Source: Rhodothermaceae bacterium
GTDB taxonomy: Bacteria > Bacteroidota > Rhodothermia > Rhodothermales > Bin80
Assembly: GCA_009838195.1 (NCBI GenBank)
Contig: VXSC01000044.1
Location: forward strand, 62,001 to 126,000
Direction: 5' to 3'
Length of the DNA stretch: 64,000 nucleotides
A model generated the notes under the pieces. That model was not told where the DNA came from and ran no database searches. It saw nothing but the letters and a program-made list of their open reading frames with translations. The position numbers and the translations under genes were made by a program. Below, piece by piece: positions 1 to 64,000 of the stretch; within the stretch, counting starts at the first letter, position 1; every line of letters starts with the position of its first letter.

Positions 1-2
1 CT

Positions 3-995
3 GATGAAGTTCGTGACCTCATGGTTAGCGTTGCAGATGCCGATGTTACCGTCAATACATCCGATGTATCCACTGTTGAGGTACAGGTTACCGTGGAAGG
101 TGACGACCGTGACAAAGCGATGGACTATTACGAGAAGCAAAATTTCAGTGTTACACTTGACCGTGGAACACTGCATGTGAATTCAAAAAGCGAAAGAACC
201 CGTGGAACATTGTACGGCTGGCGTAACTCGGTAAATATTCATGTGGCGATCAACATGCCATCCAATATCTCCTCAAATATCCGCACATCTGATGGAGATC
301 TAGTCATTGGTGAGTTAACCGCTGGAACGACAATTGTGACCAGTGATGGGGATATTGAGGCCGCACGGTTGGAAGGCGCCTCTGTCTCGGTTAAGACCAG
401 TGATGGAGATATCAGCATTTTAGCTGCCTCCAGCGAAAAAATTGCAATACAGACGTCAGACGGAGATATTGAAGCTGGTTGGTTGGAAGGAGCTTCTATT
501 TCGGTTAGAACCAGTGATGGCGATCTCAAATTGGGCGATGTTGCTGGTGACCTGCAGATTCAAACCTCTGATGGCGACATCATGATTGACTCCATCAACG
601 GAAAATTGGACGCAAAAACATCCGACGGAGATCTCGCGATCGGTGAAGTCATCTCATCCAACGCAGAAGTGCGAACCTCTGATGGCGAGATAACCATTGG
701 AACGGCTACTGGAAGCTTGACGCTCAGAACCAGTGATGGCGATGTGGCATTAGGGCTGATTGATCCCGAAAATATCAACGTGACGATCTCCTCTGGCGAT
801 GCACTCTTAACAATGCCGCAAAATCTGCCTGCCACACTGAATATCAGAGCAAAAGATATAGAGATGGACTCTTTTTCAAACTTCTCGGGAGACCTTGATG
901 ACTCACGAGTTGACGGGGACCTCAACGGTGGCGGAGCACTCATTCGAGTGCATATATCTGATGGTGATGTCGTCATGCGTGCGATGGAACAATAG
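3..995 (+). CDS. DUF4097-type beta-repeat protein, 5' end cut by window edge
   Basis: Repeat protein of the DUF4097 (putative adhesin-like beta-strand repeat) family; the molecular role of this family is not established. The reading frame is open to the window edge. Residues encoded before the first ATG at 21 (frame DEVRDL) align with the N-terminal region of the next gene, so the real start and probably a signal peptide lie upstream. The core has about ten copies of a TSDGD/TSDGE motif spaced by 18-20 residues, as in a stacked beta-solenoid. The C-terminal part (DALLTMPQNLPATLNIRAKD) matches the end of the neighbouring paralogue. The 81-bp gap and same strand suggest a tandem duplication and possible co-transcription. 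Export is inferred from the paralogue. Confidence 0.8.
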   Translation, partial: DEVRDLMVSVADADVTVNTSDVSTVEVQVTVEGDDRDKAMDYYEKQNFSVTLDRGTLHVNSKSERTRGTLYGWRNSVNIHVAINMPSNISSNIRTSDGDLVIGELTAGTTIVTSDGDIEAARLEGASVSVKTSDGDISILAASSEKIAIQTSDGDIEAGWLEGASISVRTSDGDLKLGDVAGDLQIQTSDGDIMIDSINGKLDAKTSDGDLAIGEVISSNAEVRTSDGEITIGTATGSLTLRTSDGDVALGLIDPENINVTISSGDALLTMPQNLPATLNIRAKDIEMDSFSNFSGDLDDSRVDGDLNGGGALIRVHISDGDVVMRAMEQ

Positions 996-1076
996 GCTCT
1001 CCTGCCAATTGATCGGATTGCTTGTCCGTAATCTACCGTCCTGAACCACGCAGACAAATTTCCAGCCCGAAAAATC

Positions 1077-3092
1077 ATGCGATCCTACTCGAAATACATC
1101 CTGATCACTTCACTGTTTTTGTCGGTTGTCACCTTTGCCAGTGCCCAGGTTGCATTCACTCCGATTGAGCAGCAATTTGATGCCAGTGCCGTTTCTGAAT
1201 TGATTATTGATGCACCGAATGCCAACATCACAATCAATACATCAAACCGGTCGGATATAGCCCTCCAAGTCGTGGTGACGGGGAAAAACCAGGAGAGAGT
1301 AGATGATTACTACGAAAGCCAGTATTTTGACCTGACTCTTGAAGAAGGAGCGTTACAACTACTCTCGGAGCCTGACTGGATTAAATTAGATCGTCGTAGT
1401 TGGCGTAACCCACCAACTATTGACGTGGCTATTGCTATGCCTCCAACCGTGTACTCCCAGCTTCGTACACACACTGGGGAGGTACTGGTAAATGAGCTCA
1501 GGGCTGGGGCAGAAATCAGGACATCCAACGGAAAGATCGCTGTCGATTCGATTTCCGGGGGGCCGATAAAACTACGAAGTTCCGATGGACACATCACCGC
1601 CAAAGAGCTCCGGGGATCATCTGTGACTGCCAGAACGATTAATGGCAACATTGTTGTAAACCTTCTTCACAGCGAAGATACAGAGATTCGAACCTCAGAC
1701 GGAAGCATCACCGCCGACAAGATACACGGCACTTCTGTGTCAGCAAGATCGATTAATGGCAGCATCGAGATTGGGGAACTGACATCTAAAAGAGACCTCC
1801 TCCTTCAGAGCTCAGATGGAAACATAACGACCAAACAAATTGATGCTTGGGCTCTGACAGCCAAAGCAATAAATGGCAATGTCAATTTGGGACGGGTATC
1901 CAGTGATCATGCCGAAATACGAACCTCCGATGGATTGATCAGTGTGGAGAAGTTTCAAGGCTCCTCCGTGTCAGCCAGATCAATTAACGGTAACATCAAG
2001 ATTCGGCATATCACCGCCAGCACTGTGCTCACGCTTCAATCCTCCGATGGAGGCATCACAACCGATCAAATTGATGCTTCTTCCCTGATGATCAAAACCA
2101 TTAATGGCCCCCTGAATCTCGGACTCGTGTCCGGTGATCATGCCGAAATACGAACCTCGGATGGAACGATCAATGCCAACAAAATTCAAGGTGAATCCGT
2201 GCTGGCAAGATCAATTAACGGCAATATCAAAGTTGGAGAGATCACCTCCAGCAAAACTCTCACTCTCCAGTCCTCAGATGGAAGCATCACAGCCAGGCAG
2301 ATTGATGCTTCATCCCTCCTCGCCCGGACCATTAATGGCTCCATGAATCTTGGGTTGATTGCGGGCAATAATCTTGAACTCAAGACGTCGGATGGCGCCG
2401 TCTCAGCCGAACACCTTGAAGGAGGATCCGTCTCGGCGAAAACGATTCAGGGAAATCTGGTGATAGGGCTCGTTTCTGCCAAGCATCAAGTCAATTTGAA
2501 CTCTTCCTCTGGCAATATTACTGTAAAACACCTTGAAGGTGGATCCGTGTTTGCCAAGAGTATCAGGGGAAGCATCCTTGTGGAAAATGTAACCTCTCGC
2601 GGAGAAATTTCATTGCAGACATCTAATGGAAATATCATCGCTGAACACATCACTGGTGCGTTTGTGACCGCAAAAACGACAAGCAAAGGAGACATTAAAG
2701 CTGGACTTATTTCTGCACACGCAGATATGCATTTGCGAAATGGCGACGTACAGATTCGTCAGATCACCGGAAGCCTGATGCTTAACTCCTCAAATGGAGA
2801 TGTCGAAGTGGGAGTGGCGGATACCCAACATATCAGGATCAACGCCTCAAATGGTGATGTCATACTTTCCGCGCCCGAAAATTTTTCAGCAACGCTTGAT
2901 TTGGCTGGGAAAAACTTGGACTTGAGTGGATGGGGGCTATCCAACCCCGGCACAGAACCTAAACTGAGAATGGCAACCCAGGAAGGCACCCCACTAATTC
3001 ATGTACGCGCAACCAATGGAGATATTGTTCTTGTTCCCCTCGAGAACTATAACATCTCAAGTGCCAGAGCAGTCCCTCCCCCCGTTCCGTGA
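1077..3092 (+). CDS. Secreted DUF4097-type beta-repeat protein with internal tandem repeats
   Basis: A 671-residue paralogue of the preceding gene. It has a clear Sec signal peptide (about residues 1-23, ending FASAQ), so it is exported to the periplasm or surface. After a non-repetitive head shared with its neighbour (about residues 25-140), the protein is built from alternating 38-39-residue units with TSDG/SSDG and SINGN/TINGN motifs. Pairs of units form a 77-residue (231-bp) repeat: the sequence encoding IRTSDG recurs with its CGAACC element at 1689, 1920 and 2151. The end is less regular. Function is unknown; a beta-solenoid surface or envelope protein is an inference. Its last 46 bp overlap the convergent thiolase gene. 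Confidence 0.82.
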   Translation: MRSYSKYILITSLFLSVVTFASAQVAFTPIEQQFDASAVSELIIDAPNANITINTSNRSDIALQVVVTGKNQERVDDYYESQYFDLTLEEGALQLLSEPDWIKLDRRSWRNPPTIDVAIAMPPTVYSQLRTHTGEVLVNELRAGAEIRTSNGKIAVDSISGGPIKLRSSDGHITAKELRGSSVTARTINGNIVVNLLHSEDTEIRTSDGSITADKIHGTSVSARSINGSIEIGELTSKRDLLLQSSDGNITTKQIDAWALTAKAINGNVNLGRVSSDHAEIRTSDGLISVEKFQGSSVSARSINGNIKIRHITASTVLTLQSSDGGITTDQIDASSLMIKTINGPLNLGLVSGDHAEIRTSDGTINANKIQGESVLARSINGNIKVGEITSSKTLTLQSSDGSITARQIDASSLLARTINGSMNLGLIAGNNLELKTSDGAVSAEHLEGGSVSAKTIQGNLVIGLVSAKHQVNLNSSSGNITVKHLEGGSVFAKSIRGSILVENVTSRGEISLQTSNGNIIAEHITGAFVTAKTTSKGDIKAGLISAHADMHLRNGDVQIRQITGSLMLNSSNGDVEVGVADTQHIRINASNGDVILSAPENFSATLDLAGKNLDLSGWGLSNPGTEPKLRMATQEGTPLIHVRATNGDIVLVPLENYNISSARAVPPPVP

Positions 3093-4240
3093 CAGAGTGC
3101 CGCAAGACCCAATGATTTCTCCCGTGCTTTCAGTGCATGAATGAGGGTCACAACAATTCTGGTCCCTGAACACCCAATTGGGTGCCCGAGCGCGATCGCG
3201 CCCCCATTCACATTCAGCCTCTCGGGATCAATCTCCAGTCCCCCGACAAACAGCGGCGTACTCAAAGCGAATGCTTCATTGTTCTCGTAGAGATCAATAT
3301 CCGCCACCCGTATTCCCGCGACGCTCAATGCACGCCGAGAAGCCTCAATCGGAGCCTCTACAAAACGCTCCCAGCCCCCCGCAGCCCACGCATGCCCTAG
3401 GATACGAGCAATGGGTTGTAGACCGTGGCTACGCACAAATTCCCCGCTAGCAAGCAAGATCGCAGCTGATCCGTCGCTAATCTGACTACTATTTCCAGCC
3501 GTTAACACTCCATCTTGTGCAAAAACCGGCCTCAGTTTGGAGAGTGTCTCTGCAGTGGTCTCTGGCCGAATCCCTTCGTCCTGTTCAAGAAGCCCCTTTT
3601 TTGTGGAGATAGGGGTGATCTCTGCGTTGAATCTGCCCTGTAGGGTCGCCGAATGCGCACGGGCATGAGATTCAGCAGCTACTTCATCAAGCTCCCAGCG
3701 ACTGATCTGGACCTTTTGTGCCAAACGCTCTGCCTGCACGCCCATAGACTCTCCATTGAGAGGATCTGAAAGTCCATCCTTATGAAGCAAATCAATGACG
3801 CCCTCTTTCGGTTCGGATAAGTACTTATATCCCCATCGGGCCTTGCTTGAGAGTGCGAATCCCGTCTGGGACATGGATTCAACGCCACCTGCCAAGATTA
3901 AATTCGAAGTACCAGACTGGATGAAGGCAGCTCCCATCATCAAACTCATCATCCCGGAAGAGCACACCATATCAACGCCAACTGCGTTTACTGAATCAGG
4001 AATTGACGCATGCTTCGCCGCTTGACGTGCAACCAGTTGCCCATGACCACCTCCTAAAACATGTCCCATCAGAATCAAATCCACCAACCGATCCGATACC
4101 GCTGCCCGATCCAGTACTGATCGAAAAACCGGAGCCGCTAGAATGGCAGGACTTTGTGCTGAAAGCGCTCCTCCAAAACGTCCAATCGGGGAGCGTGTGG
4201 CACTCAAAACGAAGACATCTCTCATTATTGGAATATTCAT
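3047..4240 (-). CDS. Acetyl-CoA acetyltransferase (thiolase II family)
   Basis: Cytosolic thiolase, 397 residues, the usual family length. It condenses or cleaves acyl-CoA and acetyl-CoA in beta-oxidation or short-chain acyl metabolism. The nucleophilic Cys is in MVCSSGM (C93). The catalytic His lies in [17 protein letters not shown] and the second Cys in [10 protein letters not shown] near the C terminus, so all active-site elements are present. The ATG at 4240 overlaps the stop of the upstream gene as ATGA, which favours translational coupling; a second ATG at 4225 is possible. It is the last gene of a minus-strand run with a YyaL-type protein and glycerate kinase. Substrate chain length cannot be read from the sequence. 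Confidence 0.92.
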
Positions 4241-6249
4241 CTTTGTGATGCAGCTCTTGCAATGCGAGCGATAACTGCCTCGGTGTCCTGAGTCGGAAGC
4301 TCACAGGTGGCTCCGTGGCACACATGGATTGCAAACTCGCTTACGCCTCCAAAATTTGGACGCGCAAGGATGACCACGTTAGGTGCGTATACTTTTCTAA
4401 GATCCGCCAATGCTGCCTGGGTTTCTTGTTGGTCGCCCGGACCTGAGACAATGATTTCGGTGCTCGGCCCCATTCCATAATCAAGCGCTGTCAGTGTTGC
4501 ACTAAACCCATCTGGATACTTCGAAATCCCACCTGAATACACCTCAATGGACTGATGCCCAGTTGCTTCTAGATCAGGATCACCTATGACACGAGCCAGG
4601 CGGAATAGATTCATTATCATCACGGAATTGCCGGAGGGGATTGCGCTATCGAACGGCTGTCTGGGCCGCAGTAGAAGTGGTTCGCCATTGCGCTTGACCA
4701 TAAAAAAATCCCCCTTCTCAGATCTAAAATCATCCAAGACCGTCTGGGTAAGTGCCCGTGCGAGCGTGCAATAATCTTCCTGATCTGTCGCTTCATATAG
4801 TGCCAGCAATCCCATGATCATATACGCGTAGTCATCCAGGAGCCCCTCGATCGCCGCCTCACCCTCCCGCCATCGGTGGAGCAGCCTGCCCGGCTCCGGC
4901 ATCATATTTTTTTCAATGAAGCGCACGCATTTTTCTGCCCGACGAATGAACTTGGGATCCTCCAACACCACCCCAGACTGGGCAAGTGCTGTAATCATGA
5001 GCCCATTCCAATCTGTCAACACCTTATCATCCAAAAGAGGACGTACCCGCTTCGACCGATGCCGGAATAATCGATTACACGCATCTTCCAGGGTTGCGTG
5101 GTCCTCGAGAGGGCCCTCTGAAGTGCGGTAGAAGATATTGTTTCCCGTCCGTTGATGAGTCGCTTCATCCAGGTAATTCCCCCCTTCGTTCAGATTGAAT
5201 ACATGCGCGATCTGCTTTACTTCATCGGATTTCAGTAACCTATGGATTTCTTCCATCTCCCAGACATAGTACTTCCCCTCAACTCCTTCGGAATCTGCAT
5301 CCTCTCCAGTAAAGTATGCACCGTCAGGATGGTGTAACTCACGATGCACATACTGCAGTGTATCAGAAACTGTCTGCATGTATTCAAACCCGCCAGTCGC
5401 TTGGTATACTTCCAGATAGATGAGAATCAACAACGCCTGATCATAGAGCATCTTCTCAAAATGGGGGACTCGCCAGATCTCATCTGTACTGTAGCGATGA
5501 AAGCCTCCCCCCAATTGATCGTAGAGTCCTCCACGCCGCATTTTCTGGAGGGTATGCTGAATGATTTCGAGCGCTTTAGGATTTTGAGTGCGGTGCCAAT
5601 AGCGAAGCAAGAAGCGCATCCGCTCTGGAGATGGAAACTTGGGTGCACGTCCGAACCCGCCATTTACCGGATCGTACTGCTGTTCAAAGTGCTGGAATGC
5701 CCTATGGAGGGTGTCCACCGATAGCTCTTCTCCAGAGAGATCCAGGTCGGCGGACTGTTCCAGCGCCCGTACAAACTCATCTGCCGTTCTCTCTATCTGA
5801 TCGCGATTTTTTTGCCATACCTCCGCAACCTTTGGAATGATCTGCAACATCCCCTCATGACCATAGCGCGCGGTCCTGGGAAAGTATGTCCCCACCAGAA
5901 ATGGACGCATTGCTGGGGTCATCATGACGGTCAATGGCCAACCGCCACGTCCAGTAGAAATCTGACAGGCGTTCATATAGATGGCATCAATATCGGGGCG
6001 TTCCTCCCGATCAACCTTGATATTGATAAATGACTCGTTAAGCAGCCGGGCCACCTCCACATCCTCGAACGACTCTCTCTCCATCACATGACACCAGTGA
6101 CAGGTTGCATACCCGATCGAAAGAAATATTGGCCGATTGGTCTCTCGGGCAGCCACGAAAGCTTCCGCTCCCCAGGGCCACCAATCCACAGGGTTATCCT
6201 TGTGCTGTAGTAGGTACGGGCTTTTCTCAAAGGCGAGGCGATTACTCAT
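4237..6249 (-). CDS. YyaL/SPATA20-type protein with thioredoxin-like domain (DUF255)
   Basis: Cytosolic protein of about 670 residues in the YyaL/spermatogenesis-associated protein 20 family; its biochemical role is unresolved. The N terminus (about residues 1-160) is a thioredoxin-like domain with the hallmark SPYLLQH and NPVDWWPW stretches and a redox-like CHWCH motif. The rest resembles an alpha/alpha toroid, as in N-acylglucosamine epimerase-like proteins ([19 protein letters not shown]). I chose the ATG at 6249 because family members start MSNRLxxxxSPYLLQH; an upstream in-frame ATG at 6264 adds five residues. The chosen start overlaps the glycerate kinase stop by 8 bp, and the stop overlaps the thiolase ATG, so the three genes form a tight operon. 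Confidence 0.9.
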
Positions 6250-7564
6250 GGGCTCGAAGTCCAATCCCGATATCCATTACATTCGTATGAGTTGGGCCTG
6301 TAATCAGAAGTTGATCTAACGCTCTCAGACAATGATAGGCATCATTTTCTTCTAATGCGGCATAGGGATCAATACCCATGGATCGTGCTTTGGCAACCGT
6401 GCCGGGAATGGCCCATCCACCCGCAGCATCCGTTGGCCCATCAATCCCATCGGTGCCACCGGAGAGTAAAACTACATCTATGGATTTATTACTGAATTCA
6501 GACGCGGCAGCAAGTGCCAATTCCTGATTGCGTCCACCCTTACCGGCCCCCCGCACTGTGACGGTGGTTTCGCCTCCCCAGAGGACGCACTCCCCAGGAC
6601 CTAAATTCAAAGTCTCCCGGGCCATGGCCGCCCCGATATCCCGTGCTTCACCATGGACGCCGGAGTTTGTACCCACAATATGATAGCCCATTTGCTCTGC
6701 TGCAAACTCTGCTGCTTTCAGAGCATGATCATTTGAAGCCAACAGTTGGAAATCAGACCTCTCCAACGGTTCCGAGCCTGGCTTGGGGGTATCTGACTGA
6801 ACCCCTTTAAGTCCTAACTTCAGGTGCTTCCGTACTCCAGGGGGAATCTCTAGATCATAAGCAACGATTACATCTGCCACATCGTCCCAAGTCGTCGGAT
6901 CCGCAACGGTCGGACCACTTCCAATGACAGACTCATTGTCCCCAACGACATCAGATACAGCTAATGTGATGGTACGCGCCGGCCATGCTGCCTTCGCAAG
7001 TTGCCCCCCCTTGATCGCCGATAGATGCTTGCGGACCGCATTGATCTGATGAATATTTGCGCCACTGCGTAATAGCGTCTGGTTAACGCTACGTAGATCC
7101 TCCAGTGTGAGACCCGAAGATGGGAGACTCCACAATGCCGAAGCTCCGCCACTAAGAAGAACTATGAGCGTATCTCCCACGCCGCAGACCCGTGCGGTTC
7201 GGAGTGCATCTGCTGCAGCCCGTCGACTCCCCTCATCCGGGACTGGATGCCCCCCTTCCGTCACTCTGATGGTTTTGGGAGGAGACTGGCCTTTGGGAAA
7301 CGAGTTGATATAGCCATGAGGCACAACCACCTGGCCTTCAAATAGGCATTCGGGGAATTGCTGCTCCAAGACTGCCGCCATCGCCATCGCAGCTTTGCCT
7401 GCTCCCACAACACGGCTCTGCCCCGAAATCAATAAATCTCCTGCTGACTCCATGAACTGGGGTGCACTCACACTCCTCACTGCCGCATCAAAGATTCTCT
7501 TTGCTGTTTCGATTAATTCGGAATTGCTATTTTTAATCCCACTCAATCCTGTGCTGTCATGCAT
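6242..7564 (-). CDS. gckA: Glycerate 2-kinase (DUF4147/MOFRL family)
   Basis: Type II glycerate kinase, 440 residues, phosphorylating D-glycerate to 2-phosphoglycerate in the cytosol. The N-terminal DUF4147 domain shows [24 protein letters not shown] and LLSGGASAL. The C-terminal MOFRL domain shows [20 protein letters not shown] and [17 protein letters not shown], all typical of this enzyme. It is the first gene of a minus-strand operon with the YyaL-type gene and thiolase. Its ATG lies in the palindromic hexamer ATGCAT at 7559-7564, which also holds the ATG of the divergent NIPSNAP gene. Both promoters would therefore lie inside the opposite gene, unless one gene starts further in (for example TTG at 7546 here). 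Confidence 0.92.
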
Positions 7565-8329
7565 CGTCGTTCATTTATGTCTTCTATCCCCTTCGCCTCT
7601 GTCACTCCCTTCATGACTCCCCGCACAGATATCCGGCAACGTCAATACTTCGAGATGATCACGTATCATACGAATATAGGCCCCCGAAAGTCGCGTGTCG
7701 CTGATTTTTATCGAGACGTAGTATTGCCCGCTTACGGCCGACTAGGGATTGGCCCCATTGGAGTCTTCTCCCCTTTATATGGTCCCAATGACCCCTCACT
7801 TTATATTCTGGTACCTCATCAAAATGTAGAGACTGTCCTGCGTGGAAGTACGTTGCTCCTTGATGACGAGGAATTTCGACGTTCAGGGGCCTCTTTCCTG
7901 AATTCCTCATTGGATGATCCATCTTACGTGCGTCAGGAACGTCAACTCATGCACGCTTTTGTAGATATGCCGCAAGTCGCGGTACCTGTGAAAGGACCAA
8001 ACCGGATCTTCGAGTTACGCATTTATGAGAGTCACAACGTGATTGCAGGGCAGAAGAAAATCGCCATGTTCAATGAGGGTGGCGAGATTGCTATCTTCCA
8101 TAAGACAGGATTGACTCCGGTATTTTTTGGTGAAACAATTTTTGGACCGCAAATGCCCAATCTCACGTACATGTTGGGTTTTGAAAGCATGTCCGAGCGA
8201 GATGCAGCGTGGGACAGGTTTATCGTCGATCCAGAATGGATTGCACTGCGGGATGACCCGACTTATGCAGATACGGTTTCCAATATTACCGACTTTATTC
8301 TCCGTCCCCTCCCATTTTCGCAGATCTAA
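7559..8329 (+). CDS. NIPSNAP-domain protein with Tat-like leader
   Basis: A 256-residue protein with two NIPSNAP-like (dimeric alpha-beta barrel) halves. The first begins at FEMITYHTN (about residue 31) and the second at IFELRIYESHN (about residue 149), a duplication typical of this family. No defined reaction is known for bacterial members. The N terminus MHRRSFM resembles a twin-arginine motif, although the hydrophobic stretch after it is short; export by Tat is therefore only likely. The stop is 4 bp before the amidohydrolase start, pointing to one transcript. The ATG shares the palindrome ATGCAT with the divergent glycerate kinase ATG; an alternative start is the ATG seven codons later. 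Confidence 0.85.
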   Translation: MHRRSFMSSIPFASVTPFMTPRTDIRQRQYFEMITYHTNIGPRKSRVADFYRDVVLPAYGRLGIGPIGVFSPLYGPNDPSLYILVPHQNVETVLRGSTLLLDDEEFRRSGASFLNSSLDDPSYVRQERQLMHAFVDMPQVAVPVKGPNRIFELRIYESHNVIAGQKKIAMFNEGGEIAIFHKTGLTPVFFGETIFGPQMPNLTYMLGFESMSERDAAWDRFIVDPEWIALRDDPTYADTVSNITDFILRPLPFSQI

Positions 8330-8333
8330 GCAC

Positions 8334-9908
8334 ATGCGTTATTCACCAATTCTCTATGTATTTCTGTTCGTATTCATCCATACCCCCCTGCTCGTCTCCG
8401 CGCAGGTAGCACCCGCGCCTGATCGCACCGAAGGGGAAGGTCCCTTTGAACGATTGATTATTCGAGGTGCCACCGTGATTGATGGGACTGGTTCACCGCC
8501 ACGCAGCCCCATGGATATTGTGATTGAAGGAAATCAGATCGTAAGCGTCCGCAGTGTAGGGGCTCCGCGTGTCGCCATTAATGAGGAGAGGCGCCCGGAT
8601 GGAGCTACCCGCGAAATTGATGCTCACGGCAAATACGTGATGCCCGGAATCGTGGACCTTCACGCTCACACAGGCGGAATCCCTAAGACTCCTGAAGCAG
8701 AATATATCTACAAACTCTGGCTTGCTCATGGAATCACGACCGTGCGAGGGGTATCCTTCGGCGGATTCGACTGGTCATTGAAGGAGAGGGAGCGGAGTGC
8801 CCTCAATGAGATTACGGCTCCCCATATGGTCAGCTATCACCGGCCGGGCAGCGGCTGGGATCAGGGACCAGTCGCGACACCGGAAGCCGCACGCGCATGG
8901 GTACGGTTTGCCGCAGAATCCGGTGTGGATGGACTGAAGCTTGGCTCCTACCCACCGAACATTATGGCTGCTTTGCTTGATGAAGCGGCCAAGCATAACC
9001 TTGGGTCTACCGCTCATCTCGGGCAAATGGGAGTTGCTCAAATGAATGCGCTGGATGCAGCCCGGCTCGGGCTTGGTAGCATGACGCATTTCTATGGGCT
9101 CTTTGAAGCATTGTACGACCATAATGATGTCCAACCCTGGCCGGTTGATATGGACTATAATGACGAACAGATGCGTTTTGCGCAGGTCGCACGGCAGTGG
9201 TCGCTTGTGACCCCGCAGGGTGATCTCTGGAATTCCGTGATGGACGAGTTCCTCGAACTCGACTACTATATCAACCCCACGATGGCCATTTATTCTGCCG
9301 GACGCGACGTGATGCGGGCCCGGAATACAGACTGGAATGACAAATACGTACTTGGAAGCCTTCAGAAATTTTTCGATCCAAGTCGCACCGATCATGGGTC
9401 TTATTTTTTCGACTGGACGACGCACGATGAGGTTGCTTGGAAGAATTTCTATCAAGTCTGGATGCAGTTTCTGAACGAATACAAGAATCGCGGCGGGAAA
9501 GTGACCGTTGGCAGTGACAGTGGCTTTATCTATCAACTCTTCGGGTTTGGAACGATCCTCGAGCTGGAAATGCTGCAGGAGGCGGGCTTTCATCCGCTGG
9601 AAGTCGTCCGTGCAGCGACCATGCACGGAGCGATGGAAATCTATAAACCTCTCCAGAAACCCATTGAGTATGGAGTGATCGGCGCCGGTATGCGGGCAGA
9701 CCTTCTGATCGTGAGTGAAAACCCATTGGCGAATTTCAAGGTCCTTTATGGAACAGGTGCCATGAAGCTCAACGATGAGACAGGCGAGGTCGAATTCGTG
9801 GGAGGAGTAGACTATACCATCAAGGACGGAATCATCTACGATGCGAAAGCACTCCTGGAGGATGTGGCCGCTATGGTAGAGGAGCAGCGCCTCAAAAAAG
9901 CACAATAA
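8334..9908 (+). CDS. Secreted amidohydrolase-family metallohydrolase
   Basis: A 524-residue amidohydrolase-superfamily enzyme. The chosen ATG at 8334 gives a good signal peptide (residues 1-24, ending LVSAQ), so it acts outside the cytoplasm. The imidazolonepropionase/dihydroorotase-like start (IIRGATVIDGTG) is followed by the metal site DLHAHTGG (H110, H112). Further likely ligands are the Lys in DGLKLGSYPP, His in TAHLGQMG and THFYG, and Asp in VGSDSGF. The C-terminal GMRADLLIVSENP closes the composite beta-sandwich. The substrate cannot be inferred; relatives act on cyclic amides, peptides and lactones. It sits 4 bp after the NIPSNAP gene and 50 bp before a DinB-like gene. Confidence 0.88.
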   Translation: MRYSPILYVFLFVFIHTPLLVSAQVAPAPDRTEGEGPFERLIIRGATVIDGTGSPPRSPMDIVIEGNQIVSVRSVGAPRVAINEERRPDGATREIDAHGKYVMPGIVDLHAHTGGIPKTPEAEYIYKLWLAHGITTVRGVSFGGFDWSLKERERSALNEITAPHMVSYHRPGSGWDQGPVATPEAARAWVRFAAESGVDGLKLGSYPPNIMAALLDEAAKHNLGSTAHLGQMGVAQMNALDAARLGLGSMTHFYGLFEALYDHNDVQPWPVDMDYNDEQMRFAQVARQWSLVTPQGDLWNSVMDEFLELDYYINPTMAIYSAGRDVMRARNTDWNDKYVLGSLQKFFDPSRTDHGSYFFDWTTHDEVAWKNFYQVWMQFLNEYKNRGGKVTVGSDSGFIYQLFGFGTILELEMLQEAGFHPLEVVRAATMHGAMEIYKPLQKPIEYGVIGAGMRADLLIVSENPLANFKVLYGTGAMKLNDETGEVEFVGGVDYTIKDGIIYDAKALLEDVAAMVEEQRLKKAQ

Positions 9909-9958
9909 ACACCAAGAACCGTTATATTAGTTCGCTCACACCATCTCACATCAATCTC

Positions 9959-10474
9959 ATGTTACGAAACGTCACATTTTTCTTGCTTGCAGCCGCTCTG
10001 GTTCTGCCAGCAACTGCTCAAGAGCACGACAACAGCGCTTATCTGGGTGCTGTTTCCATGGATTTCTCCCAAGCCTCCGAGAAACTCAATAGCTTGGCTG
10101 ACGCCATTCCTGAAGATCATTTTGACTGGAGTCCTGCCGAGGGCATTCGCTCTGTTGTTGAAGTACTCAATCATGTGTCCGATGCCAATTTTGGGATCGC
10201 AGCAATGCTCGGACACGAGTCGGACTACGAGGCATCCGCAACCGATACTAAGGAGGGAGCTATGGCACGGTTGGCCGCTTCGCAAGCACACGTCAAGGAA
10301 CTCCTGGACTCTATGGCCGAAGCCGACCTGAGCAGTACTGTTGAGATCTTCGGTATGACTATGAATCACTACGGAGTGCTGGGGATTATTTCAGGGCATA
10401 CCCATGAACATCTCGGGCAGATGATTGCTTATGCACGCTCCAACGGGATTGCACCGCCTTGGAGTGGTGGATGA
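9959..10474 (+). CDS. Exported DinB-like four-helix protein
   Basis: A 171-residue DinB/YfiT-type four-helix protein carrying a signal peptide (residues 1-20, ending PATAQ), so it is probably periplasmic. Conserved family features are DHFDWSPAEGIRSVVEVLNHVSDAN in the first half (the His of LNHV being the usual first metal ligand) and GHTHEHLGQMIAYAR near the end (the paired His ligands). DinB-like proteins are metal-binding and some are thiol-dependent hydrolases or transferases; the activity here is unknown. It follows the amidohydrolase on the same strand. A second, cytosolic DinB-like protein is encoded at 17851. Confidence 0.85.
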   Translation: MLRNVTFFLLAAALVLPATAQEHDNSAYLGAVSMDFSQASEKLNSLADAIPEDHFDWSPAEGIRSVVEVLNHVSDANFGIAAMLGHESDYEASATDTKEGAMARLAASQAHVKELLDSMAEADLSSTVEIFGMTMNHYGVLGIISGHTHEHLGQMIAYARSNGIAPPWSGG

Positions 10475-11447
10475 CCGCCGCATAGGAAGTATCTGCCTCC
10501 TACTATTTATTTCGCTATGTGCCTGCCAGACCTCTGGGGTTGAGCAGGCATATCCAAGTCGCCCCCTGAGCTTCATCGTACCCTGGGAAATGGGAACAGG
10601 TGGTGATGTTGCCTCGCGTGTTTTAGCCAGTGCTCTTGAGAAGGAGCTCGATCAACCTGTCAATGTCGTGAATCAGGCCGGAGTCAATGGAGTCATTGGC
10701 CACGCGGCTTTGGTACGATCTGAGGCCGATGGCTATACGCTGGGAGCCCTCACTGAGGACATCGCGATGATGCACTGGACGGGACTCACGCGTATTAACT
10801 TTGACAGCTACTCCTCGATTGCACTGATCGCCGTGAATCCCCCTGTGGTCACGGTCCGACATGACGCTCCTTGGGAGACCATCCACGACCTCATTACTGG
10901 ACTAAGAGCGAGCTCGGAAACATTGACGGCAAGCGGCTCCCGCATTGGCGGTCTATGGGATCTAAACCGAATCGGATTACTCGAGGTCGCTGGTCTCGAT
11001 GCATCTGTAATATCATGGAAGCCCAGTCAGGGATCGGCTCCCGCTCTGCAGTATTTATTGGCGGACAGCGTTGACATCGTCATATCATCTCTGTCTGCTG
11101 TTGACTCGCTTCGCAGAGCAGGCCTGGTACGAATCCTGGCAACCATGTCAGGCGAGCGACTCCCCTCTGCACCAGATATCCCCACTCTTAAGGAATCGGG
11201 ATTTGACTACGAATCCTTGGGAAGTTGGTTTGCACTTGCAGCTCCGAAGAACCTGCCAGATGCAAGACTGGAGTTTTTGCGCGTTGCAGTCTGGAATATT
11301 TCAAGGCGACCCGAATTCAGGCGATCTATCCAGCGCACCGGATTTCAATTGCGACATATCACAGGAAGTACCCTGAGGGCATTTCTGTACGAAGAGGATC
11401 TCCAAAATGGTTTGCTCTTGGATAAAGCCGGACTCTCCCTAGAATAG
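10464..11447 (+). CDS. TctC/Bug-type substrate-binding lipoprotein
   Basis: Solute-binding protein of the tripartite tricarboxylate transporter (TctC/Bug) family, about 327 residues. The core starts at YPSRPLSFIVPWEMGTGGD, the family signature for the ligand loop, and runs through NQAGVNGVIGHAAL and DIPTLKESGFDY, all typical. The first ATG (10425) would place a long tail before the hydrophobic segment. I prefer GTG at 10464 or 10467, giving a lipoprotein signal with lipobox LCAC. That start overlaps the DinB gene by 11 bp. No TctA or TctB membrane genes lie nearby, so it is an orphan binding protein whose ligand is unknown. Confidence 0.85.
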   Translation: MVDDRRIGSICLLLFISLCACQTSGVEQAYPSRPLSFIVPWEMGTGGDVASRVLASALEKELDQPVNVVNQAGVNGVIGHAALVRSEADGYTLGALTEDIAMMHWTGLTRINFDSYSSIALIAVNPPVVTVRHDAPWETIHDLITGLRASSETLTASGSRIGGLWDLNRIGLLEVAGLDASVISWKPSQGSAPALQYLLADSVDIVISSLSAVDSLRRAGLVRILATMSGERLPSAPDIPTLKESGFDYESLGSWFALAAPKNLPDARLEFLRVAVWNISRRPEFRRSIQRTGFQLRHITGSTLRAFLYEEDLQNGLLLDKAGLSLE

Positions 11448-11463
11448 TTGGAAACCAACCAAG

Positions 11464-12240
11464 CTATATCCCGGACAGAGCCGTACGTAATGCTTCGAAC
11501 CCTAAACCACTCGCCCCCGTACGAATTCGAAGGCTGCACCAGAAATCCAGTGCCAACATCTGAATAGAGTGAATCGGCACTGCGATCCAGAAAGAGCGAC
11601 AACGCCAAACCAGCGCCCCCAGAACAATGCCTCCCAATAATGAGAGGACCAATTCGCTGGTGGGCTTATGTACATGCAATAGGGCGAAAGGGAGTGCCTG
11701 AACGAAAATCGCATGCACTCCAAACGTATGTGCTGTCCCGAACAGCACAAACCCCCTCCAGAGGTACTCCCAGCCAATCCAATACAACAGAAAGAGTGAG
11801 TGGTAGATTGCAAAAATGGACCAGGAGTCCACAGCTCCACGATAATGTGGGTATTCCACCTGAAAAACTCTTCCATCCGAGAGTATCCAGGTTCCAATGA
11901 GTACTATCGGCACATAGGCAGCAAACAGGATTAGTGCCAATTTCCAGTCACCGAGCCCTAACCCAATCTCTGCCGGCTTTTTTCGAAACCCAACCACCAG
12001 AACCAGTACCGGAATTAAAAACCCGGTCACACCCTGGATCGAAAACCACCACCCCCATGCCTGTAATCTGCTCCCATCGGGAGCAATGTGATCTAAGAAA
12101 AAGTCTCGGCTTCCGAACTTAAAGGTTACGATTAGGAGCAGCGCACAGAGCGTGAGTACGACCGTCGTCTGCAGATCCAATGACCGCAGACCCTTGATAA
12201 ACCGTTGTCTCTCGGAACCCAACACCCTGCTATGACCCAC
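11464..12240 (-). CDS. CPBP-family intramembrane metalloprotease
   Basis: A 258-residue multi-pass membrane protein of the CPBP (CAAX protease and bacteriocin-processing) family, with about seven hydrophobic segments. The usual EExxxR motif reads W-E-Y-L-W-R, so the first Glu is Trp and only one acid remains. The His motifs are present as FALLHVH and IPIHSIQML. Active members cleave peptides in the membrane; the altered acid pair makes activity uncertain. The start overlaps the S9 peptidase stop by 11 bp, so the two are probably co-transcribed. It ends 16 bp from the convergent TctC-like gene. Confidence 0.82.
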   Translation of the reverse strand: MGHSRVLGSERQRFIKGLRSLDLQTTVVLTLCALLLIVTFKFGSRDFFLDHIAPDGSRLQAWGWWFSIQGVTGFLIPVLVLVVGFRKKPAEIGLGLGDWKLALILFAAYVPIVLIGTWILSDGRVFQVEYPHYRGAVDSWSIFAIYHSLFLLYWIGWEYLWRGFVLFGTAHTFGVHAIFVQALPFALLHVHKPTSELVLSLLGGIVLGALVWRCRSFWIAVPIHSIQMLALDFWCSLRIRTGASGLGFEALRTALSGI

Positions 12241-14470
12241 TTCCTACATGGCGCTCCATAAACTCCCAAATTCGCAAGAGTCGATCAATACGTTGTTTCG
12301 GATTGCCGGTACGTGAGAGGTTATGTCCTGCATTCGGGTACCGCACATATTCCACTGGACGCTCCAGTGCCTTTAAGCTTTTGTACAGCACCTCACTCTG
12401 AATAACGCCGGTTCGAAGATCATTATCTGCATGCATGATCAAAAGTGGTGTATGGATCTGATCAACAAACGTAATCGGCGAGTTCGCTCTTAGAAGTACA
12501 CCCGCTTCCCAGGGAAACCCTCCGAAATGATTCGGCACTAGGCGCCAGGCATTGCCCTCGCCAAAAAATGTACTCAAGTCATAGACTCCGCGCTGAGCAA
12601 CCGCAGCCTTGAATCGCTGATCCTGAGATACAATCCAGGCCGTGAGGTATCCGGCATAGGAACCACCCGCCACTACCTGACGATCCGCATTCACCCACCG
12701 AGTCCTCCTCGTCACCTCGGACGCTGCAGCCAGTACATCTCCAGCGGGGCCTACCCCCCAATCCTGATAATTTGCCCGACGGAATGCATGCCCGTATCCA
12801 CCAGACCCACGAGGATTGGAATAGACCAAGCCGTAGCCTTGTGCAGTCAAAAACTGGAACTCATGCCACATCGTGGCTTCACCTGGCCCCCACATTGACG
12901 CGGGGCCTCCGTGAATGGCAACCAGGAGGGGATATGTCTGTCCCGGAGCCTGGAATGTGGGGGGCATTACCCAATACTGCAAACTAAGAGTATCCCTCTG
13001 CAAACGGTACTCTGCCGGAAAGCTCAATGCTTTATTCTGAAGCCATCCTGAATTGTGCGCTGTGATCGCCGTTGATGATTCAAAATCCATTGAAGAGGCA
13101 TGCAGCTCTGATGGATTGAGAACCTGGGTTGTTACCATATAAGCCATGGCCGTTGTAATGTCATAGCTACCAATGCCCCGACTATTTTCTGTCATCTGTG
13201 TAACGGGAAGTCCCCGGTGGAGCAATTCCCCACGATAAAAGAATGACCTCGCACTCTGGGCTAAACTGTCAACCAGAAGTGAGTCAGTGGGGGGCTCTAC
13301 TGTTGGAAGTGCTGGCCGACCTTCATTGACGGATGCCCGGTACAGCGGTACACCCCCCTCGGATGGAGCTGTGAAATACACAAACCACTCATCATGAGAC
13401 CACTTGACACTCCTAATACTCCGATCAAAGTCAAGGGTCAGCATTTCGGGGGGACTCAACCCATCAATGGCAAAATATCCAAGTTCGGATTGCGCGTACC
13501 CGGGATCGGTGAGACTGCTCGCCTGGAACGTGATAAACCGCCCACTGGGGGAGACGATTGGAGAAGTCAAACGATAGCCTCCAATGTCAAGCAATAAACG
13601 CTTGCGCGAAGATTCTATGTCAACGAGAAACAGGTCCCGATCCTGCTCCCGGTCAGGATGGCCTGCAGTCTCAGGATAACCACTTACTACGATCTGGCGG
13701 TTGTCCAAAAGCCATGTTGCACCACTGAAGCTGTAATGCCCCGTCGTAACCATCTTGATCTCTGGATCATCACCAGCTAGGTTTGCAACGAAATAGTGCC
13801 TTGAACGATACTCCGGGGATAAGTCTAATTCACCCTGAAAATTCAGCCGATTCAATAGACGTGGATTGGCATCTCTACGATTTTTGTCCAGCCACGCTCT
13901 CACGTTTGCCAGTTCTCCATCTGGGTTTGCCTCCGCGGTATGATCCTCCCAGGACGATCTCCCCGGACGCTCCTGTGACCACTCTGGCGTAATTCCGGTG
14001 AGCTCAAGGACTTCGTCTCTGCTGAGCGTTGTAGAAAAAAGTATATTCTCCCCGTCGGGCGACCATTGCGGTTCACTGACTCCGTGCTCAAAACTGAACA
14101 ACTGCCTTGCTTCTCCACCGTAAATGGAGATCTCAAAAACCTGAGAGTTCCCCTCCACACTGCGCAGAAATGTGATCCGCTCACTATCTGGATGCCACAC
14201 AGGAGAGTTCCCTCCTCCATAGGTCATCTGTTTGGGGGGCTCCGACCGATCCGCGGCGGCCATCCAGATTTCAGATTGATACCGGTAATCGTCGTCTCCA
14301 TCTGGAATGATAGAACGAACTGTATAGGCAACGTAGCGCCCATTGGGGGCTGCAGTGACACTGCCAAGCTGCTGAATCTTTAGCAAGTCAGTAGCTAAAA
14401 TGGGCTCCCGCTCAATCTGGGCAGTAACACTGGTGGCGAAGAAGCAAAATCCAATCAATAGGATGCGCAT
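12230..14470 (-). CDS. Secreted S9-family (prolyl oligopeptidase/acylaminoacyl) peptidase
   Basis: A serine peptidase of 746 residues. The ATG at 14470 gives a signal peptide MRILLIGFCFFATSVTAQ; an ATG at 14551 would add 27 residues that do not look like a leader. The N-terminal half is a TolB/WD40-like beta-propeller (SVTAAPNGRYVAYTV, SEPQWSPDGENILFS). The C-terminal alpha/beta hydrolase has the catalytic Ser in GGSYAGYLTAW (S604), Asp in HADNDLRTG (D684) and His in NAGHNLSRTG (H716). It probably degrades peptides in the periplasm. It is upstream of and overlaps the CPBP protease gene, and lies downstream of the M16 protease gene on the same strand. Confidence 0.92.
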   Translation of the reverse strand: MRILLIGFCFFATSVTAQIEREPILATDLLKIQQLGSVTAAPNGRYVAYTVRSIIPDGDDDYRYQSEIWMAAADRSEPPKQMTYGGGNSPVWHPDSERITFLRSVEGNSQVFEISIYGGEARQLFSFEHGVSEPQWSPDGENILFSTTLSRDEVLELTGITPEWSQERPGRSSWEDHTAEANPDGELANVRAWLDKNRRDANPRLLNRLNFQGELDLSPEYRSRHYFVANLAGDDPEIKMVTTGHYSFSGATWLLDNRQIVVSGYPETAGHPDREQDRDLFLVDIESSRKRLLLDIGGYRLTSPIVSPSGRFITFQASSLTDPGYAQSELGYFAIDGLSPPEMLTLDFDRSIRSVKWSHDEWFVYFTAPSEGGVPLYRASVNEGRPALPTVEPPTDSLLVDSLAQSARSFFYRGELLHRGLPVTQMTENSRGIGSYDITTAMAYMVTTQVLNPSELHASSMDFESSTAITAHNSGWLQNKALSFPAEYRLQRDTLSLQYWVMPPTFQAPGQTYPLLVAIHGGPASMWGPGEATMWHEFQFLTAQGYGLVYSNPRGSGGYGHAFRRANYQDWGVGPAGDVLAAASEVTRRTRWVNADRQVVAGGSYAGYLTAWIVSQDQRFKAAVAQRGVYDLSTFFGEGNAWRLVPNHFGGFPWEAGVLLRANSPITFVDQIHTPLLIMHADNDLRTGVIQSEVLYKSLKALERPVEYVRYPNAGHNLSRTGNPKQRIDRLLRIWEFMERHVGSGS

Positions 14471-14710
14471 AGGCTTAAAGTAGATATTTACGATCTGCAA
14501 AATATACGTCAGGCAAAAAGATGGGGAATTATATGCAAGGTGCGTTGGCACTCATGCATATAATTCCCCAAGGATAGATTTAGAGACTCGATTACAACGA
14601 CCCCACAGGCGGCGGCTACAATGTCTGCAATGAAGATCCTACCCACGAAGGAGCAAACACCTACATTATGTAATCCACCTTATATCGTACGGTCATCTTC
14701 TGTATCTATA
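14471..14710. other. Intergenic leader between M16 and S9 protease genes
   Basis: A 240-bp gap between two minus-strand protease genes. Its only distinct element is the long inverted repeat at 14522-14570, listed separately. I see no coding frame worth keeping. Confidence 0.5.
14522..14570. repeat. Perfect 16-bp inverted repeat with nested 4-bp stem
   Basis: TGGGGAATTATATGCA at 14522-14537 is the exact reverse complement of 14555-14570. Between the arms, GTGC (14540-14543) and GCAC (14548-14551) can pair around GTTG. The element is AT-rich with G-C ends and lacks a T-run, so it does not look like an intrinsic terminator. It lies 52 bp before the S9 peptidase start. It could be an operator, an mRNA-stabilising hairpin or a small dispersed repeat; no second copy was noticed in this window. 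Confidence 0.85.
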
Positions 14711-17545
14711 TCAGGGCTGTTCGGGAAAGAGCGTTACCTGTACGTAGCGATCAGTCAGCCATTTTGTAGCAGCTTGCTGCAGATCGTCTGCGGTCAGGCT
14801 ATCCACGAGTTCGTCATAACGTAGAATGTCTAGTGGCTCCGAAACACTGTCCGAGTAGTAGGAGCTGCGCAGCGCACTAAGCCAGAACCGATTCTCCTCA
14901 AGATCCGTGATCCGAGCCTGACGTTGCTGCTCCTGCACCCGTGCGACATAATCTTCCTCCACGCCACTTTGCTTGATTTCTTTGATGGTCTCGAATACGG
15001 CATTCGTCAATTCTTCTGCACGCTCTGGGTCACAGCCAAAGTTGATCGAAAATCGATACCTTTCCTGGGGACGCCGCAGCTGTATAGCACTGACGCCCGC
15101 CCCGTAGATTCCACCACGCTCCTCGCGCAATTCTTCGAACAGGAGAATATCAAGGAGCCTCTCCAAGGATTCCATATGATGGCGAGCCTGTCGGGAATCT
15201 TCATAGTCTCCATTAAATGTGATATTTACACGACTCTGTGGCTCTTCTCCCTTATATACCGTCTTGACAACCGTACCTTCGGGATACTGTACGTTTACGT
15301 CCTGCCACGTTTCTTCTCGATCCGTCGCAGGCAGTGTGCCTAGATACGTCTGAGCGAGAGCAGTCAGTGTGTCAACTTCAAAAGCACCTACGAAGACAAA
15401 CACAAAATCATCCATGTCGGCATATCGCTCCTGATAGACCTGCAGTGCACGTTCCATATCTATAGAGTCAAGTTCCTCCATTTTGGTCGGTCTGTAGCGC
15501 GGGTGATTCATATATAGTGTCGTGCTAAGCGTGTCGCTGAATGCCGCACCAGGAGAATTCTCGCGATTCGCCAGAAAAGTGCGGTTCAGATTGACCTGAG
15601 ACAAAAATGCAGAAGAGTCCAAGCGTGCCTGCGTAGCACGCAGGTGAATTAACTGGAAGAGTAATTCCAGGTCTTCCGGCGACGCTTGGCCACTGAAACC
15701 CTCAAACAAGGAACTGATGGACGCGGAAACAGATGCCCTTTTTCCCGAAAGCTTTTTCTGTAACTCCGTCTGGTTGAACGCGCCAACTCCACTACCATTC
15801 ACAGTTGATGCTGCAAACGACGCAGTCAGGTACTCACCGTCACCGTACAGAGATGTACCGCCCTCGCTGAAGGATGTGAACCGAACTTCGTCAGCACGAA
15901 AATCGGTCGGCTTCATTACAACGCGAATACCGTTCGACAACGTGATCTCAGAAACTCCAAGTTCGGGGATAGAATTTTCGCTTACGACCGCAGCTGGCTC
16001 CAGTACCTTGTCAAACAAAGGTACATCCGATGTAGCATCAATGTAGGGTTCCACTACGGTACCATCATATTCCTCGAATGTGCTGGCCAGGACCTCTTCA
16101 GTGACCCATTCAAGCGATGGTTTTTCGGGAAGATTTACGGTCACTACCCGATCCTCGCTACTCAGCGCTTTTGGCAGATACGCACTTACTTCTTCCAGTG
16201 TGATAGTTGGCAGAAGCTGCTGCGCAAGCCGGTACTGATTCACAACACCCGGAATTGGAGAGTCTTCCAAATAATGATTCACATAAGAAGATACCAGCCG
16301 TGCCGAAGGTGTGTTTTCGCGCTCATTGTACGCTTCCTCACGCGAGCGAAGGAACGATTCTTTAAACCGCGACAATTCGCCAGGTGTGAACGGATGCTGT
16401 CTAACTCGTTCCGATTCGAGAATAAGTGTGCGAAGTGCGGCAACCAGGCTATCTTCGTTCGCATAGGCGGTTAAACTGAATTGGGGGAACCCCCGAACAA
16501 GATCCCCAGCACCTGCTCCTGCAGCGAGAAAAGGTGCACGGGTACCATCCTGAGCAATCTCGCCAAATCGCCGGGAAAGCATACCCCTTGCCACGGACCC
16601 CACCAAAGACCGGCGATAGTCAACAAGAATTTTCATCGGGGCTTCTGGCTGTCTGTACCTCATCGAAAGTACCGGGAAAAAATCATACTCTGGATCACTC
16701 ACAACCTTGTATCGCGTCTCCATATATGGCACGTCAAAGGTCGGACGTGGCACCGGATTCTCGGCTGTTGGAATCGTGGCAAAATGTTCTTCCACCAGGG
16801 ACTTCATAGTTGGCACATCCATAGCACCTACGACAACAACCGCCATCAGATCGGGGCGATACCAAGTTTCGTAATAGCGGCGTACGGTTTCGTAGGCACT
16901 CTGCTTGATGACAAGTGTATCTCCGATTGGCAGCCGCTTCGCATAACGGGATTCACCAAGAATAACCGGGAGTTCCTCATCCAACATGCGTCCCTGTGCC
17001 CCTCGTCGGCTGCGCCACTCCTCCACAACAACACCGCGCTCATTGTCAATTTCTTCGTCGCTCAGCGTAGCGTAGGCTGCCCAGTCTTCCAACACCTGAA
17101 ATGCCTTGCGCACCACCTCCATGCTATCAGTAGGTACCTGGAGTTGATAGACCGTTTCATCGAAACTTGTATAAGCATTAATATCCGGACCGATTTGCAT
17201 GCCAATGCGCTGCAAAAAGGCCATAAGCGTCTGTTTCGGAAAGCGCCGCGTACCGTTAAAAAGCATATGCTCCACGAAATGGGCCAGCCCAAGTTGATCT
17301 TCGTCCTCCAGTATGCTACCAGCATTTACGGCCAAGCGAAGCTCAAGACGAGACTCCGGCTCGTGGTTCTCTCGCAGATAGTATGTTATACCATTCTCCA
17401 ATTGGCCAATGGTAACAGCGCTATCAACAGGAATGGGCTGATTCAAGTCAAGCTGGGCCTGCGCGTTCACAGCGGGTAAATAACCCGTCATGCAAAGTAG
17501 AAAAGCGACCAGCACGGTTTTGAATGAAGTGGGATGTACGTTCAT
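14711..17545 (-). CDS. Secreted M16-family zinc protease (two-domain, PqqL-like)
   Basis: A 944-residue inverzincin-type metalloprotease. I chose the ATG at 17545 because it begins a signal peptide ending PAVNAQ; an upstream ATG at 17683 adds a basic stretch without a leader. The first M16 domain has the inverted zinc motif H89-F-V-E92-H93 with the distal Glu in NERGVVVEEW. A second M16-like domain (from about residue 520) lacks a zinc motif, as in the usual active/inactive pair. It likely degrades small proteins or peptides in the periplasm. It is followed on the same strand by the S9 peptidase and CPBP genes, a protease-rich cluster. Confidence 0.92.
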   Translation of the reverse strand: MNVHPTSFKTVLVAFLLCMTGYLPAVNAQAQLDLNQPIPVDSAVTIGQLENGITYYLRENHEPESRLELRLAVNAGSILEDEDQLGLAHFVEHMLFNGTRRFPKQTLMAFLQRIGMQIGPDINAYTSFDETVYQLQVPTDSMEVVRKAFQVLEDWAAYATLSDEEIDNERGVVVEEWRSRRGAQGRMLDEELPVILGESRYAKRLPIGDTLVIKQSAYETVRRYYETWYRPDLMAVVVVGAMDVPTMKSLVEEHFATIPTAENPVPRPTFDVPYMETRYKVVSDPEYDFFPVLSMRYRQPEAPMKILVDYRRSLVGSVARGMLSRRFGEIAQDGTRAPFLAAGAGAGDLVRGFPQFSLTAYANEDSLVAALRTLILESERVRQHPFTPGELSRFKESFLRSREEAYNERENTPSARLVSSYVNHYLEDSPIPGVVNQYRLAQQLLPTITLEEVSAYLPKALSSEDRVVTVNLPEKPSLEWVTEEVLASTFEEYDGTVVEPYIDATSDVPLFDKVLEPAAVVSENSIPELGVSEITLSNGIRVVMKPTDFRADEVRFTSFSEGGTSLYGDGEYLTASFAASTVNGSGVGAFNQTELQKKLSGKRASVSASISSLFEGFSGQASPEDLELLFQLIHLRATQARLDSSAFLSQVNLNRTFLANRENSPGAAFSDTLSTTLYMNHPRYRPTKMEELDSIDMERALQVYQERYADMDDFVFVFVGAFEVDTLTALAQTYLGTLPATDREETWQDVNVQYPEGTVVKTVYKGEEPQSRVNITFNGDYEDSRQARHHMESLERLLDILLFEELREERGGIYGAGVSAIQLRRPQERYRFSINFGCDPERAEELTNAVFETIKEIKQSGVEEDYVARVQEQQRQARITDLEENRFWLSALRSSYYSDSVSEPLDILRYDELVDSLTADDLQQAATKWLTDRYVQVTLFPEQP

Positions 17546-17850
17546 CGATCTCGTATTTGTGGTAACGATTGTAGGAAAAGCACGAATCACGGTGAACACG
17601 TACCCAGAATGTAAGATCCGACTGCAGATACGTTCAAGGGATTTCTCTACTCGAGTCCTTTGGGATTGCCTCCTGTGCGCCAATTCGGTGTGTTAAGATT
17701 TTCAGCGCGCACGGTCCTGAAAAAGATCCAGCTCTCTGACGCAGTCAAATTGCACTTGCACACGATGTGTTCTCTGACAAGCAAAATTTCATTGAACCCA
17801 AATGCAGTTTGCGGGGTTTGCTGGTGTCTTAACAAAAAACTTCAAATTCA
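17546..17850. other. Divergent intergenic region, nothing distinct seen
   Basis: 305 bp between the M16 protease start and the DinB-like start, which point away from each other, so both promoters should lie here. I found no convincing -35/-10 pair, operator palindrome or RNA structure by eye. Confidence 0.4.
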
Positions 17851-18348
17851 ATGACTGCAGATCCCCTTTATCTGGCATTTGGTGACATGGACAACGAATT
17901 AGGAGTGACGCGAAAAATGCTTTCGCGCGTCCCCGACGACTGCTTTGACTGGCGTCCACATAAAAAATCATGGACCATGGGCGAATTAGCCAGTCACATC
18001 GTCGACCTGCTCTGGTGGCAGGTGACCACGCTGGAGAAAGACGGCATTGATATGTCCCAACCCTGGCCAAAAACGAAAGCGTCGACACAGGCAGAGTTGA
18101 TCGCCATGTTCAATTCCAATGAGAAAAATTTGCTTGAGGTTCTCGACCGTACGACTGTGGATACGCTGTCTGAGCCCTGGACGCTCAGTTATGGAGACCA
18201 GGTGTATTTCACGGAGTCCAAGGCTACGGTACTCCGCCGATTTGGGATCAGCCATCTGGTCCATCACAGAGCTCAACTTTCCGTATATCTGCGGATGAAT
18301 AATGTACCCTTACCCCCGAGCTATGGCCCAACTGCAGACGAGAACTAA
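17851..18348 (+). CDS. Cytosolic DinB-like four-helix protein
   Basis: A 165-residue DinB/YfiT superfamily protein without a signal peptide. The fold signature is clear: CFDWRPHKKSWTMGELASH in the first half (first metal His in LASHIVDL) and GISHLVHHRAQLSVYLR near the C terminus (paired metal His). It ends with the common NNVPLPPSYGPTADE tail found in many members. Such proteins bind a divalent metal and include thiol-dependent transferases; the specific reaction is unknown. It stands alone between divergent and convergent neighbours. Confidence 0.87.
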   Translation: MTADPLYLAFGDMDNELGVTRKMLSRVPDDCFDWRPHKKSWTMGELASHIVDLLWWQVTTLEKDGIDMSQPWPKTKASTQAELIAMFNSNEKNLLEVLDRTTVDTLSEPWTLSYGDQVYFTESKATVLRRFGISHLVHHRAQLSVYLRMNNVPLPPSYGPTADEN

Positions 18349-18356
18349 TCCGTCGT

Positions 18357-19517
18357 CTATCCTGTAGCCGGATAGGGATTCGCCAGATATCGCCGGGCGT
18401 CTGTGTGGCTGGATCCCCAGCGTTTCATTCTGAGTACATCCTTGTACCGGGTGATGGCCCGGTCGCGGTCTCCCATCAGATCGTACGCAATCCCCTGATA
18501 GAGACGCCCAGCAACCTTGAAGTAGCTGTCGGCATCCAGTCGTGCAGTCAATGCCTCCAGAGATAAGAGATGAGGTAAGGCGGCAGATGCTTCTCCCCTA
18601 GCAATATGTGACCGCGCCAGAAAATACAGTGCCTGCTCCGCCATCGCCGGTGTATAGCCGGTTTCCTGTGCCTTATAGCGCTCCAGGACGTCTGCGAAAA
18701 CAGTGTCAGAAGCCTGCCACTGATGCCAACTTGCATAAATTCGACCTTCCAGTGTATGGAAAAAGGAATTTCTGGGGTACTTGTCACGCAGCCACGAAAC
18801 CTGTTGGACACATGCTTGGAAATCTTTCTCGTAGAGGTAGTTGATCTGCGCCAAAAAATACATCGCCTCCGTCTGCATATAGTATCCCTCTCTGGCCGTA
18901 CGCTCGAGTTCATACAGCCCGCCTGAACGGTCTCCTGGTGGAAGAAACGCCGTGACCGGTCGCACAAATGGGTACCGTTCGGGAATCAATGCAGCATAAT
19001 ATTGATAGAGGCCCCTTCCCAATGCAAAATCGTGATTGGTTGTATCTGCGTTGGCAACCGCCAATACGTAATCCATGGCCCGTTTGCCATCTGCCGCAGC
19101 CCGAATCCAGTCACGGCGATTGGAGCGCAAACGCCCCCTGAACCCTAACGCGATCCCCTTAAAAAACATTGCATCGAATTCATTCCCGTCCGCATCCAGT
19201 CGTTCATTACTGCGCGCGATCACCTCTCCCATAGCAGCATAAAACTTTTCATCGTGAGATGTATCTGTTAAGTCCAGAAGAATGGTCCACCAAAGGGTTA
19301 ATGCCTCCAAAAATGGACCGATAGGATGATCCAAATGACGTTCGGTGATGGTTTGAAAGTGATCTTCTGCTTCTTCAAACCGAAGATCGTACAATGCCTC
19401 TAGTCCAGCTTTAGCTGACGCTCGAACCTCTGGCTCGTACAGAATACTAGACTGCGCTACAGCAGATGAACAGGATAGAATCCCTCCCAGGAGTACGGCG
19501 AACCACACGCGATTCAT
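18357..19517 (-). CDS. Secreted tetratricopeptide-like protein
   Basis: A 386-residue protein with a signal peptide (MNRVWFAVLLGGILSCSSAV, cleavage near AVAQ), possibly a lipoprotein because of the Cys at residue 16. The body is helical and TPR-like: GLEALYDLRFEEAEDHFQTI, AEQALYFLARSHIARGEA and GRLYQGIAYDLMGDRDRA are typical units. No enzymatic motif is visible. It lies 8 bp downstream of bioY on the same strand, so both are probably one transcript, though a functional link to biotin is not evident. Confidence 0.8.
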   Translation of the reverse strand: MNRVWFAVLLGGILSCSSAVAQSSILYEPEVRASAKAGLEALYDLRFEEAEDHFQTITERHLDHPIGPFLEALTLWWTILLDLTDTSHDEKFYAAMGEVIARSNERLDADGNEFDAMFFKGIALGFRGRLRSNRRDWIRAAADGKRAMDYVLAVANADTTNHDFALGRGLYQYYAALIPERYPFVRPVTAFLPPGDRSGGLYELERTAREGYYMQTEAMYFLAQINYLYEKDFQACVQQVSWLRDKYPRNSFFHTLEGRIYASWHQWQASDTVFADVLERYKAQETGYTPAMAEQALYFLARSHIARGEASAALPHLLSLEALTARLDADSYFKVAGRLYQGIAYDLMGDRDRAITRYKDVLRMKRWGSSHTDARRYLANPYPATG

Positions 19518-19525
19518 TGCGTGCC

Positions 19526-20098
19526 CTATCTACCCCAGCGTCGTAAACCACCATACGTGAGTCCAACAATCAGCACTTTCACTGCATCAAAAGCAACAAA
19601 TCGAAGCCATCCAACCTCAATAGAGTACCACCAGGACATGTGTGAAGCCGCAAAGTGTAACCAGCTCACCCCGCACGCAAAGAGCACAACAGAACCCGCA
19701 GCGACCGCAATCACACCACTAAACACACTAGTTTTATTCTTTCCGATCAGGCCAATGACGTATGCCGATAATGGCATCCCTAGGAGATAACCTGCACTGA
19801 CAGCAGTGGTCAAGTAGGTCAAACCGTGCCCGCTCCCGGCATAGACGGGCAAGAACATTCCGATCAACAGGTAGAGGATCATGGACAAAAAGCCGTTCCG
19901 TGCCCCAAGTACTAAACCACTCCCATATACGAAAAGGGTCTGTAATGTGACCGGGATCTCCCAAAGATAGATGCGCACCTGAGCGCCAAGTGCCGTGGCG
20001 ACTGCAAAGAAGGTGACTGCTAGAAGTTGAACAAGTACGGAAGCCTTCTCGGGAGTCAATGTCTCTATCCAAGGAGTCCGAGCCGATGGTGCGGTCAT
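19526..20098 (-). CDS. bioY: Biotin transporter BioY
   Basis: Membrane S-component for biotin uptake, 190 residues with about six hydrophobic segments. Recognisable family stretches are ALGAQVRIYLWEIPVTLQTL (the substrate-binding loop region with P-V-T-L-Q-T), GARNGFLSMILYLLIGMFLP and VYAGSGHGLTYLTTAVSAGYL with the conserved G-Y-L. No ECF ATPase or EcfT gene is adjacent, so it either works alone or uses a shared energising module encoded elsewhere. It leads an operon with the TPR-like gene and is divergent from pgsA. Confidence 0.9.
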   Translation of the reverse strand: MTAPSARTPWIETLTPEKASVLVQLLAVTFFAVATALGAQVRIYLWEIPVTLQTLFVYGSGLVLGARNGFLSMILYLLIGMFLPVYAGSGHGLTYLTTAVSAGYLLGMPLSAYVIGLIGKNKTSVFSGVIAVAAGSVVLFACGVSWLHFAASHMSWWYSIEVGWLRFVAFDAVKVLIVGLTYGGLRRWGR

Positions 20099-20239
20099 GG
20101 TACGCGGTAGGTGACTGAAACTGGACTTCGTTACCCTTTGAAGTCCTATATGTTTCGGATTGGATCACCGGTATGGTACCTTTTTAAGTGTGATTTCGTA
20201 CCACGCGATCTTAACTGCGCAATCTTGTCATCCTTCTCC

Positions 20240-20776
20240 ATGCAGGGGCCCTACTGGACATTGGCCAACCTACTCAGTATCTCTCGTGTCCCACTTTCTG
20301 GCGCGGCGGCAGTGGTTATTTTTACGGATGGGCCCGTAATCTGGAGCCTGGCCTTGATTCTTGCAGCCGGGCTTACGGACTTGCTTGATGGCCAGGTTGC
20401 TCGCCGCACAAACACCGTATCCGAGTGGGGCAAGATCCTGGATCCGGCTGCAGATAAGATCTCTGCCGCTCTGCTGGGGATTGCACTCGTGTGGAAAAGC
20501 TTGCTGCCTTTCTGGGTTCTGGGAGCAATCATTCTGCGCGATTTTCTGATTGTAATGGGCGGGTTCTTTCTAACGCGTTATCTCGGACATGTGCAAATGA
20601 GCAACCTTCCCGGCAAGATTGCAGCAACTGCAATTGGAATCACATTTATTCTTGCACTTTTGAAGGCAGATCAAATCGTTATGGATATAGCGATATGGGC
20701 AACCATCGGGCTTCTTGGGCTCTCGCTCTTAATTTATGCGGCTCGACTTTTCGGCCTACGAAATCGCTCCAATTAA
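20240..20776 (+). CDS. pgsA: CDP-diacylglycerol-glycerol-3-phosphate 3-phosphatidyltransferase
   Basis: Inner-membrane enzyme of phosphatidylglycerol synthesis, 178 residues from the ATG at 20240; an ATG at 20111 would add 43 residues not seen in the family. The CDP-alcohol phosphotransferase motif is complete: D-L-L-D-G-Q-V-A-R, eight residues, G-K-I-L-D-P-A-A-D, giving D..DG..AR...G...D...D. Several hydrophobic segments follow. The start of the core (WTLANLLSISRVPLS) matches PgsA. The family also contains phosphatidylserine and inositol synthases, so PgsA is the best but not the only reading. The stop is 4 bp before ftsY. Confidence 0.9.
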   Translation: MQGPYWTLANLLSISRVPLSGAAAVVIFTDGPVIWSLALILAAGLTDLLDGQVARRTNTVSEWGKILDPAADKISAALLGIALVWKSLLPFWVLGAIILRDFLIVMGGFFLTRYLGHVQMSNLPGKIAATAIGITFILALLKADQIVMDIAIWATIGLLGLSLLIYAARLFGLRNRSN

Positions 20777-20780
20777 TCAC

Positions 20781-21734
20781 ATGAGGTTCAGTAAAAGCTC
20801 ACCGACTCAGGACCAAGATCGCCTGGAATCTGGACTGAAAAAAACCCGGGATGGCCTCTTCGGAAAGATCGGCCGTCTCATCAAAGGGAAACGTAAGATT
20901 GACGAATCCGTGCTGGATGGCATTGAGGAAGCTCTGATCACCAGTGATGTGGGGGTCAATACCACCCTAGAAATTGTCAGTCGGATTGAGAAAAGAGCGG
21001 CGCGAGACCGATACACCTCATCCGACGAGCTACGGACGCTGATTAACCAGGAAATTGCCGAACTCCTTGAAAAAAATCTGCCCGCACGCCCTGCAGATTT
21101 TGATGCTCCGCTCAAGAACCATCCCCATGTGATCATGGTGGTCGGTGTCAACGGTGTGGGAAAAACTACAACCATAGGAAAGCTTGCATGGCGTTACACG
21201 CAGGCAGGCCGAAGTGTGCTCATTGGCGCCGGGGATACCTTCCGGGCAGCAGCGATTGAGCAGCTTGAGATCTGGACCAATCGCGCACAGGCTGACATCA
21301 TCAAACAATCACACGGAGCGGATCCCGCAGCCGTCGCATTCGACACGGTCCAATCAGCAGTTCATCGCTCCGCGGACGTCGCTATTATTGACACTGCAGG
21401 TCGCCTGCATACCAAAACGGGGCTCATGGATGAGCTTGCAAAAATAAAACGTGTCATGGGCCGCCAACTCGCTGGGGCGCCTCATGAAGTGCTCCTGGTA
21501 CTGGATGCCACGATCGGACAGAATGCACTGCGGCAGGCCCAGGAATTTACACGGAGCGTAGATGTGACCGGCCTGGTTGTCACAAAGCTGGATGGCTCCG
21601 CCAAAGGGGGCATTATTATCGGCATCTCGAATGAGTTCAAAGTGCCTGTCAAGTATATCGGAGTAGGAGAGGGACTGGAAGATCTGCAGATCTTTAATCG
21701 GGATCATTTCGTGAAAGCCTTGTCCATCGTATGA
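20781..21734 (+). CDS. ftsY: Signal recognition particle receptor FtsY
   Basis: GTPase that docks SRP-bound ribosomes at the membrane for co-translational insertion. 317 residues from the ATG at 20781, immediately after pgsA; an upstream in-frame ATG at 20736 lies within pgsA. The N domain (LFGKIGRLIKGKRKIDESVL, LEEALITSDVG-like) precedes the G domain with G1 GVNGVGKTTTIGKLA, G2 DTFRAAAIEQL, G3 DTAGRLHTK and G4 TKLDGSAKGG. The acidic A domain of the E. coli protein is absent, as in many bacteria. Gene order pgsA-ftsY-fmt links lipid synthesis, membrane targeting and initiator tRNA formylation in one transcript. Confidence 0.97.
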   Translation: MRFSKSSPTQDQDRLESGLKKTRDGLFGKIGRLIKGKRKIDESVLDGIEEALITSDVGVNTTLEIVSRIEKRAARDRYTSSDELRTLINQEIAELLEKNLPARPADFDAPLKNHPHVIMVVGVNGVGKTTTIGKLAWRYTQAGRSVLIGAGDTFRAAAIEQLEIWTNRAQADIIKQSHGADPAAVAFDTVQSAVHRSADVAIIDTAGRLHTKTGLMDELAKIKRVMGRQLAGAPHEVLLVLDATIGQNALRQAQEFTRSVDVTGLVVTKLDGSAKGGIIIGISNEFKVPVKYIGVGEGLEDLQIFNRDHFVKALSIV

Positions 21735-21787
21735 TCCCCTCCGGCCTCAAGCCTTCCTGACTGATAAGCAAAGCCGAATAGACTGAT

Positions 21788-22717
21788 ATGCGAGTAGTCT
21801 TTATGGGGACTCCCGATTTTGCTGTACCCTCACTGAGGGCGCTGGTAGAGAATGGCTACCGACCTGTTGCTGTAGTTACCGGGCCGGATCGCCCGCGCGG
21901 ACGAGGCCGCAAACTTCAACCAACCGCCGTCAAGCAAGCCGCACAGCGTTTTGGTATCAAGACCCTCATTCAACCGGAGTCCGTAAAAGATCCTGCGTTT
22001 GCAGCTCAGATCAATGACCTCAATTGTGATCTCCAGATCATCGTTGCATTCCGGATTCTGCCTCCTGAAGTATTCACATGTGCAAAGCTCGGAGCATTTA
22101 ACCTTCACGCTTCTCTGTTGCCTAAATTTCGAGGAGCTGCTCCAATCAACAGAGCGCTGATGGCCGGAGTGACTGAAACCGGGGTAACGACTTTTTTTCT
22201 GAAGCCTGCGGTCGATACAGGGAATATTATCCTTCAATGGCCAACCGTCGTTCCGACAGATGAGACCGCGGGAAGCCTGCATGATCGACTCGCAAAACTT
22301 GGGGCACGTGCCGTTTTGGAAACAACCCGGCGAATTGCCACCGGAAATGTACAGGGGTGTCCACAGGATAATTCACTTGCAACTGCCGCTCCGAAAATTT
22401 TTCGGGATGATTGCCGTATTCGTTGGACCGATTCGGCGGACCAGGTCCATAACCACTGCCGCGGCCTCTCCCCCTACCCTGGCGCCTGGACTCCGTGGAA
22501 ATCAGGAACCCTGAAGATTCTGGGAAGCCGTGTTACAGAGGGAACAGGGAGCCCGGGGACCGTACTCAGATCGGATGGCCACATCGTGGTTGCCTGCAAG
22601 ACTGGAGCAATTTCCATCACACACCTACAAGCTCCGGGGCAACGGGTTCTTGCAGCGAAGGACTTCCTGAATGGACATCCGATCGTGCCGGGATCGCACC
22701 TATCAGGCCAGAGATAA
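21788..22717 (+). CDS. fmt: Methionyl-tRNA formyltransferase
   Basis: Cytosolic enzyme that formylates Met-tRNA(fMet) using 10-formyl-tetrahydrofolate; 309 residues, the normal length. The N-terminal Rossmann domain starts RVVFMGTPDFAVPSL and has the catalytic N-H...D set in FNLHASLLPKFRGAAPINRA and VDTGNI. The C-terminal OB-like domain has the typical RGLSPYPGAWT. It follows ftsY by 53 bp on the same strand. The def (deformylase) gene that often precedes fmt is not in this window. Confidence 0.96.
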   Translation: MRVVFMGTPDFAVPSLRALVENGYRPVAVVTGPDRPRGRGRKLQPTAVKQAAQRFGIKTLIQPESVKDPAFAAQINDLNCDLQIIVAFRILPPEVFTCAKLGAFNLHASLLPKFRGAAPINRALMAGVTETGVTTFFLKPAVDTGNIILQWPTVVPTDETAGSLHDRLAKLGARAVLETTRRIATGNVQGCPQDNSLATAAPKIFRDDCRIRWTDSADQVHNHCRGLSPYPGAWTPWKSGTLKILGSRVTEGTGSPGTVLRSDGHIVVACKTGAISITHLQAPGQRVLAAKDFLNGHPIVPGSHLSGQR

Positions 22718-23007
22718 AGTCTGGCTTCTAGGAATTATAGAATTGGTAGGGTGTAGTGCGATCATGGTTCTATATTAAATCCCAATGGGCTACCGGATCA
22801 TACGGAACAGAATCTTCAAGAGATTCCGGTTGCTGTTGCTGTTCTCCCCCGAAAGAGTAGGTCAATTTGGGATATTATATGATCAGACCAAAAGCCTGAG
22901 TTGGCATAAAAACACTATTTTTGTACAGAACTTCGGAGTCAGAATTTCTTTGCTCTAACGAAATAAACTTCGTTAGATAGATAATTATATAGCGTAGCGT
23001 TCAGATC
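22718..23007. other. Intergenic region before the Rieske oxygenase
   Basis: 290 bp between fmt and the accessory oxygenase block. It becomes AT-rich toward the second gene and contains the palindrome at 22954-22977, described separately. No coding frame was supported. Confidence 0.45.
22954..22977. promoter_or_regulatory. Candidate operator palindrome before Rieske oxygenase gene
   Basis: TCTAACGAA (22954-22962), six-base spacer ATAAAC, then TTCGTTAGA (22969-22977): a perfect 9-bp inverted repeat ending 30 bp before the ATG at 23008. Size and placement fit a repressor site of the TetR kind or a short mRNA hairpin near the ribosome site. No regulator gene is adjacent. The regulatory role is inferred. 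Confidence 0.45.
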
Positions 23008-24000
23008 ATGACTAACAGTATATCCCCATTTCCAGAGGGTTGGTATTTCGTGGCCAGTCACAAGCACCTACTGAAGGAGAAGCTGATTCGAAAAACCTGG
23101 ATGGGCGAAGAAATTGTCGTTTGGTGTGATGATAAAGGTCGTGTGTGTGTGGCAGATGCATTTTGCCCACACCTGGGAGCAGATCTGGGGCCAGAATCTG
23201 GCGGCATGGTGCGTGACGGTTGTCTCGTATGCCCGTTTCATGGGTTTGAGTTTGAAGTCAGCGGTAGATGTTCCGCGACGCCGTATGCCCCGCCCCCCAA
23301 GACTGCACGGCTAAAGGTGTACGAGACGAGAGACATCAATGGAATCGTCTTTGCCTGGTGGGGGCTCGATGGACGCCCTCCACAGTGGTATCTTCCAGAG
23401 AGCCCCGAAAGTGAGGGCCGGTGGAGTGAACTGGCATTTAAGACGATTCGGTTTCCAGGTCATCCTCAAGAAACCACGGAGAATTCGGTTGATTTAGCTC
23501 ATCTGCGGTACGTGCACGGCTACGATAATGTCTATCGGTTTGAACCGCTTGCAGTGGATGGTGCTTACCTCAGGAGCAGTTTTGATTTCATACGTGCTCA
23601 GAATGTAGCTGGGGTAAAGATTCATTTTGATGTGACTGCAAAAGCGCAAATCTATGGGTTTGGATACTCAAACGTGAAGATCCACGAGAAGTCCATTGAT
23701 ATGCACATCAATTTTTATGTGCTAGCAACTCCTGTAGACGGGAAGCACATTGATTTGGTACTGGCCAGCCAGGTACAGCAGATGCGTAAACCAAAACGGG
23801 CAATTGTTGGTCTGCGATTTCTACCTCAGAATATTCGAACCGGTCTCATGAACAGATTCATCCTACTTATGCAAGAGAAGGATGTGAGGGATGATGTCTA
23901 TATCTGGCGGAATAAGCGATATATTCCGCAGCCGCGGCTATGTAAGTCGGACGGTGAAATTGGAAAATTCCGACGCTACTGCAAGCAATTTTATTCATAA
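23008..24000 (+). CDS. Rieske non-heme iron oxygenase (steroid-type)
   Basis: A 330-residue oxygenase alpha subunit. The N-terminal Rieske domain binds [2Fe-2S] through C53-P-H55 and C75-P-F-H78. The catalytic domain has the mononuclear iron site in ENSVDLAHLRYVHG: D162, H165, H170. Overall length and the short PEGWYFVA start resemble the KshA/cholesterol 7-desaturase (DAF-36/Neverland) group rather than aromatic ring dioxygenases; that subgroup call is inference. Such enzymes hydroxylate or desaturate sterol rings using electrons from a separate reductase, which is not encoded nearby. It is the first gene of a block with a GPP34-P450 fusion and a sterol-methyltransferase homologue, and a palindrome lies 30 bp upstream. 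Confidence 0.88.
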   Translation: MTNSISPFPEGWYFVASHKHLLKEKLIRKTWMGEEIVVWCDDKGRVCVADAFCPHLGADLGPESGGMVRDGCLVCPFHGFEFEVSGRCSATPYAPPPKTARLKVYETRDINGIVFAWWGLDGRPPQWYLPESPESEGRWSELAFKTIRFPGHPQETTENSVDLAHLRYVHGYDNVYRFEPLAVDGAYLRSSFDFIRAQNVAGVKIHFDVTAKAQIYGFGYSNVKIHEKSIDMHINFYVLATPVDGKHIDLVLASQVQQMRKPKRAIVGLRFLPQNIRTGLMNRFILLMQEKDVRDDVYIWRNKRYIPQPRLCKSDGEIGKFRRYCKQFYS

Positions 24001-24036
24001 TCCTAAACTGCCCTACTTGACGAGGATTCCCGCGTA

Positions 24037-24070
24037 GGTGTGTATCCCACATGATACATGAGTCCACACC
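24037..24070. other. Stem-loop between Rieske and P450 genes
   Basis: GGTGTG (24037-24042) pairs with CACACC (24065-24070), and directly inside the 5' arm TATC (24043-24046) pairs with GATA (24053-24056). No T-run follows, so this is not a clear terminator. It may be a processing or stabilising hairpin within the 214-bp intergenic stretch; function is unknown. Confidence 0.35.
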
Positions 24071-24214
24071 ACGGTATTAGGTGTGAATACGTATATTGTT
24101 GTTATAGAACCAAAGCATTTCCCTTGACCCAGCAGGAACCAATTTGAGGATGATGCTTACCTACAAAACCAGTATTTGAATAGTGTTTTCCTTAGTCTCC
24201 CCACAGAATAGATC

Positions 24215-26242
24215 ATGAGCGAAAACAACACCTCGTCTGAGATCAGTCTTGCCGAAGAATTGATCCTTCTGACATTGGATGAAAAGACTGGTTACCTGGA
24301 GATCGTGCCCGGTTGGGAGTTCTCGTGTGTTATGGCTGGAGCGATCATTGCCGATCTTGCACTTAAGGGCCGGATTGATACAGATCTGGAGTCGCTCTAC
24401 CTGATTGATGCCGCTCCGACAGGAGATAAACTGCTTGATGTTACACTCCAAGATATTGCCACGTCCAACAAAGTTCGCGATGCGCAATTTTGGATTGAGA
24501 AAAACGCAAATCGGGTTGATGACGTAGTCTCTACTTCGTTCGACCGCCTAGTAGACCGGGGAGTTCTTGTTCGCGAGTCTGGCGAATTTTTTGGCTTGGC
24601 TCGCTCGGTTTCACGATCGGGTCTCTATCCATATTTAGGTTCGTCAAGACGTGAAGCGAAGGCAAGAATTCTGGATGTGATCTTACATGACACTCTTCCA
24701 GATCCTCGGGATGCGATTCTTATCGCATTACTTCATGCGTGTGGCGGGTTCAAGATCCTGCTTGAAGAGGAAGACTACGAAGAGTCTCTAGAGAGAATCG
24801 AATTGGTATCCAAGCTAGATCTTCTGGGACGAACGGTCGCTACAGCAGTGCAGAATAGTGCTGTCCAACCTAGGCGAAAAGCCCCGAAAACCAAACCTAT
24901 TCCAAAAATTGGATTCCTTGAAATCTTTAAGCACCGAGACTTTCTCAGGGGATATATTCCGCGGGGGCTGCATCGGCTTCATTCTCAACATGGTTCGGTA
25001 ATTAAACTACCGTATAAGATGCAGGGGTTTCCCACGTACCTTATGACGGGAGCAGAAGCAAACCATTGGATCAACAAAAACGGTCGATTTTATTTTCGCT
25101 CGAAGGAATATATCAAAGACTTTGAAAACGCATTTGGTTCTACAAGAACTCTACCGGGCTTGGACGGTGCTGACCATTATAGGATGCGCAAGGGCTTGAA
25201 GGGGGTCTATTCTCGTTCTGCGATTGGATGTAGGCTGCCAGAAATGTACTATCACAGCAGGAGATCCATGAGCAAATGGAAGGAAGGAGATGAGTTGCCC
25301 GTCATGGATACACTGAGATCGTACATGAGTGATCAGGTCTCACATTTGGTCTACAATGTGGACTGTTCACATTTCTCAGACGAACTGCTGGATTTTCAGC
25401 ATCGTGCTTTGATCGTGCACACCATGAATGCATTCCCCAAATTCATGATCAAAACGCGAAAAATGAAGCGCTATAGAAAGCGTGTGGCTGAATTTCAGGA
25501 GATGATCATTTCATCTCACACTCCTGGGCAGCGTAAAGGCCAACCAATGGATATTGCCGATGGGTATCTGGAACTTCACAAGAATGATCCTCAGTTTGTG
25601 TCAGAAACAGATTTGACCTTCTCGTTTGTTGCAGGCATGGTTGCAAGCATTTATCTGGGTTCGGGGATTTCACTCGCACTCTACTGCATGATTCGAAACC
25701 CGGAAATCCACGATGCCATTTACCAGGAAGCGGAGAAGCTTTTTGGGAACGGACGAACGCCCGAAGATCAAGATTTCTGTCCCAGAAACACGGACATAAC
25801 TCTACGTCTCATGATGGAGGCTACTCGCATGTATCCCGTGATTCCATGGCAGGTGAGAGCCGTTGTGAATCGGTGCGTTTTTGACGGATATGAAATACCC
25901 TCGAGGTCACGAGTTCTGATCGGTCATACCGCAACTCATTACAACAGTGATTATTTCAAGGATCCCTACAAGTTCGATATAGACCGCTATTTACCCGAGC
26001 GATCAGAGCATACACAGCCTGGTGCCTACATGCCATATGGTTTGGGTACACACACCTGTCTTGGACGCCGTTATACGGACCTTCAGATTGCCGTAAACCT
26101 CATGCTCATTGCCTACCACTTTAAACTGGAGATTCTACCCAAAGAGGGGGAAATCAAAATCAATCCGCTTCCGAACTGTCATCCCCGAAAATACCTCAAG
26201 TTTCGTGTCGCCGAAATCAGAAACCCGATTCCCACCGCATGA
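24215..26242 (+). CDS. GPP34 domain-cytochrome P450 fusion protein
   Basis: A 675-residue two-domain protein. Residues about 8-215 match the GPP34/GOLPH3 fold (LAEELILLTLDEKTGYLEI, AGAIIADLALKGRI, DPRDAILIALLHACGGF). In eukaryotes that family binds phosphatidylinositol-4-phosphate on Golgi membranes, so membrane or lipid binding is plausible here. A basic linker (PRRKAPKTKP) leads to a P450 domain (about 225-670) with ExxR at E535-R538 and the heme loop YGLGTHTCLG, proximal ligand C615. The I-helix A473-G-M-V-A-S478 lacks the usual acid and threonine, which suggests chemistry other than classic monooxygenation, or an unusual proton path. There is no transmembrane anchor or reductase domain. 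Its 3' end is duplicated in decayed form at 32665. Substrate unknown; sterol-like by context. Confidence 0.9.
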   Translation: MSENNTSSEISLAEELILLTLDEKTGYLEIVPGWEFSCVMAGAIIADLALKGRIDTDLESLYLIDAAPTGDKLLDVTLQDIATSNKVRDAQFWIEKNANRVDDVVSTSFDRLVDRGVLVRESGEFFGLARSVSRSGLYPYLGSSRREAKARILDVILHDTLPDPRDAILIALLHACGGFKILLEEEDYEESLERIELVSKLDLLGRTVATAVQNSAVQPRRKAPKTKPIPKIGFLEIFKHRDFLRGYIPRGLHRLHSQHGSVIKLPYKMQGFPTYLMTGAEANHWINKNGRFYFRSKEYIKDFENAFGSTRTLPGLDGADHYRMRKGLKGVYSRSAIGCRLPEMYYHSRRSMSKWKEGDELPVMDTLRSYMSDQVSHLVYNVDCSHFSDELLDFQHRALIVHTMNAFPKFMIKTRKMKRYRKRVAEFQEMIISSHTPGQRKGQPMDIADGYLELHKNDPQFVSETDLTFSFVAGMVASIYLGSGISLALYCMIRNPEIHDAIYQEAEKLFGNGRTPEDQDFCPRNTDITLRLMMEATRMYPVIPWQVRAVVNRCVFDGYEIPSRSRVLIGHTATHYNSDYFKDPYKFDIDRYLPERSEHTQPGAYMPYGLGTHTCLGRRYTDLQIAVNLMLIAYHFKLEILPKEGEIKINPLPNCHPRKYLKFRVAEIRNPIPTA

Positions 26243-26468
26243 GAGTGTGCTGGGAGAGTATTGGTAATCTGGGTAGCCAGGATTCGCTCCATCCGCGGAA
26301 TGGTCTCCACTTACCCTACTATACCAGGGAGTATTTGAATTTTCCCTAAACTCATGGCTCACCTCATAATTTGGGTAAAAACCCCAAGTTTAAGGCATTT
26401 CCTCCGGGGACGAATGAGAACGGAAGAGATTAATCTCAGCGGGAATCTAGGCGAAGCAGAGTTCTCTA

Positions 26469-26500
26469 TTCTCCCCTCAAAAACCTGAGAGAGAGGAGAA
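26469..26500 (+). promoter_or_regulatory. Hairpin that could mask the methyltransferase ribosome site
   Basis: The methyltransferase ATG at 26504 has an unusually strong Shine-Dalgarno sequence, GAGGAG (26493-26498), unlike most genes here. TTCTCC (26469-26474) pairs exactly with GGAGAA (26495-26500). CTC (26476-26478) pairs with GAG (26491-26493), around a 12-base loop. Closing this stem would hide the ribosome site. Translational control by RNA folding is an inference from the pairing. Confidence 0.45.
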
Positions 26501-26503
26501 ACC

Positions 26504-27535
26504 ATGCCGTGGAAGCTATCGAAAAGGCTCAGGGATGCGTACCGGGAGGGCAATGTCGCCCGTCGCGTGCAAGACTTTGAAGGTTGGATGGAGCGAGCGA
26601 CGCCCGAAGCCGTTAATTCAGGCGATTACGACCACACCAAGCTGGTCAAGGACTACTACGATCTTTACAGCGAGCTAATGACATGGAGTTGGGGTGAATC
26701 CCTGCACTTCGCACCCCTCGCTCCACATGAGACCTTGGAGGATTCCAAAACCCGCCATCAACGATTGATGATCGACAAGCTGGACCTGAAGCAGGGTATG
26801 ACGGTGGTTGATGTCGGTTGTGGAATCGGTGGCCCGATGCGTCGTGTCGTTCGCGAGGCCGGTGTTCAAGTTGTTGGGATTAACAACAACACAATCCAGC
26901 TGGAAAAAGCGAAAAGATTGAATGCTGAGGCTGGGATTGATCACATGGTTGATTATTTGGCCTGCAGCTTCATGAATATGAACGGTATTGAAGACAATAC
27001 CTTTGACGGGGGTTATGCCATTGAGTCAACGTGCTATGCCCCGGATAAAAAAAGGGCGTTTGAAGAGATATTCCGCGTGCTGAAACCTGGCGCTCTGTTC
27101 TGGGGGCAGGAGATGTGTCTGACGGATAAGTTTGATCCGAATGATAGTCGGCACTGTGATCTTAAGCACGACCTCCAGCGCGACCTCGCACTAAAGGATA
27201 TCGCTACGTTCGGGGAAGTGAATCAAGCGCTTGAAGCAGTGGGGTTCCACATTATTGAAGGGATGGACCGCGAAGTATCAGGGGAAGGGACCACACCATG
27301 GTATCAGCCCATGGAGAGTCGACATGGGATGTTGGGAAACGTCTTGTTCAGGCTTCCAAAGGGCCGTAGAATGATAGTTGCAGGATCGAAGTTGGCCGAG
27401 ATGGTTGGGTTGTTTCCAAAGGGTTCCGCAGAAGTCTTCCGATCCTTGGACCAAGCCGCCGATGCCTATGTCGAAGGCGGAAAAACCGGTATCTTCACGC
27501 CGCTGTATTGTTTCTTGGCACGCAAACCCCATTAG
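26504..27535 (+). CDS. smt: Sterol C-24 methyltransferase homologue (SMT/ERG6 family)
   Basis: A 343-residue SAM-dependent methyltransferase very like fungal and plant sterol 24-C-methyltransferases. Visible family regions in order: the aromatic sterol region (residues 51-69, ending WSWGESLHF), the SAM site VVDVGCGIGGP (101-111), GINNN (125-129), YAIESTCYAP (171-180; yeast Erg6 has YAIEATCHAP), LTDKFDPND (206-214), PWYQPM (265-270) and the C-terminal sterol domain ending VEGGKTGIFTPLYCFLARKP. These go beyond a generic methyltransferase. The reaction would add methyl to a sterol side chain at C-24. Bacterial SMT homologues are known but uncommon, mostly from uncultured bacteria. No squalene epoxidase or oxidosqualene cyclase is in this window, so the sterol could be imported from a host. 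Tocopherol methyltransferases are distant relatives but lack the sterol C-terminal domain. Confidence 0.88.
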   Translation: MPWKLSKRLRDAYREGNVARRVQDFEGWMERATPEAVNSGDYDHTKLVKDYYDLYSELMTWSWGESLHFAPLAPHETLEDSKTRHQRLMIDKLDLKQGMTVVDVGCGIGGPMRRVVREAGVQVVGINNNTIQLEKAKRLNAEAGIDHMVDYLACSFMNMNGIEDNTFDGGYAIESTCYAPDKKRAFEEIFRVLKPGALFWGQEMCLTDKFDPNDSRHCDLKHDLQRDLALKDIATFGEVNQALEAVGFHIIEGMDREVSGEGTTPWYQPMESRHGMLGNVLFRLPKGRRMIVAGSKLAEMVGLFPKGSAEVFRSLDQAADAYVEGGKTGIFTPLYCFLARKPH

Positions 27536-27568
27536 ACCGATTGCACGGTCTCGCACGGCGTGTGCCGT
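27535..27568 (+). terminator. Two tandem hairpins right after the methyltransferase stop
   Basis: GACCG-ATTGCA-CGGTC (27535-27550) starts on the last base of the stop codon. It is followed by ACGGC-GTGT-GCCGT (27555-27568). Both stems are perfect and GC-rich, but no T-run follows, so they may protect the 3' end or slow polymerase rather than act as a standard intrinsic terminator. Confidence 0.35.
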
Positions 27569-28085
27569 TACGATCGACGGACAAGATTGAGATGAAGACA
27601 GAGGTGAGAACCGGGGCTAGGGCTGCATCCAATTTATCGCCGGAAGAAAGTTCGGATTGACCCAGTTTACAATTTTCATCGCCAAACGGGCACTTTTTTC
27701 GTGACGTTTGGGGAAACGATGGAAGCGATCAAACATGGCCGTGTATGTTGTTTTACGTAAAGCTGTTTTGTATATTCTCGGGGCGGCAATGGCAGGATTC
27801 TGAGTTATAAAACGAGACTATTAACCTCAGGCTGACTTCGGTACTCAGTGCATGGATTATGAATTCAGTAGGCATACCCGAATGAGATGTTTCTGGAATT
27901 CAACACGACTTATCACAAGTTCAAAGGCAGCGGGGATTCTAGAACAGACTTCGGTTGATCAATGCTTGTATCCCATTGCAAAAATATTTGCATATCCTGG
28001 AGGTCTCCGAAAATGAACGATTCCCTCAGAATGAAAAAGAACCTTTTTTGCCAGCATAAAGGATCTGAAAATTTCACGCGATCCA
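27569..28085. other. Long intergenic region before the RND adaptor gene
   Basis: 517 bp without a supported gene. It contains the 13-mer TTTTGTATATTCT at 27766-27778, which also occurs upstream of kgd (40717-40729). TTGTTT lies 17 bp before the TATATT, so a housekeeping-type promoter for the efflux genes is possible here. The last 130 bp are AT-rich. No repeat or RNA structure stood out. Confidence 0.4.
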
Positions 28086-29279
28086 ATGGGCAGAAGACGT
28101 AGCTTTTTGGTTGCCGGTATTACCCTTGTCGGGTGTGTGGCTATTGCCGCTACTCTCATCGCTCGAAGACCTGAAACTGCCCGCCAGGCTGTTCCCCCAC
28201 GTGCCCCGTTTGTAACTACCGATTCCGTTACGAGTGGAGAGGGACCAATCCCGATATATGGCGGAGGTACTGTACGCCCATATGCAGAAGTGAATGTGAC
28301 AGCGGAAATTTCCGGCAGAATCGTGTGGGTGAATCCTGTCTTCCAAAGTGGAGGACTAGTGTCCTCAGGTGAGATTCTATTTCGAATTGATGATGCAGAT
28401 TACTTGGGTAGAGTAGACAGGGCACACGCCAATGTAGCCGCTCAAGAACTTGAGTTAATGCGTGTGAAGGAAGAATCCAGTATTGCGAAGACACAGTTCG
28501 AGAGGTGGGAAAATGAGGGGAATACTGAACAACCCAGCCCCTTAGCGTTGTGGGAACCCCAACTAGCAGCTGCTCAGGCCGCGCTGAACAGGGACCAGGC
28601 TGAGCTCGTCGAAGCCGAATTGCATCTTTCCAGAGTCGCCATTAAAAGTCCCTTTACGGCCGCGGTTTTGAGCGAGTCTGTTACAGTAGGACAGTTCGTG
28701 GCACCAGGCCAAAATGTTGGACGCATATATAGTATTGATACGGTTGAGGTAGTGGTACCACTTCCAGACGAAAGTGCGGCACTGATTCCTGGACTCTGGG
28801 GATTGAGACCAAGCGCCCAAAACAAACGGGCTTCCGCTCGTGTAATCGCAAAGTATGGCGAACGGCATTATTTGTGGACGGGTTATGTCGATCGTGCGGA
28901 AGCGGCGCTGAAAAAGCAGACACGCACAATTGAAGTGGTCATTCGTGTACCCAATCCGTTCACAGCTGGATCAGACCTGAACACGGAAGACTTCACGCAG
29001 TCGAACAGCATCCCACCTCTTCTGATCGGTAAGTTTGTGAACGTCGAAATTGACGGAGCAATTCCAGACCAGTATTTCAGGGTACGGCGATCAGCTCTCA
29101 AACCGGATGCTGAGGTATGGGTTGTGCGCAACGATGTACTGAACCGCGTTCCTGTACAAGTGCTGCAGCGCTCAGAGGATGAGGTTTTTCTTATTGGATC
29201 CCTTGAGGCAGGACAACAAGTTGTTGTGAGTGGAATCCAAGCAGCCATTGATGGGATGGCAGTACGGACCCAATTATAA
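28086..29279 (+). CDS. RND efflux periplasmic adaptor (membrane fusion protein)
   Basis: A 397-residue HlyD/AcrA-type adaptor that bridges an inner-membrane RND pump to an outer-membrane channel. The N terminus has basic residues and a hydrophobic segment (residues 6-26) that anchors or exports it. The lipoyl-like domain starts at GGGTVRPYAEVNVTAEISGRI and returns as LSRVAIKSPFTAAVLSESVTVGQFV, flanking a helical hairpin (AHANVAAQELELMRVKEE to LNRDQAELVEAELH). The beta-barrel and membrane-proximal domains follow. The pump gene is 172 bp downstream; no TolC-type gene is in the window. Its location just after the oxygenase/methyltransferase block makes export of that product one option. Confidence 0.88.
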   Translation: MGRRRSFLVAGITLVGCVAIAATLIARRPETARQAVPPRAPFVTTDSVTSGEGPIPIYGGGTVRPYAEVNVTAEISGRIVWVNPVFQSGGLVSSGEILFRIDDADYLGRVDRAHANVAAQELELMRVKEESSIAKTQFERWENEGNTEQPSPLALWEPQLAAAQAALNRDQAELVEAELHLSRVAIKSPFTAAVLSESVTVGQFVAPGQNVGRIYSIDTVEVVVPLPDESAALIPGLWGLRPSAQNKRASARVIAKYGERHYLWTGYVDRAEAALKKQTRTIEVVIRVPNPFTAGSDLNTEDFTQSNSIPPLLIGKFVNVEIDGAIPDQYFRVRRSALKPDAEVWVVRNDVLNRVPVQVLQRSEDEVFLIGSLEAGQQVVVSGIQAAIDGMAVRTQL

Positions 29280-29451
29280 GGGGATTCCAGCCTACCGAGA
29301 CCATGCAACCCGGGCATTGCATCCATGAACACGGCAAGAGATATTCTCAAATTCAGATCAATCGTGAACATAGCAATATGAGCATCCAGTCTGAAGTTGA
29401 TCAAACTTTCCCCTACGTGTTGTTTCCAAACCCTAGAATCCGATTGCGCTG

Positions 29452-32400
29452 ATGAATCAGGAGGGCCCCTATTCGGGTGAGCCGGCAGGGCCAATCGCCT
29501 ATATGGCGAGTAATCGGATTGCCCCCAATTTGTTAATGTTTGGCATTATCGCCTTGGGCCTTGTATCACTTGGGGGTCTGGAGCGGGAAGGCTGGCCGGT
29601 AGTCCCCTTCAATATGATTGAAGTTTTCATGGCCTATCCTGGGGCTACGCCAGAAGAGATTGAAGAATCCATCATAGTAAAGATTGAAGAGCGAATTGAG
29701 ACACTGGAGGATGTCAAGGCAATCAGATCCCTAGCCGCTCCCGGGCTGGCATCCGTCAGAATTCAGTGGCGAACCGGCACGAATCTCAGCGAAGCGATGG
29801 ACGAGGTGCAGGCTGCTGTCGGACAAATTCAGTCTTTTCCGGCCACAGCCGAGCGCCCCCAGTTTTGGGAAATGGACAGCCGTACCAGTGTGATTCGACT
29901 GATGCTTTTCGGTGATGCCACCGAACGCGCGCTGAAAGAACTTGCCTATCAAGTCAGAAATGAATTAAAAACTTTGCCTAGCGTATCCCTCGTCGAAGTC
30001 AGCGGCACGAGGGATTATGAGATCTCTATTGAGGTACCACTTGCTACATTGCGCGCGCTCGGATTGACGCTGGAGGACATTGCCTACGCTGTCCGCCAGA
30101 GCTCACTCAATCTTTCTGCCGGGAGCATTGACACAAGGGAGTCCGAGGTCCGGGTGCGCACTATTGGCCAGAATTACAATCAACTTGATTTTGAGGAAAT
30201 CGCCATTGTTGCTCAAAACGACGGTGCGATTGTGCGTCTCAGAGATATTGCAACGATTCGGGACGGATTCCAGGAAAACAATATGATTGTTCGCCATCAG
30301 GGCACGCCGGCAGTTTTCGTGGAAGTCTATCGAGGAGAAGATGAGAATGTTAAAACGATTTCGGACACAGTCAATGAGCACGTACGGGATGTGATCCTGC
30401 CTTCACTTCCCGATGGTATTGGGATTACTGTATGGAACGATGATTCTCCTGTCTATGCAGAGCGTGCAGGTCTTTTGGTTCGGAATGGTATTCTGGGCTT
30501 CATCTTAGTTTTCATCGCCTTGGCCCTTTTTCTTGAGATCCGGCTTGCAATATGGGTTATTTTCGGTCTGGTCACCTCCGGTGTAGGTGCATTGTCGGTC
30601 ATGCTGTGGCTTGATCTTCCACTCAACGCCCAGTCACTTTTCGCATTCCTCCTGGCAATCGGTATTATTGTGGACGACGCCATTGTCGTAGCCGAGAGAA
30701 TCTATTCTCAGCGCATGAAAGGTCTTCCTGGACCGGTCGCTGCGATCCGGGGAACACGAAGAATCAAGACAGCACTAACCTTCGCAGTCCTCACCTCGAT
30801 AGCGGCGTTTACTCCTCTGCTCTTCATTCCGGGTGGTGTTGGAGAGGTATGGTTCGCATTGCCGGCGATTGTTATTGGTATGCTGGTGATTTCTCTGATT
30901 GAAGCACTTTTCATTCTACCTGCGCATCTGTCCCACCTGCCGGGTCCGGAATGGACGCCATCCAATTTTGCAGATAAATTCCTTTTTCGTATTCGAACAT
31001 CCGTAGATCAAGGGCTGACCAGGTTCCTTAAGGGCCCCTTGAATCGCGCCCTCCGCTTTGCTACGGATTATCCCGCAATTATTATTTCGGGAACCCTCGG
31101 TTTGTTTGTACTCTGTGTGTCGCTAATTCCGGCAGGCGTGGTTCCGACAACACTTATCGGCGTAGTCGAGGGTGATTTTGTCACTGCTACGCTTGAAATG
31201 CCAGAGGGAACGCCCGAAGAGAGAACTCTTGAAGTTGCAATGGAACTGGAGGCTGCAGGCAGACGCGTGATTGAACGTTTGGATCAGGAAGGGCCGGAGG
31301 GCGCCCCTTCACTGCTGCAGGGGACACTCATCGTGGTAGGTCAAGGCCCTCGTGTAGAAGGAGGAGGACTTGATTCATCTCCTACCATGAATCCCCAGTC
31401 CCATATTGCCGGTATTGAAATCAGGTTACTGAGTGCCCAACAACGGGATATGTCCACCATTACAATTATGCAGGCTTGGCGGGAAGAGGTGGGAATCTTG
31501 CCCTATGTCCGGGGAATTGCTTTCAGTGGTGATGTCATCAACCTGGGAAATCCTGTGGAGGTTGTTCTATCTCACCCAAACTCAGAGCGTCTCATTGTTG
31601 CTGCCGATTCAGTAGTGAATAGCCTGTATAGTGTGGCCGGTGTCTTTGATATCCGCTCGGATCATGCCCCGGGGATCGGGGAGATTCAGCTGGGGTTAAG
31701 GCCTGAAGCGCGAACACTCGGCATCACCGTCGAAGATCTGGCACAACAGGTACGGTCAGCTTTTTTTGGTGTGGAGGCGGTAAGACTGCAGCGAGGCGAA
31801 GAAGAAGTCCGGGTCTATACGCGCTTGCCCGCTAGTGAGCGAGAAGCAATCACGGACGTCGAAGGATATTTGATCCAGACGCAATCAGATGGGAAGGTTC
31901 CGATCCACCAAGTTGCCACGATGACAATGGGAACATCCCCACCAGTAATTCGACGCAGAGACGGGCAACGAATTGTGACCGTGACGGCAGATGTGAATGC
32001 TGAAGTGATCTCTGGATCACAGGCCAACGAGATTCTTGAAAATAGATTCCTCCCAGATATAACCGCTTCCGAGCCGGAGTTAACCTATTCCTTTGGGGGG
32101 GAACAGCAAGAACAACTGGAGTCTCTGGGAGCACTCAACCGTGGTTTTATGCTTGCCATGCTGGCGATATACGCGTTGTTGGCGATTCCCCTGCGCTCCT
32201 ATCGTAAACCATTCCTATTGATGGCCATCGTGCCATTTGGCCTTATTGGAATTATCCTTGGTCATGTGATACTAGGCCTCCCGCTCAGCGCTGTTTCTTT
32301 CCTGGGCTTTTTCGGCCTCAGCGGGGTCATTGTGAACGATTCGTTAGTAATGATTGATTCAATCGATCGACGCATTCGAGAGGGAAGTACACCAAGACAC

Positions 32401-32649
32401 GCAATTGTCGAAGGTGCTAAGAGTCGCTTCCGTCCCATTATGCTAACGTCAGTGACTACATTTTTGGCATTTGTGCCGCTTATCCTAGAACCCGCGATTC
32501 AAGCACAGTATCTGGTCCCATTCGCGGCATCATTAGGCGTTGGTATCATGATTACAACTGCAATCCTGATGCTGCTCTTACCTGCACTGATGGCTGCTTT
32601 CTCTCGAATCAACTCCAATCGCACTGCACAGGATATGCAGAATGCCTGA
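29452..32649 (+). CDS. RND-family efflux permease (AcrB/MexB-like)
   Basis: A 1065-residue resistance-nodulation-division pump with the usual twelve membrane segments in two repeats. Visible elements: GGLEREGWPVVPFNMIEVFM (first periplasmic entry), PGATPEEIEESIIVKIEERI (porter domain), the transmembrane-4 stretch AIGIIVDDAIVVAERIYS with paired Asp for proton relay, and in the second half FFGLSGVIVNDSLVMIDSID. It works with the adaptor encoded upstream to expel hydrophobic or amphipathic compounds using proton motive force. The substrate is unknown. A degenerate copy of the 3' end of the P450 gene begins 16 bp after its stop. Confidence 0.94.
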   Translation: MNQEGPYSGEPAGPIAYMASNRIAPNLLMFGIIALGLVSLGGLEREGWPVVPFNMIEVFMAYPGATPEEIEESIIVKIEERIETLEDVKAIRSLAAPGLASVRIQWRTGTNLSEAMDEVQAAVGQIQSFPATAERPQFWEMDSRTSVIRLMLFGDATERALKELAYQVRNELKTLPSVSLVEVSGTRDYEISIEVPLATLRALGLTLEDIAYAVRQSSLNLSAGSIDTRESEVRVRTIGQNYNQLDFEEIAIVAQNDGAIVRLRDIATIRDGFQENNMIVRHQGTPAVFVEVYRGEDENVKTISDTVNEHVRDVILPSLPDGIGITVWNDDSPVYAERAGLLVRNGILGFILVFIALALFLEIRLAIWVIFGLVTSGVGALSVMLWLDLPLNAQSLFAFLLAIGIIVDDAIVVAERIYSQRMKGLPGPVAAIRGTRRIKTALTFAVLTSIAAFTPLLFIPGGVGEVWFALPAIVIGMLVISLIEALFILPAHLSHLPGPEWTPSNFADKFLFRIRTSVDQGLTRFLKGPLNRALRFATDYPAIIISGTLGLFVLCVSLIPAGVVPTTLIGVVEGDFVTATLEMPEGTPEERTLEVAMELEAAGRRVIERLDQEGPEGAPSLLQGTLIVVGQGPRVEGGGLDSSPTMNPQSHIAGIEIRLLSAQQRDMSTITIMQAWREEVGILPYVRGIAFSGDVINLGNPVEVVLSHPNSERLIVAADSVVNSLYSVAGVFDIRSDHAPGIGEIQLGLRPEARTLGITVEDLAQQVRSAFFGVEAVRLQRGEEEVRVYTRLPASEREAITDVEGYLIQTQSDGKVPIHQVATMTMGTSPPVIRRRDGQRIVTVTADVNAEVISGSQANEILENRFLPDITASEPELTYSFGGEQQEQLESLGALNRGFMLAMLAIYALLAIPLRSYRKPFLLMAIVPFGLIGIILGHVILGLPLSAVSFLGFFGLSGVIVNDSLVMIDSIDRRIREGSTPRHAIVEGAKSRFRPIMLTSVTTFLAFVPLILEPAIQAQYLVPFAASLGVGIMITTAILMLLLPALMAAFSRINSNRTAQDMQNA

Positions 32650-32664
32650 TCCTGTCTTAGACCA

Positions 32665-32850
32665 GACCTTCCGATTGCTGCAACCTCTTGCTCATTGCCT
32701 ACCACTTTAAACTGGAGATTTTACCTAAAGAGGGGAAGTCAAAATCAATCCACTTCCGAACTATTATCCCCCGAAAACATCTCAAGTTTCGCGTCACTGA
32801 AATCAGCCCCCCACTGCATGAGAGTGTGTGATAGGGCACTGGTAGCCCGG
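32665..32850 (+). pseudogene. Decayed duplicate of the 3' end of the GPP34-P450 gene
   Basis: This stretch aligns with about 26077-26265: the last 55 codons of the P450 gene plus some 25 bases beyond its stop. Long exact blocks include TGCCTACCACTTTAAACTGG and, after the stop, GCATGAGAGTGTG. Single-base deletions (in the AACCTC region and in the run of G after AAAGAG) and an extra C before CGAAAA shift the frame, so it encodes nothing intact. No heme-loop part is present. Similarity fades near 32850. It shows that a second P450 copy, or a duplication of this segment, once existed here. The two copies are direct repeats about 6.6 kb apart, bracketing the methyltransferase and RND genes. Confidence 0.85.
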
Positions 32851-32913
32851 GTTTTTCAGAGTCTGACGCCGCCTCACCTCCAGTAATTTTTAAGGTTAAG
32901 TAAGCGACATCTA

Positions 32914-33090
32914 GCCTCAGAGAGGCATCAAGAAAAGATCATTTTTCTGTGAAGCACTTAAAGGTTGTCACCCATCAATACATAACCAGGACCGTTCTTG
33001 GTTATCCTTGATCTCAAGCTGATAAAAAAGAGCGTCTACGCAGGCGTGGGTGATATTGGAGACACGATCTCCAAAAGCGTACTTTATCAG
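32914..33090 (+). ncRNA. Hairpin-rich leader before the MoxR gene, unknown RNA element
   Basis: Five inverted repeats lie within 180 bases. They are GCCTC-AGA-GAGGC (32914-32926); AGAAAA-GATCAT-TTTTCT (32931-32948); ATAACCAGG-ACCGTT-CTTGGTTAT (32982-33005, one G-U pair); and TTGGAGA-CACGA-TCTCCAA (33056-33074), which lies inside CTGATAAA (33019-33026) paired with TTTATCAG (33083-33090). The moxR ATG is 70 bp further on. I do not recognise a known riboswitch or leader. It may be a 5' UTR element of moxR or a small RNA. Confidence 0.4.
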
Positions 33091-33160
33091 CAGGCTACCC
33101 GGGTGAACATGATGGTTAAGATCGCGTAAGTTCGCCGATGCTTGACTAAACCACTACTCC

Positions 33161-34156
33161 ATGGCCAATTTTGATCTTGCTCAGGTTAGCGAACATATTC
33201 GTATTGAGAGTGCTTTTGTAGACGATTTGCGTGAAGAGATCGGACGTGTTGTCGTCGGGCAAGACTATATGGTCGAACGCCTGATGATCGGACTGCTCGC
33301 TTCAGGGCATGTGTTGCTGGAAGGAGTTCCCGGGCTGGCAAAGACCTTGACCGTAAGTTCTCTTGCCCGGTCCATTGGCGGACAATTTCAGCGTATTCAA
33401 TTTACCCCAGACCTCCTCCCCGCCGACCTTTTGGGTACACTGATCTACAATCAGCAGACTGGAGATTTCTCCATCAAAAAAGGACCGCTTTTTGCGAATA
33501 TGGTGCTTGCGGATGAGGTGAACCGCTCTCCGGCAAAGGTTCAGAGTGCTTTGCTGGAAAGTATGCAGGAGCGGCAAATTACAATTGGGGAAACGACTTT
33601 TCCGCTTGAGGAACCGTTCCTAGTGCTTGCAACACAGAACCCTATTGAGCAGGAAGGAACCTACCCCTTACCTGAGGCGCAGGTCGACCGCTTCATGTTG
33701 AAGATTAAGGTCGGCTATCCCTCCCATGAGGAGGAGATAGAAATCATGCGTCGGATGGCTCGAACCAACCCCGACACCGAAGTCAAAACGATCGTTCAAT
33801 CCGAAAAGATTCTGTCTGCCCGGCTAGTCCTGAATGAGCTCTATATGGATGAGCGTGTCGAACGCTATATCGTAGACCTGGTCATTGCCACGCGGGACCC
33901 CAATTCCTTTGATTTACCTGACCTGGTGCCCCTGATTGAATACGGCGCCTCCCCCAGGGCAACAATCAACCTGAACCTTGCGGCAAGAGCCCATGCATTC
34001 CTTCGTCATCGCGCTTATGTGACTCCCGAAGATGTACGCTCAATTGCCATGGACGTGCTCCGCCACCGCCTAGCCGTAACCTATGAGGCAGAGGCCGAAG
34101 AAATGGAAGCCGAAGTAATTATTCAGAAAATTCTTGACAAGATTGAGGTTCCTTAG
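33161..34156 (+). CDS. MoxR-family AAA+ ATPase
   Basis: A 331-residue cytosolic AAA+ ATPase of the MoxR group, which acts as a chaperone for maturation of metal-containing or envelope-associated complexes. Walker A is GVPGLAKT, Walker B VLADEVNRSPAK, sensor 1 LATQNPIEQEGTYPLPEAQ with the arginine-finger region VDRFML, and the lid domain has sensor 2 in GASPRATINL. MoxR genes usually precede DUF58 and von Willebrand A genes; here a M23 peptidase gene follows instead, so it is an orphan by context. A hairpin-rich leader lies upstream. Confidence 0.93.
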   Translation: MANFDLAQVSEHIRIESAFVDDLREEIGRVVVGQDYMVERLMIGLLASGHVLLEGVPGLAKTLTVSSLARSIGGQFQRIQFTPDLLPADLLGTLIYNQQTGDFSIKKGPLFANMVLADEVNRSPAKVQSALLESMQERQITIGETTFPLEEPFLVLATQNPIEQEGTYPLPEAQVDRFMLKIKVGYPSHEEEIEIMRRMARTNPDTEVKTIVQSEKILSARLVLNELYMDERVERYIVDLVIATRDPNSFDLPDLVPLIEYGASPRATINLNLAARAHAFLRHRAYVTPEDVRSIAMDVLRHRLAVTYEAEAEEMEAEVIIQKILDKIEVP

Positions 34157-34325
34157 TCCTTATTATATACTATCTAAATGAATTACGTGTATGAAAACGT
34201 AATCATTCTGTCAATTCACACGTAGAAATGGGAAATCGGTTTTATTTCGAAACCTGTAGCGTATATTTCTCTCGCGCAGTGCCTTCTTCCCGTCGGTTCA
34301 TTTATTGACAAAATTTTGTGATGGA

Positions 34326-35291
34326 ATGAGGTTAAGGAAATACCAACTTGACCCGCGTACACTTGAGCCGGTATTAGCACCTTACGGTTTTGTCCGTCCT
34401 CTATTATGGGGCGGGGGGGTGCTTGCGGGGCTCGTCGCCATATGGTTTGTGGCTGATCTTCTCGGAACTTCGGTACAGGAACAGAGGCTCATAGCAGAGA
34501 ATCAGGCCCTCCAGGATGAGCTCTCTGAATCCCGTCAACGAGTGAGTGGCTTGAGTGAACAATTGGACAATCTCTCGGAGACAGATCGGGAGTTGTACCG
34601 GTTGATCCTGCAGGCTGATTCTATTCCGAGTGATGTGCGTCAGGTAGGTGTTGGTGGTGTAGACCCGTATGCTCACTTTGATGGATTCAGCAAAACAACA
34701 TCTGAACTTCTTCGAGATCACGCCGAACTCCTTGATCAGCTTGAAAGACAGATCAGTCTGCAAACTGCCAGCTTTCAGTATCTCGAAACACTTGGAATCA
34801 AACGAATAGAGGCGCTGGCACAACTTCCAGCCATTTCGCCCACAAAGGGAGGCCGTATTGCCTCTGGTTTTGGCTACCGTTTGCATCCAATCCTCCATTA
34901 CCGGAGGATGCACTCCGGTTTGGACATTGCTGTACCCCGAGGCAGTCCGGTATATGCTACGGGAGCAGGGGTCATTGAAGACATTGCGTACTCCAATATC
35001 GGATATGGCCGCTATGTTCTCATCGATCATCCTGAAGCTGGATATAAAACACTCTATGGCCACTTAGACTCAGTATTGCCAAACATCAGGGAGGGCGTGG
35101 AGGTTGTTCGTGGACAACAAATTGCAAAAAGTGGAAACACTGGATTGAGCGTTGCTCCTCATGTCCACTATGAGGTACGCGATCACAGTAATAATGCCCT
35201 TGATCCTCGCTACTTTCTGGGGCCCAGTATGACACCGCAACAGTACCAGGAACTCTTGGACCGGGCAGACAACCTCAGCAGTCTTCCGTAG
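34326..35291 (+). CDS. M23-family peptidoglycan endopeptidase, membrane anchored
   Basis: A 321-residue protein with a short cytoplasmic head, one transmembrane segment (about residues 28-46, LLWGGGVLAGLVAIWFVADL), a coiled coil (about 52-95, EQRLIAENQALQDELSESRQ) and a C-terminal LytM/M23 domain. Zinc ligands are visible: H in FGYRLHPIL, H and D in MHSGLDIAVP, and H-x-H in APHVHYEV. This is the complete active set, so it should cut peptide cross-links in the periplasm. I chose the ATG at 34326; a TTG seven codons upstream (34305) is the only other nearby option. Confidence 0.92.
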   Translation: MRLRKYQLDPRTLEPVLAPYGFVRPLLWGGGVLAGLVAIWFVADLLGTSVQEQRLIAENQALQDELSESRQRVSGLSEQLDNLSETDRELYRLILQADSIPSDVRQVGVGGVDPYAHFDGFSKTTSELLRDHAELLDQLERQISLQTASFQYLETLGIKRIEALAQLPAISPTKGGRIASGFGYRLHPILHYRRMHSGLDIAVPRGSPVYATGAGVIEDIAYSNIGYGRYVLIDHPEAGYKTLYGHLDSVLPNIREGVEVVRGQQIAKSGNTGLSVAPHVHYEVRDHSNNALDPRYFLGPSMTPQQYQELLDRADNLSSLP

Positions 35292-35400
35292 CTGGATTGA
35301 CGTTTTTTTTCGGGTTACCCCTCTGCATTACAACATATTCCTCTGAATTGCATAATATCCGGTTTCTAACTCGGATCACAAAGCGCACGTTAAATTCAAA

Positions 35401-35622
35401 ATGGGATACTGGACACTCGAACTGGCCTCCTATCTCGAGGATGCTCCCTGGCCAGCCACACAGGAAGAGCTCATTGATTATGCCGAACGTACAGGAGCTC
35501 CTTTCGAAGTGATGGAGAACCTCCGGGAGCTCGAGGACGAAGGCGAACCCTACGAAAGCATGGATGAAGTATGGCCTGATTACCCGACGGCCGACGACGA
35601 TTTCTACTTCGAGGACGAGTAG
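35401..35622 (+). CDS. DUF2795 small acidic protein
   Basis: A 73-residue protein matching the DUF2795 family by LASYLEDAPWPATQEELIDY, ERTGAPFEVMENLRELEDEG and EPYESMDEVWPDYP. It is predicted to be cytosolic and helical, with a highly acidic tail (DDDFYFEDE). Function is unknown; members are common in Bacteroidota-related bacteria. Its 3' end overlaps the start of the BamA/TamA-like gene by 59 bp in another frame. Confidence 0.88.
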   Translation: MGYWTLELASYLEDAPWPATQEELIDYAERTGAPFEVMENLRELEDEGEPYESMDEVWPDYPTADDDFYFEDE

Positions 35623-38014
35623 GTGGGGTTTATGCCTACTGGTACTGGTTGGAGGGCTCTCATCAGCAGTTGCCTCCGCTCAATCTGATTCCGACACACC
35701 TCATATTGCAGAGGTGTTCTTTGTCGGAGATACTGACTTCTCTGACGAAGTCCTTCAAAGTCGTATCCGTACGGCCGTCAACCGGGAATTTCTCGGGCTT
35801 CGTGGTGCACACTGGTGGCTCTGGCTTTACCGAATTGGAGAAGCCGGCAGACTAGGCTCGCGGTTGAGTAGGGCCCTCATGAACCTGGGAGAACCACCTG
35901 CCATCATAGATGAAGCTGTGCTTGCTACGGACTTGGAACAGCTTCGTGTGTTCTTTGAACGGGAAGGCTATCTCCAAACCGATATAAGCTATCAGATTGA
36001 GATTGATGGCAACCATGCTTACATCACGTTCAATATTGTTCAGGGACCTGCCACACTGATCAGCCGAGTATCCTATACTGGGCTGGACAGCCTGGATCTT
36101 CCACAACGACAACAACTTGCACAAACCTCCCTTTTTCCCCCACTACCCAATCAACCACTCCTGGATTATAAACCCGTACCACAGCGGTTCCGGGAGAGTC
36201 AATTGCTTGAAGAGAGAAGTAGGCTTCTGACACTGCTGCGAAATATGGGGTTTGCAGCCGTTACACGGGATTCAATTCGTGCCATTGTTACGCCCGTTAC
36301 CATGGATTCCTTCAATGTCGAACTGCGGATCCATACCGGCAGACGCTTCCGTTACGGTACGATACAGTTTGAGGTCGAAGGCCCCGAACCTGATGTACCC
36401 GTACGAATGGATACCCTCTTTGCCAACAGAGATACATCCAGATTCGTGATTTCCAAAATTCAGGGAGACCGCCGCATCAAGAGTGCTCTTTTGCTCAAAG
36501 CACTGGATATACGACCCGATGCCTGGTACAACCAATCGGAAATCCTGACGACCAAACGACACCTGGAAGCTACGGGAGTGTTCACGTTTACCGACATTGT
36601 TTCTCAGGCCCCCATTGATCAGGTACTCCCCCACCAGATCACCGTTCGAACTCGACCACGCCATGAATTTTTGTTTTCGACCTTTATTCGACAGAGTAAT
36701 GATGCCTTGGGTGGTGTTGAGAATGAATTAGGTGGTGGACTGGGCCTCACGTATAAAAATGCCAATATGTTTGGCGGTGGAGAGGTGCTCAGCCTAAGCA
36801 CGACGGGCTCCGTTGCAGCAGATATAGATACGACCTTCCTTTCATCGACGCTGGCAGAATTTTCAGCGACCGTAAGCCTCCCCTACCTGATTGCCCCGTT
36901 CCACCACTTGGATCTAGACCTGTTTCAGACCCGAACCCGGTTTACGTTCAGCTATCTTACTGCTCGCCGCGAAGATTTAAGTCTGATTATACGTGGGCGC
37001 GTCGCAACACGCATCCGGTTCGAGCTACGACATAGCCCAAACATCACATCATTCGTTGATCTGATGGATCTGAGCCTGAGCCAGCCGGATACGTTGCGCG
37101 GCTTTGAATCCAGATTCCTCAACCAGGTATTAGGCACTGAGGGAAGGACTCAAATCATTGACCCTGTCCAACGTGCTCAAATCCTGGAAGACTATACTCA
37201 ACCTCAAATCAACAACGCAATCCGTTACACGTTTCGATCTGAACAGGTTAACCTACTTCGCAGGGATGAGGGATATAGCTATGAGGCCAGTGCTGAACTG
37301 GGAGGAATGCTTCCCTATTTCCTAGATCGCTACGTATTCACTCCAGGCACGCTGGAGCAGAGCTTACGTCTTTTCTCTTTTGCAGGCAGTAATTCCGAAG
37401 CCTACTATCGTCAGTATGTGCGATTCACAAGCAGCTTTCGACGATACTATCGCCTGAGTAGTCGTACGGTTCTGGCTACAAAATTCTTTGGTGGCTGGGT
37501 CCACCCCATCGGTAAAGCCACCGTTGTACCATTTACGCACCGCTTCTACAGCGGTGGCGCATCAAGCGTACGTGGATGGGGACTCCGTCAGTTAGGACCA
37601 GGAGCGGCTAGCTTCAGCCAGTTGTCCAATAATGAACGGGAAACGAATCTCCTGGGAGGGGACATCAAACTGGAGGCTAGTTTGGAGTTACGCCAGACCG
37701 TAGTCCAGGATCGCCTGGGAGCGGACTGGATCCTGGCCACCTTCACGGATGCAGGCAATGTATGGTTCGGTCCACGTAATCCCGGATTCAGTGAGACCGC
37801 CCCGGGACAACCGACAGGGCGTCTTGTTTTCCAAAACCTACTGCAGGAAACGGGCATGGGTTGGGGAGTCGGGGTCCGGGTTTCATGGGCGTATCTGGTT
37901 GCTCGTCTGGATATGGCAGTCCAGGTCCACGATCCCAAACGCCCAGACGCAGGATTATTCCCCTCAGGTCTGAATAATTGGGTAGGCTATTTTCGCCTTG
38001 GTCATGCCTTCTGA
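35564..38014 (+). CDS. BamA/TamA-like outer-membrane protein (Omp85 superfamily)
   Basis: An 816-residue outer-membrane protein. After a leader (cleavage near VASAQ, residue 40) come POTRA-like repeats (HIAEVFFVGDTDFSDEVLQS, DLEQLRVFFEREGYLQTDIS, LLTLLRNMGFAAVTRDS). From about residue 360 there is a C-terminal beta-barrel with the Omp85 features FYSGGASSVRGWG (VRGY/F motif in loop L6) and a terminal Phe. It likely inserts or exports outer-membrane or surface proteins. The only in-frame ATG before the leader is at 35564, inside the DUF2795 gene; it gives a long basic n-region (TRRPTTISTSRTSRW). The 11-bp overlap with the next gene suggests one transcript. Confidence 0.88.
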   Translation: MKYGLITRRPTTISTSRTSRWGLCLLVLVGGLSSAVASAQSDSDTPHIAEVFFVGDTDFSDEVLQSRIRTAVNREFLGLRGAHWWLWLYRIGEAGRLGSRLSRALMNLGEPPAIIDEAVLATDLEQLRVFFEREGYLQTDISYQIEIDGNHAYITFNIVQGPATLISRVSYTGLDSLDLPQRQQLAQTSLFPPLPNQPLLDYKPVPQRFRESQLLEERSRLLTLLRNMGFAAVTRDSIRAIVTPVTMDSFNVELRIHTGRRFRYGTIQFEVEGPEPDVPVRMDTLFANRDTSRFVISKIQGDRRIKSALLLKALDIRPDAWYNQSEILTTKRHLEATGVFTFTDIVSQAPIDQVLPHQITVRTRPRHEFLFSTFIRQSNDALGGVENELGGGLGLTYKNANMFGGGEVLSLSTTGSVAADIDTTFLSSTLAEFSATVSLPYLIAPFHHLDLDLFQTRTRFTFSYLTARREDLSLIIRGRVATRIRFELRHSPNITSFVDLMDLSLSQPDTLRGFESRFLNQVLGTEGRTQIIDPVQRAQILEDYTQPQINNAIRYTFRSEQVNLLRRDEGYSYEASAELGGMLPYFLDRYVFTPGTLEQSLRLFSFAGSNSEAYYRQYVRFTSSFRRYYRLSSRTVLATKFFGGWVHPIGKATVVPFTHRFYSGGASSVRGWGLRQLGPGAASFSQLSNNERETNLLGGDIKLEASLELRQTVVQDRLGADWILATFTDAGNVWFGPRNPGFSETAPGQPTGRLVFQNLLQETGMGWGVGVRVSWAYLVARLDMAVQVHDPKRPDAGLFPSGLNNWVGYFRLGHAF

Positions 38015-39455
38015 TCCATCCATAGACGCAGATACACCGTCGAAGCCTCCACTGCGACGTGGGGATGTTGTGGAATTGGTGATGGAGAAAATGGCAGACC
38101 GGGGAAAGTGCCTCGCATATCATAACGGTCAGGTGGTGTTTGTCCCTCATACCCTAGCAGGTGAGCGTGTGCAGGCCAAAGTGGTAAAACGGCGCAGGAA
38201 GTTTGCGGAGGCGCAGCTTCTGGCCGTGCTGCATCCTTCTCCAAACCGGGTCCAACCACGTTGTGAATATTTCGGAAGCTGCGGCGGTTGCACCCTCCAA
38301 ACTACCTCCTACACACAGCAGCTTGAGGATAAATATCAACTGGTGCGCGAGACAATGACACGCATCGCTGACCTACCAAATCTGGAGATTCACAAGCCAC
38401 TGGAATCGGCTGCAATCTTTGGTTACCGAAATAAGATGGAGTTCTCCTTCTCCCCCTACCGCTGGCTCACCAGAGAGGAGATTGATTCTGGAGAAGTATT
38501 TGATACCTCATTTGCACTCGGTCTGCATCCACCAAACGTATTCGCCAAAATCCTGGACATTCACCGATGTCATCTTCAAGGTGAACGTAGTACGGCAGTG
38601 GTCAACGGGATCCGAGTCCTTGCAAAGCAACATCATTGGAGTCCCTGGAACTGGCGGAACAAAGAGGGATTTTTACGACACCTTGTCATTCGCCAGTCTG
38701 TACATATGCCGGATTTTATGGTGAATTTAATTACATCTGAGTACGATGCGGAATGCATGTCCTGCCTTGAAGCCTACCTCAAAGAGGAGCATCCGTATGT
38801 GACCACACTGGTAAATACCATCAATTCAACACCTGCTCAGACCGCCTTTGGAGAACGAACCGAGACCATCTACGGCCCTGGGATTCTTCGAGAACGTATT
38901 GGTGACCTTACCTTTGAGATTGCGCCCGGCGCATTCTTTCAGACCAACACTCTTCAGGCAGAACAATTGGTGAACGTCGTACGCGACCTCGCTGGAGTGA
39001 CTAAAAACGAACATGTATACGACCTGTACTGTGGCACTGGAACGATCGCATTATCCCTCGCTAAACATGCCGCACATGTGACCGGTATTGAACTGATCGA
39101 AGATGCCATCCTGAACGCAAGAAGCAATGCAGCTCTGAACGGAATCAAGAACACCACCTTCATCAGTGGGGACATGCTGCGGCTCTTAAATCCAGAGCTC
39201 ATTACTGAGCATGGGAATCCTGATGTCGTCGTGCTTGATCCTCCACGAGCAGGTATGCATCCAAAGGTGGCCGTGCAGGTATCTAGGCTAAACGCTCGCA
39301 GGATTGTGTACGTGAGTTGTAATATTCAATCCCAAGCCCGTGATCTACTGATCTTATCGAAGTCGTACGATGCCATTGTTGCGCAACCTGTTGACTTATT
39401 TCCCCAAACCCATCATCTTGAGAACATCGTCCTACTTGAGAAAAAAGTATTGTGA
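38004..39455 (+). CDS. rlmD: RlmD/TrmA-family RNA (uracil-5-)-methyltransferase
   Basis: SAM-dependent m5U methyltransferase for structured RNA, 483 residues. A TRAM domain (residues about 17-75: GDVVELVMEKMADRGKCLAY) precedes a [4Fe-4S] cluster motif C-E-Y-F-G-S-C-G-G-C. The catalytic Rossmann domain has DLYCGTGTIALSLA, VVLDPPRAGMH and the nucleophile Cys in YVSCNIQSQARDL. RlmD (23S rRNA U1939) is the usual cluster-bearing member; RlmCD cannot be excluded. The ATG at 38004 overlaps the BamA-like stop by 11 bp; a TTG lies two codons earlier. The stop overlaps the next ATG as TGATG. Confidence 0.9.
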   Translation: MPSDPSIDADTPSKPPLRRGDVVELVMEKMADRGKCLAYHNGQVVFVPHTLAGERVQAKVVKRRRKFAEAQLLAVLHPSPNRVQPRCEYFGSCGGCTLQTTSYTQQLEDKYQLVRETMTRIADLPNLEIHKPLESAAIFGYRNKMEFSFSPYRWLTREEIDSGEVFDTSFALGLHPPNVFAKILDIHRCHLQGERSTAVVNGIRVLAKQHHWSPWNWRNKEGFLRHLVIRQSVHMPDFMVNLITSEYDAECMSCLEAYLKEEHPYVTTLVNTINSTPAQTAFGERTETIYGPGILRERIGDLTFEIAPGAFFQTNTLQAEQLVNVVRDLAGVTKNEHVYDLYCGTGTIALSLAKHAAHVTGIELIEDAILNARSNAALNGIKNTTFISGDMLRLLNPELITEHGNPDVVVLDPPRAGMHPKVAVQVSRLNARRIVYVSCNIQSQARDLLILSKSYDAIVAQPVDLFPQTHHLENIVLLEKKVL

Positions 39456-40420
39456 TGGGTAAGACTGCATTTGTGACGGGAGGAACTGGCTTCGTCGGCA
39501 GCCACCTGGTTGAGGCATTACTCCAGCGAGGTTACTCAGAAATTCGCTGTCTAGTCCGTTCTGAACCGAAATGGCTGACAGGGCTTGATGTCGTGCATAT
39601 ACGCGGCAGCCTCAACGATTCCACGCTGGTTGAACAAGCTCTGCAAGGGGTAGATTTTGTCTACCATTTAGGTGCAATGACACGCGCACGGACATGGGAA
39701 ATGCTGTATGAGGCCAACGTAACCTCTACGATAAACTTGATGACGGCGGCCGCTTCTGCAAAAATTCCCAAAGTATGTATTGCCAGCAGTCTGGCGGTCG
39801 TTGGTGATACCGGGGAGGTACTCGCCGATGAATCCACACCCTGCGAACCCGTTTCCATGTACGGGAGAAGTAAACTCGCCATGGAACATGCATTGGCAGA
39901 CATGGATCTGCCCATAGTCATTATCCGCCCTCCCGTTGTATATGGACCAAGGGATCGAGATCTACTGACTTTTTTTACTGCCATAAATCGTGGACTCTGT
40001 GTTGTACCCCGGCGCGACCCTGGACTGTCACTCGTGTATGTACGAGACTTGGTCCGGGGTATCATTGGGGCAGCTGAATCTCCGCGGACTACTGGCGAAA
40101 CCTACTATGTAGGAAGTCGTCGAATTATATCCTGGGGGAAACTGAAAAAATCGTCTGAGTCTGCGTTGGAGAAAAAATCACGGATGATCCAGATCCCACG
40201 CTCGCTCATCATGCCACTGGGAACCCTCAGTGAATTTGCCGGAAAGCTGTCCCGAACCTACCCGGCACTGAACCGCGAGAAGGCGCGGGAAATCCTTCAT
40301 GCGACAAAACAATGTTCATCCAAAAAGGCCAGTGAACATTTTGGGTATACTTCTCAGGTCTCATTGAACGATGGCATAAAAGAAACCATTTCGTGGTACC
40401 GGATGCAGGGGTGGATTTAA
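39455..40420 (+). CDS. NAD(P)-dependent extended short-chain dehydrogenase/epimerase
   Basis: A 321-residue extended SDR. The nucleotide site is FVTGGTGFVGSHLVEALL, the catalytic Tyr/Lys pair is YGRSKLAME, and IIRPPVVYGPRDRDLL is the typical substrate-loop start. The closest-looking groups are dihydroflavonol reductase-like and 3beta-hydroxysteroid dehydrogenase-like SDRs; nothing in the sequence fixes the substrate. The ATG at 39455 overlaps the rlmD stop (TGATG), with a GTG one codon upstream as alternative. A steroid role would be tempting given the 23-27 kb block, but the 12-kb distance gives it no support. Confidence 0.88.
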   Translation: MGKTAFVTGGTGFVGSHLVEALLQRGYSEIRCLVRSEPKWLTGLDVVHIRGSLNDSTLVEQALQGVDFVYHLGAMTRARTWEMLYEANVTSTINLMTAAASAKIPKVCIASSLAVVGDTGEVLADESTPCEPVSMYGRSKLAMEHALADMDLPIVIIRPPVVYGPRDRDLLTFFTAINRGLCVVPRRDPGLSLVYVRDLVRGIIGAAESPRTTGETYYVGSRRIISWGKLKKSSESALEKKSRMIQIPRSLIMPLGTLSEFAGKLSRTYPALNREKAREILHATKQCSSKKASEHFGYTSQVSLNDGIKETISWYRMQGWI

Positions 40421-40816
40421 GCCAGCCTTCCAAGGGTAGTCTGCAGACCATATGCAAGATCAACGGCATTGCGGTCAATTTACAGGGCTCAAATCTATGA
40501 GGCCACCCCTCGCAAGGATATGTCCTATTTTTCTTTAGGAGTACCTACCCATGCCTCAAAATACTGTATCCTGCTCAAGCTTAATCTCGCAGAGACCCAC
40601 GGAGCACAGCGACAAATAATTTGACCATCGCCCCCAGTTCTGCAACTCACACATCGATTCACTGTACACAGGTTATTGTTCTGCCTCGAACGTCTGCACT
40701 CATTGCGGCGTTTGAGTTTTGTATATTCTTAGTTCAGTCGGGAACTTCATTCGCCCACATGAACGGACCGTTTCTGCTGAACCATACAGTTTAAATCCAC
40801 CTGACCTGGAAAGAAA
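40421..40816. other. Intergenic region with promoter-like element before kgd
   Basis: 396 bp between the SDR gene and kgd. It holds the 13-mer TTTTGTATATTCT (40717-40729), shared with the region before the RND adaptor. It also has a possible 22-codon frame at 40551 (MPQNTVSCSSLISQRPTEHS...) preceded by AGGAG at a good distance; that small frame is unsupported otherwise. No strong RNA structure was seen. Confidence 0.4.
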
Positions 40817-43800
40817 GTGAGCTTGCTTGGATTCAATACGGGTTACGTTGAAGAGCTCTATAAACGCTTCCTGGATGACCCATCCAGCGTCAGCGAAAGT
40901 TGGCGGGAGTTCTTTACTGACTATGATCCCGGAGAGACTGCTCCGCTACCGGTCGCACAGAAAGAAGTGCCCAAAAAGCAAGAGGAGATAAAGAAGGATC
41001 CCCCACATCCCTCGGGAGATGGGTTGCCTGCTGATGCAGAGGTTGCCCTCATCCGCGGGCCTGGCGCGGCGATTGTGGACAACATGGAAGCCAGCCTCCG
41101 CATTCCTACGGCAACTTCTGTTCGCACATTCCCCGTTAAACTGCTCGCCGAAAATCGTACGCTTCTCAATCAGTACCAACGTGGTATCGATGGATTCAAG
41201 GTTTCCTTCACGCATATCATCGCCTATGCAATCGTACAGGCCCTGAAGGTCTTCCCAACCATGTTCAGTACATTCGTCAGGGAAGGAAGCAAACCGAAGC
41301 ACGTACGTCCATCTCAGGTAAACTTTGGCCTCGCAATTGACATTGAGCGCAGGGGCCGTCGTTCCCTGCTCGTGCCGAATATTAAGGGGGCAGACCAGAT
41401 GAATTTTGCGCAGTTTCTCGGCGCTTACAATGAACTCATCCGACGCTCCCGGGGCAACGCGCTGACAGTTGAGGATTTTCATGGGACGAACGTCACGCTG
41501 ACCAATCCGGGAATGATTGGGACCAGCCTCAGTGTGCCGCGCCTAATGCCACATCAGGGGGTCATCGTCGGTATTGGTTCCATTGGTTATCCACCAGAAT
41601 ATCAGGCAATTAGTGCTGCTTCCGCCAGTAAGGTTGGGCTGGCCCCGGTGATGACCGTCACCAGTACCTATGATCACCGTGTCATTCAGGGTGCGGAAAG
41701 CGGTGCTTTCCTGGCTCACATTGCGGATCTGTTACAGGGTAACGACAACTTCTATTCAGATCTTTTTGAAGATCTTCATGTGCCCTACCCTCCATTTGTT
41801 CTCAGTCCTGACTCGACTCCCCGATTAGGGAGCTCCCAGAAGACAGGCAAGGAGATGAACCTTGTCGAAAAACAGGCCCAGGTCATGATTATGATCCGGG
41901 TATTTCGCGTCTTGGGACACCTACAGGCAGACACGAACCCACTTCAGAATAATTGGAAATATCATTCCGAACTGGATCCTGCCAAGTACGGCCTGACGGT
42001 GTGGGATCTGGATCGTGAATTCGTCACAGGAGGGCTTGGTGGAAAGGATGTTCTCCCCCTGAGAGATATCCTAAACACTCTTCGGGAGACCTATACACGC
42101 CGCATCGGTGTTGCGTATATGCACCTCTCGAGTCCAATCGAAAAACACTGGCTTCAGGAGAAGATTGAGACTTTGCGCGATTCTGAAGAACTGACACTAG
42201 ATGATCAGCGGCGAATTCTACTTAAGTTGAACAAGGCAGAGGCATTCGAACGCTTCCTGCATACCCGCTTCATTGGACACAAGCGCTTTTCTCTTGAGGG
42301 TGGGGAAAGTATCGTCCCCATGTTGGATCTGATTGTGAATGACGCTGCAGAGCAAGGTGTGCACGAAGTCATAATTGGCATGACCCACAGAGGTCGGCTC
42401 AATATTCTGGCCAACATCATCGGAAAATCCTACGAGAACATCTTTTCGGAGTTTGAAGGCAACATCAACCCCGATACGATCTATGGATCCGGGGATGTAA
42501 AGTACCACCTAGGCAGTAAAGGAACGTACGAGACAGAGAGTGGGGCAAAAGTTGAACTGACATTGGCCTCCAATCCCAGTCATTTGGAATCTATAACCCC
42601 AATCGTGCAGGGAATGGTGCGGGCAAAACAGGACTGTATCAGAGACGCTGGCAACACTGATTTGTCCGATGGCCAGGTTACGGATATGATCATTCCTGTG
42701 CTGATTCACGGAGATGCTGCATTTGCTGGCCAGGGGGTTGTTGCGGAAACCCTGAACTGTAGCCAACTCAGAGGCTATCATACTGGCGGCACCATCCATC
42801 TTGTCATCAACAACCAGATCGGCTTTACGACAGGACCTAGTGAGGCGCGCAGTTCCACCTATGCAACGGATGTGGCCCGAATGATTGAAGCACCGATTTT
42901 CCATGTGAATGGGGATGACCCCGAGGCGTGCGTACGCGTGGCTCGTCTTGCCTTGGACTACCGGCAGGTATTCAACAAAGATATCGTTGTTGACATGCTC
43001 TGCTATCGACAGCATGGCCACAATGAAGGGGATGAGCCGACCTACACCAATCCAGTCCTGTACCAGCAGATTCAAAAGAAGCGGTCTCCACGCAAGCTCT
43101 ACACCGAGTCGCTTCTGAACCGGGGGGCAATGAAGCCGGATGAAGCAGAAAAAATGCTGGATGATTTCCGGGCATTGCTACAGGACGCATTTGAACGGAC
43201 CTCTGACCTTAAGGAGAAAGATCCGGCCGCGATACTTGAGCACTTCCATAATCGCAGCTACGAATCCCCACCTCCCGTAGACACCCGTGCTTCTGAGGAT
43301 CAACTTGAAAACATACTCCATGCGCTGCTGCAAATCCCGGATGGATTTAATGCTCATCCTAAGTTGATGCGGCAGTTTGAACGCCGGAACGAAAAACTAC
43401 GGAAGTCAGGACAGCTCGACTGGGCATTTGCTGAGGCACTGGCATTTGGCACCCTCCTTCAGGAAGGAACGACTGTTCGCCTGAGTGGTCAGGATTCCAG
43501 GCGTGCAACTTTCTCGCAGCGCCATGCCGTGATTTACGATCAAATCACGAACGCAGAATACATTCCCTTGAATCATATCACTGAAGAACAAGCGAGGCTG
43601 CATATCTACGACAGTCTACTATCCGAATATGCGGTAGCCGCATTCGAATACGGATATTCCGTCCAGAACCAGGACGCCCTAGTAATCTGGGAGGCACAAT
43701 TCGGGGACTTCGCCAATGGTGCACAAATCGTCTTTGACCAATTTCTATCCGCCGCCGAAGAAAAATGGGGCCAGACTTGTAGCTTGGTCGCGCTGCTTCC

Positions 43801-44461
43801 ACACGGATACGAAGGACAGGGCCCCGAACATTCATCTGCGCGCCTGGAGCGCTTCCTCCAGCTTTGTGCTGAAGGAAATATGATCGTCTGCAACTTGAGT
43901 ACACCTGCAAACTATTTTCATGCGCTGAGGCAGCAGGTTTTACGGGAGGTAAAAAAGCCGCTCGTGCTCATGACTCCCAAGAGCCTCCTACGCCATCCAA
44001 AGACCGTTTCTTCGCCAAAAGAGTTGACGGAAGGAGAATTCCTGCCTGTCATTGGTGCCGACAAAGATCCCGCCAAAGTTAAACGAATTGTGGTCTGCAG
44101 TGGTAAGATTTATTACGACTTATTATCTGAACTTGATAAGCATCCAGACGAGCAGGATCGTATCGCGCTGATCCGGCTTGAGCAATATTACCCGTGGCCC
44201 CACGATGCCCTCTACAAGGAGCTGGAACGATACAATACCGATGTAGAGATCTGCTGGGCTCAGGAAGAACCAGCAAACATGGGAGCTTGGACTTATGCTC
44301 GTCCACTACTGAAAAGTACACTCCGCTCCGCAAAATTTGGGCATGATCCCCGCGTTCAGTACGCAGGTCGTCACCCGAGTGCCAGCCCGGCCACAGGCAG
44401 CTCAATGGTTCATCAACTCGAGCAGGATGAAGTTATTGCGAGCGCCCTACTACTCTCTTAG
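40817..44461 (+). CDS. kgd: Multifunctional 2-oxoglutarate metabolism enzyme (fused E2-like and E1)
   Basis: A 1214-residue protein with the Kgd/SucA fusion architecture known from actinobacteria and also found in Rhodothermia-like bacteria. An N-terminal E1-type segment (GYVEELYKRFLDDPSSVSESW) is followed by an acidic/basic linker, then an E2 acyltransferase catalytic domain without lipoyl domain (about residues 90-340, ending in YDHRVIQGAESGAFL with the catalytic His). The full thiamine-diphosphate E1 (HRGRLNILANIIGKSYENIF; GDAAFAGQGVVAETLN for the cofactor; transketolase-like C-terminal half) follows. It decarboxylates 2-oxoglutarate in the TCA cycle and can pass succinyl groups on. The start is GTG at 40817 with GGAAAG just upstream; no better ATG exists. 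Confidence 0.95.
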   Translation: MSLLGFNTGYVEELYKRFLDDPSSVSESWREFFTDYDPGETAPLPVAQKEVPKKQEEIKKDPPHPSGDGLPADAEVALIRGPGAAIVDNMEASLRIPTATSVRTFPVKLLAENRTLLNQYQRGIDGFKVSFTHIIAYAIVQALKVFPTMFSTFVREGSKPKHVRPSQVNFGLAIDIERRGRRSLLVPNIKGADQMNFAQFLGAYNELIRRSRGNALTVEDFHGTNVTLTNPGMIGTSLSVPRLMPHQGVIVGIGSIGYPPEYQAISAASASKVGLAPVMTVTSTYDHRVIQGAESGAFLAHIADLLQGNDNFYSDLFEDLHVPYPPFVLSPDSTPRLGSSQKTGKEMNLVEKQAQVMIMIRVFRVLGHLQADTNPLQNNWKYHSELDPAKYGLTVWDLDREFVTGGLGGKDVLPLRDILNTLRETYTRRIGVAYMHLSSPIEKHWLQEKIETLRDSEELTLDDQRRILLKLNKAEAFERFLHTRFIGHKRFSLEGGESIVPMLDLIVNDAAEQGVHEVIIGMTHRGRLNILANIIGKSYENIFSEFEGNINPDTIYGSGDVKYHLGSKGTYETESGAKVELTLASNPSHLESITPIVQGMVRAKQDCIRDAGNTDLSDGQVTDMIIPVLIHGDAAFAGQGVVAETLNCSQLRGYHTGGTIHLVINNQIGFTTGPSEARSSTYATDVARMIEAPIFHVNGDDPEACVRVARLALDYRQVFNKDIVVDMLCYRQHGHNEGDEPTYTNPVLYQQIQKKRSPRKLYTESLLNRGAMKPDEAEKMLDDFRALLQDAFERTSDLKEKDPAAILEHFHNRSYESPPPVDTRASEDQLENILHALLQIPDGFNAHPKLMRQFERRNEKLRKSGQLDWAFAEALAFGTLLQEGTTVRLSGQDSRRATFSQRHAVIYDQITNAEYIPLNHITEEQARLHIYDSLLSEYAVAAFEYGYSVQNQDALVIWEAQFGDFANGAQIVFDQFLSAAEEKWGQTCSLVALLPHGYEGQGPEHSSARLERFLQLCAEGNMIVCNLSTPANYFHALRQQVLREVKKPLVLMTPKSLLRHPKTVSSPKELTEGEFLPVIGADKDPAKVKRIVVCSGKIYYDLLSELDKHPDEQDRIALIRLEQYYPWPHDALYKELERYNTDVEICWAQEEPANMGAWTYARPLLKSTLRSAKFGHDPRVQYAGRHPSASPATGSSMVHQLEQDEVIASALLLS

Positions 44462-44470
44462 ATAGGTGGT

Positions 44471-44488
44471 ATCCTTTCGGAGGATTTT
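44471..44488 (+). terminator. Weak terminator-like hairpin after kgd
   Basis: ATCCT-TTCGG-AGGAT (44471-44485) is followed by TTT, ten bases after the kgd stop and before the convergent rpsU end. The stem is only 5 bp, so termination activity is uncertain. Confidence 0.3.
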
Positions 44489-44551
44489 GCCAACTTTGAC
44501 TTAGCTTGACCTCAAGTCAATATTTTCGGTCTTGCCCAAGAGTCGCAACAA

Positions 44552-44758
44552 CTAATACCGCCGGTTATGCATTCGTGCATTGCGGGCGGCTTTCTCTTTC
44601 GCTATCCTTCGATCTTCCGATGGCTTTGTGAAAGCCATGTTCTGTCGATATTGACGTAATACCCGGCTACGATTTACGGCGCGTTTGAATCGCCTGAGTG
44701 CCCGGTCAATATTTTCTTTTTCTTTGACTTTTACGCCAATGCCAATGTGAAATGCCAA
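44552..44758 (-). CDS. rpsU: 30S ribosomal protein S21
   Basis: Small-subunit ribosomal protein bS21, 68 residues from a TTG at 44758. The core VKVKEKENIDRALRRFKRAVN and the KPSEDRRIAKEKAARNARMH tail match the family. The only ATG in frame (44803) would add 15 residues (MVLLFPTTTLNQGSQ) not found in S21 proteins, whereas the TTG has AAGGT seven bases upstream as a ribosome site. In Bacteroidota-type ribosomes bS21 helps hide the anti-Shine-Dalgarno region of 16S rRNA, which fits the scarcity of such sites in this window. Confidence 0.85.
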   Translation of the reverse strand: MAFHIGIGVKVKEKENIDRALRRFKRAVNRSRVLRQYRQNMAFTKPSEDRRIAKEKAARNARMHNRRY

Positions 44759-44908
44759 CTGACTACCTTGATTTAATGTTGTTGTGGGAAAAAGTAAGAC
44801 CACCTTCTACAACACTACCCAGTGTGTGTTCCTGAAATCCAACATTTTGTGTGTTAACTGGTCAAAATTCGCGCAAACAGGGATTTATCCTTCCCTTCTC
44901 GTGACATG

Positions 44909-46519
44909 TTACAACTTGACGGTCAGTTGAAGTACTGCGCTCCTCCTTGTCAACATTTCGTCAATTTCGAAGCGAGAATCCTGCCGAGGCCCTGCATCAT
45001 CCGAAGGATAGAGATCCCACACATCACGTTCCTCTTCCGTATGCAGCCCGAGGTCTACTCGAATCCCATCTGTAAGTTGAAGCCCCGCGCCAAATGACAT
45101 GCCAAAACGATCTCCTATTTGTCGCCCATCTGGAGGGGAGACAGCTGCCGGATCTTTGTAGGGCGAAGAGCGAAATGCCAGCCCCCATCTGAGATCAACG
45201 AACCCGATTTCAAACTCGGTACCCAGAGCATAATTCAAGGCGACACCATATTCACTATCAATCACACGGTTCACCTCACTGAACACCTCTGCCCCTTCAC
45301 TCGAGCTCAATCTAAGCTGCGTCCAGTCAATAACCTCCGCTTCTCCCGTAAGCATGGCTATTCCACCATCCAGTCGCAGTCCGACCCCCAAACGCCATGG
45401 TGAACGCACTGAGTATTCGAAGAAACCATTGCCAATATCATCCGCGTGGTCACCATATGTAACAGAGCCTCCGAGATCAAATCGCGTGGTGAATTGCTCC
45501 CCGTAGCTTTCCTCAAAGTACGACCAGGTCGGAGATTCGAGCGTCACACCGAAGCGAATCCTGTCTCTCAAGTTTCCACTCATTCCGGCTCGGAGGTTGA
45601 TCCCAGCCATATCGGAACTCAATGTTTGTTGATAGTCAAGCTCGTTAAATCCCTCCAACAATGTACCGTCGTCAAGCAACACGTTATACTGATCAGCCGT
45701 GTTCTCATTCAAGATGTCACTTTCTGTAAAGTTGTAGTCGAAACGATAGTCACCGACAAAGATGTTTACAGAGGCACCTACCATAATATCTTTGGTTGCC
45801 TGCCATGCCAGTCCTGCATTCAACTCATACGCCTCCCCTGATTCTGAAACCAGGACCGACTGCTCGATTAAGGTACCCGGTACAACCGTTGAATAGAACG
45901 GGTATTCCCCCTGTTCATGAAGTTCCCTGAAGTACTCGAAGATTCCGCCGTTAAAAGCTGCAAAGGGTAAATCTGCCAACTCTCCAAGATCCCCATCCTG
46001 GTTTATGGAGTACTCGTTGTCAAATGGCAGGAAGGACGTCGAGATGGTGCTCTCAACATTCTCTCCGACAAAGTTGAGTCCACGTGAAAAGTCACGCGTC
46101 TGACTGAGTGCCAGCCCGCCAACCAATTTACCTCGTGCCACAGGTACATCGTACAGAAACGCCAAATTCCCTAAGCCTGTATTGTCCATTGATGTCGAAA
46201 CGACGTCACGGTCGAACCCGCCTGCCAAGATTTTGGAGTCATTTATAGCATCAAACCCTCTGAGGGATATCACGAGTTTATTGCCGTCTACATACCCTAA
46301 CCCAGCCGGATTACCGTACATAGCACTGTAATCTCCAAATCCAGCAAAACCACGTATAGACATCCCCGTCATACGTGCTCCCACCGACATATCACGCTGG
46401 TGCAGTCCCCATACTTCATCGGCTGTCTGCGCGATGGTCGGAGATACAGTAATCATCATAACTGTAGCGGTGATTGTACCGGCAGTAAATCTTCGAAGAA
46501 TGCGGACTGACTGTTTCAT
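44909..46519 (-). CDS. OMPP1/FadL/TodX-type outer-membrane protein
   Basis: A 536-residue beta-barrel protein with a signal peptide (residues 1-30, cleavage near PTIAQ). The start of the mature protein (SVGARMTGMSIRGFAGFGDYSAMYGNPAGLGY) has the alternating small and aromatic residues and the NPAGL motif typical of the FadL/OMPP1/TodX group and PorV-like proteins. The rest is predicted beta-strand ending in the aliphatic VLQLTVKL. FadL-type channels carry hydrophobic molecules such as fatty acids or hydrocarbons across the outer membrane. No specific ligand can be read. It lies downstream of a repeat lipoprotein on the same strand. Confidence 0.85.
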   Translation of the reverse strand: MKQSVRILRRFTAGTITATVMMITVSPTIAQTADEVWGLHQRDMSVGARMTGMSIRGFAGFGDYSAMYGNPAGLGYVDGNKLVISLRGFDAINDSKILAGGFDRDVVSTSMDNTGLGNLAFLYDVPVARGKLVGGLALSQTRDFSRGLNFVGENVESTISTSFLPFDNEYSINQDGDLGELADLPFAAFNGGIFEYFRELHEQGEYPFYSTVVPGTLIEQSVLVSESGEAYELNAGLAWQATKDIMVGASVNIFVGDYRFDYNFTESDILNENTADQYNVLLDDGTLLEGFNELDYQQTLSSDMAGINLRAGMSGNLRDRIRFGVTLESPTWSYFEESYGEQFTTRFDLGGSVTYGDHADDIGNGFFEYSVRSPWRLGVGLRLDGGIAMLTGEAEVIDWTQLRLSSSEGAEVFSEVNRVIDSEYGVALNYALGTEFEIGFVDLRWGLAFRSSPYKDPAAVSPPDGRQIGDRFGMSFGAGLQLTDGIRVDLGLHTEEERDVWDLYPSDDAGPRQDSRFEIDEMLTRRSAVLQLTVKL

Positions 46520-46641
46520 TGATCCTTCTTATTGTCTCTTGATGAATGTTTTGCGTTTTTTGTGAGCATACTCCCCCTAGATACTCCCGATTTAATTTCA
46601 GAAGCTGGTCTTGGGAAAAAAGCTTTTCTTTCCTTTGGAGA

Positions 46642-47841
46642 TTAGTTGCCTCTACGAGGCGCGGAACGGGTGCCTGAACGTTTTGCCGGAGTTGACGAGG
46701 TGCTCCCGCCAGACCTCGGCGCTGACCGAGTAACAGGTCTACTTGGTGGCGTTGAACGCGTTGTTGGTCTGCTTTGCGGCGTTGAACGTGTCGTCGGTCT
46801 GGAACTCGAACGGGTGCCCGATGACCCGCGGGTACGCGGCGTTGAACGCGTCGTTGGCCTCGAACTCGGACGGGTTCCCGATGAACTGCGGGTACGTGGC
46901 GTTGAACGCGTCGTTGGCCTCGAACTCGTACGGGTACCCGATGAACTGCGAGTGCGGGGCGTTGAACGCGTCGTCGGCCTGGTACTCGAACGAGTGCCCG
47001 ACGAGCTGCGAGTACGCGGCGTTGAACGTGTCGTTGGCCTGGTACTTGAACGGGTTCCGTTTATTGTGCCACGACGGACCGTTCCTCTGTCAGCAGGGAC
47101 GCTTCGTGTGACCCCACGACGAGTCCGTGAAACCGCTTCATCCTCACCCACCGAGCGCTGAACTCCACGGGTTCTGCTACCGGCTGCTACCACACCACCA
47201 CGGGTTCGACTCCTGGCCAGCACACTTTCCTGTTTACCTCGATCTGCTACTGCATTGCGCCGACCAACAAGAATATCATCCCGATCAGTCCCATAGCGGC
47301 CACCACGTGATCTCACCCCTCCACGACCGATCCGTGATCCGCGAGGACCATAGTTACCAGCATATCTTGCCCGATAGCCCCATGGGGTACCATAATATCC
47401 ATATCCCCAGTGAGAATATCCCCCTCCACCATAAGGATAACCGGCATAGAAGTAAGGATCATACCACCCGTAGCGATAAGGAGACGAGTATAAAAACGGC
47501 CTGCCCCAACCAAAGCTCAGATACAGACTCGAGCCACCATACCAGTAGTCATCATAAAAGGGATCGTAAAACGGGTCAAACGAATAAGGATGACCATAAA
47601 AGGTAGCAAAGTGCCTGCGATAGCGTGACGAGCGGTAGTAATAATGGTCGTAATAGTAATTGTCCACCACAACACTATCTCCGTGCGGAGTACTGTACTC
47701 TGTAACCTCTTGATAATCTGGCTCCCTCTCGAAATAACTCGAACCCAACTGGGTATAGCACCCTGCAGTGAATAACAAAGTCCCTAGGATGAGACTAATA
47801 CTGGACACTGTTCCTGTTGATTTTTTTGAATGCTCTTTCAT
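46642..47841 (-). CDS. Lipoprotein with Tyr/Gly-rich middle and Arg/Ser/Thr repeat tail
   Basis: A 399-residue protein I cannot assign to a family. The N terminus is a lipoprotein signal (SLILGTLLFTAGC, Cys at residue 28). Residues about 60-175 are extremely rich in Tyr, Gly, Trp and Phe (YYYDHYYYRSS, YGWYDPYFYAGYPYGGGGY). From about 250 the chain consists of 20-residue units of the form GTRSSTRPTTRSTPRTRSSS. This basic, low-complexity tail could bind polyanions such as peptidoglycan-linked polymers, LPS or nucleic acid; that is inference. The frame is conserved through the repeats, so the coding assignment is good despite the odd composition. Confidence 0.8.
   Translation of the reverse strand: MKEHSKKSTGTVSSISLILGTLLFTAGCYTQLGSSYFEREPDYQEVTEYSTPHGDSVVVDNYYYDHYYYRSSRYRRHFATFYGHPYSFDPFYDPFYDDYWYGGSSLYLSFGWGRPFLYSSPYRYGWYDPYFYAGYPYGGGGYSHWGYGYYGTPWGYRARYAGNYGPRGSRIGRGGVRSRGGRYGTDRDDILVGRRNAVADRGKQESVLARSRTRGGVVAAGSRTRGVQRSVGEDEAVSRTRRGVTRSVPADRGTVRRGTINGTRSSTRPTTRSTPRTRSSSGTRSSTRPTTRSTPRTRSSSGTRTSSRPTTRSTPRTRSSSGTRPSSRPTTRSTPRTRGSSGTRSSSRPTTRSTPQSRPTTRSTPPSRPVTRSAPRSGGSTSSTPAKRSGTRSAPRRGN
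46777..47058 (-). repeat. 60-bp tandem repeats inside the lipoprotein gene
   Basis: Four full 60-bp units (46819-47058) and a partial one encode GTR-[S/T/P]-S-[S/T]-RPTTRSTPRTR-[S/G]-SS. The period is exact, so the units line up base for base. Differences between units are mostly single substitutions. Such arrays change copy number easily by slippage or recombination. Confidence 0.9.
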
Positions 47842-47904
47842 GAGTCCATCGCTTGTCTGGTGGGGATGAGTGGTAACTCGCTATGCTCAGGTTTGGTTCG
47901 GTAA

Positions 47905-48261
47905 TATACTAGACGCTACTGCCAACCGAAAGGTAGCACATGCGTCTATGTAATTGGACCCGCAAATATCGGACCACTCGCGAAAAAAGCCGGTATGGTG
48001 ATCTTGATTAACACTGACATTATGTCGTAAATCCAGGGGAATCAGATACGGAATCCCACTTCACGACCGACAGGATTTCTGGGGAATTCTGCAGTCACTG
48101 CACGGATATGCGGAGGCACCGGTGAGGATGCCAACGTCAGAGTTCTGCGGGATTCAATAAAGGTGCTGACTTCAGGGGCATTGCCGGAGACTCCTGAGAA
48201 AACCGATTTGGAACACATAGTGAATCCTGCGTTACACGGGGACCATCCAGTTTATGATTGA
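47905..48261 (+). pseudogene. Probable degenerate gene upstream of the aldo/keto reductase
   Basis: One frame stays open from 47905 to a TGA at 48259-48261 except for a single TAA at 48028-48030. The first part reads VYVIGPANIGPLAKKAGMVI before the stop. The second part (76 codons) reads RPTGFLGNSAVTARICGGTG, then DANVRVLRDSIKVL. No in-frame ATG lies after the TAA. The final TGA overlaps the ATG of the aldo/keto reductase as TGATG, the arrangement of coupled operon genes. I do not recognise the family. It looks like the 3' part of an old gene, truncated upstream and interrupted by one stop, or an assembly error. The 60 bp before 47905 hold nothing obvious. Confidence 0.5.
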
Positions 48262-49232
48262 TGAACTATCGACTGCTCGGCCGAACCGGATTTCCTGTGA
48301 GCGAAATTGGGTACGGTATGTGGGGAATGTCCGGCTGGAAAGATTCCGATGATACCCAGTCCATGGAGTCTATGCAACGCGCAGTAGACCTCGGTTGCAC
48401 GTTTTTTGATACGGCCTGGGCGTACGGAGATGGCCATAGTGAAAGCCTCCTAGGGAAGTTAGTACGAGCTAACCCTGACAAACGCCTCTATACAGCATCA
48501 AAGGTTCCACCAAGGAATCGAGCTTGGCCCAGCCAACGTGAACATACTCTTGACGACTGTTATCCTCCTGCTTACGTCCGCAGGTATATTGACTTGAGTC
48601 TAATAAATACAGGCCTGGAACAACTGGACCTCATGCAACTCCATACATGGGAAGATTCGTGGCTGGATGATGACCGCTGGATCCAGGAACTCCAAAGCGC
48701 AAAAGAGAATGGAAAAATCGGATCCATTGGGATCAGTCTCAATCGATGGGAACCATGGAACGGTATCAAAGCAGTACGAAGTGGGCTCGTAGACTGTGTC
48801 CAAGTGATCTACAATATCTTTGACCAGAACCCTGTTGACGAGCTCTTTCCTGCCTGCGAAGAGCATAACGTGGGGATCATTGCCCGTGTCCCCTTTGATG
48901 AAGGCACACTGACGGGTACGATCACACTCGACTCAACTTGGCCCGAAGGAGACTGGCGCAATACCTATTTTGTAGAAGAAAATTTGCGAAGCAGCGTGGC
49001 ACATGTTGAGCCGCTGCGAGCGATTGTGCCCCCAAACAGTAGCATGCCCGAAATGGCTCTCCGCTTTATCCTGAGTAATCCAACCGTAAGCACTACGATT
49101 CCGGGAATGCGTAAACTGAACCATGTGGTGGCTAACATTGCAGCCAGTGATCGAGGCCCTCTGGGACCCTCTCTACTCCAAACCCTTTATAATCACCGCT
49201 GGGACCGTGAACCTACATCCTGGTCGCAATAA
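48261..49232 (+). CDS. Aldo/keto reductase
   Basis: A 323-residue NADP(H)-dependent oxidoreductase of the AKR (TIM-barrel) superfamily. It has MNYRLLGRTGFPVSEIGYGM at the start, the catalytic D-x-x-x-Y set in FFDTAWAYGDGHSE, Lys in YTASKVPP, His in LMQLHTWED, and the cofactor-binding end (RFILSNPTVSTTIPGM). It probably reduces a sugar or small carbonyl; the substrate is not readable. The ATG at 48261 shares a base with the stop of the upstream degenerate frame; a TTG one codon earlier is the alternative. Confidence 0.92.
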   Translation: MNYRLLGRTGFPVSEIGYGMWGMSGWKDSDDTQSMESMQRAVDLGCTFFDTAWAYGDGHSESLLGKLVRANPDKRLYTASKVPPRNRAWPSQREHTLDDCYPPAYVRRYIDLSLINTGLEQLDLMQLHTWEDSWLDDDRWIQELQSAKENGKIGSIGISLNRWEPWNGIKAVRSGLVDCVQVIYNIFDQNPVDELFPACEEHNVGIIARVPFDEGTLTGTITLDSTWPEGDWRNTYFVEENLRSSVAHVEPLRAIVPPNSSMPEMALRFILSNPTVSTTIPGMRKLNHVVANIAASDRGPLGPSLLQTLYNHRWDREPTSWSQ

Positions 49233-49314
49233 CCTCTGAACCCACTGCCTTCGATCTGCCAATTGCTACCCCGCCAAATCACTGCATCTGACCGCCACAC
49301 ACACGTGGCATCTT

Positions 49315-51738
49315 ATGTACCGCGTAGCTTTTTTTATTCCACTGCTTTTTACCGCACAGGTGGCTGCACAGTCCTGGGGGACGGTTCAGGGTACGGTCAC
49401 TGAATCCGGGAACGGACTGCCACTTCCGGGAGTGAGCATTCTGGTCAACGACACAAATTTTGGTACGGCCTCAAATGACTCTGGAAGCTATACCCTACAG
49501 CTTCCTACAGGGAGATATGCTCTGCGATTTTCGTATGTGGGGTTTGCCAGTCGCCTTGATTCTGTAGTCGTATCATCGCGCTCCATTACGACTCTGGACG
49601 TCCAACTTGTCCCCACGATCTTAGAAGGCGAAGAGCTAGTGGTAGAAGACGAGACTATACTTGGCGCCGGTGTGCAACAGATTGCACCGGAGCAGGTGCG
49701 CCGGATGCCGTCTCCCTTCAAAGGATTTCAGGCGCTCCTCGTGCTACCCGGTGTATCGGCCAACAATGAGCTCTCCAACCAATACTCTGTGCGCGGAGGA
49801 GGATTCAACGAGAATCTGATCTTCCTTAACGGCTTCGAAATTCATATGCCGTTTCGCCCAAGACAAGGTGAGCAGGAAGGGCTAGGACTCTTTAACCCGG
49901 AATTGGCACGTCGCATTACCCTTTATACTGGAGGGTTCCCTACGAAGTATGGAGGCAAGATCTCTTCTGCATTGGATATTGAATACGCTCCATCAACAAA
50001 TTTTACAACCAGTGCAACCCTGTCCCTACTTGATGGAACTGCAACAGCCGCGGCAACCAGTGGATCATTCTCCTGGCAAATTGGACTTCGTAAAGCGAGA
50101 GCTCGACGTTTTTTCTCAACCCAAGAGCTGAAAGGTAACTACCAACCTGATTACCAGGACGTCCAGACACGACTTACCTACCGCCTGACTCCCCGTCATG
50201 AACTTGAATTTGTTGGACTTTATGCAGATCATGAATTCCGGCTGGATCCGCGCGGACGGCGGACATTTTACGGGACGGTGTCTGCAGACGGCGGCTCCTC
50301 AGATATTCGATCCGTCTGGCTTTCCTATTCCAGTAACAGCGAAGAAGTCGATGGATATCAAACCGGCCTTGCCGGACTACGCCTGAGAAATCACGTGGGT
50401 ACAAGATGGACGCTCCAACACGATGTGAGCCTGTACATGACACAGGAGCGGGAGTCCTACACACTTGAAGGAAATGCCGTGCTGTATGATATTGTCACTG
50501 ACAGCAATGCTGACCGTCTAGAAATTCCGAGGGGTCTGGCGCGTCAGGAAGATTTGGCAAATAACACAATCACCGTAACCACTCTGGCAGGCCGGGGCCT
50601 CTACCACTGGACCAGTAGCAGGCATGTGGTTGAGTCTGGCTGGCATCTAAAACGATTCGCCTTTGATGACAGACTCATGGAGGAATCCATTGTCCTGGGA
50701 AAAGACCTCGAGATGGAACCCGTTCGGATTGTTGTAGACAGCCTCAAGGGAACCACAACGCTCAATACTTCGCAGATTAGCCTGCATGTCGAAGATTCCT
50801 ACAGCGTCAATGAGGTGACCCTCCTGAACGCAGGTATCCGGACAGATTGGTATGAGTTCAATCAAGAATGGACTTTTTCACCCCGAGCAAGCCTGCGTTA
50901 TGAAGCATCGAAAGAACTAACCCTCACTGCATCGGTGGGTATTTACTATCAGCAGCCTACGTACCGCGAGCTGCGTGGCACTCCGGGAGCAGATGTGCCG
51001 CTTGCCCAATCTCTGAACCGTTCCCTTCGCTCACAGCGCTCCGTACAAATGACCGGCGGCGCAGAACTCTTTGTGCCACAAAGAAGGCTCTACCTGCGCG
51101 GCGAAGCCTACTATAAGAAACTGGCAAACCTGATCAGTTACTCCCTAGAAAATGTGAGAATTAACTACAGCGGACTCAACGACGCAAGCGGTCATGTGTA
51201 CGGCCTGGATCTTCAGGCCAGAGGGGAATTTGTGCCCGGCATGGAAAGCTGGATCAATTACAGCTTCATGGTTGCACGTGAGCGATTTCTTCCGCAGTAT
51301 ACCACACATCTGAATGCTGGCCTACGGCCCAGACCTACAGACCAGCGCCATACCGTCGCTCTGTTTGTGCAGGACTACATCCCGATGGACCCCACCTGGA
51401 AGCTGCATATGCGTATTCTGTTCGGGAGTGGCCTCACATATACTCCTCCAATCCCAGGTGAACGTATTGGAAGCGTTGTCACCCAAATTCCAGGAAACAG
51501 GCACTCCGCCAGATACCCCGAATTCCGGCGAATTGACTTTGGGACCACAAAGATTATCACCTTGAGTAATCGCCCAAGACCTTTGCAGTTGGAAATAACC
51601 GCCGAGATGCTGAACATATTTGACATCATCAACACCGTTGCCTACTCCTGGCTGCCAGATGCAACCGGCATCTGGCAGCGTATTCCAACACGCCTGACCC
51701 CGCGTACTATCAATCTACGACTGCGTACATCATTTTGA
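49315..51738 (+). CDS. TonB-dependent receptor with carboxypeptidase-like N-terminal domain
   Basis: An 807-residue outer-membrane receptor. A signal peptide (residues 1-18, ending VAAQ) is followed by a CarboxypepD_reg-like beta-sandwich (about 22-105: GTVQGTVTESGNGLPLPGVS) found in Bacteroidota-type receptors. Then come the plug domain (QALLVLPGVSANNELSNQYS, SVRGGGFNENLIFLNG) and the 22-strand barrel, ending in IINLRLRTSF-like terminal Phe. It imports a ligand powered by TonB; no SusD partner gene is adjacent, which argues against a classic polysaccharide locus. The ligand is unknown. Confidence 0.92.
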   Translation: MYRVAFFIPLLFTAQVAAQSWGTVQGTVTESGNGLPLPGVSILVNDTNFGTASNDSGSYTLQLPTGRYALRFSYVGFASRLDSVVVSSRSITTLDVQLVPTILEGEELVVEDETILGAGVQQIAPEQVRRMPSPFKGFQALLVLPGVSANNELSNQYSVRGGGFNENLIFLNGFEIHMPFRPRQGEQEGLGLFNPELARRITLYTGGFPTKYGGKISSALDIEYAPSTNFTTSATLSLLDGTATAAATSGSFSWQIGLRKARARRFFSTQELKGNYQPDYQDVQTRLTYRLTPRHELEFVGLYADHEFRLDPRGRRTFYGTVSADGGSSDIRSVWLSYSSNSEEVDGYQTGLAGLRLRNHVGTRWTLQHDVSLYMTQERESYTLEGNAVLYDIVTDSNADRLEIPRGLARQEDLANNTITVTTLAGRGLYHWTSSRHVVESGWHLKRFAFDDRLMEESIVLGKDLEMEPVRIVVDSLKGTTTLNTSQISLHVEDSYSVNEVTLLNAGIRTDWYEFNQEWTFSPRASLRYEASKELTLTASVGIYYQQPTYRELRGTPGADVPLAQSLNRSLRSQRSVQMTGGAELFVPQRRLYLRGEAYYKKLANLISYSLENVRINYSGLNDASGHVYGLDLQARGEFVPGMESWINYSFMVARERFLPQYTTHLNAGLRPRPTDQRHTVALFVQDYIPMDPTWKLHMRILFGSGLTYTPPIPGERIGSVVTQIPGNRHSARYPEFRRIDFGTTKIITLSNRPRPLQLEITAEMLNIFDIINTVAYSWLPDATGIWQRIPTRLTPRTINLRLRTSF

Positions 51739-51904
51739 ATAACTATTCCCTTCGTCAACCGGTAAGCCTGACCGTCGTCTCCGACCGGGATTCACCTCAA
51801 TGGCAACCCAATACATTGGATTTTGTATCACACGCCTACAATTGATCTGTTGAAGTATTCTGACCAGACGTAACAAAACCTTTTGCGCCTCTGTCACGGC
51901 GCAT

Positions 51905-52555
51905 TTGCAGTCCCTGCCTCCTCTCTGTCGGTATTCGCTTTTCCTGGCACTGATGGTGCTTGGGTCACTGGCTGGAACTGAGGCTGCTGCCCAAGCTCCC
52001 TTAAAACCCGCAAAAGCTGCTGCATACAGCATCGTTCTGCCAGGGCTCGGACATAAATATGCCAATGGGGGCAGGTGGAGTCGACGCGCAGCACTCTATA
52101 CCATTGCAGATGCGATTCTCGTAGCAGGCCTGGTCACAAGTGAATGGCAGCGCAGACACCTAGTTGAAAGCTATCAGACATGGGCTGCATCCTATGCCGG
52201 TGTCACGAATGCAGGCAAAGATCGTCGGTTTTATATCACCATCGGGAATCATCTTTCGTCTGATGAATATCGTGAAGCCCAGCTGCGAAACCGGCGCGTT
52301 GACTTAGTCAATTATGTAGATGATCCGGCGTTCCACTGGACATGGCAAAACATACAGGATCTCCAGCGATATCGAGACCTCCGAAGAAGCTCCGAGTCGT
52401 GGGCACAGCAAAGAGGAGGAATTATCGCCGCACTCGTAGCCAACCGTGTAGTCTCCAGTGTATCCGCTCTGCTTGCGGCCCGGCGCAAGCGTGAAAGTAG
52501 CCTGCAGATCGCCGTCATTCCCGGTCCCACCGTTCAAGTTGCGTTTACCATGTAG
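51905..52555 (+). CDS. DUF5683-like membrane or exported protein
   Basis: A 216-residue protein resembling the DUF5683 family (KAAAYSIVLPGLGHKYANGGRW, then AALYTIADAILVAGL), which is common in Bacteroidota-related bacteria and has no known role. A TTG at 51905 gives a signal-peptide-like start (cleavage near EAAAQ). The frame is open upstream to 51854 without ATG; the first ATG (51953) would remove most of the hydrophobic leader. A second hydrophobic stretch near residue 175 follows. It ends 86 bp before tRNA-Val. Confidence 0.75.
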   Translation: MQSLPPLCRYSLFLALMVLGSLAGTEAAAQAPLKPAKAAAYSIVLPGLGHKYANGGRWSRRAALYTIADAILVAGLVTSEWQRRHLVESYQTWAASYAGVTNAGKDRRFYITIGNHLSSDEYREAQLRNRRVDLVNYVDDPAFHWTWQNIQDLQRYRDLRRSSESWAQQRGGIIAALVANRVVSSVSALLAARRKRESSLQIAVIPGPTVQVAFTM

Positions 52556-52641
52556 TTTATGTGTACTCGTGCTGGAGATTAATTTGAACTCTTCCAGGAC
52601 AAGCGAATCCGCAAAAACCCGTACCTTGGGGAATCTATCAC

Positions 52642-52715
52642 GGGTCCTTAGCTCAGTTGGTTAGAGCGCTACGTTGACATCGTAGAGGTCGATGGTTCGA
52701 ATCCATTAGGACCCA
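52642..52715 (+). tRNA. tRNA-Val (anticodon GAC)
   Basis: A 74-nt cloverleaf. The acceptor GGGTCCT pairs fully with AGGACCC; the D arm is GCTC-AGTTGGTTA-GAGC. The anticodon stem CTACG/CGTAG holds loop TTGACAT, giving anticodon GAC. The T arm is GATGG-TTCGAAT-CCATT. The discriminator is A and the following bases are CCG, so CCA is not encoded and must be added enzymatically. Confidence 0.95.
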
Positions 52716-52771
52716 CCGATCAGATCTGTATGTTCTGATTTCTTTGTTCTTCGAATCAAACACTTACTATC

Positions 52772-53290
52772 ATCGCAAAAAATATACAAACACGCATTAA
52801 TGATGCCATTGATGCAAACATAGTACGAGTTGTTGATCCACAGGGAAAACATGGCGTGTACTCGCTAGAGAAAGCCATGGAAATGGCGCAGGAGCAGGCT
52901 CTGGATCTCGTTGAAATCGCACCTAATGCCGACCCCCCTGTCTGTAAGATTATGGATTATGGGAAGTTTCTCTATGAGAAAAATAAAAAGGAGCGCGATG
53001 CCCGCAAAAAACAACATCAGACACAACTCAAAGAAATCCGGTTTCGCCCTCGCACAGACACTCATGACTTTGAGTTCAAGGCAAAGCATGCCCGGGAATT
53101 TCTTATGGATGGTCATAAAGTGCGTGCCTATGTCCAATTCAGGGGCCGTGACATCATCTATAAGGAGCAGGGAATGCTCATCCTTGCGCGGCTCGTTGAT
53201 GCCCTGAAAGAGGTTTCCAAGCTGGATCAGGAACCCCGAATGGAGGGCCGACGCATGACTGCGATACTGACTCCATTAAAACCAAAGTAA
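52772..53290 (+). CDS. infC: Translation initiation factor IF-3 with non-AUG start
   Basis: Initiation factor that binds the 30S subunit and checks the start codon. The C domain ([20 protein letters not shown]) and linker are normal. The frame carries a full N domain upstream of the first GTG (52856): [20 protein letters not shown] precedes [20 protein letters not shown], so starting at that GTG would delete half the domain. No ATG, GTG or TTG lies in frame before it. The best start is ATC at 52772 (or the ATC just before it), giving about 172 residues, the normal length. Rare AUU/AUC starts are a known feature of infC that allows IF-3 to limit its own synthesis. It heads the infC-rpmI-rplT operon. 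Confidence 0.9.
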
Positions 53291-53345
53291 CTGGGAACCT
53301 AGTCTTATTCCTGTGGTTCACTTGGGTTCTGATTATTTCGGAACG

Positions 53346-53543
53346 ATGCCGAAGATTAAATCCAACAGCGGTGCAAAAAAACGTTTTTCCCGCACGGCCT
53401 CTGGGCGGCTAAAGCGTGCGCATGCGTACAAGAGTCATATCCTGACCAAAAAGAGCCGTAAGCGTAAGCGGGAGCTAGGGAAAAAGACGTTGATCGATAA
53501 AAGTGATGAACCGCGCATCAATCGCCTGTTAGGATCCTCCTAG
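53346..53543 (+). CDS. rpmI: 50S ribosomal protein L35
   Basis: 65-residue large-subunit protein bL35. [20 protein letters not shown] is the family start, and the rest is the usual Lys/Arg-rich chain with [16 protein letters not shown]. An ATG-like upstream codon at 53313 adds 11 non-family residues and was not used. The gene is 55 bp after infC and 21 bp before rplT, the standard order. Confidence 0.96.
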
Positions 53544-53564
53544 TGATCGAAACATTCTTGAATT

Positions 53565-53933
53565 ATGCCACGCGCACGTAATAGGGTCGCCTCCCGCCAG
53601 CGAAGAAAAAAAGTCCTTGGTATGGCCAAGGGATACTGGGGGAGTCGAAGTAAAGTATATACCGTAGCAAAACATGCGGTTGATAAAGGACTGGAGTATT
53701 CCTACAGGGATCGTCGTAAGCGTAAGCAGCAGTTCAGGCGACTCTGGATTGCTCGTATTAATGCAGCCGCACGCCTCCACGGTACAACCTACTCACGCCT
53801 GTCCGGTGCACTTCGTAAACAGGAAATTGCCCTGAATCGAAAGGTTCTCGCGGATCTGGCCATGAACGAGCCTGCAGCCTTTGCACGCGTTGTGCAGGAA
53901 GCCCATCAAGCGGATGACGCAATACCTGCCTAA
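53565..53933 (+). CDS. rplT: 50S ribosomal protein L20
   Basis: 122-residue bL20, which binds 23S rRNA early in assembly. Typical features are [39 protein letters not shown] and [20 protein letters not shown]. In several bacteria L20 also represses its own operon. The last 20 bp of the gene overlap, in the +1 frame, the Phe-rich leader peptide that precedes pheS. Confidence 0.97.
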
Positions 53934-53967
53934 CGCATTTTTCTTTTTCGGTACCTTACCTGGCTAG
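53914..53967 (+). CDS. Phe-rich leader peptide of the pheS-pheT attenuator
   Basis: A 17-codon frame, ATG at 53914 to TAG at 53965-53967, encoding [17 protein letters not shown]. Codons 9-12 are TTT TTC TTT TTC, four consecutive Phe codons, at the position where a leader peptide would sense charged tRNA-Phe. The ATG lies inside the end of rplT in another frame, so it may be translated by coupling. The TAG overlaps the 5' arm of the candidate antiterminator (53966-53971). E. coli pheM, the pheST leader, is likewise short and Phe-rich, though not similar in sequence. Translation is inferred from codon content and position. Confidence 0.7.
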
Positions 53968-54004
53968 GGGCCGAATGTATGAAGGTGAGCACATTCCCGC
54001 CCCT
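53966..54004 (+). promoter_or_regulatory. Candidate antiterminator pairing of the phe attenuator
   Basis: AGGGGC (53966-53971) is exactly complementary to GCCCCT (53999-54004), with one more U-G pair outside. The second segment contains most of the 5' arm of the downstream terminator (53996-54001), so both structures cannot form together. A ribosome stalled on the Phe codons (53938-53949) would leave AGGGGC free and favour this pairing. A ribosome at the TAG (53965-53967) would cover it and favour termination. Confidence 0.6.
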
Positions 54005-54033
54005 GTGAATGCAGGCATGGCGGGTTTTTTTTT
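53996..54033 (+). terminator. Intrinsic terminator (attenuator) before pheS
   Basis: CCCGCC (53996-54001) pairs with GGCGGG (54019-54024); inside, CCTG (54002-54005) pairs with CAGG (54012-54015) around six bases, with CAT bulged on the 3' side. Nine T residues follow (54025-54033). pheS starts eight bases later. A terminator directly in front of an essential synthetase operon only makes sense if it is regulated. Confidence 0.85.
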
Positions 54034-54041
54034 GCAGTAAA

Positions 54042-55088
54042 ATGGATACAAATTTAGAAAAGCTCAAAACAGCTGCTGCAAACATAACAGAGGAAATCTC
54101 CAGCGCCAAGCTTACGACGGCTTCAGACAGGGAGGCATTCCGGATCCGTTTCCTCGGACAAAAGCGTGGGTTGATTACCCATCTCTTTAAAGAAATTCCG
54201 CATTTACCAAAAGAGGATCGCCGCTTTGCAGGACAGCTTTTGAACGCACTGCGGAAAGAAGCACAAACTACACTTGACTCCGCCAATCAAAATCCCCCCC
54301 TAGATCCGATTAATCTCTCCGAAATCGATCTTACACTTCCTGGCCGGCGGAATCAATGGCCGGGATCCCGACATCCCATCACGCTTGCCCTGTCGAAAAT
54401 CACGGACATCTTCCATCGCATGGGATTTACCATTGCAGAGGGCCCTGAAATGGAAGACGACTGGCATAATTTCACCGCGCTGAATTTTCCCAAGGATCAT
54501 CCTGCGAGAGACATGCAGGATACGCTCTTCATTGATGAAAAGAGTCCCGATCAACCTCGGATCATGATGCGGACTCATACCTCACCTGTACAGATCCGTA
54601 CGATGATGGCCGGAGAGCCTCCATTTCGGTTGATTGCTCCGGGCCGGGTCTACCGTAATGAAACGATTACGTACAAGTCCTATTGCCTTTTTCATCAGGT
54701 TGAAGGGTTGGTCGTTGATGAGGGGATCACAATGGCCGACCTGAAGGACACGCTTTACCGGTTTGCCCGTGCATTCTTTGGCGAAGATGTGAAATTACGC
54801 TATCGCTCCAGCTTTTTCCCATTTACCGAACCTAGCGCAGAACTGGATATCTGGTGGGATCTGCCCGACCACCCGGACGGAGGTCGCTGGATGGAAATCC
54901 TTGGCAGTGGCATGGTGCACCCCAATGTCTTGAAAGCTGTGGGGATTGACCCTGAGCGTTACACTGGATATGCCTTTGGCATGGGAGTTGAACGTCCCGC
55001 CATGCTTCACTACGATATCAAGGACATACGACTCTTTTATGAAAATGACGTGCGCTTCCTAGCACAGTTTCAGGGAATTCCAGGATGA
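54042..55088 (+). CDS. pheS: Phenylalanine-tRNA ligase alpha subunit
   Basis: Catalytic alpha subunit of the (alpha-beta)2 synthetase, 348 residues from the ATG at 54042 (an upstream ATG at 54009 lies in the terminator). An N-terminal coiled coil ([16 protein letters not shown]) for tRNA contact is followed by class II motif 1 ([14 protein letters not shown]), motif 2 ([14 protein letters not shown], then [10 protein letters not shown]) and motif 3 ([14 protein letters not shown]-like [13 protein letters not shown]). The phenylalanine pocket region is in [12 protein letters not shown]. Its stop overlaps the pheT start as ATGA. Confidence 0.97.
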
Positions 55089-57535
55089 AGATCTCATATA
55101 ACTGGCTGTCTGAATACGTAGATCACGGATTACCCCCCGGAGAGCTTGCAGACTCCCTGACCATGTCCGGGCTGGAGGTTGAACATATAGAACAAAGTGA
55201 CCTCTCTCTGGATGGTATCATTGTCGGACATGTGGTATCCGTCCGCTCCCACCCAGAAGCGGATCGCCTGAGGCTTTGTGATGTTGATCTTGGAGATGGT
55301 GAAACCAAACAAATTGTCTGTGGTGCTCCCAATGTTGCTGCGAATCAACGGGTTCCCGTTGCAACCGTCGGTACTAAACTGACCATCAACGAAAAAACCG
55401 TCAAAATCAAGAAGTCACAAATCCGCGGGCAGGTGTCTATGGGGATGATTTGCGCAGAAGACGAACTAGGGCTATCTGAGGACCATCGTGGCATTATGGT
55501 CCTCACCGGCACTTCCACCGTCGGCGAGTCCCTGAAAGATTATCTACGTCGGGAGCATAGTCTTACCGGTGACACCACACTTGATTTGGCTATCACGCCA
55601 AACCGCCCCGATGCGATATGCCATTTTGGAGTTGCCCGAGACCTCTCTGCACTACAGAATGCACCCCTGAAATTTCCTGACATCACTACTCCACCTTCTG
55701 GGGCTGAGGCTGAAAAACACATTGATATCCAGATCCAGTGTCCGGAAGTATGTTGCCGATACACTGCAATGATCGTTCGGGGAGTCACGGTTGGACCTTC
55801 TCCTGTATGGCTAAAACAACGTCTGGAGTCGGTTGGACTGCGATCCATTAACAATATCGTAGATGTGACGAATTTCGTGATGTATGAGTGCGGTCAGCCG
55901 CTGCATGCATTCGACTATGATCGTATCGCTCAAAAAAAGATCGTCGTTCGCGAATCTATGGAGGGCGAAAATTTTGTCACGCTTGATGAAAAAGAGCACA
56001 CCTTAGGGAGTGGAGTTGTACTAATTTGTGACGGAGAGCAACCAGTGGCCATTGGGGGACTGATGGGGGGAAAAAACTCTGAAGTCGATGACTCGACCAC
56101 GAATGTATTGATTGAAAGTGCCTGGTTTGATCCAACGCGCACAAGACGTTCTTCCAAAGTACTGGGCATTTCGACTGATGCATCCTACCGATTCGAACGC
56201 GGAGTAGACACCGCACTCCAACCATGGGCAGCTATGCGCACAGCCATGCTTATTGCAGAATTGGCTGGAGGATCCATCGTCCCAGGGATGGTTGATGCAC
56301 ACCCAAAACCGATCCCTCCTTCTACCATTGATCTAAGGATCTCCCGCATAAGCAAAATTCTTGGTATCCAGATTGAGCGCCGGAGAATCCTTCAAATTCT
56401 CGAATCCCTAGGGTTTGCACCACGTGAGACTGCGGAGGGGATAGTTTCCTGCGTCATCCCCACGTACCGTCCCGACGTTCATCTGGAAGTTGACCTGATT
56501 GAGGAGATTGCACGAATTTATGGTCTCGAAAATATTGCCTTGCCTAAACAGACCTTGCTACAGTTATCTATTCCCCTACCCCGCCCGGCCGATCTGTTGC
56601 GAGAACATGCACACGCCCATTTGACCGGTCATGGATTCCGGGAGATCTATACCAACAGTCTGTTACCGAATGATGTAGCCACGCAGTTCAGCCAGCCAGT
56701 ACTTGATTCTGATGATCCTCCGGCTCGTACCCTGAACGCAGTTTCCAAATCTATGGCAACCCTACGACCCTCGCTACTGCCTGGTATGCTGATGGCCATG
56801 CAGCGGAATGTGAACCATTCGCAACGGGTATTGCGGTTTTACGAGTTTGGCCATGTCTTTCATCACAGCAAGCGTGCAGCGGCATACATTGAAAATTTTT
56901 CAGAATATGACGTACTTCTGTTAGGGATCTGCGGTGCAGTCCGTCCCATAGGTTGGGATAGCGATCCGCGTGCCGCAGATTTTTTTGACCTAAAGGGGGA
57001 TGTGAGTCAGCTACTCGGTGCATTGCAGCTCGACACTTTGAACATGCAACCCAACTATGACCCGACAGAGATCACTGACTATCACATTATCCTCCACTCT
57101 GACAGCGCCCGCATCGGAATCATTGCAAAACTATCTGGAGCGATCCAGGAATCCTTTGATCTTCCCGACCCCGTCTTCTTTGCGGAATTCAACTGGACCC
57201 GACTCCTTCTTTTGCATGAAAAAAATCCTCATCAAACCTATACTCACATCTTGCCCTTTCCTGCTGTGGAGCGAGATCTTGCAGTGTCTGTAGACCAGTC
57301 ACAACCCGTTGGACCCATGATCACCACATTGCGTGAAATAGGTCAACCACTTCTAAGGAATGTGGATGTCTTTGACATATACACAGGAGATCGAGTCTCT
57401 GCGGGCAAAAAAAGTATTGCCTTTGCGCTCCGCTTTGGAGGAAATCGAACCCTGCGCGACAAAGAAATTGATCATGTGATGGGAGCTATTGTTAATGCTT
57501 TTTCTGAACAATTTGGTGCCACCTTGCGCAGTTGA
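55085..57535 (+). CDS. pheT: Phenylalanine-tRNA ligase beta subunit
   Basis: 816-residue beta subunit with the full domain set: tRNA-binding EMAP-like domain ([31 protein letters not shown]), B3/B4 editing domain ([31 protein letters not shown]), B5 domain, the catalytic-like core without catalytic motifs, and a C-terminal ferredoxin-like anticodon domain ([20 protein letters not shown]). It removes Tyr mischarged on tRNA-Phe and binds tRNA. It overlaps pheS by 4 bp. Confidence 0.97.
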
Positions 57536-57609
57536 TCCATAGTTGATAATCTTAAATTGAACCTTTACCTTACCTTGGGTAGTTCAAAGTCGCTCAGGAA
57601 TACTGCATC

Positions 57610-57945
57610 ATGCCCGCCGAAAGAAAAGGTCAGCCCCAGGAACCTGGATCGCGTCAACTTGAGCACGAGTTTGATATTCCCTCGTCTATTGTTTTGCGGG
57701 GATCCGTATCCTTAAGGCAGTTGCGCGATCGTGTACAAGCTGTGGTGAAAGAGCTTGACCACCTCAGAGAGAAAAATCGAAAGCTTGCAAAACAAATTTC
57801 TGATCTTGAATCTGCTCCGAGCCAGACTTCCAAGACAACGAATCTTACGTTTGAAGAAAACAAAGAACAGTTGCTTAAAAAGGTCAACTCCTTCATAGAA
57901 ACAATTGACCATTACTTGAGCATTAATGAAGAAAGGGCCGATTAA
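57610..57945 (+). CDS. Small coiled-coil protein upstream of zapA
   Basis: A 111-residue cytosolic protein of unknown family. Residues about 30-70 (LRGSVSLRQLRDRVQAVVKE, LDHLREKNRKLAKQISDLES) form a heptad-type coiled coil, and a second helix (KEQLLKKVNSFIETIDHYLS) ends the chain. Its stop is immediately followed by the zapA ATG, so the two are co-translated. Position and structure suggest a division-associated partner of ZapA, similar in idea to ZapB, but this is inference. Confidence 0.75.
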   Translation: MPAERKGQPQEPGSRQLEHEFDIPSSIVLRGSVSLRQLRDRVQAVVKELDHLREKNRKLAKQISDLESAPSQTSKTTNLTFEENKEQLLKKVNSFIETIDHYLSINEERAD

Positions 57946-58254
57946 ATGAAGCATGAATCCATTACAGTGCGAATTCTAGATCGGGACTATCCCCTCTTGG
58001 TACAGAGCAGTGACGTTTCGACGATCTACAGCGTTGCTGAAAATGTAAATCAGCGGATGAAGTCCTTCAAGGAAAAACATCCAGAGCAACCCGATTTGGT
58101 GGCTGCTGTATTCACAGCCATGGAATTATCTGAAGAACTGCTTGGTGCAAAAGAAACATCTAATGTTCTATTGAACGCGATCGATCGGGAGGCAGATTAT
58201 CTTGGCAGGGAGCTCACAAAGGCCCTAAAACACCCCGATACCTCCGAGCAATAG
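57946..58254 (+). CDS. zapA: Cell division protein ZapA
   Basis: A 102-residue FtsZ-ring stabilising protein. The N-terminal beta-rich head reads ITVRILDRDYPLLVQSSDVS, then TIYSVAENVNQRMKSFKEKH. The C-terminal coiled coil (LVAAVFTAMELSEELLGAKE) gives the usual dimer/tetramer form. It follows the coiled-coil gene without a gap and precedes a noncoding stretch that may encode 6S RNA. Confidence 0.9.
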   Translation: MKHESITVRILDRDYPLLVQSSDVSTIYSVAENVNQRMKSFKEKHPEQPDLVAAVFTAMELSEELLGAKETSNVLLNAIDREADYLGRELTKALKHPDTSEQ

Positions 58255-58299
58255 CGGAACCGCAGCACTCCAACACTGTATCCCCTACCCGCGGGCACC

Positions 58300-58465
58300 C
58301 GTAGCGGTCCAGGCACGTGAACCGTCAATTTTATTCATAGGGAGTTGACTTCAATTCTGGACGCTAGGCCTCAACCTCTATTGGTCGTGTTTCGCGCAGA
58401 GGATCGTGGAAGGGTTTGAGCAGCACCCAATCGTATGAAAAAGGGTTCACACCCGCCGCTGCGGA
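58300..58465 (+). ncRNA. ssrS: Candidate 6S-like RNA between zapA and rny
   Basis: The 281-bp gap between zapA and rny can fold into a long rod. GTGAACC (58317-58323) pairs with GGTTCAC (58444-58450), TTT-A-TTCATA (58330-58339) with TATGAAAAA (58434-58442), CTCAA (58370-58374) with TTGAG (58416-58420), and CCTCT (58375-58379) with AGAGG (58398-58402). A large unpaired centre (58340-58362 opposite 58425-58433) lies between the stems, and GCGG/CCGC can close the base. A rod with a central bubble located after zapA fits 6S RNA, the RNA-polymerase-binding regulator whose gene follows zapA in many bacteria. The ends are approximate and the call is provisional. Confidence 0.4.
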
Positions 58466-58535
58466 CGCTCGCGCCCCGTAAAAGGAACCCTTGCGGGGTG
58501 AGGTGGTATCGCTATTCTAACGAAACTGTAATAAT

Positions 58536-60221
58536 ATGGACGGCATGCAAGCCGTCCTGTTGTTGTCGACATTTGGGGTGGGACTAAGCGTTGCTTGGTT
58601 AATCTCTCGCTTGAATGCTCGGAGTACGCTAAATCGGGCACGCCAAAAGGCATCGTCGATCTTAACCTTGGCGGAGGAAGAATCTGAATCTCTAAGAGAG
58701 AAGGTTATAATTGATGCTAAATCAACACTCGATCATGAACGCCGTGAACTTGACTCCAATAAAGCTGCACTCAATCAGGAGCGGGAGGCTCTAGAGCGGG
58801 ACAAACGACGGCTCAAGCTAAAAAGTGACCGCCAGCGAAAAAAACTCAACAACAGGAATCGGCGCTTAACAAAAAAACAGGACGTACTACTTGAAGCAAC
58901 TCAGATAATTGAGCTTCTTCAGAAAGAAAGTGAGAGGGTCAACCGTCAGGCTGAGAAGCTGCATACGGAGGTTGCGAGGTTGTCCAAGGACGCATCTCAG
59001 CGTCTTGACAGGTTGGATGCCCAAAAGCGAGGGCTGGATTCCCGGGAGTCGCGCGTCAAGGCTCTCACCCATGAACTAGTCCATAAACTGGAAGGAGTTG
59101 CCGATCTAACGCAGGACGAGGCCCGTCAACACCTGCGCGAAGAACTCCTCGAGAAAGCACGGGAAGATATCTCACTGGAATTAGTGGAATTGCGAGATCA
59201 GGCACAGATCACTGCAAAAGAGGAGGCGTGCAAGGTTATCCTCACCACCATGCAGCGCCTCGCGTCTGATGAAGCCGAATCCCATTCCGTATCCGTTGTC
59301 CCCATCACTTCTGAAGATATTAAAGGACGTGTAATCGGCCGGGAAGGTAGGAATGTCATTGCGTTCGAGGCTGCCACGGGAGTTGACCTGCTTGTTGACG
59401 ATACCCCAGGTGCCATCGTCGTCAGTTCATTTGATCCCTATCGACGTGAAGTTGCGCGAACCGCCCTGTCCAATCTCATACGGGATGGGCGTATTCATCC
59501 TGCCAGTATTGAGCGCTTTGTTGCGAAGGCTGAGGAGACCCTCACAGATGAGATCCATAGAACCGGAGAACGTACACTCCTTGACCTGAAATTACGCGGG
59601 ATGCACAAGGAGCTCGTATCCATCGTTGGGAAAATGAAGTATCGCACGAGCTACGGCCAAAATCTGCTCAATCATAGTATTCAGGTTGCGAACCTTTGCT
59701 CCATCATGGCTTCCGAGATGGGGCTCGATTCCCGGATGGCTCGGCGTTCAGGCCTATTGCATGACATTGGGAAGGTGCTCCAGGAATCAAATGATCAGCC
59801 CCATGCACTCGTGGGGATGGAGTATTGTAAACGGTACGGAGAACATCACCTGATCTGTAATGCCGTAGGGTCTCACCATGACGAGACCGAAATGACTTCC
59901 CTTTATGCCCCAATCGTGCAAGTGTGTGATGCAATCAGTGGGGCACGTCCGGGGGCGCGACATATACGCCGCGACGAATACATTGAACGCTTGCAGGATA
60001 TGGAAGCGATTGCAATGTCCTTTGACGGGGTCACCATGGCATATGCGATCCAAGGCGGGCGAGAACTCCGTGTGATTGTCCAGTATTCCAAAGTATCCGA
60101 CGAAAGGACACGAGAACTCGCGGTAAATATTTCCACCCGGATCCAGGACGAACTCACCTATCCGGGCCAGGTCAATGTTACGGTGATTCGTGAACTTCGA
60201 AAAACATCCGTTGCCCGATAA
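58536..60221 (+). CDS. rny: Ribonuclease Y
   Basis: Membrane-anchored endoribonuclease starting mRNA decay, 561 residues. One N-terminal transmembrane segment (AVLLLSTFGVGLSVAWLISR) precedes a long coiled coil (about 35-250). A KH domain has GRVIGREGRNVIAFE (GxxG loop GREGRN). The catalytic HD domain has SGLLHDIGKVLQE (His-Asp) and SHHDETEM. It is slightly longer than common RNase Y because the coiled coil is extended. It is the last gene before a lipoprotein dipeptidase that starts 2 bp after its stop. Confidence 0.96.
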   Translation: MDGMQAVLLLSTFGVGLSVAWLISRLNARSTLNRARQKASSILTLAEEESESLREKVIIDAKSTLDHERRELDSNKAALNQEREALERDKRRLKLKSDRQRKKLNNRNRRLTKKQDVLLEATQIIELLQKESERVNRQAEKLHTEVARLSKDASQRLDRLDAQKRGLDSRESRVKALTHELVHKLEGVADLTQDEARQHLREELLEKAREDISLELVELRDQAQITAKEEACKVILTTMQRLASDEAESHSVSVVPITSEDIKGRVIGREGRNVIAFEAATGVDLLVDDTPGAIVVSSFDPYRREVARTALSNLIRDGRIHPASIERFVAKAEETLTDEIHRTGERTLLDLKLRGMHKELVSIVGKMKYRTSYGQNLLNHSIQVANLCSIMASEMGLDSRMARRSGLLHDIGKVLQESNDQPHALVGMEYCKRYGEHHLICNAVGSHHDETEMTSLYAPIVQVCDAISGARPGARHIRRDEYIERLQDMEAIAMSFDGVTMAYAIQGGRELRVIVQYSKVSDERTRELAVNISTRIQDELTYPGQVNVTVIRELRKTSVAR

Positions 60222-60223
60222 TA

Positions 60224-61441
60224 ATGAATCGACTCTTCCTTCTTTTTATTTTTCTACTTTTTCCTGTGAGCTGTACTCAGGATACAACTATGGACCATGC
60301 CCACAGATTGGCCCAGGAGCATCTTATCATTGACGGTCATATTGATGTCCCATATCGCTTATCGACGTACATGGAAGATATCAGCCAAGAAACCGTAGGC
60401 GGAGATTTTGACTACCCCAAGGCAGTGGCCGGTGGACTCAACGCGCCGTTCATATCAATTTATATTCCGAGCGTACGCCAAGACATTCCGGGATCGGCAA
60501 AATCACTGGCGGACTCGTTGATTGATATGGTCGAAGGGTTTGTGACCCACGCACCCGACAAATTCGCCATCGCGACTCGATCATCTGACTTGGCCGAGCA
60601 CAAGGACGCTGGCTTAGTCTCGCTTCCTATGGGCATGGAGAATGGTGCACCGATTGAGAGTGTGGAAGATCTGGAACATTACTACGAACGCGGGATCCGC
60701 TACATCACACTCACACATGGCAGAGATAATCATATTTCTGATTCTTCCTATGACTCTACTCAGACTTGGGGAGGTCTCAGTCCATTTGGTGTGGAGGTCG
60801 TTGATCATATGAACCGAATGGGAATCATCGTGGACATTTCGCATTTGACTGACAGTGCGATCGAACAGGTATTACAACACACCGCAGCACCTGTACTCGC
60901 CACCCACTCTTCCGCCCGACACTTTACTCCCGGCTGGCAACGCAACATCAGTGATAATCTGATTAAAGCAACCGCCGCCAACGGTGGTGTGATCATGGTC
61001 AGCTTTGGCTCCTTGTTTGTGCGTGGAGAATACTATGTCCAAAACCAAGCCTTAAGTGCTGCGATTAACGCCTATTTAGAAGAAAACAATATTGACCCTG
61101 AAAGTGAAGAGGGCTTTCTTTACCGCGAAAGACAGCGAAAATCAAATCCAATAGGCACAGTGGGTGATCTCGTTGACCACATTGATCATATCGTTGATCT
61201 TGTTGGGATTGACCATGTAGGCCTTGGTAGTGATTATGACGGAGTCACCGGACTTCCAGAAGGTCTAGAAGATGTTTCTACGTACCCCAATCTGATTGCC
61301 GAGTTGATACGCCGCGACTACACTGATGAAGATGTTGCCAAAATTCTTGGAGGAAATGCACTCAGGGTCTGGCAACAGGTGGAGGAGGTGGCTGCAAATT
61401 ATGCTCCCCGAACAAACTCTGAGACGAACGCCGACACCTGA
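60224..61441 (+). CDS. M19-family membrane dipeptidase lipoprotein
   Basis: A 405-residue zinc dipeptidase. A lipoprotein signal (LLFPVSC, Cys at residue 18) places it in the envelope. The metal site is intact: IIDGHIDVPYR (H-x-D), Glu in SLPMGMENGAPI, and His in DISHLTDSAI and VLATHSSARHF. The substrate-side GSDYDGVTGLPEGLEDVS is typical of renal dipeptidase relatives. It likely hydrolyses dipeptides, possibly D-amino-acid-containing ones from wall turnover. It starts 2 bp after rny, and its last 43 bp overlap the convergent glyS gene. Confidence 0.92.
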   Translation: MNRLFLLFIFLLFPVSCTQDTTMDHAHRLAQEHLIIDGHIDVPYRLSTYMEDISQETVGGDFDYPKAVAGGLNAPFISIYIPSVRQDIPGSAKSLADSLIDMVEGFVTHAPDKFAIATRSSDLAEHKDAGLVSLPMGMENGAPIESVEDLEHYYERGIRYITLTHGRDNHISDSSYDSTQTWGGLSPFGVEVVDHMNRMGIIVDISHLTDSAIEQVLQHTAAPVLATHSSARHFTPGWQRNISDNLIKATAANGGVIMVSFGSLFVRGEYYVQNQALSAAINAYLEENNIDPESEEGFLYRERQRKSNPIGTVGDLVDHIDHIVDLVGIDHVGLGSDYDGVTGLPEGLEDVSTYPNLIAELIRRDYTDEDVAKILGGNALRVWQQVEEVAANYAPRTNSETNADT

Positions 61442-62829
61442 TCATCAGCAACCCGCACCTGCTCCAATGTGTCCCGGTTACGAATCGTAACCCCTGCCCC
61501 GCCAAGAGTCTCACTGTCAATGGTGATGCATAGTGGCGTACCTGCTTCGTCCATTCTGCGATAACGCTTGCCGATTGAGCCCTTTTCGTCGTAAAACACA
61601 TTCCATTCACGGCGAAGGTCAGCCGTGATAGTACGTGCACGCTCTGGCATCCCATCCTTGCGTAGAAGTGGAAAGATCCCCACCTTGATGGGAGCAATGG
61701 ACGGTGCAAATGACATGACTGTACGGCTCTGCCCCTCAATCTCGTCCTGTCGGTAGGCCTCACAAAGTAGCATTAGAACCGTTCGATCCAGACCAACCGA
61801 AGTTTCCACCACAAATGGAATAAACCTGCTGCCGGATTGTTGGTGGAAAATCTGCATCTTTTTCCCGGAGTATTCCTGATGCCTTCTAAGATCATAGTCG
61901 GTACGTGAATGGATTCCTTCAACCTCCTGCCATCCGATCGGAAACTCATACTGGATATCCACAGCGGCATCTGCATAATGGGCTGGCTTTTCATGGACAT
62001 GCCAACGTAATTTGGATTCTGGGATTCCATTCTGGACGTGCCAGTCCCATCTTCGTGAGCGCCATAGTTCATACGCCTCCGCCTGTGTTCCCGGCTGGAC
62101 GAAGTACTGCATTTCCATTTGTTCAAACTCACGCATCCGGAAAATGAATTGCCGTGCTACAATTTCATTGCGGAATGCTTTGCCAATCTGGGCAATCCCG
62201 AACGGAATCTGTACGCGTGAGGTTGCCAGTACATTCTGGAAATTAACGAAGATGCCCTGGGCCGTTTCTGGACGCAGAAATATAGAGGAATCTTCACCTG
62301 CCAGCGCTCCCACTTTCGTTTCAAACATCATATTGAACTGGCGAACATCTGTCCAGTCAAATGCACCTGAATCTGGCCCACGAATTTCTTCAGCCAGGAT
62401 AAGTGCGTGAAGTGCTTTCGGCATGTCGTCCGCATTGAGTGCCTGCGTGAACTGCTCATGCACAGCATCCGCTCGCTCCGTGTTTCCTTTTGCCCTCAAA
62501 CGATCAATATGCTGTTCAATTAACTGATCCGCCCGGTAACGCCGTTTAGAAGCCTTGTCATCAATGAGCGGATCATGGAATGCATCTACGTGCCCGGACG
62601 CTTTCCACACCTTCGGATGCATCAGGATTGCGGCATCTACCCCTTCAATATTATCGTTGGCATAGACCATATCATGCCACCAACGTTCCTGTACATTTCG
62701 CTTCAACTCTACGCCCAGCGGACCGTAGTCGTAAGTTGCCCCCAGCCCACCATAAATCTCCGAAGACTGGAATACAAAACCGCGACGCTTACATAGCGCC
62801 GTAATCTCATCAAATCGCTTGCTGCTCAT
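61399..62829 (-). CDS. glyS: Glycine-tRNA ligase (single-chain, eukaryote/archaea-like type)
   Basis: Class II synthetase of the homodimeric GlyRS type, 476 residues. The start KRRGFVFQSSEIYGGLGATY and the TYDYGPLGVELKRN stretch are diagnostic; motif 2 is AQIGKAFRNEI with FRMREFEQMEMQYF, and motif 3 is VVETSVGLDRTVLMLL. The C-terminal anticodon domain (KVGIFPLLRKDGMPERARTI) follows. This is the Bacteroidota/Firmicute/Actinobacteria form rather than the two-subunit GlyQ/GlyS of proteobacteria. It converges with the M19 dipeptidase gene (43-bp overlap) and is followed on the other side by rho on the same strand. Confidence 0.96.
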   Translation of the reverse strand: MSSKRFDEITALCKRRGFVFQSSEIYGGLGATYDYGPLGVELKRNVQERWWHDMVYANDNIEGVDAAILMHPKVWKASGHVDAFHDPLIDDKASKRRYRADQLIEQHIDRLRAKGNTERADAVHEQFTQALNADDMPKALHALILAEEIRGPDSGAFDWTDVRQFNMMFETKVGALAGEDSSIFLRPETAQGIFVNFQNVLATSRVQIPFGIAQIGKAFRNEIVARQFIFRMREFEQMEMQYFVQPGTQAEAYELWRSRRWDWHVQNGIPESKLRWHVHEKPAHYADAAVDIQYEFPIGWQEVEGIHSRTDYDLRRHQEYSGKKMQIFHQQSGSRFIPFVVETSVGLDRTVLMLLCEAYRQDEIEGQSRTVMSFAPSIAPIKVGIFPLLRKDGMPERARTITADLRREWNVFYDEKGSIGKRYRRMDEAGTPLCITIDSETLGGAGVTIRNRDTLEQVRVADDQVSAFVSEFVRGA

Positions 62830-63010
62830 GAGGCATAAATTTATTCGCGCAGTAAACCCCTAGAACCCGTCAATGATCAATCCAGTCAGACCTGGCAACC
62901 AGTGGCATTGATCACCATTCTCACAAAATACGGAACGTTGCAGATCGAGCTGTCCTGGGAAATGCCGGGCCATGGGAACCCCTGCCTCCATTTCAAGAAC
63001 TCTTCACATG
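62830..63010. other. Gap between rho and glyS, nothing distinct seen
   Basis: 181 bp between two minus-strand genes. I found neither a convincing terminator after rho nor a promoter for glyS. Confidence 0.35.
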
Positions 63011-64000
63011 TCAATAGTCACGCACCAGGGCAGTGAGAAGCGCATCATTGGTTGGAAAAGTCCGCATGTGACGGGTGAGCGCCTGCATAGCCTCCATGGG
63101 ACGACGACTGTTGAGTACCTGGAAGAGTCGATTATGCTTCTCCGCTGAGCTGCCCAAAAGCAAATCCTCGTTGCGCGTTCTTGATTTTCGAAGATTGATC
63201 GCCGGCCATACACGACGATGAGCCATCTCCCGATCTAGGACAATCTCCGCATTCCCCGTGCCTTTGAACTCTTCGAAGATCACCTCATCCATTCGGCTGC
63301 CTGTTTCAATCAAAGCCGTAGCGATCAATGTCAGTGATCCTCCATCTTCGATATTGCGAGCACTGCCGAACAATCGCCGAGGAATTCGCATCGCCCCGGA
63401 ATCTAGGCCTCCAGACATCGTTCGCCCCGTACCTTCCCCCCAAAGATTAAACGTACGCCCGAGACGTGTGAGTGAATCCAAAAGAAGAACGACATCGTCT
63501 CCCAATTCAACAAGACGCTTTGCATACTCAAATGCCAGTACGGATACACGTACATGATTGAACTCCTCCTGGTCGCTGGAACTCGCGAATACCGTCGCTT
63601 TTGTGCTACGCCGGAAATCCGTTACCTCTTCGGGCCGCTCATCAACCAAAAGAGCCACCAAGTGAATGTCGGGATGATTCTGGGTTAATGACGCAGCAAT
63701 TTCCTTAAGGATTAATGTTTTTCCTGTTCGAGGCGGAGCCACAATTAATGCCCGCTGCCCCTTCCCAATTGGACACGCAAGATCCACAACCCGCATGGTA
63801 ATATCATTCGGGGTTTTGACTAAATCAAGCTTTGTGTCTGGATAAATAATCCGCCCCTCTTCAAACTCGTGCAGGCGTGACCATGCTTCTGGCGCAATAT
63901 TCATCACCTTGGTCAAGCGAGAGACCTGTAAATCTCCTTTCTTGCCTGGACGCAGAAATCCCTCCAGAACAACACCATCACGTAACCTATACCGACTGAT
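63011..64000 (-). CDS. rho: Transcription termination factor Rho, 5' end outside window
   Basis: C-terminal 329 residues of the hexameric RNA-dependent ATPase that ends transcription and unwinds RNA-DNA hybrids. The frame is open to the window edge. Residues before the TTG at 63916 (SRYRLRDGVVLEGFLRPGKK, then GDLQVSRLTKVMNI) belong to the primary RNA-binding domain, so the gene continues to the right. Visible parts: P-loop VAPPRTGKT, Walker B VVLLLDSLTRLGR, Q-loop region FGSARNIEDGGSLTLIATAL, the R-loop and SRTRNEDLLLG. Nothing is missing in the ATPase core. Confidence 0.96.
   Translation of the reverse strand: MSRYRLRDGVVLEGFLRPGKKGDLQVSRLTKVMNIAPEAWSRLHEFEEGRIIYPDTKLDLVKTPNDITMRVVDLACPIGKGQRALIVAPPRTGKTLILKEIAASLTQNHPDIHLVALLVDERPEEVTDFRRSTKATVFASSSDQEEFNHVRVSVLAFEYAKRLVELGDDVVLLLDSLTRLGRTFNLWGEGTGRTMSGGLDSGAMRIPRRLFGSARNIEDGGSLTLIATALIETGSRMDEVIFEEFKGTGNAEIVLDREMAHRRVWPAINLRKSRTRNEDLLLGSSAEKHNRLFQVLNSRRPMEAMQALTRHMRTFPTNDALLTALVRDY

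Follow-up and report, generated by a model that had tools for sequence, protein, structure and literature searches.

Sterol genes without sterol synthesis

What does a bacterium that should not make sterols do with a Rieske oxygenase, a cytochrome P450, and a sterol-methyltransferase (SMT) homologue encoded side by side? The three genes lie in the window, by which we mean the whole stretch of DNA analyzed, 64,000 nucleotides from a Rhodothermaceae contig. An earlier note, made from sequence alone, had claimed that they form one pathway modifying a sterol, perhaps host-derived. The genomic context reported here supports that claim; activity on a sterol is inferred. We consider it likely, with a probability of roughly 0.7, that the locus represents a horizontally shared set that oxidizes, methylates, and exports sterols derived from a host or a neighbor, with activity, substrate, and methylation site all inferred. 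What the sequences do show is the genes themselves, how they are linked and how widely they occur, that canonical active-site residues have been lost, and that the window genome has no sterol-synthesis genes. The features are as follows:

23008..24000, + strand: KshA-type Rieske non-haem iron oxygenase, 330 aa (Pfam KshA_C and Rieske domains; KshA proteins are the best solved relatives)
24215..26242, + strand: GPP34-cytochrome P450 fusion, 675 aa (GPP34 and P450 domains; model superposes on terpenoid and steroid P450s)
26504..27535, + strand: type A SMT homologue with region I rebuilt, 343 aa (Sterol_MT_C)
28086..29279, + strand: RND periplasmic adaptor (MFP; TIGR01730), linked to the set in relatives
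29452..32649, + strand: AcrB-family RND permease, candidate exporter (ACR_tran, 477 bits)

The three trio reading frames are on one strand at the coordinates listed, and together with the Pfam domains they confirm the same-strand Rieske, P450-GPP34, and methyltransferase genes originally described. The RND pair described as following the trio also held, and the adaptor exceeds the TIGR01730 cut-off by 133 bits. Intergenic gaps are about 214 bp (Rieske to P450), 261 bp (P450 to methyltransferase), and 550 bp (methyltransferase to MFP). Because the genes share a strand but are spaced, a single transcript for the cluster is not shown. Among close relatives, dN/dS is 0.08-0.16 for the Rieske, P450, and SMT genes, so all three are under purifying selection.

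The window genome (G000) is 3.0 Mb and 99% complete, and among named genomes its SMT is closest to those of Rhodothermaceae MAGs (bin80 and SB0661_bin_24). Squalene epoxidase, squalene/oxidosqualene cyclase, and ERG24 were all absent when the whole genome was searched. The organism should therefore not make sterols, and the original observation that the window has no squalene epoxidase or cyclase holds for the entire genome. Three matches to the squalene/phytoene-synthase family were found (G000:C36:222562-223434, within L174 at 8587-9555; G000:C47:153153-153938; and G000:C30:26812-27267), which makes a linear isoprenoid substrate possible. Elsewhere in the window, at 39452-40420, is an NAD-dependent epimerase/3beta-HSD-family gene sharing ~27% identity with the SdmB-like gene that relatives carry; nothing indicates that it is part of the set.

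The Rieske oxygenase and the P450-GPP34 fusion

The Rieske protein scores 62.5 bits against PF00355 and 98.6 bits against KshA_C (Pfam). The proposed ligand layout (C53/H55, C75/H78, and D162/H165/H170) held, as the ligands are complete and invariant across 20 homologues; D296 is likely to be the third iron ligand. The best solved relatives are KshA 3-ketosteroid 9alpha-hydroxylases, which have the same Rieske layout, His-His-Asp iron site, and C-terminal KshA_C domain. Unlike KshA, however, the window gene has no recognized steroid-degradation genes beside it. Identification of the protein as SdmA was rejected, with NF052579 scoring 35.6 bits against a cut-off of 600 and only the Rieske domain matched. 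The Rieske gene of the de novo sterol clusters in relatives encodes a different, VanA_C protein.

The fusion of a P450 to a GPP34 domain, also claimed in the earlier note, held on Pfam scores: GPP34 at residues 12-213 (119.7 bits) and P450 at 360-652 (131 bits). Across 54 of 54 such fusions, the haem ligand Cys615 and the ExxR motif (E535xxR538) are kept, and the acid-alcohol pair of the I-helix (Asp/Glu-Thr) is absent at any plausible register. The structural model (pLDDT 77.6) places this helix at residues 464-494. It matches taxadiene, fatty-acid, and steroid P450s in a structural search, which confirms the fold but gives no subfamily and does not fix the substrate. P450s without the acid-alcohol pair may, by inference, use peroxide, isomerize, or need help from the substrate. 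Assignment to CYP51 was rejected; the sterol clusters of relatives carry a separate P450, ~24% identical over 230 aa. Distant full-length GPP34-P450 matches (27-35% identical; loci L046-L053) occur in genomes with or without an SMT, so the fusion extends beyond this pathway.

A rebuilt methyltransferase active site

The methyltransferase has a Sterol_MT_C domain (63 bits; cut-off 21.7) and a SAM-methyltransferase domain (Pfam). It belongs to what we call type A, a clade distinct from that of the SMTs found in de novo sterol clusters; the other group, type B, is ~40% identical to the window SMT. The claim that it carries the sterol-specific regions of ERG6 was only partly borne out, with regions II-IV present and region I missing: Erg6 Y81-E-Y-G-W-G86 reads M-T-W-S-W-G in the window protein. 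In 84 of 84 type A proteins, Erg6 Y81 is replaced by Met, F89 by Leu, Y223 by Gln, and W225 by Met, and E82 is Val in 77 of the 84 and Thr in the window protein. The SAM motif GCG.GGP is invariant in type A and E195 is kept, as is H199 in 83/84, the sole exception being the window protein, which has Tyr. All 13 type B SMTs, some of them in the same genomes as type A, keep the region I signature as Y/F-E. Region I of the Erg6 reference matches the one given in PMC6997595, and type B provides an independent control.

The possibility that the methyltransferase groups with non-sterol enzymes, which would have refuted the original proposal, was checked and not borne out: it is a member of the SMT family, though in a new, separate clade. 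Its model (pLDDT 85.5) matched only class I small-molecule methyltransferases in a structural search, and no solved SMT structure was found. Such generic matches leave the substrate unsettled.

According to PMC6997595, alkylation at C-24 depends on the region I aromatics; the nematode 4-SMT lacks them and methylates 3-keto sterols at C-4. With its active site rebuilt in this way, C-24 methylation by type A is doubtful. Whether the methyl instead goes to another carbon could fall either way, as the site is inferred and there are no activity data.

It is possible, though less likely than the reading we favor, that the system is as we propose but type A is a regular C-24 SMT that alkylates the side chain of delta-24 sterols from the host, with the Rieske and P450 enzymes acting as C-7 and C-22 desaturases, much as in Capsaspora. 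SMT family membership and retention of regions II-IV, E195/H199, and Sterol_MT_C favor this alternative. Moreover, the conversion of outside cholesterol by Capsaspora relies on an SMT, a C7-desaturase of the Rieske type, and a P450 that desaturates C22 (PMC4967820), and C-24 alkylation in vitro has been shown for SMTs of other bacterial symbionts (PMC10070321). However, every type A protein has lost the aromatic residues listed above while type B keeps the signature, and the P450 is missing the usual O2-activating pair.

Spread across symbiont phyla

A scan of named genomes, mostly MAGs, yielded 425 SMT loci; locus counts below use the best 80, leaving out the remaining 345 weaker loci. All 80 are type A and 64-88% identical to the window SMT, and at least 12 phyla are represented. 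The type A sequences group tightly as a single clade with the phyla intermixed (21 label changes versus a minimum of 11), which, together with the high identity across phyla, indicates horizontal transfer. Misbinning is no explanation, since the set is carried by the chromosome-level assemblies OX638327, OX638353, and OX638325 (loci L078, L129, and L150). SMT homologues are found in 13 of 245 genomes of the class, in two genera only, and either SMT type in only 9 of 395 genomes of a phylum-wide sample.

About 70 of the 80 loci are from sponges or coral, a figure judged partly by isolate names; host origin is unverified for ~10 of the 80. The hosts indicated by name are Ircinia, Rhopaloeides, Coscinoderma, Aplysina, and the coral Porites. 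The jk18x isolate code denotes Ircinia (PMC9531527), and sponge species fitting the RHO, COS, IRC, and APA codes are named in PMC8163846; we take these prefixes to map accordingly, and SB06xx, the A. aerophoba bins, and Plut to be sponge or coral sources.

Linkage, a fourth enzyme, and exporters

Could unrelated oxidoreductases simply have come to lie by chance beside one another and beside an efflux pump? Gene order and orientation do vary by lineage, and the Rieske gene is unlinked in some Rhodothermia genomes. However, the Rieske, P450-GPP34, and SMT genes lie within ~10 kb of one another in 51/80 loci from ~10 phyla, so a lack of co-occurrence in relatives, named earlier as a possible refutation, was looked for and not found. 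Among the 44 loci of at least 19 kb, 32 have the whole trio; overall, P450-GPP34 is present in 64 of 80 loci and the Rieske gene in 56. Pairwise divergences of the three proteins correlate (rho 0.23-0.49; no more than 3 of 999 permutations gave a value this high), and across the 245 genomes of the class the Rieske and P450 genes tend to occur together (Fisher p 2e-13, without correction for phylogeny). Linkage, correlated divergence, and co-occurrence all contradict chance, which is all but excluded.

An FAD enzyme, present in 38 of 80 loci and 72-80% identical across phyla, is a fourth enzyme of the set. In the window genome, a copy 72% identical stands alone on another contig than the trio (G000:C18:142364-143728; L163 9326-10738). 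Four genomes (G239, G242, G243, and G244) have the gene order Rieske-FAD-P450, and three (G243, G244, and G145) have the Rieske, FAD, and P450 genes with the SMT missing. The enzyme has an amine-oxidase fold, its nearest solved relatives being LkcE and the putative amine oxidase 2b9w, which we take to be the Propionibacterium fatty-acid double-bond isomerase.

Transporters occur in 55/80 loci, either AcrB-type (25) or MMPL-type (30) and never both. The MMPL proteins resemble the HAE3, HpnN, BstA, and sterol-sensing-domain families. Because one transporter type or the other recurs, the suggestion that the RND pair could export the product is supported, though no activity is shown.

Is the substrate a steroid?

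Five loci, L089 and the Nitrospirota loci L080, L081, L087, and L088, have three to five genes for de novo sterol synthesis (SdmB-SdmA-ERG24-CYP51-SMO/OSC) no more than 20 kb from the set, which ties the set to steroids in some Nitrospirota symbionts. Such de novo clusters contain 3beta-HSD/SdmB-like, VanA_C Rieske/SdmA-like, ERG24, and P450 genes, an SMO-OSC fusion of ~1160 aa, and in some cases ERG2; in G136 and G240, a type B SMT lies beside the cluster. A neighboring sterol cluster is context, not proof of substrate. A steroid is nonetheless the likely substrate of the set, an inference from context with no activity shown.

The SMO-OSC fusion is present in only 8 of 50 type A genomes, the others having a hopanoid-type cyclase, fragments, or nothing. 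Within the class, type A occurs in the window genome, G133, G134, G141, and G239, all without a cyclase, and type B in several of the 13 genomes that have an SMT homologue. Two cyclase-less genomes, G239 (L172 9982-11088) and G244 (L173 8762-9868), keep a solitary ERG24-like reductase that is 65% identical to the cluster version. This reductase kept without a cyclase, along with the decoupling of the set from the cyclase, fits the use of host or neighbor sterols. As a separate observation, G138 and G139 have SMT homologues with internal stops that are apparently decaying (L012 1501-2355, L013 1501-1932, and L014 1501-2220), and both genomes keep an uninterrupted SMO-OSC cyclase.

Alternatively, the substrate could be a non-sterol isoprenoid or lipid, such as squalene, a carotenoid, a fatty acid, or a hopanoid-like compound, with the likeness to sterol families ancestral only. 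The squalene/phytoene synthase genes without a cyclase in the window genome, the nearest relatives of the FAD enzyme, the match of the SMT fold to many small-molecule methyltransferases, and the resemblance of MMPL partners to hopanoid exporters are consistent with this. However, the set adjoins de novo sterol clusters, its Rieske enzyme is KshA-type, and it is enriched, judging partly by isolate names, in sterol-rich hosts, so we regard a non-sterol substrate as unlikely.

Proposed pathway and relation to known systems

Under the favored steroid reading, the cell would take up a sterol from the host or from sterol-making neighbor symbionts, and the KshA-like Rieske enzyme would oxidize or desaturate the sterol rings. 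The P450, which its GPP34 domain probably keeps at the membrane, may carry out further oxidation or isomerization with the FAD enzyme. Type A would then add a methyl, most likely by some other route than Erg6's alkylation of the C-24 alkene; by analogy with the nematode 4-SMT, its target may be an activated carbon, for example C-4 in a 3-keto steroid. Finally, the RND pair, or MMPL in other lineages, would export the product. It is tempting to go further and posit a pathway transferred among a dozen phyla that turns host sterols into an exported steroid through methylation away from C-24 (e.g., in ring A) and unusual P450 chemistry, but we lean slightly against this full version.

How does this set compare with systems already described? 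Steroid biosynthesis clusters (CSGs) are known from Ircinia symbionts (PMC9531527). Like the present set, they occur in sponge symbionts of many phyla, have spread horizontally, and contain sterol genes, some with SMT1/ERG6; in contrast, they comprise ERG24-CYP51-OSC and make sterols de novo, whereas the window genome lacks cyclase and ERG24. Functional bacterial C-24 SMTs are also known (PMC10070321). These too are SMT homologues of sponge-associated bacteria, but they alkylate C-24, many in sdmA/sdmB clusters, while type A is a separate clade without the C-24 pocket residues; overlap with the enzymes tested in that work is not established. The combination of Rieske, P450-GPP34, type A SMT, FAD enzyme, and exporter is not described in the bearing sections of either paper, and we found no description of GPP34-P450 fusions or of the gene set in the literature searched.

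The nematode 4-SMT (STRM-1) is, like type A, an SMT relative without the region I aromatics, and it works beside the DAF-36 Rieske enzyme on scavenged cholesterol (PMC6997595), just as the window set pairs an SMT with a Rieske enzyme. It is eukaryotic, however, and the likeness to type A rests on no direct sequence comparison. The nearest functional parallel is Capsaspora, a snail symbiont that converts scavenged cholesterol to ergosterol (PMC4967820) with the same kinds of enzymes. It differs in being a eukaryote, in having an SMT assigned to C-24, and in having no described GPP34-fused P450.

Whether sponges or their bacteria make the unusual sterols of sponges is debated, and methylated steranes are used for dating the first animals. 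If our reading is true, bacteria that make no sterols of their own alter those of the host and export them, which would make the origin of sponge sterols testable enzyme by enzyme. Both the P450-GPP34 fusion and the type A methyltransferase are new enzyme targets. The full version above, with methylation away from C-24, would mean that sponge steroids and methylated sterane biomarkers have a bacterial source not recognized so far. Spread through many unrelated symbionts would suggest that bacteria living in sponges have this chemistry as a common trait.
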